From Desulforhopalus sp. (lineage in GTDB: Bacteria > Desulfobacterota > Desulfobulbia > Desulfobulbales > Desulfocapsaceae), in contig JANJUM010000104.1 in assembly GCA_024710585.1 (NCBI GenBank), positions 1 to 36,541 of the forward strand: a stretch of 36,541 nucleotides of DNA. The letters run 5' to 3'. Numbering within the stretch: position 1 is the stretch's first letter; each line of letters opens with the position of its first letter. This document shows positions 1 to 36,541 of this stretch, one piece after another. The notes under the pieces are model-generated. The model had not been told where the DNA came from and made no database searches. It was given only the letters and a program-made list of their open reading frames with translations. The translations under genes and the position numbers were made by a program.

Positions 1-28
1 CATAAAGTCTGGTATAACATTTTTGTAG

Positions 29-1489
<1,461 letters not shown>

Positions 1490-1502
1490 GGGTTTTTACC
1501 GA

Positions 1503-1529
1503 CCCCGGCCCTCAGGCGGCTGGCCGGGG
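1503..1529. terminator. Hairpin between convergent genes
   Basis: CCCCGGCC (1503-1510) and GGCCGGGG (1522-1529) form an 8-bp GC stem with an 11-base loop. It lies just past the gdhA stop and covers the end of the opposing gene. There is no U-run on either strand after the stem, so it is at best a weak or Rho-assisted bidirectional terminator. Confidence 0.35.
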
Positions 1530-4487
1530 CCGGGCCTCGTCGGCAAGGAGGATGACCCCGAGGCGGCTGCGCCCGTCGACGCGCAGCACCAGGGGCGCGG
1601 TGGCGCGCAGGTGCACTGTGTGCGGGGTCGTCCCGACCTCCGTCAGCGACTGCAGGGCTTCCGGGGTGAAACGGTCCTGCGGGTGGACGCCGATATTGAA
1701 GTAGTTGATGCCCAGCGAAGCGATGTTGTGGAAGAAGTGCGAGCCCTGTGAGGGGTCGGCGTGGATGGCCGGGTGGGTGGTCTCGACGATGGCGCCGACC
1801 CCGCAGATCTCCTTCCAGGTCACCGGCACCCCCAGCCAGGGGTCGGCCGAGCCCCAGCGGCCCGGGCCGACGAGGATATACCTGCGCCCCTCGTCCAGCA
1901 GTCTGCTGTTGATGCCGCCGAGCTCGGCGGCGATGTCCCGGGTTTTCGCCGGCTCGAAGCTTTCCGGCCTGACATAGACGAGGTCCGTCATGGTGCGGTT
2001 GTCGGTGTTGCCGAGGGCCTGATGGCAGAGGCAGAAGGCCCGCCCCTGCTCAGCCGGGGGTATGGTCACCTGGAGCATCTCCTCGCGGGCGCTCATCGGG
2101 CGGATCTGCAGGACGGCGAGGCGCGCCCGGCCCGCGGGGGCCTGACCGAGGTCGACGGCGAACTCGATTTCCACCGGGCAGCCGAGGCCCTTTTTGCCAA
2201 AGTCGAGGAGCAGGTCGATGGCCTCGGCCAGCGGATAGGACCGGTATTTGAGGATGGCGGCGAAGGTCGGCACGGCCAGTCCGTGGGGCTGGTAGCCATC
2301 GCGGATGCGCTGCTCGACAGGGTCGTAGCTGCTGAGGAGGAACTGCACGGCCGGGTCGTCGCATGCTGTGGCGATGTCCTCCTGGCGCAGGGAGTCGGCC
2401 TCGTCCGCGGTCCCTTCCTGCCCCATGGAGAGGGCGTAGAACTGCTGCTGGGCATTGTCGAGGATGTCGGCGACGGTGCTGCGCTGGGGCAGGATCTCCG
2501 GGTGGCGCGGCGAGAAGCGCAAGGTCTTCTCGCCCTCCATGACCGCCTTGCCGAGGCCGATGGCGATGCTCACCACGCCGTCCTCGGGGCGCATGGCTGC
2601 GAAGGGGTAGTAGTTGAGGGACTGGGCGACGCCGGAGATGGCCGGGTAGAACAGGTCGCCGTGACGGCTGCCGACCACTTCCTGGATGATCACCGCCATC
2701 TTTTCCTGTTCTATCTGGTTGCCGACGCGGCGCGAGAAGCCTTTGGGCGCCTGGAAATAGGTCGAGGCGTAGACGTGGCGGATGGCGTTTTCGAGCTGCC
2801 GCAGGCGTTCTGCCGGGTTGTGGTGGTCGTTGGCCACCATGGCGGTGTGGTAGAGGCCGGCGTAGGAGCGGAAGCGCGCGTCTTCGAGGAGGCTTGAGGA
2901 GCGTACCGCCAGCGGGTAGCGGGCCTGCTGCAGGTAGTGGCCGAGCTGCTGGCGCAGCCGCGGCGGGAAGATTGCCCTGGCAAAGCGCCGCTCGGTCTCG
3001 CGGTCGCCGAGGTCGAGGCCGGCGAGGTTGGCCAGGCCGTTGTCGGCGATGAAGGCGTCGAAGGCGTCGGTGGTCAGGATCAGGGTCTGCGGCACGACGA
3101 TGTGCAGACGGTCGAAGCCTGCCAGCTTTTCCTCGTGATGGTGCAGCAGGGCGGAGAAGAAGGCCAGGCCGCGTGCCTTGCCGCCCAGGGAACCCTTGCC
3201 GATCTTGGCGAAGTTGGTGTCGGGGTCGAAGCGCTCGCGGTCGAAATTGACGATGATGCCGCGCTGTCGGGCGATGCGCTTCTCGCGGATGATGTCGATG
3301 AGGTTGCGGCGGTGCGCCTCCACGGTGGCAAATTCGGAGTCGCGCAGCGGCCGCACGCGGGAGGCCAGCTCGATCTCCGCCAGGGTGTAGAACCAGCGTG
3401 AGAAGTCATTGTGGCGGCTGTGCAGGAGGAAGGACTCCTGGGGGATGGTGGCCAGTTTCTTCTCGAGCGCGTAGAGGTTGCCTGCCCGGTCGATGGCCGA
3501 GCCGTCCGGCATGCGGAAGACGAAAGGCCCGTAGCCGAGGTGCTCGACGAGGAAGGTGCGCACGCTCTCGCGCAGCGACGGGGTGTTCTTGTCGAGGAAG
3601 AGGGCGGGGATCTCCATGGCATGGCGGGCGTTGCCGCTCTCCGAGCTGGTCAGCAGCAGGGGGATGTCGAAGCGGTCGGCCTTGATGTGGCGCAGCAGTT
3701 CCAGGCCGGCGGTGGCGTCGAGGCGCTGCTGGCGGGGGTAGCGCATGTCGGAAATCACCCCGAGGACGAAGGGCTTGTAGCGCTCGTAGAGGGCCAGCGC
3801 CCTCTCGTAGGAGTGGGCGAGGAGGATCTTCGGGCGAGTGCGCATGGTCAGCAGGCGGTGCTCCTCGTTGAGGCCCTCGTCGATCAGCGACTGCACTTCG
3901 ACTACCAACTCCTTGTAGAGGATGGGCAGCATCAGCGACAGCGAGTGGGGCGAGTCCTCGACGAGGAGGATGACCCGCACCCCGGCGGTGGCGGTGTCGG
4001 CGGCGACGTTGTGGCGGTCTTCGATGCTCTTGACGATGGCGAGGAGGATCTCCGCCTGTCCCGACCAGTAGACCACCAGGTCGAGGCACTTGCGCAGCTC
4101 GTGCCAGGCGGGGGATGCCTCGGGCATGGCCTCCTGGTGGGTGAGAAGCACCACCGGCATGCCCGGTTTGGCCTCCTTGATGCTGCGCCCGAGGGCATAG
4201 GCCTCCTCGTCCACCGCCTGCGAGAAGATGATCGCCAGGTCGAAATCGAGGTCAGGGGAGTGCGCCAGGGCCTCGGCGAGCGACGACACCCAGATGAGGC
4301 GCGGCGGCCGGCTGAGATTGAGACCGCGGTATTCGCTGACGATCTGCTCGGAGATGCGGCAGTCCTCCTCCATGATCCACGCCTCGTAAGGGGTGCCGAT
4401 GAGCAGGATGCGCTGCACCTTGATCTGCATCAGCTCGTGAAAGAGCTTGAAACGGGAACTGAGTCGATTCTTTTCGATGGGCAGCAT
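1512..4487 (-). CDS. Receiver-domain PEP/pyruvate-binding (PEP-synthase-like ATP-grasp) protein
   Basis: Large 991-residue cytoplasmic protein. The N-terminus holds two receiver-like folds. The first (around residues 15-150) looks degenerate. The second keeps an acidic pair (VEDSP), a phospho-acceptor-type Asp in GVISDMRYP, a Ser/Thr in LLTSSES and a Lys in FLDKN. The middle and C-terminus match the nucleotide-binding domain of PEP synthase/pyruvate phosphate dikinase (GKGSLGGKARGLAFF, AVRSSSLLEDA, YAGLYHT, EIEFAVD, LQIRPM). I see neither the swivelling phosphohistidine domain nor the PEP-binding TIM barrel, so it should not be a complete PEP synthase. The ATG at 4487 starts a receiver-like sequence; the frame extends to a TTG at 4730 through Arg/Pro-rich, unlikely sequence. 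The Shine-Dalgarno is weak. Function unknown; a signalling or phosphotransfer role is inference. Confidence 0.8.
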   Translation of the reverse strand: MLPIEKNRLSSRFKLFHELMQIKVQRILLIGTPYEAWIMEEDCRISEQIVSEYRGLNLSRPPRLIWVSSLAEALAHSPDLDFDLAIIFSQAVDEEAYALGRSIKEAKPGMPVVLLTHQEAMPEASPAWHELRKCLDLVVYWSGQAEILLAIVKSIEDRHNVAADTATAGVRVILLVEDSPHSLSLMLPILYKELVVEVQSLIDEGLNEEHRLLTMRTRPKILLAHSYERALALYERYKPFVLGVISDMRYPRQQRLDATAGLELLRHIKADRFDIPLLLTSSESGNARHAMEIPALFLDKNTPSLRESVRTFLVEHLGYGPFVFRMPDGSAIDRAGNLYALEKKLATIPQESFLLHSRHNDFSRWFYTLAEIELASRVRPLRDSEFATVEAHRRNLIDIIREKRIARQRGIIVNFDRERFDPDTNFAKIGKGSLGGKARGLAFFSALLHHHEEKLAGFDRLHIVVPQTLILTTDAFDAFIADNGLANLAGLDLGDRETERRFARAIFPPRLRQQLGHYLQQARYPLAVRSSSLLEDARFRSYAGLYHTAMVANDHHNPAERLRQLENAIRHVYASTYFQAPKGFSRRVGNQIEQEKMAVIIQEVVGSRHGDLFYPAISGVAQSLNYYPFAAMRPEDGVVSIAIGLGKAVMEGEKTLRFSPRHPEILPQRSTVADILDNAQQQFYALSMGQEGTADEADSLRQEDIATACDDPAVQFLLSSYDPVEQRIRDGYQPHGLAVPTFAAILKYRSYPLAEAIDLLLDFGKKGLGCPVEIEFAVDLGQAPAGRARLAVLQIRPMSAREEMLQVTIPPAEQGRAFCLCHQALGNTDNRTMTDLVYVRPESFEPAKTRDIAAELGGINSRLLDEGRRYILVGPGRWGSADPWLGVPVTWKEICGVGAIVETTHPAIHADPSQGSHFFHNIASLGINYFNIGVHPQDRFTPEALQSLTEVGTTPHTVHLRATAPLVLRVDGRSRLGVILLADEARPRPAA

Positions 4488-4790
4488 GGCGTTGGCGGGG
4501 GCTGAGGCTGGAGGGGCCTGCCGGCGCGGCAGTGGTCGCGGCCTGCTTATCCTTTGTAGAGTTCCAAAATCTTGCGGATGCGGTGGGGGTGGAGGACGAG
4601 TATCACCAGCCCGGCCGCCGCTTTTGTCGCGGGCTCGTGTCCGTCCGCCCTCCTCCGCCTGCCGATGCCGCTTCTCCTTGCACCTATGGGGACATGATAC
4701 GTGCTGACCTACCCTAGAGACATATACCAAACAAAAAAACGGTCATGTGTCGAGAGAATCGGGCGGTGGCGCTAAAAAAGAGGCGCTTGG

Positions 4791-4826
4791 GCGCTCTCGC
4801 GCCGGGTGTGCCCGTCGCGAGAGCGC
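4791..4826. repeat. Perfect 11-bp inverted repeat
   Basis: GCGCTCTCGCG (4791-4801) and CGCGAGAGCGC (4816-4826) are exact reverse complements around a 14-base loop that itself contains GGG/CCC pairing. Read on the minus strand, a run of six T follows about 12 bases after the stem, so it could be a second terminator for the minus-strand operon ending at 4925. An operator role is also possible. Confidence 0.5.
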
Positions 4827-4876
4827 TGTCGAGCGGGAGGCGTCTGGCGAGCCGTTCGGGCGGCGTGCGGAAGGAA

Positions 4877-4908
4877 CAGCGACGGCCACGGGGGCGCGGC
4901 CGTCGCTG
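4877..4908 (-). terminator. Hairpin after the peptidase-hydrolase gene
   Basis: CAGCGACGGCC (4877-4887) and GGCCGTCGCTG (4898-4908) form a perfect 11-bp stem with a 10-base loop. It starts 16 bases past the minus-strand stop at 4925. On the minus strand it is followed by TTCCTTCC, an imperfect U-tract. It probably ends the two-gene minus-strand unit 8018-4925. Confidence 0.6.
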
Positions 4909-4924
4909 CTGACATGGGGGCAGG

Positions 4925-6994
4925 TCAGGCGGCGTCGAGATTCTGGCGCAGGCTGATCCGTGATGTGAGGGTGCGGGCGAAGTTCAGTTCCGCCCGCGAG
5001 GTGTCCTTGCCGAGGATGCGGGCAAGCGTCGCCAGCACCGTCGCCTTGTCGTCGTCGAAGGCGCCATGGTGCGCCGCGCTGGACCCATCCGCCGACCCCG
5101 GCGGGACGGTGTTCGGGGCGCGCAGCCAGGTGCCCTTGCCGTTGAGCTGGAAGAGTTCGAGCAGTTCGCCGTCGGCGAGCAGGAACTTCTCCATGCCGAG
5201 GATCGGCTCGCCGTCCGGTTGCAGGACCGGGATGCGCGGGGTCTCCTCGAAGGCGTTGGAGACAAGGTAGAGGAGCGATTTGTTGTAGATCTTGCCGCAG
5301 TTGTCGTCCTGCTCCGCTTTATCGGTGAGGGTGAACAGGGTGAAGTCGCCGATGGCGCCTCGGCGCAGCAGTGGCAGGTAGGTGGCCTTGAACAGTTTGG
5401 TGGTGCAGGCCGGCGCCCACAGGGTGCAGCTGGCGATGTTCACCCCGAGGCCGCTGACCCCGGCCTCTGCCAGGGGGCCGCTGCTTATGGGGCCGCTGGC
5501 GGCGAGGTACTGTGCCAGGGGGGCATGGAAGATGCTCCCGGCGCTATGGCCGACGAGGTGCACCTCGACATCCGCCATCTCCTTGCAGAGGAGGGCGATC
5601 TCTTCGGCGACGAGGCGCGCCCCGCCGCTGGCGGCGGTCGTCGCCCGCAGGGCGTTCTCCTTCATCTCGTCCCACTCCGCCTTGCCGGTGCAGAGCCGTG
5701 CGATGGGCTCCAGGGCGTCGTCGAGGCGGTCGAGCATGAAATCCTTGGTGGCGTCGAGCAGACCTTCCGGCTTTCGCCGCCGCGTGGCGTCTTCGAGCAT
5801 GTTTTTCATGGTCGACCAGTAGTCGCTGTGCCAGATGAACGCCAGGGGGTAGCACTGGGCGTCGAGCATCGCCCGGCGATAGTCTGCGACGCGCTGCAGG
5901 GCCGCCTCTTCGCCGACCAGCCCGCCATGGGCATAGATCACCAGGCGCCGTTTCTTCCACCCGGCAGTGATGCGGGGGAAATCATGGCGCAGAATCTCGC
6001 GGACCATGTCCGCCGAGGTGCCGATATTGCCTCTGCTGTTGAGCTGGCCATCGTTTCTCAGGCTGATGACATGGGGGCGGATTTCGTTGTAGTGATAGGC
6101 TCGGGACTGTACCGCTCCGGCAACCGAAGCCTGCGTCGTCTGTGGCGATTCGGGGAGGTTGACCGGGACGCCGAGGCGCGCCACCCAGACGTCGCTGCCG
6201 TTGGCGAGCCAGTCCTCGTAGGAGATATGGGCATAGCCCTGGAAGCCCCACTTCCTGCCCCAGGAGTTCTGGACCCAGAAGCCGTCCTGGTCGTAGGCGA
6301 CAATGGCGAAGGCATGTCCGCCGAGCAGGCCGGCATCGAGGGGGATCCTGCCGTCCGCGCCGACCCTTTCCCAGCCCTGGTGCACGGTGGCGCTGGCGTA
6401 CAGGATACCGACTTCGGTGATGGCGGCATGCATCGCCACCAGGCTCTTATGGTTGACCCGGAAATAGGCCCCCAGGGGGCGCCGCGCCGCATCGCGGGTC
6501 ACCTCGTGGCTGAGCACCTGCGGCAGGTCGGAACTGGACCCCCATACCGTATTGGCACAGACGCCGTGCTTGTGCCAGCCCTTCATCGCCCCGCGGCAGC
6601 TCGACCCCTCGTAGTCCTCGCCGGCCCACTCGTCATAGCGGCGCGCGTTGGCATAGAGCATGCGCGGGCTGACCTCGACGTTGTCGGGGACGACCTTGCG
6701 CACCCTGAGGAGGTAGTTGGCGACCGTGGCTAGCCCGTACCCGGTGCAGGCACCCTCGCGGCCCTGGTCGAGAATCGGCACCTGAGCGGCGCGGTAGTCT
6801 TCGAGGTCGCGGCGCAGGGGGACTTCCACCAGGGTCGGCTCATACATCTGGTCGCGGAAATCGATGCCGTCCGGGCGGACGTTGAGGACGCGGGTGCCGC
6901 GCGTTGCCTTCGCCCTGCCGCCACCCCCCTGGGAGGGCACCTTGCCTCGCGGGCTCCTGGCGGGTTTCCTCGTCTTGGCTGCCTTTTCTTCCAT
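4925..6994 (-). CDS. Papain-like C1 peptidase fused to an alpha/beta hydrolase
   Basis: A 689-residue two-domain protein. Residues 1-45 are Lys/Arg/Gly-rich and look disordered; no signal peptide is evident. Residues about 55-280 match a papain-family (C1) peptidase: DQGREGACTGYG supplies the oxyanion-hole Gln77 and catalytic Cys83, GGHAFAIVAYD supplies His227, and QNSWGRKWGFQGY supplies Asn243. Residues about 345-600 look like an alpha/beta hydrolase: an HGG oxyanion segment (YAHGGL, 354-359) and the nucleophile elbow GHSAGS with Ser484; the Asp/His partners are not assigned. The start is well supported: GGAGG lies just upstream of the ATG. It follows the phospholipase-like gene by 49 bases and is probably co-transcribed. 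Both catalytic sites appear intact, so two activities in one chain are predicted; substrates are unknown. The integrase neighbourhood suggests horizontal transfer. Confidence 0.85.
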   Translation of the reverse strand: MEEKAAKTRKPARSPRGKVPSQGGGGRAKATRGTRVLNVRPDGIDFRDQMYEPTLVEVPLRRDLEDYRAAQVPILDQGREGACTGYGLATVANYLLRVRKVVPDNVEVSPRMLYANARRYDEWAGEDYEGSSCRGAMKGWHKHGVCANTVWGSSSDLPQVLSHEVTRDAARRPLGAYFRVNHKSLVAMHAAITEVGILYASATVHQGWERVGADGRIPLDAGLLGGHAFAIVAYDQDGFWVQNSWGRKWGFQGYAHISYEDWLANGSDVWVARLGVPVNLPESPQTTQASVAGAVQSRAYHYNEIRPHVISLRNDGQLNSRGNIGTSADMVREILRHDFPRITAGWKKRRLVIYAHGGLVGEEAALQRVADYRRAMLDAQCYPLAFIWHSDYWSTMKNMLEDATRRRKPEGLLDATKDFMLDRLDDALEPIARLCTGKAEWDEMKENALRATTAASGGARLVAEEIALLCKEMADVEVHLVGHSAGSIFHAPLAQYLAASGPISSGPLAEAGVSGLGVNIASCTLWAPACTTKLFKATYLPLLRRGAIGDFTLFTLTDKAEQDDNCGKIYNKSLLYLVSNAFEETPRIPVLQPDGEPILGMEKFLLADGELLELFQLNGKGTWLRAPNTVPPGSADGSSAAHHGAFDDDKATVLATLARILGKDTSRAELNFARTLTSRISLRQNLDAA

Positions 6995-7043
6995 GCTGTT
7001 CCTCCACTCTGTTCTTTACGGGTTCGCCCGACGTCGGTCGGGA

Positions 7044-8018
7044 TCAGTTCCAGCTGAGCGCTTCGCTTATGATGGCCGGATTGGTGAAGATGTCCGAGTT
7101 TCTGGCCACGAACTCGAGCACGACAAGGGATTCGATGGCCGCTTTCTTGATAAAGGTCTTGTAGATGCGGAGGTATTCCTCGGGGATGCCCTCGTAGAAG
7201 GCCGCGCCGACGGAAAAGCTCGCCTTGCCGAAAGAGTTGCCCAGAGGACCATAGCAACCGAATCCTTCGGAGAGAATCTTCACCCAGAAGGACTCGCCCT
7301 CGCCGCTATCGGCGGGATATTCGCGCCAGAACTGGCCGAGGGGGCAGGTCTGGCGCCGGCCGTCGCAGAGCAGGTCCACCGATTCCTGGCGTATGATGGC
7401 CAGGGTCGCCTGGGCCGAGGACTCGTAGAGGCCGAGAAGGGGGCGTTCTCCCTGATCGCTGTCGAGCGTTCTGGCGATGGCCGCGGCGGTTTCACTGCTG
7501 GAGATGTCGATAAAGAGCCTATCGTCTTCTTTTGTGGAAATCTTCCCTTCTTTGACACGTATCTTGAGCCGACCGGCATAGCTCTCGATGGCGCTTTCAT
7601 AGTGGTCGGCGAGCCCTGGTCCATGATACACAGGAATGGTATGACTTGGAGTACTCATATCCTGTACATGGTGCATGATTCTTCCCGTGGCCTCGATGAC
7701 ATCTTCCAGGGTATGCCTGCCGGGTTTCTCGGAACATTTCTTGATATATTTGTCGAGTTTTTCGAGAAGGGAGAGATAGCGCCTCTCCGAAGTGCGGTGG
7801 CCGGGGACGAGTGCGTGGTCGCCGACGGTCCCTCCGTTGTTGTAGAAGTGCCAGTTGAAGGGGCGCTGCAGGTGGGTGGAGAAGGTGACGTCATCTTCCG
7901 AGGCCGATGACATGCCAAGGAAGTCGCGCATTTCCTGGCGCGGCCCGGGAATGCCCCGGAGCTGCAGGAAGAGGTCAAAGGCCAATTCCGAGCAGTCGAT
8001 ATGGTTGATCCTGTTCAT
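7044..8018 (-). CDS. Zinc-dependent phospholipase C / S1-P1 nuclease-like protein
   Basis: A 324-residue protein without clear signal peptide or membrane segments. The stretch HHVQDMSTPSH gives His116-x3-Asp120-x5-His126, followed by His139 and Glu141. This reproduces the H-x3-D-x5-H...H..E metal-ligand pattern of zinc phospholipase C and S1/P1 nucleases. Further His residues at 49 and 57 (NWHFYNN) could complete a trinuclear zinc site. The C-terminal half (about 180-324) is helical-looking and unrecognised. AGGAGGT lies 5 bases before the ATG, so the start is secure. Base composition appears lower in GC than the neighbours, consistent with acquired DNA. It is the first gene of a two-gene unit with the peptidase-hydrolase fusion and is divergent from the integrase. 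The family assignment rests on the ligand motif; the substrate is unknown. Confidence 0.7.
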   Translation of the reverse strand: MNRINHIDCSELAFDLFLQLRGIPGPRQEMRDFLGMSSASEDDVTFSTHLQRPFNWHFYNNGGTVGDHALVPGHRTSERRYLSLLEKLDKYIKKCSEKPGRHTLEDVIEATGRIMHHVQDMSTPSHTIPVYHGPGLADHYESAIESYAGRLKIRVKEGKISTKEDDRLFIDISSSETAAAIARTLDSDQGERPLLGLYESSAQATLAIIRQESVDLLCDGRRQTCPLGQFWREYPADSGEGESFWVKILSEGFGCYGPLGNSFGKASFSVGAAFYEGIPEEYLRIYKTFIKKAAIESLVVLEFVARNSDIFTNPAIISEALSWN

Positions 8019-8195
8019 TGTGTACCTCCTGGGTAGCGGTAACGATCCTCTTGCGACTCCGTCAAGCCGTCATCACGCCATTGGGCGGCGCTGCATGGGA
8101 AATGAGCGATCACCAACCAGTATCGGCCCTGCCGTGCCGGAATCAGTGAGTGGTCACATCACATAGAAGGAGCTTTTTGAGGTATCCGGATTGTT

Positions 8196-8217
8196 TGGAA
8201 TAGTGATCGATATTCCA
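8196..8217. promoter_or_regulatory. Near-palindromic operator candidate
   Basis: TGGAATA (8196-8202) and TATTCCA (8211-8217) are exact inverted arms around GTGATCGA. The spacing is typical of a dimeric repressor site. It lies about 180 bases upstream of the phospholipase-like gene and 165 upstream of the integrase. The cognate regulator is unknown. Confidence 0.35.
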
Positions 8218-8252
8218 TAGAGAGGATTTTTACTTTGTCTTGATACAAATAT

Positions 8253-8283
8253 CTTTGTAGCGACGCAATCTAACCCTTTGTAG
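8253..8283 (-). other. Candidate attI recombination site
   Basis: Read on the minus strand, the core GTTAGAT (8274-8268) fits the integron consensus GTTRRRY exactly. It is flanked on both sides by the octamer CTACAAAG (8283-8276 and 8260-8253), 23 bases apart, reminiscent of the direct repeats that bind integrase in attI. A possible inverted partner, GCTGAAC, lies just upstream. The position, about 110 bases from the first integrase start codon and oriented away from it, is where attI is expected. This is inference from motif and position only. Confidence 0.4.
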
Positions 8284-8381
8284 GTTCAGCTAAATATCTT
8301 GACGCGCTCGGCGCAAGGTGTTAGTTATCTTTTTCTGTCCAGCATGTCATCTTTATATGTTTACAAGAAAAAGGGGGCTCG

Positions 8382-9569
8382 ATGCATGAACGCGAAGAGT
8401 CGCTGAGCGACCGCGCCCCCCATTGCCTTGTCGGTCGAGCGTTATCCGAGGAGGTGCCGCCAGGGGGCAAACGGAGCGACGGCTATGAGAGGGCGGACGA
8501 GGGAGGAAACGAGGTGGGTGAGCTGAAAACGGAGGCGCCTTGCGGTACGGGATTGGTTTCGGCCTTTAGCCAGGCGGGGGAGGGGGGTGGCGCGGCAGTT
8601 ACGGGTTTTTCGTGGGAGGAGGCGGTCGCCCGCCTCGGCGAGGAACTGCGGCAACGTCGCTATTCCCCCGGGACCCTGCGCGTCTATGTCTTCCACGTGC
8701 GACGGTTCGCGGCCTTCTGCGAGGCGGTTCCGGTGGAGGAGCTCACTGGCCGGCATGCGCAGGATTTTTTACGGTTTCTCGCCGTGGATGGCAAGTTCTC
8801 GACCTCCACGCGCAACCTCGCCTGCAATGCCCTGCTCTTTTTCTTTCGCCATGTGCTCGGCAGAAGCATTGATGAAGGGAAGGGCGCGAAGCGACAGAAG
8901 CTGCCTACGCCGACCCCGCTGGTGCTGTCGCGGGAGGAAATCGATGGGCTGCTGGGCAGGCTGAGCCGACCCTTCGACCTTATCGTCAAATTGCTCTACG
9001 GCTGCGGGCTGCGCCTCTGCGAGTGCCTGAACCTGCGCCTGCGCTCTCTCGATGTGGTCGCCGGGACACTGTCGATTCCTGGCCGGAGGGGACGGCAGGA
9101 TCGTCAGGTGCCGCTGCCCAAAAGCATCCTCCCCGAGTTGCGCGACCATGTCGAGGGTCTGCGCGGTCTTCACCGGCGAGACCTGGCCCGCGGCTATGAC
9201 GGGGTCTTCCTCCTTTCCTCCACCGAGAAAAGCCATGCCACACTCGCGAAAAGCCTCGACTGGCAGTGGCTGTTTCCGGCGCCACGCCTGACCCGCGAGC
9301 GTGACAGCGGTCACCTGCGGCGCTATCATCTCCACCAGTCCCTGGTACAGAAGGCCATCCGCCGTGCCGTGGCCGAGGCCGGCTTGGTCAAGCGGGCCAC
9401 CCCGCATACCTTCCGCCACAGCTATGCCAGCCATCTCCTGCAGAACAATTTCGATGTGCGCACCGTGCAGACCTTGCTCGGCCATGGTGATGTGCGCACG
9501 ACGATGATCTATGTCCGCACGGTAAGGTGCCGGAGCCTTGCCGAGGCCGAGAGTCCCCTCGATCTCTAG
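8382..9569 (+). CDS. intI: Integron-type tyrosine recombinase
   Basis: Site-specific recombinase of the integron-integrase class. The N-terminal SAM-like DNA-binding domain spans about residues 78-165 and the catalytic domain about 180-385. Catalytic residues are visible: Arg211 (YGCGLRLCE), His342 and Arg345 (PHTFRHSYASHLL), His368 (LLGHGD) and Tyr377 (TTMIY). The IntI-specific insertion between conserved regions II and III is present: GYDGVFLL..., then WQWLFPAPRLTRERDSG and HLRRYHLHQ. It ends in SPLD like other IntI proteins. The usual beta-strand Lys appears as Arg (GRRGRQDR). At 395 residues it is long for IntI; a GTG at 8514 preceded by GGGAGG would give 351 residues and may be the true start. 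No cassette array with attC sites is apparent next to it. Confidence 0.88.
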   Translation: MHEREESLSDRAPHCLVGRALSEEVPPGGKRSDGYERADEGGNEVGELKTEAPCGTGLVSAFSQAGEGGGAAVTGFSWEEAVARLGEELRQRRYSPGTLRVYVFHVRRFAAFCEAVPVEELTGRHAQDFLRFLAVDGKFSTSTRNLACNALLFFFRHVLGRSIDEGKGAKRQKLPTPTPLVLSREEIDGLLGRLSRPFDLIVKLLYGCGLRLCECLNLRLRSLDVVAGTLSIPGRRGRQDRQVPLPKSILPELRDHVEGLRGLHRRDLARGYDGVFLLSSTEKSHATLAKSLDWQWLFPAPRLTRERDSGHLRRYHLHQSLVQKAIRRAVAEAGLVKRATPHTFRHSYASHLLQNNFDVRTVQTLLGHGDVRTTMIYVRTVRCRSLAEAESPLDL

Positions 9570-9626
9570 CGCCTTCCTGGCGACCGGCAGCATGGCGCCG
9601 GGCAGTGCCGCGGCAGGTGCCGATAC

Positions 9627-9668
9627 AAAAAAAATGGGGCGCCGACCGCCGTGGCGGTGGCGCCCCAT
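9627..9668 (-). terminator. Rho-independent terminator of the sulfur-respiration operon
   Basis: ATGGGGCGCC (9634-9643) pairs with GGCGCCCCAT (9659-9668), and the inner ACCGCC/GGCGGT extends the stem. On the minus strand the hairpin is followed directly by eight T (9634-9627). It lies about 55 bases after the minus-strand stop at 9725, at the end of the psr-type operon, and also separates it from the convergent integrase gene. Confidence 0.9.
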
Positions 9669-9724
9669 CTCTTCAGGGCCGGGAGAACCGGGGGGAAGAC
9701 GGTCTCCCGGGGAGTGCCGGCGAA

Positions 9725-10042
9725 TCAGCAGGCGGGGACGTTGCCCGAGTCGCTGGCATAGTTGTGCAGGAAGTCGAAGACGTGCTCGATATAGTTGTCC
9801 TTCAGCGGCTTGGCCTCGGGGCAATGCTTGATCATCTCTTCGTTGAGTTTTCCGGCGTCCTGGATGGCCTTCCACTCCGCCTGGGTATGTTTCTTGGCCA
9901 TGGTGCCGCCGTCGAAGCCGCAGGCCGGTTTCATCTCCTTGATGAAGATCTTCTGGCCCTTGCCGGCGTCGGCGGAAGCGACGGCGGCGGACAGGGCGAG
10001 GAACAGGGCGGCGGCGGAAACGAGGGAAACGAGTTTTTTCAT
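9725..10042 (-). CDS. Small exported cytochrome-like protein lacking CXXCH
   Basis: A 105-residue protein with an N-terminal signal peptide (MKKLVSLVSAAALFLALSAA, cleavage near ASA-DAG). The mature part contains KPACGFDGGTMAKKHTQAEW, a single HCP and a C-terminal DSGNVPAC. This pattern is familiar from small proteins annotated as cytochrome c in sulfur-reducing epsilon- and deltaproteobacteria, but no CXXCH haem-binding motif is present, so covalent haem is not supported. Three Cys remain (in ACGF, HCP and PAC). AAGGAG precedes the ATG. It is the last gene of the sulfur-respiration operon, 60 bases after the rhodanese gene. A periplasmic partner role for the reductase is inferred only from position. 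Confidence 0.75.
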   Translation of the reverse strand: MKKLVSLVSAAALFLALSAAVASADAGKGQKIFIKEMKPACGFDGGTMAKKHTQAEWKAIQDAGKLNEEMIKHCPEAKPLKDNYIEHVFDFLHNYASDSGNVPAC

Positions 10043-10102
10043 GGTGGTTCTCCTTCTATGCAGTTGCTGGTGATGAAGTGTTGCCGGGCACAGAGCGATG
10101 GC

Positions 10103-11317
10103 CTAGCCCAGTGGTTCGTTGACTTTGATTTCGCAGACGTTCTTGGCGTCGCACTTGACGTTGGCGTCGAAGTACATGGCCTTGCTGACGTCCTGCTTGC
10201 CTTCCTTGAGCTTGATGACCGCCTCCATGCCACGGGCGCCTGAGCCGCAGACGAAGATGGCTACCTTGTCCTTGGGCAGTTTTCCCGCCAGTTCGGCGGC
10301 GCTCATCTTGCCGGCCTCGATATTGATCGCCCCTTTGAGATGGCCGCCGGCGAACTCGGCGGCGCCGCGCACGTCGACGATGGCCACGTTGGCGGGAACC
10401 TTGTCGGCGAGGATCAAGGCTTTCAACCACTCGCCATCGACGGTGCCTTCATCGACCCCGGCCTTGACGCCGTCGACCATGACCTCTTTCTTGGCCGCGG
10501 GGGCGGCGGGCTCCGCTTTCTTGGCTCCGGCGGTGGTTGGCAGCTTTTCTTCCTTCCAGGCGGGCAGGCCGCCGGCATAGACGCTGACCTTCTTGTAGCC
10601 GAGTTCGTAGAGCCTGTTGGCGACCACATGGGACTTATGGCACTCGTAGCCGGCGCAGAAGGTGATGATGGGGGTGTTCTTGTCGGCCGGGAAGCGGCCG
10701 GAGAGCTTGTCCAGTTCCTCGTCGTTCATATAGAGGGCACCGGGGATGGTCTCGGCCATGAACTTGCCGCTTGGCCGGGCGTCCATGAACAGGGCGCCAT
10801 GCTTCTCGAAGGCGGCCTTGGCGACGGGTGTGCCGATTTCCAGGTAGTTCTTCGCCGCCCATTCCGGCTCGCCGGCCTGGTAGAGCTTGACGTTCTTGAA
10901 GCCCAGCCCTTTGAGGTGCGCGGCGACGATCGGGCTCTTCTCGCACTCCCAGCCACCGCAGAAGACGAGGATCTCCTTGTCCTTGGCGACCTTGTCGAGC
11001 TGGCCGATGTACTTGTCGATCTGTGTGTCGGGGATGTTGATGCTCGAGGGGATGGTGCCGCTCAGGTATTTGGGGTTGGGCCGGGCGTCGACGAGGATCG
11101 CCTTGGCGCCGCCACGGGTGCCGTTGCCGATGGCCGCCTTGGCGTAGTCGTAGTCGACCACCTGCAGCTGGTGCTTGTCGATGAGGCTCTTGACGTGGGC
11201 GGTGGGGGCCGCCGCCGTCGCCGCCGCGGGGGCGGCGGTCTGGTCGCCGGGGGTGGCGCAGCCGCCGAGCAGCAGGCCGGTGAGCAGCAGTGCGGTTCCG
11301 AGAAGTCGCAGTTTCAT
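10103..11317 (-). CDS. Lipoprotein with three rhodanese domains
   Basis: A 404-residue predicted lipoprotein: the signal sequence ends in the lipobox LLGGC (Cys20), followed by an Ala/Thr/Pro-rich linker. Three rhodanese-like domains follow (about 50-160, 165-265 and 295-390). Their active-site loops begin with Cys: CGGWEC, CAGYEC and CGSGAR. Domain joints are Ala/Lys/Pro-rich. It is exported and probably anchored on the periplasmic side. Rhodaneses carry sulfane sulfur as a cysteine persulfide; Sud of Wolinella does this for polysulfide reductase, so a donor or acceptor role for the reductase encoded upstream is a reasonable inference. AAGGAG lies 5 bases before the ATG. It follows the membrane subunit by 39 bases and is clearly in the same operon. 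Confidence 0.9.
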   Translation of the reverse strand: MKLRLLGTALLLTGLLLGGCATPGDQTAAPAAATAAAPTAHVKSLIDKHQLQVVDYDYAKAAIGNGTRGGAKAILVDARPNPKYLSGTIPSSINIPDTQIDKYIGQLDKVAKDKEILVFCGGWECEKSPIVAAHLKGLGFKNVKLYQAGEPEWAAKNYLEIGTPVAKAAFEKHGALFMDARPSGKFMAETIPGALYMNDEELDKLSGRFPADKNTPIITFCAGYECHKSHVVANRLYELGYKKVSVYAGGLPAWKEEKLPTTAGAKKAEPAAPAAKKEVMVDGVKAGVDEGTVDGEWLKALILADKVPANVAIVDVRGAAEFAGGHLKGAINIEAGKMSAAELAGKLPKDKVAIFVCGSGARGMEAVIKLKEGKQDVSKAMYFDANVKCDAKNVCEIKVNEPLG

Positions 11318-11356
11318 GGTTTCTCCTTGTGGGTGGGGGGTTGTGGCCAGAGCCGG

Positions 11357-12622
11357 TCAATAGTGTTCGCGGAAATTGCCGACGGAGAACAGCCCGTCGA
11401 AAAGCTTATAGATGATCATCGCCACGCCGACCGAGCCGACGACGATGAGGATCTCTCCGAGATGCGGCGAGACGTAGTGGAAGGACTCGGCCACCGAATA
11501 GAAATCGTAGCGCTCGTAGCCGGTGCCGAAACGGTTGGACATCGGGTTGGCGTTGCCGCCGTAGACGAAGAGGTAACGCCCGAAGAAGCCGCCGACGAGG
11601 ACGCAGATGGAGGCGAAGACGGTCAGGACCGGTTTGCCCGGCCTGAGGATGAACAGAAAGGGCAGAGCCAGGGTGAGGAAGATGTAGCCGGCGAAGTAGA
11701 CGACGCTGAAGGGGCCGAAGAGGATGAGGAAGGCCCAGTCCTTGTCGACGGTCATGTAGCCGACGATCTCGTAGAGGCCGAGGATGAAGACGAAGAAGAG
11801 CATTGCCTGGCGGATGCGGTTCATCAGCGACTCGTACTCCGGCTTGTTACGATGGACGAGGAAGGTGTTGATGCCCATGACGCCGAGCGAGGTGACGAAG
11901 GCCGAGATGATGAAGTAGAAGGTCAGCAGGGGAAACTCGGTCCACAGGTGACGGGCGGTGTTCATCGAGAAGAGCTTGGCCTGGATATAATACTCGATCA
12001 GGTCGACGCCGATGCTCAGTACGAGGATGGGCAGGGCCAGCCGCCTCGCCCAGTCGCGCTTGTTGGTGAGCAGCAGGTAGATCTCGAAGAAGACGAAGGG
12101 GATGTAGGTGCAGTAGAGGGGCAGCATCAGCCACATGCCGGCGTTGAAGTTCGGCGTCAGCAGCATCCAGTGCATGTTGAGCATGTTGAGGTCGGTGGCG
12201 ATGGTGAACAGCCCGGCGAAGATGAGGGCGACGCCGGCCACCATGAAGCCGGCGGCGGCCTTGCCAACGATATGGAAATGGGCCATCTCAGCCAGGGCGA
12301 CGAGGAAGATGACGCCGCTGCCGGTATAGATCATGTACATGTAGTTGGCGATCAGCAGCGTCCACGGCTGGGTTCTGGTGATTTCGCCGACGGTGCCGAA
12401 GACCGCCTGGCTCATGGCCTCGCGCAGGCCTGGGGCGGTGGGGTCGATGCCGGCGGCATGGGCCCCGACCGCGCCGCTCATGTAACGCAGGGCGAAGAGC
12501 TCGTAGATGCCGAACAGCGCCAGGGCGAGCAGCACGTAGGCGACGAGCATGGTCTTGCTGAACAGCAGCCGTCTCAGGGAAATCTTGTTGATCGGCACTC
12601 CGGCCAGGACTAACGTTTCCAT
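11357..12622 (-). CDS. psrC: NrfD-family quinone-interacting membrane subunit
   Basis: A 421-residue integral membrane protein with about ten predicted transmembrane helices, for example LVAYVLLALALFGIYELFAL near the N-terminus and ILIVVGSVGVAMIIYKLF at the C-terminus. This is the long (HybB/DsrP-like) version of the NrfD/PsrC family rather than the 8-helix PsrC of about 320 residues. The family exchanges electrons between the menaquinone pool and a periplasmic FeS subunit. Its ATG overlaps the end of the FeS gene by 13 bases, with GGAGGAG inside that gene as ribosome-binding site. The symbol is by analogy with polysulfide reductase; the true electron acceptor is unproven. Confidence 0.85.
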   Translation of the reverse strand: METLVLAGVPINKISLRRLLFSKTMLVAYVLLALALFGIYELFALRYMSGAVGAHAAGIDPTAPGLREAMSQAVFGTVGEITRTQPWTLLIANYMYMIYTGSGVIFLVALAEMAHFHIVGKAAAGFMVAGVALIFAGLFTIATDLNMLNMHWMLLTPNFNAGMWLMLPLYCTYIPFVFFEIYLLLTNKRDWARRLALPILVLSIGVDLIEYYIQAKLFSMNTARHLWTEFPLLTFYFIISAFVTSLGVMGINTFLVHRNKPEYESLMNRIRQAMLFFVFILGLYEIVGYMTVDKDWAFLILFGPFSVVYFAGYIFLTLALPFLFILRPGKPVLTVFASICVLVGGFFGRYLFVYGGNANPMSNRFGTGYERYDFYSVAESFHYVSPHLGEILIVVGSVGVAMIIYKLFDGLFSVGNFREHY

Positions 12623-13272
12623 TCCTTGCTCCTCCTGTTACGCGCTTCGTCGTAATGGGGCTTGATTTCTTCCCAGGTGTGGATGTCGGTGGTGTGGGCC
12701 AGGCTCTGTTTGGCGTAGGCCTCGTCCTCCGGCAGCAGGTAGAAGAGCTTCGGCACGGTGCCGATGTGCTCCTTCTGGACGAAGAAGCGCCTCGTCTTGA
12801 GGAGCTTGACGAGGTCGGAGTTCTCGTCGTCGAGGTCGCCGAAGGTGCGCACCTTGGTGGGGCAGGTGGCCTGGCAGGCGGTGGTGCCGGTCTCGGCGAT
12901 GCGGTGGTCGCAGAAGGTGCACTTGTCGATGACCACCCTGGTGTCGTCGACGAAGCGGGCGTCATAGGGGCAGGCCTCCATGCAGCCCTTGCAGAGGATG
13001 CACTGCTTCGGGTTGACCTTGACGATGCCGCCCTCGCCGTAGTGGCTGGCCTTGGTCGGGCAGACGCTGACGCAGGGTGCCTCCAGGCAGTGGTTGCACT
13101 GCGAGGGGTAGATGTTGGCGTAGGGCCTGCCGAAGATGGTGCCTTCCACCATGCCGACCCAGATGCGCTGCTTGTCGGCGCCGAGCTGCACGCCGTTTTC
13201 CTGCTTGCAGGCGACCTCGCAGGCCTGGCAATTGATACAGTTCTGATATTCGAGAGCCATGGCGTAGTTCAT
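12610..13272 (-). CDS. psrB: Four-cluster ferredoxin subunit of molybdenum reductase
   Basis: A 220-residue FeS electron-transfer subunit of the DmsB/PsrB/NrfC class. Four Cys groups for [4Fe-4S] clusters are visible: CINCQACEVAC, CNHCLEAPCVSVCP, CILCKGCMEACP and CTFC...CQATCP. There is no signal peptide; such subunits are normally co-exported with the Tat-targeted catalytic subunit. A GTG at 13278 overlaps the upstream stop, but AGGAAGG is adjacent to it and sits about 7 bases before the ATG at 13272, so the ATG is chosen. It relays electrons between the NrfD-type subunit and the molybdopterin subunit. Specific substrate assignment follows the whole operon, not this gene alone. Confidence 0.93.
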   Translation of the reverse strand: MNYAMALEYQNCINCQACEVACKQENGVQLGADKQRIWVGMVEGTIFGRPYANIYPSQCNHCLEAPCVSVCPTKASHYGEGGIVKVNPKQCILCKGCMEACPYDARFVDDTRVVIDKCTFCDHRIAETGTTACQATCPTKVRTFGDLDDENSDLVKLLKTRRFFVQKEHIGTVPKLFYLLPEDEAYAKQSLAHTTDIHTWEEIKPHYDEARNRRSKEWKR

Positions 13273-13274
13273 AG

Positions 13275-15731
13275 TCACACCTTCCTGACAGATACCAGGG
13301 TGTCGTGCATGATGGCACAGCCCAACACCGGTTCGATAATTCCCTCGATGATCTCGTTGTCGCTGGCGCCGTTGCGGTGGGCGAAGGTCTGCAGCGACGA
13401 TTTCGCGCCGAAGCCGTGGATGTAGAAGATCGCCTCGCGGACGATCTTCGGGGTGGGGTAGGCCTTGATGTGCACCTTGCCCACCGGGCTGACGATTTCC
13501 ACCGTGTCACCGAAGGCGATGCCCAGCGTGCGCGCCTCACGGTCGTTGATCCACACGTAGTTTTCCTTCATCAGCTCGAGGAGCATGATGTTGTTGGCGG
13601 TGGCGTTCTGGGTGAAGTGGGCGTGGCGGCCGGTGATGAACTTGTACTTGCCCTTGGGGACCTTGACATAGTCCTCGTCGTGCCAGGTGGGCATCGGGTC
13701 GACGCCCCTCTTCTCCATCGCCCCAAGATAGCACTCGATCTTCTTGCTCGGCGTGCTGTAGGTCCTGCTGGTGGGGGCGATGTCGGCGGGGTTGACGCAG
13801 GTCTCGCAGGTCTCGCAGTCCCTGTCGAGGCTGTCGTCGCGCACCATCTCCCCCTCTTTCTTGAGGACCCCGTAGTATTTCTTGTTTCTCGGGTAGTACT
13901 GGTAGCTGTTGTCGGAGAGCTTCTTGAAGAACTCGTTCATCTGCGGGTAGAAGACACCCTTGTCGCGGAGGATGCGCCAGGCGGCCTCGCCATGTTTGGC
14001 GACCACCATATGGTGGTTGATGTCCTCCTGGGATTCCTGGTAGGCGTCGGCGAGGTCGTAGCCGCCTTCACTGTAGACCTCCTCTTCCGGCCGGTCTTCG
14101 AGCTCGCTCTGCAGATCCTCGTCGTGCTTCTTGGAGATCTCCCACAGCGGTTTGGAGAGCGTTTCGCCAAGGCCGCGCATGATGTCGATGACCGGTTTGG
14201 TTTCGTACATCGGCTCGATGGCCTTCATGCGCAGGGCGATGGCCGGCTCGGTGCCGGCAAAGGAGGTCACCGGGTCTTCGCGCTCGAGGTAGGTGCACTC
14301 GGGGAGGATGACGTCGGCGAACATCGCCGTGTCGCTGGGCATGGTGTCGATGACCACCACCAGGTCCATCTTGCGGAACATTTCGGCGGTCTTGGCGGTG
14401 TCGGGCACCGAGAGCATCGGGTTCTGCTTGTAGACGAACATGCCGCGCACCGGGTAGGGGGTCTTGCCCTCGGCGACCATGTTGCGCCAGGCCACCCAGG
14501 ACCCGGTGGAGCCGACCACCGCCGCCGCATCCTTGTCGATGCGGCCTTTGGCGTTGGCGTAGATGGGGGCGGTGATGGCGTGGTCGCCGAGAGGCAGCTT
14601 GTGGCCGAAGACAATGCCGCCCTTGACGTCGACGCCGCCGCCCAGGGCGGTGAACAGGGCCATGGCGCGGCGCAGCTGGAAGTCGTTCTTCGACCAGGTG
14701 GTGCGGCGGCCCTGGTAGTAGATGGCCTGGGGCGCGGCGGCCATGAAGTCGTGGGCGACCTTGCAGATGGTGCCCGCCGGGATACCGGTGATCTTCTCCG
14801 CCCACTCCGGGGTGTAGCCGCTGTCGAGGATGTGCTTTTTGTATTTCTCGAAGTCCTGGAAGTTGTTCTCGACGTATTCCTTGTTATAGAGCTGGCCGAG
14901 CAGGGTGGCGTAGGTCAGGGCGAGGACGAAGGCCAGGTCGGTGCCCGGCTTGATCGGCAGATAGGTGTCGGCGTGCATCGCCGTGTTGGTGTAGCGGGGG
15001 TCGACCACCACCAGCTTGGCGCCGCGGCCGCGGGTGCGCTTGAAGAGGTCCATGGTGTCCGGGGTGAGGATCGCTTCGGCGCGGTTGGCCCCGGCCATGA
15101 TGACGTACCTGGCGTTTTCGAGATCGGCGATGCCGTAGCCGCCGATGGTCAGGGTGTAGCCGGTGACCGTCGACTGCAAGCAGATCGAGCTGTGGTTGAG
15201 GAAGTTGCTGCTGCCGAACTTGTCGGACATGAAGCTCTTGAAGGTATGCTCGGCGAGGCCCTCGCCGGCGCAGTAGCCGATGGTCGAGCGATTGTCGCCT
15301 TCCTCGTCGAGGATCTTGCCGAGCTTGTCGGCGATATGCTTATACGCTTCTTCCCAGGTGGCGCGCCGGTACTTGCCGTCTCCGCGCTCGCCGGCGCGGA
15401 TCAACGGATACTTGAGGCGGTCCGGGTCGTAGAGGGCGCTGATGCCGGCCTGGCCCCGGGCGCAGAGCATGTTGCGCGACTTGGGGAAGAGGGGGTTGGG
15501 GTCGAGCTTCTTGACGATGTTGTCCTCGACATGGGCGATGGCGGCGCACTTGTTGACGCACATCTCGCAAATGGTTGCCACCTTGCGCCGGCCTTTCGCG
15601 GCAGCAGGGGCGGCGGTGGCCTTGCTCATCGCCTCGGCGAGGATGTCGGCCCCGGAGAGGGCGGTGCCGCCGAGGATCATCAGGGCGACGCTGCCTTTGA
15701 GGAATCTCCTGCGTGAGATCTCGATCTGCAT
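13275..15731 (-). CDS. psrA: Polysulfide/thiosulfate reductase-type molybdopterin catalytic subunit
   Basis: An 818-residue exported bis-MGD oxidoreductase. The Tat signal SRRRFLKG is near the N-terminus. The N-terminal [4Fe-4S] motif is CEMCVNKC with its fourth Cys in NMLCARGQAG. The likely molybdenum ligand is the Cys in NHSSICLQST, as in the PsrA/PhsA group. The C-terminal cap domain (ITGRHAHFTQNATANN) is present. An unusual Cys-rich segment, CETCETC, lies around residue 640. The ATG is preceded by GGAGC. A sigma-54 promoter lies about 115 bases upstream. The next genes encode FeS and membrane subunits and a triple rhodanese, so reduction (or reverse oxidation) of polysulfide, sulfur or thiosulfate is the best inference; tetrathionate or another oxyanion cannot be excluded. 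Confidence 0.9.
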   Translation of the reverse strand: MQIEISRRRFLKGSVALMILGGTALSGADILAEAMSKATAAPAAAKGRRKVATICEMCVNKCAAIAHVEDNIVKKLDPNPLFPKSRNMLCARGQAGISALYDPDRLKYPLIRAGERGDGKYRRATWEEAYKHIADKLGKILDEEGDNRSTIGYCAGEGLAEHTFKSFMSDKFGSSNFLNHSSICLQSTVTGYTLTIGGYGIADLENARYVIMAGANRAEAILTPDTMDLFKRTRGRGAKLVVVDPRYTNTAMHADTYLPIKPGTDLAFVLALTYATLLGQLYNKEYVENNFQDFEKYKKHILDSGYTPEWAEKITGIPAGTICKVAHDFMAAAPQAIYYQGRRTTWSKNDFQLRRAMALFTALGGGVDVKGGIVFGHKLPLGDHAITAPIYANAKGRIDKDAAAVVGSTGSWVAWRNMVAEGKTPYPVRGMFVYKQNPMLSVPDTAKTAEMFRKMDLVVVIDTMPSDTAMFADVILPECTYLEREDPVTSFAGTEPAIALRMKAIEPMYETKPVIDIMRGLGETLSKPLWEISKKHDEDLQSELEDRPEEEVYSEGGYDLADAYQESQEDINHHMVVAKHGEAAWRILRDKGVFYPQMNEFFKKLSDNSYQYYPRNKKYYGVLKKEGEMVRDDSLDRDCETCETCVNPADIAPTSRTYSTPSKKIECYLGAMEKRGVDPMPTWHDEDYVKVPKGKYKFITGRHAHFTQNATANNIMLLELMKENYVWINDREARTLGIAFGDTVEIVSPVGKVHIKAYPTPKIVREAIFYIHGFGAKSSLQTFAHRNGASDNEIIEGIIEPVLGCAIMHDTLVSVRKV

Positions 15732-15843
15732 GTGGTTGCTCCGTTGTCTTGCTCTAGTCCGGGATGATTTTATCCGGGAAAACCCCGGCTCCCTGTTGAC
15801 GCTGCCGGAGGATCTTTACGCCGCCCGCCGGCAGAAAAGACAG

Positions 15844-15859
15844 AGCAAAAGGCGTGCCA
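15844..15859 (-). promoter_or_regulatory. Sigma-54 (-24/-12) promoter for the psr-type operon
   Basis: On the minus strand TGGCAC (15859-15854), five bases, then TTGCT (15848-15844) match the RpoN consensus exactly, with GG and GC ten bases apart. It lies between the end of a sigma-54 activator gene and the start of the molybdopterin subunit gene. Transcription would start near 15832, giving a leader of about 100 bases that contains an inverted repeat (CTGCCGG/CCGGCAG, 15802-15834). Confidence 0.88.
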
Positions 15860-15889
15860 TGAGTGAAGTCGGCCTGCGCTGGCTGGTGG

Positions 15890-17269
15890 CTAGTCGCGGC
15901 GCAGCAAGCCGTAGCGGTGCATGCGGTTCCACACCGTGACCCGGCTCACCCCGAGGAGCTTCGCCGCCAGGGACTGGTTGCCCCCGGCCTGGGCCAGCGC
16001 CTGCTGGAGCTCGCGCTTCTTGCGTTCGTCGGTGGACAGGGTGGCGTGTGTCGCCACGGGGACTGGCGGTGCCTGCACCTGGGGAAAAGCGATGTCCGGA
16101 GGCAGGTGCTGCGGCTCGATGCGCTCTTCGCTGCAGGTGACGAAGGCGTATTCGAAGGCGCTCTTCAACTCGCGGACGTTGCCCGGCCAGGAGTGGCGGA
16201 CGAGGAGCTGCATGGCCTCGGGGGAGATGCCGAGGATCTTTTTGCTGCTCTTCAGCTGCAGATGGTGGAAGAACATCTCCGCCAGCAGGGGGATGTCCTC
16301 GGGGCGCCGGCGCAGGGGCGGCAGCTCCACCGGCAGGACGTTGATGCGATAATAGAAGTCGTTGCGGAACAGCCCCTTGTCCACCAGATCCTTGAGGTTG
16401 CGGTTGGTGGCGGTGATGATGCGTACATCCACCGGGATGGGGCGGTTGTCGCCGACCCGCTCGATAACTTTCTCTTCGAGGACGCGCAGCAGCTTGACCT
16501 GGGTGGAGAGGGGCAGCTCGCCGATCTCGTCGAGGAAGATGTCCCCGCCGTGGGCCGCCTCGAAGCGCCCCTGGCGGTTCTGGTAGGCGCCGGTGAAGGC
16601 CCCCTTGACATGGCCGAAGAGCTCGCTCTCCAGCACCGATTCGTTCAAGGCGGCGCAGTTTACCTGCACGTAGGGCTTGTCTTTCCTGGCCGAATGCTGG
16701 TGGATAGCCCGGGCGGCGAGTTCCTTGCCGGTGCCGCTCTCGCCGAGGATCAGGGCGGGGGCGTCGGAAGCGGCCACCTTGGCGAGGAGATCGAAGGTGT
16801 GGCGCATCGGCGCCGAGATGCCGATCATTCCCTGGAAGCCGTTCTCCTGGCGCAGTTCGCGGCGAAATGCCTCGATCTGGCTGTCTTTTTCGATGATTTC
16901 GGTGATGTCGGCGAGGGTCTCCACGGCGCCGATGATGGTGCCGGTCTCGTCGTGCAGCACCGAGGCGTTCTTCATCACGTGGACGAGGCGGCCGCTCTTG
17001 GCGGTGATCGAGCATCTGCGCATGTTGACCGCGCCGCTGCGGAAGAGCAGGCACCAGTGCTGGCCGCTGGGATCGAAGACTTTGCTGCAGCTGCTGCATT
17101 TGAGGATCGAGCAGGGCTGGCCGAGCAGTTCGTCGCGGCTGTAGCCGGTCATTTCGGTGAGGGCGCGGTTGGCTGAGACGATCGCCCCGCCGGGGTCGAC
17201 CATCATCACCCCGTCGTGGATGATTTCCACCACTGTTTCCCAATAACGGCTCAACGTTTTGTCCTCCAT
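15890..17269 (-). CDS. PAS-domain sigma-54-dependent activator
   Basis: A 459-residue enhancer-binding protein with three parts. An N-terminal PAS domain (about 8-125) carries five Cys (53, 58, 61, 73, 86), including C-x4-C-x2-C. The AAA+ domain (about 145-380) has GESGTGKE (Walker A), GAFTGA (sigma-54 contact loop), [12 protein letters not shown] (Walker B) and the R-finger region. A C-terminal Fis-type helix-turn-helix ([20 protein letters not shown]) binds DNA. GGAGGAAGG lies just before the ATG. It is encoded directly upstream of a perfect sigma-54 promoter, so it very likely activates the psr-type operon. The Cys-rich PAS suggests redox, metal or sulfur sensing (inference). Repeated TGTT-N2-AACA motifs lie upstream of its start. 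Confidence 0.92.
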
Positions 17270-17797
17270 GCCCCTTCCTCCTGCTGCTAATGTTCAAACA
17301 AGTGTTAAAACATTATGTTTAAAAATTAACAGAAGGGCAAGGGAATTTAGGAATGTGTGTTAAAAATGCTCGAGGCCATCTCGGGCCGCCCCATTTCATG
17401 GCCGGTTTGCCGCTGGGCGCTGCCAGCCTTTTTCCCTCTTCGAGTATTTACTTTTGACGAAAAACGTGGTTCGTTTCGTTATCGTGCGGAGAACCTGTTT
17501 CTCCTCGTTTTTTTCGAGATTCCACGGCACAAGGGCCCTTTCGCCCCCTCTTCTGGCCATGGTGCGGCAGTTCCCCCGTCCTTGCCGACAGCGTGGGGAT
17601 TGGGGAGCAGAGCTGACCCTGCCGGTGCAACCCCCGCGCCAGGCGAGCGCTTTTCCCCTCCTTGCCGGGGGTGGAAGATGGCGGGGGCACGGGGAAAATG
17701 TTGGCCCAGGGCGCCCTGGAGAACGCCGCAGGCGGCAGGGCGAAGGGATGGCCTGGAGATATATGGCGTGGTTCAAGGCGTGAGGGAGGCAGCTGAG
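17270..17797. other. Intergenic region between the sigma-54 activator and nqrA
   Basis: 528 bases between divergent genes. The left part (17291-17331) is AT-rich with TGTT/AACA repeats. TTGACG at 17454-17459 with CGTTAT 17 bases downstream is a weak sigma-70 promoter candidate for nqr. No sigma-54 -24/-12 match was found on the plus strand. The nqrA frame is open back to 17357, but the sequence there does not resemble NqrA and a good ribosome-binding site precedes 17798, so I treat it as leader. Confidence 0.5.
17291..17331. promoter_or_regulatory. Three phased TGTT...AACA inverted repeats
   Basis: TGTTCAAACA (17291-17300), TGTTAAAACA (17303-17312) and TGTTTAAAAATTAACA (17316-17331) follow each other with TGTT spaced 12-13 bases apart. 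They lie about 20-60 bases upstream of the sigma-54 activator start, in an AT-rich patch, and could be operators for autoregulation or for another regulator. The binding protein is unknown. Confidence 0.45.
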
Positions 17798-19144
17798 ATG
17801 AAGACGATTGCGCTCAACAAGGGGCTTGACCTGCCCCTGGCCGGAAGGCCGCAGGACGCCCTCCGTCCCGGCAACGAGGTGCGGCAGGTGGCCCTGCTCG
17901 GCGACGATTACGTCGGCATGAAGCCGACCATGCTCGTCAAGGTCGATGACCGGGTGGTGCTCGGCCAACCCCTGTTCCATGACAAGGGCAACCCGGCGGC
18001 GGTGTTCACCGCCCCCGGCTGCGGCACGGTGGTGGCGGTCAACCGCGGCGAGAAGCGGCGCTTCCAGTCGCTGGTCATCGAACTCGATGGCGACGAACGC
18101 CTCGAGTTCCCGCTGGCCGGCCGGGCCCCGGAGGATTGTTCCCCGGCCGAGCTGCGCGAGGTGCTGCAGCAGTCTGGCCTGTGGACCGCCCTGCGCACCC
18201 GCCCCTACGGCAGGACGCCGACGGCCGATGCCGAGCCGGCCTCGCTCTTTGTCACCGCCATCGACAGCGAGCCCCTTTCCGCCCGCCCGCAGGCCATCAT
18301 CGCCCTGCGCCGCGAGGAGTACCACCTCGGTCTGCGTTTTCTGCGGCGCCTGGTGACGGCGCCGATCCACTACTGCACCGGGGAGGAGCGGCTCGAGGAC
18401 TGGGAGACTGTCGAAGGGCTGACGCCATGGCGCTTTCTCGGCCCGCACCCGGCGGGGCTGCCTTCGACCCATATCCACTTCATCGACCCGGTGCATGAGA
18501 ACCGCACCGTCTGGCACATAGGCTACCAGGACGTCCTCGCCATCGGCCACCTCATGGCCAGCGGCACGCTGCTTGCCGAGCGGGTGGTGGCCCTGGGCGG
18601 AGAAGGGGTGATCTCGCCGGCCCTGCTGCGCACCCGGCTTGGCGCCTCGCTGCCCGATTTGTGCCGTCGCGAGCTGTCCCTTGAGCCCCTGCGCATCGTC
18701 TCCGGCTCACTCCTTTCCGGGCGCGAGTGCCGCGAACCGAATGTCTTTCTCGGCCGCTTCCATAATCAGGTCTCGGCGGTTGCCGAGAGCGCCGGCCGCT
18801 CGCTGTTCAACTGGCTGATGCCCGGCCGGGAGCGCTTCTCGGTCAAGCCGGTCTTCGCCTCGGCCTTTCTGCCGAGGAGGCCGCTGCCGATGAACACCGC
18901 CTTGTGGGGCGGGCGGCGCGCCATCTACCCCTTGGGCACCTACGAGCAGGTCATGCCCCTCGACATCATCGCCACCGTGCTGCTCAAGGCGGTGGTGCGT
19001 GGCGACACGGAACAGGCCAAGGCGCTCGGCTGCCTGGAGCTGATCGAGGAGGACCTCGGCCCCTTAAGCTTCGTCTGCCCCGGCAAGAACGAGTTCGGCC
19101 CGGCCCTGCGGCAGGTGCTGAACGCCATCGAGCAGGGCAACTGA
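17798..19144 (+). CDS. nqrA: Na+-translocating NADH:quinone reductase subunit A
   Basis: A 448-residue soluble peripheral subunit that begins the Nqr operon. It starts with the family-typical KGLDLPLAGRP and contains the KPTMLVKVDDRV...GQPLF and FTAPGCGTVVAVNRG biotinyl/lipoyl-like fold, the IHFIDPVHENRTVWHIGYQDV region, and the C-terminal CPGKNEFGP. GGGAGG (17784-17789) precedes the ATG. NqrA contacts quinone and NqrB in the complex that couples NADH oxidation to sodium export. The frame reaches back to 17357, but the upstream translation is unlike NqrA. It is 60 bases before nqrB and in operon with nqrBCDEF. Confidence 0.95.
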   Translation: MKTIALNKGLDLPLAGRPQDALRPGNEVRQVALLGDDYVGMKPTMLVKVDDRVVLGQPLFHDKGNPAAVFTAPGCGTVVAVNRGEKRRFQSLVIELDGDERLEFPLAGRAPEDCSPAELREVLQQSGLWTALRTRPYGRTPTADAEPASLFVTAIDSEPLSARPQAIIALRREEYHLGLRFLRRLVTAPIHYCTGEERLEDWETVEGLTPWRFLGPHPAGLPSTHIHFIDPVHENRTVWHIGYQDVLAIGHLMASGTLLAERVVALGGEGVISPALLRTRLGASLPDLCRRELSLEPLRIVSGSLLSGRECREPNVFLGRFHNQVSAVAESAGRSLFNWLMPGRERFSVKPVFASAFLPRRPLPMNTALWGGRRAIYPLGTYEQVMPLDIIATVLLKAVVRGDTEQAKALGCLELIEEDLGPLSFVCPGKNEFGPALRQVLNAIEQGN

Positions 19145-19204
19145 CGGGGACCGGCTATCAGCCGCACCCCATTTCATCCTTCTACCCACGGTGACAGACA
19201 GCTC

Positions 19205-20416
19205 ATGAACGTTCTCGGCAAACTCATGGATCGGGCGGGCAGACATTTCGCCCCCGGTGGTCGCCTGGCCCGCTGGTACCCCCTCTTCGAGGCGGTGGAC
19301 TCCTTTCTGCTCGGCTCCGCCGCGACCACCAAGGCGGCGCCGCATATCCGCGACGGCATCGACCTCAAACGCATCATGACCACGGTGCTCATCGCCCTCC
19401 TGCCCTGCGTCGCCATGGCGGTGTGGAACACCGGCTATCAGGCCAACGCCGCCATCGCCGCCATGGGCCTCTCCGGGCCGGGGGGCTGGCGCGGCGAGAT
19501 CATGGCGCTGACCGGCTGCAACCCCGAGAGCTTTGTCGCCAACTGCCTCCATGGCGCCCTCTACTTTCTGCCCATCTATGTGGTGACCATGGTGGTCGGC
19601 TCCCTGTGGGAGGGGCTGTTCAATATCATCCGCGGCCACGAGTTCTCCGAGGCCTTCCTCGTCACCGGCCTGCTCTTCACCCTCTCCCTGCCGCCGACCA
19701 TTCCCCTGTGGCAGGTGGCGGTGGGGGTCAGCTTCGGCCTGGTCTTCGCCAAGGAGGTCTTCGGCGGGGTGGGGCGCAACTTCATGAACCCCGCCCTGGC
19801 CTCGCGCGCCTTCATCTACTTCGCCTACCCGGCGCAGATGACCGGCGACGCGGTGTGGACGGCGGTGGACTCGGTCTCCGGCGCCACCCCTCTCGCCAGG
19901 TTCGCCGCCGCCCTGCCCGGCAAGGTCTTCGAGGGGCTCGATGTCAGCTGGCTGCAGGCCTTTGTCGGAACCATCCCTGGGTCCATGGGGGAGACCTCGA
20001 CCCTGGCCTGCCTGCTCGGCGCGATCATCCTCCTCGTCACCGGCATCGCCCCGTGGCGGGTGATGGCCGCCACCCTGCTCGGCGCCTTGCTCGCCGCGAG
20101 CTATTTCTACTTTCAGGGCAGCGCCGTCAATCCCCTCTACGGCATCCCGCCGCATTGGCACCTGGTGGTCGGCGGCCTCGCCTTCGGCCTGGTGTTCATG
20201 GCCACCGACCCGGTCTCCGCCGCCCACACCTTCCCCGGGCAGTGGGCCTACGGCCTGCTCATCGGCGTGCTGACCATCATGATCCGCGTCGTCAACCCGG
20301 CCTACCCGGAGGGGATCATGCTCGCCATTCTTCTTGGCAACGTCTTCGCCCCGCTCTTCGACTACTTCGTCGTTCGGGCCAATATCAGAAGGAGGGTGAT
20401 GCGCCATGGCCGATGA
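19205..20416 (+). CDS. nqrB: Na+-translocating NADH:quinone reductase subunit B
   Basis: A 403-residue membrane subunit with about ten transmembrane helices. The covalent FMN site is the Thr of SGAT (Thr228), in the stretch VDSVSGATPL. GRNFMNPALASRAF and the C-terminal FMATDPVSAA are typical of NqrB/RnfD. NqrB carries FMN and part of the sodium and quinone pathway. The Shine-Dalgarno is modest (GGTGA). The stop overlaps the nqrC start by 11 bases, and AAGGAGGGTGAT near its end serves nqrC. Confidence 0.95.
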   Translation: MNVLGKLMDRAGRHFAPGGRLARWYPLFEAVDSFLLGSAATTKAAPHIRDGIDLKRIMTTVLIALLPCVAMAVWNTGYQANAAIAAMGLSGPGGWRGEIMALTGCNPESFVANCLHGALYFLPIYVVTMVVGSLWEGLFNIIRGHEFSEAFLVTGLLFTLSLPPTIPLWQVAVGVSFGLVFAKEVFGGVGRNFMNPALASRAFIYFAYPAQMTGDAVWTAVDSVSGATPLARFAAALPGKVFEGLDVSWLQAFVGTIPGSMGETSTLACLLGAIILLVTGIAPWRVMAATLLGALLAASYFYFQGSAVNPLYGIPPHWHLVVGGLAFGLVFMATDPVSAAHTFPGQWAYGLLIGVLTIMIRVVNPAYPEGIMLAILLGNVFAPLFDYFVVRANIRRRVMRHGR

Positions 20417-21233
20417 ATCCCTCGCCCGCCCCTTTTACACGGTGTTCGTCCTCGCCTTCGTCTGCTCGGCCCTGGTGGCCGGGGCGGCGGTGGGTCTGCG
20501 TCCCTTGCAGGAGGACAACCGCGATCTCGACCGCAAGCGCCATGTCCTCCGCGCCGCCGGGCTCTACGACGCGGCTCGGCCGATAGGCGAGCTCTTCGCC
20601 CTCGTCGACACCAGGCTGGTCGACCTGGCCAGCGGCGAGTTCGTCGCCGAGGGGACGCTCTCCCCCGACTCCTACCGGCAGCTCGAGGCGGCGCGCAGCG
20701 ATGACGGCGGCCGCCTCCTCGGGGCCGACGAAGACCTGGCGCGCATCCGCCGCCTCGAGAAGTACTCCCTCGTCTACCTGGTCAAGGAGGGCGATCGCGT
20801 TGGCCAATACATCCTGCCGGTACGCGGCAAGGGCCTGTGGTCGACCATGTACGCCTACGTGGCCATCGACGGCGACCTCGCCACCATCCGCGGCGTCTCC
20901 TTCTACGAGCACGGCGAGACCCCGGGACTGGGCGGCGAGATCGTCAACCCCTTGTGGCAGAAAGGCTGGCAGGGCAAGAAGGTCTACGATCAGGCCGGCG
21001 CGGTCGGCCTGTCCTTCGCCAAGGGCAAGGCGGCCGCCGAGGAACCGGCGAAGAGCTTCCAGATCGACGGCCTCTCCGGGGCCACCATCACCACCAAGGG
21101 GGTGGAGAGCCTGATGGAGTTCTGGTTCGGCGAGCACGGCTTCAAGCCCTTCTTCGCGAGAAGGCGGGCCGAAGGCCACCAGGGCGCCGCCCCCCCGACA
21201 TCCGCTGCCGACGGAGGACCATCCCATGGCTGA
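20406..21233 (+). CDS. nqrC: Na+-translocating NADH:quinone reductase subunit C
   Basis: A 275-residue protein with one N-terminal membrane helix ([21 protein letters not shown]) and a periplasmic FMN-binding domain. The covalent FMN Thr is Thr227 in [11 protein letters not shown]; the preceding [10 protein letters not shown] and GLSGAT pattern is the NqrC/RnfG signature. The C-terminal tail after about residue 255 is Ala/Pro-rich and slightly longer than usual. It overlaps nqrB by 11 bases and nqrD by 8, indicating translational coupling. Confidence 0.95.
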
Positions 21234-21849
21234 GAGCAACCTGCAACTCCTCACCAGTTCGATCTTCAAGCGCAACCCCATCGCCCTGCTCGTCCTGGGG
21301 ATCTGCTCGTCCCTGGCGGTCACCGGGCAGATGACCACCGCCCTGGTGATGTCCATCTGCGTCACCCTGGTGACGGCCTTCTCGAGCATGACCATCAGCC
21401 TCGTCCGCCACCATATCCCCAACAGTGTGCGCATCGGCCTGCAGATCATCGTCGCCGCCACCCTGGTGATCATCGTCGACCAGGTGCTCAAGGCCTTCTA
21501 CTTCGGCCTCTCGAAGCAACTCTCCATCTATGTCGGGCTGATCATCACCAACTGCATTCTCCTCGGTCGCGCCGAGGGCTTCGCCATGTCCAACCCGCCC
21601 CTTCCCAGCTTCATCGACGGCATTGCCAACGGCCTCGGCTATGGCTTCGTCCTCATGTCGGTGGCCTTTGTCCGCGAGTTGCTCGGTTCGGGGACCCTCT
21701 TCGGGGTGGTCATTCTGCCGCTGACCACCGACGGCGGCTGGTACCCGCGCAACGGCATGCTCGTTCTGCCGGTCTGCGCCTTCTTCCTCATCGCCCTGAT
21801 CATCTGGATTTTGCGGACCTTCGACCCCAGCCAACAGGAGAAGGAGTGA
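21226..21849 (+). CDS. nqrD: Na+-translocating NADH:quinone reductase subunit D
   Basis: A 207-residue integral membrane subunit with about six helices, matching NqrD/Rnf[20 protein letters not shown] at the N-terminus, a central [12 protein letters not shown] where a half-site Cys contributes to the intramembrane FeS cluster shared with NqrE, and [13 protein letters not shown]. It begins inside the end of nqrC. Its end (AGGAG...TGATG) carries the ribosome-binding site and overlaps the nqrE start. Confidence 0.95.
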
Positions 21850-22457
21850 TGGAGCACTATATCAATATCGTCATCCGCTCGATCTTCATCGAGAACCTGC
21901 CGCTGAGTTTCTTCCTCGGCATGTGCACCTTCATCGCCATCTCGCGCCAGGTCAAGGCCGCCGTCGGCCTGGGGGCCGCGGTGCTCTTTATCCAGACGGT
22001 CACCGTGCCGATCAACAATCTCATCTACGTCTACCTGCTCAAGCCGGGGGCCCTGGCCTGGGCCGGGCAGCCCGGGCTCGATCTCAGCTTTCTCGGCCTG
22101 CTCACCTATATCGCCATCATCGCCGCGGTGGTGCAGATCCTCGAGATGGTCCTTGACCGCTTCCTTCCGGCGCTCTACAACACCCTCGGCATCTTCCTGC
22201 CCCTGCTCACCGTCAACTGCGCCATCTTCGGCGGCACCCTGTTCATGGTCGAGCGCGACTACACCTTTGCCGAGAGCGTCGCCTACGGCATCGGCTCGGG
22301 CGGCGGCTTCTTCCTCGCCGTGGTGGCCCTGGCCGGCATCCGCGAGCGGCTCGAGTACGCCGACCCCCCGGCCGGGCTGCGCGGCCTCGGCCTGACCTTC
22401 ATCACCGTCGGCCTGATGGCCCTGGCCTTCATGGGCCTGGCCGGCATGGAGATGTAG
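21849..22457 (+). CDS. nqrE: Na+-translocating NADH:quinone reductase subunit E
   Basis: A 202-residue, roughly six-helix membrane subunit homologous and inverted in topology to NqrD. Family stretches are [26 protein letters not shown] (with the Cys expected to ligate the NqrDE iron centre) and the C-terminal GLAGME. A GTG at 21846 is also possible, but the ATG at 21849 lies 8 bases after AGGAG and gives the usual N-terminus. It overlaps the nqrD stop by one base (TGATG). Next gene, nqrF, starts 38 bases on. Confidence 0.95.
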
Positions 22458-22495
22458 CATGACAGAGAGCAACTCGTCGACAAGGGAGCGTGGCC

Positions 22496-23716
22496 ATGGC
22501 TGAAATCTATTACGGCGTCCTCTGTTTCCTCGCCATCCAGATGGTGCTGGTGACCTGCATCGTCATCGCCAAACGCACCCTGCTGCCGGCGGGGGAGATC
22601 ACCATCGACATCAACGGCCAGAAGAAACTCACCGCCAGGCCGGGCGGCAAGCTGCTCACCACCCTCTCCGAGCACGGGGTGATCCTCTCCTCGGCCTGCG
22701 GCGGCGGCGGCTCCTGCGGGCAGTGCCGCTGCATCGTCAACGAGGGCGGCGGCTCCATCCTGCCCACCGAGAAGTCGAAGATCAACAACCGCGAGGCGCG
22801 CCAGGGCATGCGCCTCTCCTGCCAGGTGGCGGTCAAGCGCGACATGAAGATCACCGTGCCGGCGGAGAACCTCGAAGCCAAGAAATGGCACTGCCGGGTG
22901 GTCTCCAACCAGAACGTCGCCACCTTCATCAAGGAGCTGGTCATCGGCCTGCCCGAAGGGGACGAGGTCGACTTCCGCGCCGGCGGCTATATCCAGATCG
23001 AGGTGCCGCCGCACACCCTCGAATACCGCGACTTCGACATCGACGAGCGCTTCCTCTCCGACTGGACCAAGTTCAAGATGTTCCAGTACCGCTCCCATGT
23101 GCACACCCCGGTAACCCGCGCCTACTCCATGGCCAACTACCCGGGGGAGAAGGGCATCATCAAGCTCAACGTGCGCATCGCCAGCCCGCCGCCGGGCCAG
23201 GACGCCCTGCCGCCGGGCCAGGTCAGCTCCTATATCTTCAACCTCAAGGAGGGCGACGAGGTGACCATCTCCGGGCCCTTCGGCGAGTTCTTCATGGATG
23301 ACAGCGATTCCGAGGTCATCCTCATCGGCGGCGGCGCCGGCATGGCCCCCCTGCGCAGCCATGTCTTCGACCTCTTCAAGGCCAAGAAGACGACGCGCAA
23401 GGTGTCCTTCTGGTATGGCGGGCGCAGCAAGAAGGAGGTCTTCTATACCGAAGAGTTCCTCGCCCTGGAACGCGAGTTCGCCAACTTCTCCTTCCATCTC
23501 GCCCTCTCCAACCCCTTGCCCGAGGACGATTGGAAGGGGCATACCGGCTTCATCCATCTCGTCCTCTACGATCGCTACCTCAAGGATCACCCCGCCCCCG
23601 AGGACGTCAACTACTACCTCTGCGGCCCGCCGATGATGAACAAGGCGGTGTTCGAGATGCTCGACGGCCTCGGCGTCGAGCGGCGCAACATCCATTACGA
23701 CGACTTCGGCGGCTGA
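22496..23716 (+). CDS. nqrF: Na+-translocating NADH:quinone reductase subunit F
   Basis: A 406-residue NADH-oxidising subunit: one N-terminal membrane helix (about 4-25), a [2Fe-2S] ferredoxin domain with [10 protein letters not shown] and a distal Cys in RLSCQV, an FAD domain with [11 protein letters not shown], and an NAD domain with [11 protein letters not shown] and LCGPPMM. Electrons enter here from NADH and pass to FAD, the FeS centre and on to NqrC/B. AAGGGAG precedes the ATG at 22496, which is preferred to a GTG at 22490. It is the last nqr gene and is followed by a GC hairpin. Confidence 0.95.
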
Positions 23717-23718
23717 GC

Positions 23719-23747
23719 GGGAAGCGGCCCGCGCGGGCCGCTTTCCC
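23719..23747 (+). terminator. Hairpin after nqrF
   Basis: GGGAAGCGGCCC (23719-23730) pairs with GGGCCGCTTTCCC (23735-23747) across a GCGC loop, with one bulged T. It begins three bases after the nqrF stop. No U-tract follows; the next bases are the -35 box of the thi promoter. It probably ends or attenuates nqr transcription. Confidence 0.6.
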
Positions 23748-23776
23748 TTGACAACGCCTCTTCCTTCCTCTACAAA
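23748..23776 (+). promoter_or_regulatory. Sigma-70 promoter for the thi operon
   Basis: TTGACA (23748-23753) is a perfect -35 box, followed by a 17-base spacer and TACAAA (23771-23776) as -10. The predicted start, near 23783, falls at the beginning of the TPP aptamer, which supports the assignment. Confidence 0.75.
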
Positions 23777-23778
23777 GG

Positions 23779-23880
23779 GCAATTGCAAGGCAGTAACATG
23801 CCGGGGTGGCGCAAGGCCTGAGATCATACCCGTTGAACCTGATCTGGATAATTCCAGCGTAGGGAATTGCAGCATTCTTG
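23779..23880 (+). ncRNA. TPP riboswitch (thi box)
   Basis: The conserved thi-box core is unmistakable: GGGGTGGC, then CTGAGATCATACCCG, TTGAACCTGATCTGG, and ATAATTCCAGCGTAGGGAA. GCAATT (23779-23784) can pair with AATTGC (23865-23870) as the closing stem. TPP binding is expected to reduce expression of the downstream salvage genes. The expression platform (23881-23959) shows no strong terminator, so control of translation at thiM is more likely (inference). Confidence 0.96.
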
Positions 23881-23959
23881 CCATCGGAAGTCCACAGCGG
23901 AATTTTCGCCTCCGCTCCGCCCCGCCGTATATTTTCATCTTCTACAGCGAGGCACCCCC

Positions 23960-24763
23960 ATGTCCGACCTTCCCGCCAGTATTGCGGCAGACCTTGCGGC
24001 CATCCGCGAGCGCAGGCCGTTGATCCACAATATCACCAATTTCGTGGTGATGAACTCCACCGCCAACATCCTTCTTGCCCTGGGGGCCTCGCCGGTCATG
24101 GCCCATGCCCTGGGGGAGGTCGAGGAGATGGTCGCCTTCGCCGGGGCGCTGGTCGTCAATATCGGCACCCTCGAGGAACCGTGGGTTGCGGCCATGGCCC
24201 GTGCCACCGAGGCGGCCGGAAGACGGGGAACGCCGGTGGTCTTCGATCCGGTGGGGGTCGGCGCCACCAGGCTGCGCGACGAGGCGGCAGGGCGCATCCT
24301 CGCCGGGAAGAGGGTGACGGTGGTGCGCGGCAACGCCTCGGAGATCCTCGCCCTCGGCGCCGGCCTCGGCGGCGGCAAGGGGGTCGACGCCACCCATGGC
24401 GTCGAGGAGGCGGCTGCCGCCTCCGCCGAGCTGGCCAGGCGGCTGGGCGCCGTGGTGGCCATCACCGGCGAGACCGATATGGTCACCGATGGCGAGCGCA
24501 GCCTGCGCATCGCCGGCGGTCACCCGCTGATGGCCAGGGTTACCGGCACCGGCTGCGCCGCCACGGCGGTGGTCGGGGCCTTTCTCGCCGTTGATAGCGA
24601 CCCCTTCATGGCCACCGCCGCCGCCCTCAGCCTGTTCAAGACCTGCGGTGAGAAGGCCGCCGCCGGCCTCCCCGGCCCCGGCACCTTCGCCGTGCGGCTG
24701 GTCGACGCCCTCTACGCCCTCAGCCCGGAGGAGGCGGCCGCGTCCTGCCGCCTCGCCCCATGA
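23960..24763 (+). CDS. thiM: Hydroxyethylthiazole kinase
   Basis: A 267-residue kinase that phosphorylates 4-methyl-5-(2-hydroxyethyl)thiazole for thiamine salvage. Family motifs are PLIHNITNFVVMNSTANILLALGASPVM at the N-terminus (seen as a continuous block), DPVGVGATRLR, GNASEI and the anion-hole/catalytic GTGCA near residue 194. GCGAGG lies upstream of the ATG at 23960. The frame is open further upstream, but that sequence is the riboswitch leader. It is first in the operon and overlaps thiE by ATGA. Confidence 0.95.
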   Translation: MSDLPASIAADLAAIRERRPLIHNITNFVVMNSTANILLALGASPVMAHALGEVEEMVAFAGALVVNIGTLEEPWVAAMARATEAAGRRGTPVVFDPVGVGATRLRDEAAGRILAGKRVTVVRGNASEILALGAGLGGGKGVDATHGVEEAAAASAELARRLGAVVAITGETDMVTDGERSLRIAGGHPLMARVTGTGCAATAVVGAFLAVDSDPFMATAAALSLFKTCGEKAAAGLPGPGTFAVRLVDALYALSPEEAAASCRLAP

Positions 24764-25422
24764 CGATGCGGCCGATGCCGGCAGTGGACTACTCCCTCTA
24801 TCTGGTCACCGACCGCCCCCTGTGCCGCGGGCGCCAGCTGCTCGAGGTGGTGCAGGAAGCGGTGGCCGGAGGGGCCACCGTGGTCCAGCTGCGCGAGAAG
24901 GAATGCCCCACCGGGGAGTTTGTCAGGCTGGCGCGGAGCCTCAAGGCTCTGTTGCAGGGCTCGGGAGTACCGCTGATCATCAACGACCGCCTCGATGTCG
25001 CCCTGGCCGCCGAGGCCGACGGTCTCCACCTCGGCCAGAGCGACATGGCCATCGCCGACGCGCGAGGCATCGCCGGCAGCGGCCTGCTCATCGGTGTCTC
25101 CGCAGAGTCGGTGGCCGACGCCGTGCGGGCCGAGCGGGAAGGCGCCGACTATATCGGCGTCAGCCCGGTCTTCGCCACCGCCACCAAGCAGGACGCCGCC
25201 CCGCCGCTGGGGCTGGCCGGGGTGGCGGCGATACGGGCGGCGGTGCGGCTGCCGCTGGTCGGCATCGGCGGCATCGCCGTGGACAATGTGGCCGCGGTGA
25301 TTGCCGCCGGGGCCGATGGGGCAGCGGTGGTCTCGGCCATCGTCGCCGCCGACAGCCCACTGGAGGCGGCGCGGGCGCTCAAAAGGGAAATTTTCTCCGC
25401 CAGGGAGGGCAGACAACGATGA
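24760..25422 (+). CDS. thiE: Thiamine-phosphate synthase
   Basis: A 220-residue TIM-barrel enzyme that joins HMP pyrophosphate and thiazole phosphate into thiamine phosphate. Motifs: LVTDRPLC, VVQLREKE, IINDRLDVALAAEADGLHLGQ, IGVSPVFATATKQDA and GIGGI phosphate loop. It starts within the thiM stop (ATGA) and ends inside the thiD start, so the three genes are translationally coupled. Confidence 0.95.
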   Translation: MTMRPMPAVDYSLYLVTDRPLCRGRQLLEVVQEAVAGGATVVQLREKECPTGEFVRLARSLKALLQGSGVPLIINDRLDVALAAEADGLHLGQSDMAIADARGIAGSGLLIGVSAESVADAVRAEREGADYIGVSPVFATATKQDAAPPLGLAGVAAIRAAVRLPLVGIGGIAVDNVAAVIAAGADGAAVVSAIVAADSPLEAARALKREIFSAREGRQR

Positions 25423-26234
25423 ACTCCGTCAAAACCTACCACCGCGTGCTGACCATAGCCGGCTCCGACAGCGGCGGCGGTGCCGGCATTCAGGCCGACC
25501 TCAAGACCTTCGCCGCCTGCGGCTGCTATGGCATGTCGGTGATCACCGCCCTGACCGCCCAGAACACCCGTGGCGTGTCCGCCATCCACGCCGTGCCGGT
25601 GCCCTTCGTCCGCGCCCAGTTGGACGCCGTGCTGGGCGATATCGGCTGCGACGCGGTGAAGATCGGAATGCTCTTTTCGCCGCAGCTCATCGTCGAGGTG
25701 GCCGAGGGCCTGCGCCGCCACGGGGTGCGGCGGGTGGTCCTCGACCCGGTGATGGTCGCCCAGAGCGGCGACCGCCTCCTCCAGGACGAGGCCGTCGACG
25801 CCCTCAAGCGCCACCTCATCCCCCTGGCCGACCTGCTCACCCCCAATGTCCCCGAGGCCGAGGCGCTTCTCGGGCGGGAGGTGGCCACTACGGTGGACAT
25901 GGCCGAGGCGGCTCGGGCCCTGGTGGGCCTCGGCTGCGCCAACGCCCTGGTCAAGGGCGGGCACCTCGAGGGCGGCGAGAGCGACGACTGCCTCTACCTG
26001 GGCGGTGAAGACCGGTTGCTGTCCTTTTCCGCCAGGCGCATCGCCACCAACAACAACCACGGCACCGGCTGCACCCTGTCGTCGGCGGTGGCCGCCCACC
26101 TCGCCAGGGGGCTGACGGTCGCCGAGGCGGTGGGCCGCGCCAAGGACTATATCGGCCGGGCCATCGCCGCCGGGGCCGACTATCGCCTGGGCGGCGGCCA
26201 TGGCCCTGTGCACCACTTCCATGAGTTCTGGTGA
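25419..26234 (+). CDS. thiD: Hydroxymethylpyrimidine/phosphomethylpyrimidine kinase
   Basis: A 271-residue ribokinase-family enzyme that phosphorylates HMP and HMP phosphate. Motifs: TIAGSDSGGGAGIQADLKTF, GMSVITALTAQNT, VKIGML, LDPVMVAQSGDRLL and the catalytic GTGCTLSSA. AGGGAGG (25402-25408) precedes the ATG, which overlaps the thiE stop. The 3' end overlaps the start of the ABC ATPase gene in another frame. Confidence 0.95.
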   Translation: MNSVKTYHRVLTIAGSDSGGGAGIQADLKTFAACGCYGMSVITALTAQNTRGVSAIHAVPVPFVRAQLDAVLGDIGCDAVKIGMLFSPQLIVEVAEGLRRHGVRRVVLDPVMVAQSGDRLLQDEAVDALKRHLIPLADLLTPNVPEAEALLGREVATTVDMAEAARALVGLGCANALVKGGHLEGGESDDCLYLGGEDRLLSFSARRIATNNNHGTGCTLSSAVAAHLARGLTVAEAVGRAKDYIGRAIAAGADYRLGGGHGPVHHFHEFW

Positions 26235-27000
26235 GGCGCGCATCGAGCCTGGGAGGGGAGGGCTGACCGCCCCGGCGGTAGTGCTCGACGAGGTGACGAT
26301 CAGCCTTGGCGGGCGGCAGGTCTTCTCCGGCCTCAGCCTGGTTTTTGACGGCGGCCGCACCACCTGCATCCTCGGGCCGAGCGGCTGCGGCAAGTCGACG
26401 CTGCTGCGGCTGGTTGCCGGCATCGGCCCGCCCCTTGAGCGGGGCAGGGTGGGGGTGTCCGGCGGTGGCGGACCGTGCACCTGCTCCTGGATGGGGCAGG
26501 AAGACATGCTGCTGCCCTGGCTGTCGCTGCACGACAACCTCCTCCTCGGCGCCACCCTGCGCGGCCAGCGCGACCGGGAGGCCGAGGGCCAGGCCCGCCT
26601 CCTGCTCGCCCGCGCCGGTCTCGCCGAGGCGGGCGACTCGCTGCCCGCGCAGCTCTCCGGCGGCATGCGCCAGCGCGGCGCCCTGCTGCGCACCCTGCTC
26701 GAGGACCGTCCGGTGGTGCTCATGGACGAACCCTTCTCGGCCCTCGACGCCCTCACCCGCCAGCGGCTGCAGGATCTCGCGGCGGGCCTGATAGGCGGCC
26801 GCACCGTGTTGCTGGTGACCCACGACCCCCTCGAAGCCCTGCGCCTCGCCGATGACATCGTCGTATTCGCCGGCAGCCCGGCGGCCGTGGTGGCCCGTCT
26901 GCAGCCGCCGGGCCGGCCGCCGCGGGCGGTGGGCGAGGGTGAGATGGCCCGCCTCCACGGCCACCTCCTCTCTTTGCTCATGGGTGGGGGGCGGCCATGA
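26200..27000 (+). CDS. thiZ: ABC transporter ATPase, pyrimidine-precursor (ThiZ) type
   Basis: A 266-residue ATP-binding subunit: Walker A GPSGCGKST, Q-loop GQEDMLLPW, signature LSGGMRQRG, Walker B VVLMDEPFSALD and H-loop THD. It is similar to SsuB/ThiZ ATPases that energise uptake of small organic precursors. Two starts are possible, 26200 and 26221, both overlapping thiD; neither has a strong Shine-Dalgarno. Its stop overlaps the permease ATG (ATGA). Assignment to HMP-precursor uptake comes from the binding protein downstream and the riboswitch-headed thi operon. Confidence 0.85.
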   Translation: MALCTTSMSSGEARIEPGRGGLTAPAVVLDEVTISLGGRQVFSGLSLVFDGGRTTCILGPSGCGKSTLLRLVAGIGPPLERGRVGVSGGGGPCTCSWMGQEDMLLPWLSLHDNLLLGATLRGQRDREAEGQARLLLARAGLAEAGDSLPAQLSGGMRQRGALLRTLLEDRPVVLMDEPFSALDALTRQRLQDLAAGLIGGRTVLLVTHDPLEALRLADDIVVFAGSPAAVVARLQPPGRPPRAVGEGEMARLHGHLLSLLMGGGRP

Positions 27001-27749
27001 AGGGGCGCGGGCTGATCGCCATTCTCGGCCTGATCCTCGCCTGGCAGCTGGTCGTCACCCTGGCCGCTCCGCCTCCCTATATCCTCCCCGGGCCGATGCC
27101 GGTGCTGCGCGCCATGGCGAGAGTGTTCCCCCAGCTGCTCGGCCACCTCGCCGTCACTGCGCTGGAGATCGTTCTCGGTCTTTTGGGCGGGGTGCTCCTC
27201 GGCGGCGCCTGCGCCGTGGCGATGATCGCCTCGACGGTGGCGCGGAGCTGGCTCCAGCCGCTGCTGGTGATCAGCCAGGCCCTGCCGGTGTTCGCCCTGG
27301 CGCCGCTGCTCGTGCTGTGGTTTGGCTACGGCATGGGCTCGAAGATCGCCATGGCGCTGCTCATCATCTTCTTTCCCGTGGCGGCCTCGTTCTACCACGG
27401 CATGAGGCGGGTGCCGCCGCAGCTCCTCGACCTGGCGGGAATCATGGGGGCGCGGCGAGGCGCGGTGCTGCGCCGTATCGTCATCCCCTGGGGCCTGCCG
27501 GCCTTCGCCTCCGGGGTGCGCATGGCGGCGGCGGTGGCGCCCATCGGCGCCGTGGTCGGCGAGTGGGTGGGGGCGAGCAGCGGCCTCGGCTACTACATGC
27601 TCCACGCCAACGGCCGCATGCAGATCGCCGAGATGTTCGCCGCCCTGGCCGTGCTCGCCCTGTTTTCCCTTTTCCTCTGGTTCGCCGTCGACCGCCTCAT
27701 GCGGAGGTTGATCTTCTGGGAGCCTGCCACGCCAAGGAGAGATCCGTGA
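26997..27749 (+). CDS. thiX: ABC transporter permease, pyrimidine-precursor (ThiX) type
   Basis: A 250-residue SsuC-like permease with about six membrane helices. The EAA-type loop is visible as RVPPQLLDLAGIMGARRGAVLRRIVIPWGLPAF. An N-terminal helix (LIAILGLILAWQLVVTLAA) is followed by the family-typical PYILPGPMPVLRAM. It is coupled to the ATPase gene by ATGA and to the binding-protein gene by GTGA. Confidence 0.88.
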   Translation: MKGRGLIAILGLILAWQLVVTLAAPPPYILPGPMPVLRAMARVFPQLLGHLAVTALEIVLGLLGGVLLGGACAVAMIASTVARSWLQPLLVISQALPVFALAPLLVLWFGYGMGSKIAMALLIIFFPVAASFYHGMRRVPPQLLDLAGIMGARRGAVLRRIVIPWGLPAFASGVRMAAAVAPIGAVVGEWVGASSGLGYYMLHANGRMQIAEMFAALAVLALFSLFLWFAVDRLMRRLIFWEPATPRRDP

Positions 27750-28708
27750 AAATGCCCTTGTTTGCCCGTTTCGTCCTGCTGACCCTGGCCCTCTCCCTGC
27801 TGCCGGCGCGGTTCGCCGCAGCCGGGGAGCGGCTTACCGTGCTCCTCGACTGGTATGTCAACCCCGACCACGCGCCGCTCTATGTCGCCCTCGAGAAGGG
27901 TATGTTCGCAAAGCGCGGCCTCGACGTCCAGCTCATCGCCCCGGCCAACCCCAACGACCCGCCCAAGCTGGTCGCCGCCGGCCAGGCCGACGTCGCCGTC
28001 TCCTACCAGTACCAGCATCAGGTGCAGGTCGAGCAGGGCCTGCCGCTGACGCGCATCGCCACGCTCATCGCCACGCCGCTCAACTGCCTGGTGGTCGCCG
28101 CCGACAGCGGCATCGACTCGCCCGCCGCGCTCAAGGGCAGGAAGATCGGCTACTCGGTGGGCGGCTTCGAGACCACCCTGCTGCAGGTCATCCTCAAGGG
28201 GGCGGGCCTGACTCTCGACGATGTGCAGCTGGTCAACGTCAACTTCTCCCTCGCCCCGGCCCTGCTCAGCGGCCGCGTCGACGCGGTGGTCGGCGCCTTC
28301 CGCAACTTCGAGCTCAACCAGATGAAGCTGCAGGGGCGGCCGGGGCGGGCCTTCCTCGTCGAGGAGCATGGCGTGCCGCTCTATGACGAGCTGATTTTCG
28401 TCGCCGCGCGGGACAGGGTGGGCGAGCCCCGCCTGCGCCTCTTCGTCGACGCCCTCGAAGAGGCGGCGCACTTTCTCGTCAACCACCCCGAACAGAGCTG
28501 GCAGCTGTTCATCGCCGGCCGCCCCGAGCTGGACGACGAACTCAACCGCCTCGCCTGGCGGGACACCTTGCCGCGCTTCGCCCTGCGGCCCGGTGCCCTC
28601 GACAGCGTCCGCTACCTGCGCTTCGCCGAGTTCCTGCGCCGCGAGAAGATGGTCGCCTCCGTTCCGCCCCTGCCAGCCTGGGCGGTGGAACTCCCCGCCG
28701 CGCCCTGA
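27746..28708 (+). CDS. thiY: NMT1/THI5-like substrate-binding protein (ThiY type)
   Basis: A 320-residue periplasmic binding protein. A Sec signal peptide (PLFARFVLLTLALSLLPARFAA) precedes the mature ERLTVLLDWYVNPDHAPLYVA, the typical beginning of ThiY-type proteins that bind formylaminopyrimidine. Later motifs include YQYQHQVQVEQGLPL and GRKIGYSVGGFE. The GTG at 27746 overlaps the permease stop; AAGGAG lies 5 bases before it, so it is preferred to the ATG at 27752. The frame is open back to 26852, but that overlaps two real genes and is not coding. The ligand is inferred from family and operon. Confidence 0.88.
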   Translation: MKMPLFARFVLLTLALSLLPARFAAAGERLTVLLDWYVNPDHAPLYVALEKGMFAKRGLDVQLIAPANPNDPPKLVAAGQADVAVSYQYQHQVQVEQGLPLTRIATLIATPLNCLVVAADSGIDSPAALKGRKIGYSVGGFETTLLQVILKGAGLTLDDVQLVNVNFSLAPALLSGRVDAVVGAFRNFELNQMKLQGRPGRAFLVEEHGVPLYDELIFVAARDRVGEPRLRLFVDALEEAAHFLVNHPEQSWQLFIAGRPELDDELNRLAWRDTLPRFALRPGALDSVRYLRFAEFLRREKMVASVPPLPAWAVELPAAP

Positions 28709-28932
28709 GCGGTTGCCGGGACAGGTGAGCGACGCGCCAAGGTTCTCAAGAGCGCTCGATGGGGTGTTTCGGGGAAGACGGGGAGAGTGTAAGGCCAGAG
28801 AGAAGGTTCAGGATGTTGGCCCAACCAGGAAGCAAGGGATGCGTTTCTCGCGCCCCGCGGGCCGCTTTGCCGGCGGTGACCGCCCCACCAGGCCATGGTG
28901 ACGCCACGGGCGGCTTGCAGGCGGGGCCGGCG

Positions 28933-29163
28933 ATGCTTATCGGTACTGTCATGACTACCTTTCTCTTCACATTGCTGCTGTCTTTTGTCGTCGTCGTGGC
29001 TGTCATGTTCCTGGTCAGCTACTGCAAGGGGCGGCGCCCCGGCAGGCACGGCCTGACCGGCATGTGCCATAAGACCGGCGGCGCCGCCTGCTGCAGCTGC
29101 AGCGAAGCGGGGCAGGCCCTTCCCCGGGGCGGGACCAAGGCTCCAGGCCGGCAGGGGCGATGA
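28933..29163 (+). CDS. Small Cys-rich membrane protein, possibly NqrM-like
   Basis: Using the ATG at 28933, a 76-residue protein with one membrane helix (TTFLFTLLLSFVVVVAVMFLV) and a cytoplasmic-type tail rich in Cys: SYCKG, GMCHK, ACCSCS. The layout of one helix followed by a Cys cluster resembles NqrM (DUF539), the iron-delivery factor for Nqr maturation. FeoB-associated small proteins look similar, so the call is tentative. The frame is open to 28759, but the upstream part is not protein-like. The Shine-Dalgarno is weak, and the stop overlaps the next ATG (ATGA). Nqr lies 5 kb upstream on the same strand. Confidence 0.5.
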   Translation: MLIGTVMTTFLFTLLLSFVVVVAVMFLVSYCKGRRPGRHGLTGMCHKTGGAACCSCSEAGQALPRGGTKAPGRQGR

Positions 29164-30980
29164 GCGGGCGCGTGCACGTGGCGGCGGGGCAGGAGGCGGC
29201 GAGAGCGGGCATGAAGCCGCTCATCTCCGCCTCCGCCCAGCCCAACGCCCTCACCGAGCGCATCAAGGAGCTCAACTGCCTCTACGGCATCTCCAATCTC
29301 CTCGAAAACAACGGCGTCTCCCTGCCGTGGATTCTCAGCCGCGCCGTCACCCTCATCCCCGCCGCCCTGCAGTTTCCCGAGAAGGCTTGCGCCAGCATCA
29401 CGCTCGACGGGGGCGAGTACTTCTCGGCCAATTTCCGCAAGACCCCGTGGAGCAGCAAAACGCCGATCATGCTCGACGAGCACCAGGTGGGCGAGCTGGA
29501 AGTTTTCTATAGCGAGGAGGTGGCCGGGGACGCCCATGGGCTGTTCCTCGAGGAGGAGCGCCATCTGCTGCGCGCCATCGGCGAGCGCCTCAGCCGGGTC
29601 CTGGGAATGAAGCTCGCTGAGGAGGCGCTGAAGGAAAGCGAGGAGCGCTACCGCATCCTCATGGAGCAGGTCACCGACGGCGTCGCCCTCATCCAGGAGG
29701 GGCTGCTGTGCTATGTCAACCCGGTGTTCTGCCGCATGTTCGACCTGCCCTCGGCCCACCTGGTGCTCGGCCGCCCGCTGAGCGAGGCCCTGGCGGGGGC
29801 CGGGGCCGATGTCATGCGCATCTTCCCGCAGGGGGTGGCCGAGGACGGAGGCGAGCAGGTCCACGCCGTGCATCGGCCTGGCGGGACCATGTGGGTGCAG
29901 GCCTGCCACCGGCCTATCGCCTTCAAGGGGCGCCCGGCATTGTTGTCGACCTTCAACGACGTCACCCAGATCAAGCAGCAGGAGGTGGCGGCGCAGAACC
30001 TGGCGCGAAAGCTCACCGACGAAAACCGCGTGCTGCGCTCCTCGTTCAGGGACCGCTACCGTTTCGGCGAGATTCTCGGCCGCTCGCCGCTGATGCAGGA
30101 GGTCTTCGCTCTCATCCTCAAGGCGGCGGTCACCGACGCCAGCGTCGCCATCTTCGGGGAGTCGGGCACCGGCAAGGAGCTGGTGGCGCGGGCCATCCAT
30201 GACAACAGCCGCCGCAAGGACCACCGCCTGGTGGCCGTCAACTGCGGCGCCGTCCAGGAAACCCTGTTCGAGCGCGAGTTCTTCGGCCATCGCAAGGGGG
30301 CCTTTTCCGGCGCCCATGCCAGCGCCGCCGGCTACCTCGACATGGCCGACAAGGGCACCCTCTTCCTCGACGAGGTGGGTGAGCTGACCCTCGCCATGCA
30401 GGCCAAGCTGCTGCGGGCCATCGAGGGCGGCGGGTACCGGCCGGTGGGGGGCACGGCGACGGTGGCCGCCGATTTCCGCATCATCTCCGCATCGAACGTC
30501 GAGCTGGCCGAGAAGGTCGGCAACGGTCAGATGCGCAGCGATTTCTTCTACCGGCTGCAGGTCATCGCCATCCGCCTGCCGCCGCTGCGCCAGCGGCGCG
30601 AGGACATCCCCCTGCTCGTCGACCACTTCGTGCGCCGCATGTCGCCCTCCGCCGCCCCGGCGAAGATTCCCGGCCATGTCATGGATATCCTCGTCGACTA
30701 CCACTGGCCGGGCAATGTCCGCGAGCTGCGCAACGTGCTGCAGCGCTATCTCTCCCTGGGGCGCATCGAGTTCCTCGCCCCCCAGCCCATGGCTGGACCG
30801 GCCTCTCCCGCCTCTCCCGCCAAGGGGGGCGCTTCTCTCGACCTGCCGGCGGCGGTGCGGCAAGTGGAGGAGCGGATGATCGCCGAAGCCCTCCACATGA
30901 CCGCCGGCAATCGAACCAAAGCCGCGTCCCTGCTTGGTATTTCCCGCAGAGCCCTGTTCCGCCGCCTCGGTTCCGACTGA
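29160..30980 (+). CDS. Sigma-54-dependent activator with GAFSGA loop
   Basis: A 606-residue enhancer-binding protein. Residues about 25-155 look like a GAF-type sensor, 160-285 a PAS domain ([20 protein letters not shown]...), about 300-530 the AAA+ domain with GESGTGKE and [11 protein letters not shown], and the C-terminus a Fis-type helix-turn-helix ([20 protein letters not shown]). The sigma-54 contact loop reads GAFSGA rather than GAFTGA. The start is AGGGGCG-ATG overlapping the preceding stop; Met18 is an alternative. Tandem palindromes and a perfect -24/-12 promoter follow within 225 bases, so it most likely controls the pnt-aspA operon. Confidence 0.92.
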
Positions 30981-31000
30981 ACCGCCCATCCCGCTCCCCC

Positions 31001-31040
31001 GCCCAATAGGGCGATATCGCCCCATTGGGCGATATCGCCC
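31001..31040. promoter_or_regulatory. Tandem 14-bp palindromes, likely activator sites
   Basis: GGGCGATATCGCCC occurs twice as a perfect palindrome, at 31009-31022 and 31027-31040, 18 bases centre to centre. The first is nested in a larger imperfect palindrome (GCCCAAT 31001-31007 and ATTGGGC 31024-31030). They lie about 150-180 bases upstream of the -24 box, the usual distance for enhancer sites of sigma-54 activators. Confidence 0.75.
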
Positions 31041-31095
31041 GAAATCTCTAATTGTCCGATAGTTAACGGTAAATCACATTGCGAGGCCTTCTTGC

Positions 31096-31109
31096 GGGCG
31101 TTATCGCCC
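31096..31109. promoter_or_regulatory. Third, degenerate copy of the palindromic site
   Basis: GGGCGTTATCGCCC keeps the two 5-bp arms of the upstream palindromes with one changed central base. It lies 69 bases from the second copy and about 80 bases before the -24 box. It is a plausible weaker activator site. Confidence 0.6.
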
Positions 31110-31187
31110 GTTCGCGATGGCGGTTTACGCGCCTCGCTTGCAGATAAATATCAGTAGATTCAAGGTATTGCCAGCTTGTTGCGCCGC

Positions 31188-31203
31188 TGGCACCCTCCTT
31201 GCT
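31188..31203 (+). promoter_or_regulatory. Sigma-54 (-24/-12) promoter for the pnt-aspA operon
   Basis: TGGCAC (31188-31193), five bases, then TTGCT (31199-31203) match the RpoN consensus, with GG and GC separated by ten bases. Transcription would begin near 31215 and read the HEAT-like gene, pntAA, pntAB, pntB and aspA. Confidence 0.88.
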
Positions 31204-31344
31204 CTCTCCTCCCGCAATGCGATGTTGTCCGGCACAGGTTCTGGCCTGTGGCCGGGTCCCGGGGCAGGAGAGAGGCTGCACCGCCAAGGCGGCAGCTGCA
31301 GCCCTCTGCCCGACACGTTCACCTTCTGGCAGCGAGGAGAATCC

Positions 31345-31788
31345 ATGCACGCTGATCCCTTCGGCAATCTCAAGGACTGGGGGCCCGTTCTGCACCAGCT
31401 GCAGAACCTCTCGGCACAGGGCCAACTTGACCAGCACCAGCCAGGCCTGGTGCGGCTGCTGGCCTATAACGACAACTGGCGGCTGCGCGAGGAGGGCCTG
31501 CGCTGCGCCGGGGAGCTTGCGCAACCCGACGAGGCGGTCATCCGCCAGGTGCTACGCATATTCGCCGACGAGAACCTCTACTACGAGGTGCGCAGCCTGG
31601 CCGCCGAGACCCTGGCGACGATGTTCAAGAACCGGGCCTGCAACTTCCCGCAGGCGATCGTCACCGCCATCCACAAGACCCTCGTCAACCTGCTGGCGAC
31701 GCCCCAGCCGCCGCTCTTCGGCCAGCCGCTGCGCGTCGCGGCGCTGGTCTTTTCGGAACGTTTCGGGGTCGCCTTCCCGGCACAGTGA
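31345..31788 (+). CDS. HEAT-like repeat protein of unknown function
   Basis: A 147-residue soluble protein, Leu/Ala-rich and helical, with repeat-like segments such as LVRLLAYNDNWRLREEGLRCAGEL and VIRQVLRIFADENLYYEVRSLAAETLATM that resemble HEAT repeats. There is no signal peptide or catalytic motif. The ATG at 31345 has GAGGAGA just upstream; the frame extends to 31117 across the promoter and is not used. It is the first gene after the sigma-54 promoter and lies 51 bases before pntAA. A scaffold or regulatory role for the operon products is speculation. Confidence 0.8.
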   Translation: MHADPFGNLKDWGPVLHQLQNLSAQGQLDQHQPGLVRLLAYNDNWRLREEGLRCAGELAQPDEAVIRQVLRIFADENLYYEVRSLAAETLATMFKNRACNFPQAIVTAIHKTLVNLLATPQPPLFGQPLRVAALVFSERFGVAFPAQ

Positions 31789-31839
31789 GCCGCCAGGGCC
31801 GACGTGCACCATTCACCCTTCACCATTTTCGAGGAACCC

Positions 31840-32994
31840 ATGCTCATCGCCATCCCCAAAGAAATCCTTCCCGAGGAAAAGCGTGTCGCCGTCACCCCGG
31901 AGACCGTCAAGAAATACGTCGAGCTCGGCTTCGCCGTCAATGTCGAGCAGGGCGCCGGCGCCGGCATCCGCATCTCCGACGACGATTACAAAAAGGCCGG
32001 GGCCAACATCACCGCCGACGTCGAAGCCCTCTATGCAGCGGCGGACATCGTCCTCAAGGTCAAGCAGCCGGTGTATAACGAGCAGCGGCGCAAGCACGAG
32101 GTGGAGATGCTGCCCGCGGGCGCCATCCTCATCACCTTTCTCCACCCGGCGGCCCCGGGCAACCACGCCATGGTGCGCAGCCTGCGGGCGAAGAACATCA
32201 CCGCCCTGACCATGGACTCCATCCCCCGCATCTCCCGCGCGCAGAGGATGGACGCCCTGTCGTCGATGAGCGCCATCACCGGCTACAAGGCGGTGATCAT
32301 GGCCGCCAACAGCCTGCCGAAGTTCGTGCCGATGATCGGCACGGCCATCGGCACCATCAAGCCGGCGCAGTTTCTCGTCATCGGCACCGGGGTCGTCGGC
32401 CTGCAGGCGGTGGCCACCGCCAAGCGGCTGGGGGGAGTGGTCAAGACCCTCGATATTCGCGCCAACGCCGCTGTCGAGGCCGAGAGCCTGGGCGGCAAGC
32501 CGATAGCCTTCGAGGTCCCCGAAGAGCTGGCCACCGCACCGGGCGGCTATGCCCGGTCGCTTGACGGGAACTGGCTGGAGAAGGAACGCCAGCTCATCGC
32601 CCAGCACCTCGCCGACGTCGACGTAGTCATCCTCAGCGCCCTGGTGCCGGGGGAAGTGGCGCCGATTCTCATCACCGACGACATGGTGGCGACGATGAAG
32701 CCCGGCTCGGTGATCATCGACGTTTCCGTCGACCAGGGCGGCAACTGCGCCGCCACCGAGGCCGGCGCCTTCCGCGAGCGGCATGGGGTGGAGATCTGCG
32801 GCATCCAGAACATTCCCGGGCGCATGGCGGTCCACGCCAGCTGGCTCTACGCCCAGAACATGTGCCACTTCATCGAGAACCTCTTCAAGAAAGGGCATGG
32901 CGTCCTCGACCTCGACGACGAGATCGTGCGCAGCACCCTGGTCACCCATCAGGGCAAGATCGTCCACGAGGGCACGCTCAAGGCCATGGGCTGA
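31840..32994 (+). CDS. pntAA: Proton-translocating transhydrogenase subunit alpha 1 (dI)
   Basis: A 384-residue NAD(H)-binding dI subunit of the split, Rhodospirillum-type transhydrogenase. Motifs: IPKEILPEEKRVAVTPETV at the N-terminus, SRAQRMDALSSMSAITGYKAV, the Rossmann GTGVVGLQAVATAKRLG and LDIRANA, and IDVSVDQGGNC. The protein ends after domain I without membrane helices, as expected when pntAB is separate. The ATG at 31840 has GAGGA upstream; a GTG at 31804 would add a non-family extension. A strong terminator-like hairpin lies between it and pntAB. Confidence 0.93.
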   Translation: MLIAIPKEILPEEKRVAVTPETVKKYVELGFAVNVEQGAGAGIRISDDDYKKAGANITADVEALYAAADIVLKVKQPVYNEQRRKHEVEMLPAGAILITFLHPAAPGNHAMVRSLRAKNITALTMDSIPRISRAQRMDALSSMSAITGYKAVIMAANSLPKFVPMIGTAIGTIKPAQFLVIGTGVVGLQAVATAKRLGGVVKTLDIRANAAVEAESLGGKPIAFEVPEELATAPGGYARSLDGNWLEKERQLIAQHLADVDVVILSALVPGEVAPILITDDMVATMKPGSVIIDVSVDQGGNCAATEAGAFRERHGVEICGIQNIPGRMAVHASWLYAQNMCHFIENLFKKGHGVLDLDDEIVRSTLVTHQGKIVHEGTLKAMG

Positions 32995-33053
32995 ACCTGG
33001 TCACGGGCCTCGTCCATGGCGCCGCCGGCAGATCGGCGCCGCAGGCGGGGCCC

Positions 33054-33103
33054 CCTCGCGGCCGGCTGCGTATACCCGCGGCCGGCCGCGAGGTTTTTCT
33101 TTT
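33054..33103 (+). terminator. Strong terminator-like hairpin between pntAA and pntAB
   Basis: CCTCGCGGCCGGC (33054-33066) and GCCGGCCGCGAGG (33081-33093) are exact 13-bp inverted arms around a 14-base loop, followed at once by TTTTTCTTTT (33094-33103). This fits an intrinsic terminator very well, yet it sits inside an operon, 27 bases before pntAB. It may be a partial terminator that sets the dI to membrane-subunit ratio. Confidence 0.8.
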
Positions 33104-33129
33104 GCCTTTCTTCGTCACGGAGTTTCGCC

Positions 33130-33420
33130 ATGTCCAATATCCTCCTCATGCTCGCCGTCTTCCTCGGCGCGTTTTTGATCGGCTATGCGCTCATCTCGAG
33201 AGTGCCGCCCCTGCTGCACACGCCGCTGATGTCGATGACCAACGCCATCTCGGCCATCACCATCCTCGGCGCGGTGCTGCTCTTCGCCCAGCCCACCAGC
33301 CCGGTGGAAAAGGTCCTCGGGGGCATCGCCATCTTCACCGCCACCTTCAACGTCGTCGGCGGCTTCGCCGTAACCGACCGCATGCTGCGCCTCTTCCGCA
33401 GCAGAGAGCGGCAGAGCTGA
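33130..33420 (+). CDS. pntAB: Transhydrogenase subunit alpha 2 (membrane)
   Basis: A 96-residue membrane subunit with three predicted helices (ILLMLAVFLGAFLIGYALIS, SMTNAISAITILGAVLLF, GGIAIFTATFNVVGGFAVTDRML). It matches the PntAB part of dII, including the VPPLLHTPLMSMTNAISAI segment and the conserved FNVVGGFAVTDRML end. GGAG precedes the ATG. It contributes to the proton channel together with pntB, which starts 25 bases later. Confidence 0.93.
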   Translation: MSNILLMLAVFLGAFLIGYALISRVPPLLHTPLMSMTNAISAITILGAVLLFAQPTSPVEKVLGGIAIFTATFNVVGGFAVTDRMLRLFRSRERQS

Positions 33421-33445
33421 TTTTCGCATCAGGGAGTGCCATGTC

Positions 33446-35434
33446 ATGACCGTACTCGTCGATTTTTCGGTAATCGCCGTCCTCATCCTCGGCATCAGCC
33501 AGTTCCGCCGGCCGGCCGGGGCGAGGCTGGGCAACTGGCTGGCCGCCCTGGCGCTGGGCTGCGCCTTCGCCCTGGTGCTCGCTCGCCACGGGGTGGACGA
33601 CGTCCGCACCGTCGCCTTCGCCCTGGCTGCCGGCACCGCAGCCGGCTACGCCCTGGCCAGGGTGGTCGACATGATCCACATGCCGGCGATGGTCGCCTTC
33701 CAGCATGGCGCGGGTGGTGTCGCCGCCTTCCTCGTCTCCCTGGTGGAGCTGACCCGTGTCGGTCACGGCCTCGGACTGATCGGCGAGATCTCCGGGGTGC
33801 TCGGCCTGGCCATCGGCGCGCTGACCTTCAGCGGCAGCATGATCGCCAGCGCCAAGCTCGCCGGGCGGATGCGGCAGGCGCCGCAGGTGCTCGCCGGCCA
33901 TGACGGTTGGGCCCTGTTCGTCCTCGTCGCGCTGTTCGTGGCGGGGGGCGCCTCCTTCTTCGCCACCGCCGGCCTGGCCCTGGCGCTTTACGTGGCGGTG
34001 ATCGCCCTCGGCGCCGGGCTCGGCGTCCTCGTCGCCATGCGTATCGGCGGCGCCGACATGCCGGTGCTCATCTCCGCCTTGAACGCCACTGCCGGTCTGG
34101 CGGCCTCGCTGTGCGGCATGGTCATCGCCAGTCAGTTGCTCATCGCCTTTGGCGCCACCGTGGCCGCGTCCGGCTCGATCCTCACCCTGGTCATGTGTCG
34201 GGCGATGAACAGGCCGTTCCGCGGGGTGATCATGCCGCGCTACAAGGCGGCGCCGGCGGCAGCCCGAGAGGCGGCGAAGCCGGCCCCTGCGATAGCGGCG
34301 GCGCACCCCGGGCCCAACTCTTCCCAGGGCGGCGCCCCCCCGGCCACCAGCGGACGGGACGACCTCACGGTGGCCGTCCTGGCCCTGGCTGAGGCGCGCA
34401 CGGTGATCTTCATCCCCGGCTATGGCATGGCCCTGGCCAAGGCGCAGCAGGAGGTGGCCAACCTCGCCGCCACCCTGATCGCCCGCGGCAAGACGGTGCG
34501 CTACGCCATCCACCCGGTGGCGGGGCGAATGCCGGGCCATATGAACGTGCTCCTCGCCGAAGTCGGCGTCGACTATGAGATGCTGGTGGAGATGGAGAGC
34601 ATCAACGAGGAGTTTCCCGCCACCGACTGCGTCGTGGTGGTCGGCGCCTGCGATGTGGTCAACCCGGCGGCCGTGGAAGTCGAGGGCACGCCGATCTCCG
34701 GCATGCCTATCCTCATGGCCCACCTCGCCAGGCGGGTGGTGTGCTGCAACTTCGACCTTCAGCCGGGGTATTCCGGGGTGGCCAACAGCCTCTATCTGCG
34801 CGGCAACGTCACCGTCCTCGAGGGCGATGCCCGGCACACCGTCGCCAGCCTGCACGAGCGTCTGCTGGCCGGCGGCGAGAAGAGCGCCTCCCACACCGCC
34901 CCCCCGACAGCACAAGACGCGCAGCGGCAGGCGGCCCTCGCCCTGGCCGGGGCGAAACGGGTGGTGATCATCCCCGGCTACGGCATGGCCCTGGCCAAGG
35001 CGCAGTTCGCCCTGGTCAAGCTGGCCAGCCGGCTGCGCGGGGGCGGGGCGACGGTCAATTATGCCATCCACCCGGTGGCGGGGCGGATGCCCGGCCATAT
35101 GAACGTGCTTCTCGCCGAGGCCGAAGTCGAGTACGAGGATCTCCTCGAGATGGAGGAGGCCAACCCGATGTTCGCTGATACCGACGTCGCCCTGGTGGTC
35201 GGCGCCTGCGACGTCGTCAACCCGGCGGCGGTGGAGGTGGAAGGCACGCCGATCTCGGGCATGCCGATCCTCCATGCCGACAGGGCGCGGCAGGTGATCG
35301 TCTGCAACTTCGACACCCGGCCGGGCTATTCCGGGGTCGCCAACCCGCTCTACCTCTACGAGAAAACCATTGTCCTCCCCGGGGACGCCAGGCAAACGGT
35401 GGGCGACCTCATCGCCCTCTTCGACGAAGTGTAG
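33446..35434 (+). CDS. pntB: Transhydrogenase subunit beta with duplicated NADP-binding domain
   Basis: At 662 residues, about 200 more than the usual PntB (462 in E. coli). Residues 1-265 are the membrane domain dII with about nine helices, including GGADMPVLISALNATAGLAAS and VMCRAMNRPF. An Ala/Pro linker (about 268-310) leads to a first dIII domain (about 312-475), then a short linker and a second full dIII (about 490-662). Both copies carry GYGMALAKAQ (325 and 511), IHPVAGRMPGHMNVLLAE, VVGACDVVNPAAVEVEGTPI and PGYSGVAN. Where E. coli has Lys-Arg-Ser contacting the NADP 2'-phosphate, both copies read Asn-Phe-Asp (435-437 and 621-623). AGGGAG precedes the ATG. No frameshift is seen; both domains look intact. 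Confidence 0.92.
   Translation: MTVLVDFSVIAVLILGISQFRRPAGARLGNWLAALALGCAFALVLARHGVDDVRTVAFALAAGTAAGYALARVVDMIHMPAMVAFQHGAGGVAAFLVSLVELTRVGHGLGLIGEISGVLGLAIGALTFSGSMIASAKLAGRMRQAPQVLAGHDGWALFVLVALFVAGGASFFATAGLALALYVAVIALGAGLGVLVAMRIGGADMPVLISALNATAGLAASLCGMVIASQLLIAFGATVAASGSILTLVMCRAMNRPFRGVIMPRYKAAPAAAREAAKPAPAIAAAHPGPNSSQGGAPPATSGRDDLTVAVLALAEARTVIFIPGYGMALAKAQQEVANLAATLIARGKTVRYAIHPVAGRMPGHMNVLLAEVGVDYEMLVEMESINEEFPATDCVVVVGACDVVNPAAVEVEGTPISGMPILMAHLARRVVCCNFDLQPGYSGVANSLYLRGNVTVLEGDARHTVASLHERLLAGGEKSASHTAPPTAQDAQRQAALALAGAKRVVIIPGYGMALAKAQFALVKLASRLRGGGATVNYAIHPVAGRMPGHMNVLLAEAEVEYEDLLEMEEANPMFADTDVALVVGACDVVNPAAVEVEGTPISGMPILHADRARQVIVCNFDTRPGYSGVANPLYLYEKTIVLPGDARQTVGDLIALFDEV
34418..35434 (+). 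repeat. Tandem in-frame duplication of the dIII coding segment
   Basis: The two dIII-coding segments are offset by 558 bases (186 codons). Example: ATCCACCCGGTGGCGGGGCG occurs at 34508-34527 and again at 35066-35085, and the following CATATGAACGTGCT is also shared. DNA-level identity is high in such blocks and lower between them, consistent with an old duplication held under selection or partial gene conversion. Confidence 0.88.
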
Positions 35435-35444
35435 GAGAAAGAAC

Positions 35445-36541
35445 ATGTCCGCCATATCGCGCATCGAAAAAGACTTCCTCGGCGAGAGGGAAATTCCCGG
35501 CTTCTGCTACTATGGCATCCAGACCTTCCGGGCCCTGGAGAACTTCCGCATCACCGGCACGGCCATTTCGCGAACCGCCGAGATGGTGCGGGCCCTGGCC
35601 CTGGTGAAGATGGCCGCCTGCCTGGCCAACCGCGACCTCGGCGTGCTCCCCGAGGACATCGCCGCGGCCATCGTCGCCGCCTGCAACGAGATCGTCGACG
35701 GCCGCTGGCACGAGCAGTTCGTCGTCGACCCCATCCAGGGCGGGGCGGGCACCTCCACCAACATGAACGCCAACGAAGTCATCGCCAACCGCGCCCTGGA
35801 ACTGCTCGGCCACGACAAGGGCGACTATGCCCGCGTTCACCCCAACAACCACGTCAACTGCTCGCAGTCGACCAACGACGTCTACCCGACCGCCTTCCGC
35901 CTCGCCCTGTACAACATGCTCACCACCTTGAGCGGCCAGGCTCGCTATCTCAGGGAGGTGTTCTCCGCCAAGGCCGCCGAGTTCGCCGATGTGGTCAAAA
36001 TGGGCCGTACTCAGCTGCAGGACGCCGTGCCGATGACCCTCGGTCAGGAGTTCGCCGCCTTCGCCACCACCATCAACGAGGATATCGAGCGCATCCTCGA
36101 GGCGCGTAACCTGCTCTGCGAGATCAACCTCGGCGCCACCGCCATCGGCACGGCCATCAACACGCCGCAGGGTTACGCCCGGGTGGCGGTGGAGCATCTC
36201 CGCCGCCTCTCCGGCATCGACTTCACCCTCTCGCCCAACCTCATCGAGGCCACCTGGGACACCGGCGCCTATGTGCAGATTTCCGGGGTGCTGAAGCGCT
36301 ACGCCATCAAGCTCTCCAAGATCTGCAACGACCTGCGCCTGCTCTCCTCGGGGCCGCGCGCCGGCTTCAACGAAATCGACTTGCCCAAGCTGCAGCCGGG
36401 CTCGTCGATCATGCCCGGCAAGGTCAACCCGGTGATCCCCGAGCTGGTCAACCAGGTCGCCTACCTGGTGGTGGGCGCCGATGTCACCATCTCCATGGCG
36501 TCGGAAAACGGTCAGCTGCAGCTCAACGTCATGGAGCCGGT
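35445..36541 (+). CDS. aspA: Aspartate ammonia-lyase (3' end outside window)
   Basis: Deaminates aspartate to fumarate and ammonia. The window holds 365 codons of an expected 470 or so; the frame is open to the edge. Motifs of the aspartase/fumarase superfamily: IEKDFLGEREIPGFCYYGIQT near the N-terminus, the QGGAGTSTNMNANEV block, NHVNCSQSTNDVYPT, GRTQLQDAVPMTLGQEF and the active-site signature GSSIMPGKVNPVIPE. The TLGQEF and KICNDLRLLSSGPRAG segments favour aspartase over fumarase. AGGAG (35433-35437) spans the pntB stop and serves the ATG at 35445, so it is in operon with the transhydrogenase genes. Confidence 0.94.
   Translation, partial: MSAISRIEKDFLGEREIPGFCYYGIQTFRALENFRITGTAISRTAEMVRALALVKMAACLANRDLGVLPEDIAAAIVAACNEIVDGRWHEQFVVDPIQGGAGTSTNMNANEVIANRALELLGHDKGDYARVHPNNHVNCSQSTNDVYPTAFRLALYNMLTTLSGQARYLREVFSAKAAEFADVVKMGRTQLQDAVPMTLGQEFAAFATTINEDIERILEARNLLCEINLGATAIGTAINTPQGYARVAVEHLRRLSGIDFTLSPNLIEATWDTGAYVQISGVLKRYAIKLSKICNDLRLLSSGPRAGFNEIDLPKLQPGSSIMPGKVNPVIPELVNQVAYLVVGADVTISMASENGQLQLNVMEP

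Follow-up and report, generated by a model that had tools for sequence, protein, structure and literature searches.

A transhydrogenase-like locus of Desulforhopalus with tandem dIII domains and alanine dehydrogenase residues: a candidate proton-coupled amino-acid dehydrogenase

The closest described relatives of the proteins considered here are the proton-translocating transhydrogenase PntAA-PntAB-PntB (R. rubrum, T. thermophilus; PntAB in E. coli) and L-alanine dehydrogenase (Ald). Transhydrogenases are recognized by PF05222/PF01262, PF12769 and PF02233 domains encoded in one cluster, an R-x4-Q-x2-D loop in dI, proton-path residues in dII, to which an Asn belongs, and one dIII per beta subunit with a KRS motif whose K-R contacts the 2'-phosphate. 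Ald and dI presumably share their nicotinamide-face stereochemistry. Excerpts of the published work attribute the specificity for NADP over NAD to loops D and E of dIII, KRS being residues 424-426 of E. coli PntB (PMC9529548), locate Ala1008 and Asn1009 of the human enzyme in the NADP cleft (PMC5026163), and place an Asp-Arg pair (PMC5742237) and His91 (PMC9529548) of dII in the proton path. For Ald, they report that changing R15, K75, H96 or D269/D270 abolishes activity (PMC10401832, PMC4691113). The two human residues are taken here as the A and N of the dIII motif GAND. Among the papers listed in a literature search by titles and abstract openings, in which subscription journals were sparsely covered, neither tandem dIII nor a PntA with Ald residues was described.

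The window, i.e. the whole stretch of 36,541 nucleotides from Desulforhopalus sp. that was analysed, encodes in this order a small conserved protein, PntAA, PntAB, PntB and a Lyase_1 protein (Table 1). All the transhydrogenase domain families are thus found in one cluster. The lyase gene presumably resembles an aspartate ammonia-lyase gene. The small protein had no Pfam match at E 0.001. It starts with DPFGNLxDWGPVL and has a HEAT-like look. Its gene lies just before pntAA in 13 loci, among them the window and the single-dIII locus L039; it is a possible accessory subunit. The PAS/sigma-54 activator is a possible regulator of the operon.

Table 1. Coordinates of the genes, domains and diagnostic residues of the locus in the window.
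Feature	Position	Strand	Evidence
PAS / sigma-54 activator	29160..30980	+	
Small conserved protein directly upstream of pntAA	31345..31788	+	
PntA part 1 (dI), 384 aa, with R-Q-D loop and Ald residues	31840..32994	+	
dI Arg15 (Ald R15; in canonical PntA too)	31882..31884	+	
dI Lys75 (Ald K75)	32062..32064	+	
dI His102 (Ald H96)	32143..32145	+	
dI loop R130-x4-Q135-x2-D138-x2-S141	32227..32262	+	
dI Asp298 (Ald D270)	32731..32733	+	
PntA part 2 (PntAB, 4TM, PF12769)	33130..33420	+	
PntB variant, 662 aa: dII (TM), dIII copy 1, dIII copy 2	33446..35434	+	ORF, Pfam, AlphaFold model
dII membrane part (residues 1-264); GGADMP Asp, LNA Asn, MNR Arg, TM9 His present	33446..34237	+	
dIII copy 1 (residues 304-476)	34355..34873	+	repeat, Pfam, fold match
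GACD (canonical GAND), copy 1	34643..34654	+	
Loop E copy 1: C-N-F-D replacing x-K-R-S	34745..34756	+	
dIII copy 2 (residues 486-660)	34901..35425	+	repeat, Pfam, fold match
GACD (canonical GAND), copy 2	35201..35212	+	
Loop E copy 2: C-N-F-D replacing x-K-R-S	35303..35314	+	
Lyase_1 (PF00206) gene start, runs off the window	35445..36539	+	

PntB, the sole PF02233 protein found in the window's draft genome (95.82% complete), carries two dIII in one chain. A direct repeat of 300 nt (34372-34671 and 34930-35229; 75% DNA identity) covers most of the domain. PF02233 was matched in two stretches and both halves, searched singly, matched its positions ~293-454 (E 8.8e-71 and 2.4e-73). In the AlphaFold model, whose domain arrangement is unreliable (mean pLDDT 72.8, pTM 0.49), copy 1 matched the transhydrogenase dIII structure 4j16 chain C (Z 24.6) and copy 2 matched 1pno chain A (Z 24.2). 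These three lines of evidence confirm the complete second dIII claimed by the first-pass annotation, and the repeat spacing of 558 nt bears out its offset of exactly 186 codons. The two copies of the tandem share 66-69% protein identity. The linkers before copy 1 and between the copies are of low model confidence and vary in length across loci, which is what tethers would look like. Outside transhydrogenases, the fold matches listed as nearest to model residues 486-662 come from sirtuins, with Z up to 14.6, and from ThDP-enzyme domains, the latter in agreement with a sub-threshold Pfam match of PntB to TPP_enzyme_M; fold families missing from the structure-match list are no evidence either way. 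An assembly or annotation artefact might be suspected in a draft of 276 contigs. This was ruled out as vanishingly improbable, since the copies, only 75% identical in DNA, are not an assembly echo and since the tandem, where a second assembly might have held a single dIII, recurs in isolates with complete-genome records, namely Desulfosarcina widdelii (twice), D. alkanivorans and Desulfosediminicola flagellatus.

Both copies retain the PGYGMALAKAQ and HPVAGRMPGHMNVLLAE stretches, which we take to be the nicotinamide side of dIII. In both, KRS is replaced by CNFD. Judged from the motif, K-R-S to N-F-D is the sort of change that a shift in preference from NADP to NAD would be likely to bring. 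The domains, initially annotated as NADP-binding with intact motifs, therefore keep the fold and the nicotinamide-side motifs but probably do not bind NADP, the K-R of KRS being absent in both copies. That the Lys of ALAKAQ makes up for the missing KR was considered and found unsupported, as relatives in which a single dIII carries CNx(D/N) show Gln or His at this position (L039, L043-L046).

The neighbouring dI is the more telling oddity, one that the first reading had missed. It contains the R-x4-Q-x2-D loop, presumably the hydride-transfer loop of transhydrogenases, together with the catalytic R15, K75, H96 and D270 of Ald. A total of 101 dI-like rows were aligned, including alanine dehydrogenases of the same genomes, and rows under 330 aa were dropped from the residue count. 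K75, H96 and D270 occurred together in 39 rows with the R-Q-D loop, window included; in the remaining 36 (canonical) R-Q-D-loop rows K75 was found in 0, D270 in 0 and H96 in 1, without intermediates. As variants are defined by K, H and D jointly, the telling result is the lack of mixed rows and not 39/39, and both sets hold repeat genomes under several locus ids (about 34 and 34 distinct loci). K75 is present in 14/15 Ald rows and the R-Q-D loop in 0/15. R15 is not discriminating, being Arg in 34/34 readable of the 39 variant rows and in 18/19 readable of the 36 canonical ones. The alignment of K, H and D was also obtained by BLASTP of the window dI against an Ald of the same genome (31% identity) and by separate global alignments with Ald rows (4/4 in agreement), and the contexts VK(E/Q)P and (V/I)DQGG are common to both proteins. 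NCBIfam places the window dI closer to PntA than to Ald: it scored 373.1 bits with PRK09424 (cut-off 383) and 324.7 with TIGR00561 (cut-off 444.4), both of which model the longer one-chain PntA and are a weak test here, against 177.9 with the L-alanine dehydrogenase model TIGR00518 (cut-off 391.85). All three scores are below cut-off. An Asp stands at the end of beta-2, presumably the mark of a NAD-type dI.

The type of dI and the motif of dIII go together. Among loci with an Ald-type dI and both sites readable, the Arg of KR is absent from dIII in 34/35, against KR kept in 31/31 loci with a canonical dI; these counts leave out loci having a missing or unparsed side (L010, L031, L079, L084 and the like) and the pairs matched by genome only (L049 with L125, L106 with L130), both of which fit the rule. 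The exception, L047 from Dehalococcoidia (3995-5416), combines an Ald-type dI and GACD with KRT in loop E and is a possible intermediate in which NADP(H) would be linked to amino-acid chemistry. In G226 (L056/L109), the tandem protein has KRS in both copies and goes with a canonical dI, hence tandem dIII can occur without the amino-acid feature. An Ald-type dI accompanies four of the five readable tandem groups (Desulfobacterota, Gemmatimonadota, the G1009/G1072 pair and the G307/G192 pair). CNLD loops are also seen in G1130, whose tandem is truncated. In the dI tree, with 8 Ald rows as the root, all 19 canonical rows form one clade (100/99) within a grade of 19 variants; support for the basal grade is weak, the bootstrap is unsettled and the Ald root is a point where two long branches join. 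Read literally, this topology would make the Ald residues ancestral and lost by the NADPH-making transhydrogenase.

Thirty related loci were found on the genome contigs scanned; according to domain matches, they contain repeated dIII in 16 cases and a single dIII in 14. Two of the 16 have three copies, and in L037 the membrane part lies in a different frame. In this locus (3944-5811) a frameshift puts dII and the two dIII in separate frames, a split also seen in G011; the two may be a single genome that contains an error, or the break may be real. In the dIII tree (70 rows), copy 1 sequences cluster together (18 rows, 100/95), as do copy 2 sequences (17 rows, 100/99), both clades spanning loci of Desulfocapsaceae, Desulfosarcinaceae, Desulfobacteraceae and Geopsychrobacteraceae; the grouping of the two clades as sisters is weak (90/22). 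The simplest reading of these sequences would be one old duplication that has since been kept. Later on, the Desulfopila/Desulforhopalus records acquired a further duplication (three dIII), and one Desulfamplus lost copy 1. A Gemmatimonadota MAG duplicated its dIII separately, its own two copies pairing at 100/99. L049 falls on the canonical side although the dI of its genome is Ald-type. L109 (5925-7928, minus strand), with tandem dIII and canonical KRS and dI, is the earliest branch of the canonical dI clade; its dIII is outside the dIII tree and its repeat probably has an independent origin.

Copy number reaches four in G307 and G192, two genomes of one genus with frames of 1030 and 1029 codons. 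Their loci L107 (6077-9166, minus strand) and L055 (1453-4539, plus strand) each hold four near-alike dIII with the loop CNYD and GAND retained, and the copies within each protein look homogenized. G1009 has three dIII, G1072 at least three (cut by the contig end) and G226 two. Tandem dIII is rare overall. It was found in 4/297 genomes of a phylum sample and in 7/257 of the window's class, the window's own genome counted in both; an eighth match in the class (G621) is single. The Gemmatimonadota set gave 1/150, the centre genome itself, and sets centred on other loci gave 2/245 (Acholeplasmataceae), at least 1/235 among the best-scoring matches listed (Myxococcota; G1130, cut by the contig end), none among the matches listed for 251 genomes (Dehalococcoidia) and 0/149 (Pirellulales; PF02233, 64 with a match). 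Phylum names follow the titles of the records, and diverged or contig-split copies may be overlooked at the thresholds of these surveys.

Amino-acid nitrogen genes were found near 12/33 scanned variant loci versus 0/16 canonical loci (30 neighbour proteins), in a comparison that was unblinded and unmatched: ORFs were hand-picked, some family-less ones are maybe on the wrong strand (e.g. both of L108), variant loci come from several phyla and the 16 canonical loci from the window's genus, family or order. The scan covered 33/36 variant loci (without L023, L027, L046) and 16/16 canonical ones. For variant neighbours, either Pfam (E 0.001 or E 1e-10) or NCBIfam was used, the positives at L107, L110 and L111 coming from NCBIfam; canonical neighbours were identified with Pfam at 1e-10 only. 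The positive genes encode the lyase of the window, glutamate dehydrogenase family proteins (L028, L035, L040, L111), an arginase family protein (L030), a hydantoinase/oxoprolinase (L034), a lysine-2,3-aminomutase C-terminal domain (L038), aminotransferases (L047, L107, L217) and an alanine racemase (L110). L028 and L035 are close relatives and not independent, and the arginase-family and hydantoinase positives are borderline. A glutamate-cysteine ligase and a chorismate-binding enzyme at the canonical locus L202 were left uncounted. In addition, an MreB/Mbl-like gene lies downstream of the pnt operon of L026 (6478-8268), with members of the same sequence cluster in L027, L037 and L032. It is followed by a gene for a DUF5698/DUF2179 protein whose cluster is also present in L024 and L027.

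The four-dIII operon of G307 (L107) adjoins genes for a class III aminotransferase and for ABC transporters like those of sulfonate or taurine, all below curated cut-offs. Taurine respirers are described as using Tpa plus Ald in excerpts of two studies (PMC10507020, PMC8667426). No separate Ald above the family cut-off was found in G307 or G192, where the best match is the dI itself. Among 19 genomes checked, at least one separate Ald gene is present in 11, the window's genome having two, and none was found in G307, G192, G176, G1009, G1072, G360, G353 and G355. Since most of these genomes, the window's included, possess a separate Ald, alanine may not be the substrate and is one candidate only.

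We tentatively propose, at somewhat less than even confidence, that the locus encodes a proton-coupled dehydrogenase of amino acids, deep-branching and with its extra dIII acting as tethered carriers of NAD(H). In such an enzyme, dI with its Ald residues and bound NAD(H) would oxidize, or form reductively, an amino acid such as alanine or a similar one. Once the amino acid is gone, dIII would dock on dI through the R-Q-D loop and exchange a hydride. Devoid of the NADP motif, dIII would then carry NAD(H) and swing to dII, the release of the nucleotide being tied to proton crossing. The second dIII, like the third and fourth of relatives, would be an additional equivalent carrier on a flexible tether. 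The proton-path residues of dII are kept in the window (the Asp of GGADMP, the Asn of LNA, the Arg of AMNR and the His of TM9, which is Asn in some relatives), and the usual swing of dIII between dI and dII is therefore expected. Should the amino acid and dIII both act on one and the same face of the nicotinamide in dI, they would have to take turns. Coupling is the weak point of the proposal: free exchange of NAD(H) at both sites would only produce a proton leak, so dI would have to retain its nucleotide.

The locus might instead encode an ordinary NADH:NADP+ proton-translocating transhydrogenase with a spare dIII, in which other residues hold the 2'-phosphate and the Ald residues are a relic. 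The gene set, the fold, the R-Q-D loop and the proton-path residues are indeed those of PntAB, G226 pairs tandem dIII with canonical KRS and dI, and the dI tree, by making the Ald residues an ancestral retention, is compatible with a relic. We nevertheless consider this explanation unlikely, although it keeps some weight: KR is gone from both copies, the Asp at the place of Ser426 should repel the phosphate, K, H and D are joint in the 39 variant rows of several phyla and never in the 36 canonical ones, and several genomes hold a separate canonical PntB as well (G003, G005, G009, G011, G360). The loss of KR and the Asp at the end of beta-2 would also suit an NAD(H):NAD(H) device devoid of amino-acid chemistry, such as a redox-gated proton leak or a sensor for which the extra dIII are a nucleotide store. 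This is improbable in our estimation, as it leaves the Ald residues and the amino-acid neighbours unexplained and selection would hardly preserve a device that does nothing but leak.

The separate clades of copy 1 and copy 2 in Desulfobacterota loci raise the further prospect of split roles, one dIII being catalytic and the other regulatory or structural, and a regulator had been suggested for one copy in the first-pass annotation. The idea was rejected and is given very little credence, because a single diagnostic column separates the copies (V vs A beside the GACD strand; 85% threshold, 18 vs 17 rows). The nicotinamide-side motifs are moreover intact in both copies, copy number ranges from 1 to 4 and copy 1 has been lost in L033. 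Differing by one column, the copies are read as equal carriers in the proposed dehydrogenase. The related suggestion that four dIII per dimer alter the stoichiometry stands in part, as the dIII:dI ratio must change.

If the proposed dehydrogenase exists, amino-acid oxidation or formation would be a membrane energy-coupling step in sulfate reducers and in some bacteria of several other phyla; to our knowledge, amino-acid dehydrogenation is outside the usual list of proton pumps. It would also suggest a route by which the transhydrogenase originated from an alanine dehydrogenase, and the Pfam domains of the alanine dehydrogenase family are already named AlaDh_PNT. The wider proposal, which we hold more doubtfully still, is that an Ald-type dI, the transhydrogenase proton channel and 1-4 NAD(H)-carrying dIII make up a new coupling site and a deep-branching state, from which the NADPH-making transhydrogenase would have arisen by loss of the amino-acid site and gain of NADP recognition. 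The copy number of 1 to 4 offers a natural series on how dIII movement limits the enzyme rate. Even without the amino-acid idea, annotation of such loci as a source of NADPH is doubtful, since the NADP motif is lost and no canonical PntB accompanies the variant in the complete genome of Desulfosarcina widdelii.

Compared with known systems, the locus resembles the PntAA-PntAB-PntB transhydrogenase in gene order, in the folds of dI, dII and dIII, in the R-Q-D loop, in the proton-path residues and in the nicotinamide-side motifs of dIII. Contrary to PntAB, it has two dIII per chain, CNFD for KRS, GACD for GAND, and a dI with K, H and D of Ald that scores below both NCBIfam PntA cut-offs. With L-alanine dehydrogenase (TIGR00518) it shares the catalytic R, K, H and D and their VK(E/Q)P and (V/I)DQGG contexts, but the R-Q-D loop, the membrane and dIII partner genes, the 31% identity and the sub-cut-off score set it apart. 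The sirtuins (DHS-like NAD/FAD-binding fold) bind NAD and are the nearest non-transhydrogenase entries in the list of fold matches to dIII; no functional kinship is claimed. Tandem lipoyl domains of 2-oxoacid dehydrogenase E2 are one to several equivalent, flexibly linked carriers whose number depends on the species. By analogy, the dIII copies may likewise be repeated tethered carriers of variable number, although the fold is unrelated and the carrier would be a nucleotide in a Rossmann-like domain and not lipoate. Overall, this set of proteins has some of the defining features of PntAB and of Ald and lacks others: we place it in neither family, and it would work like a cross between the two.
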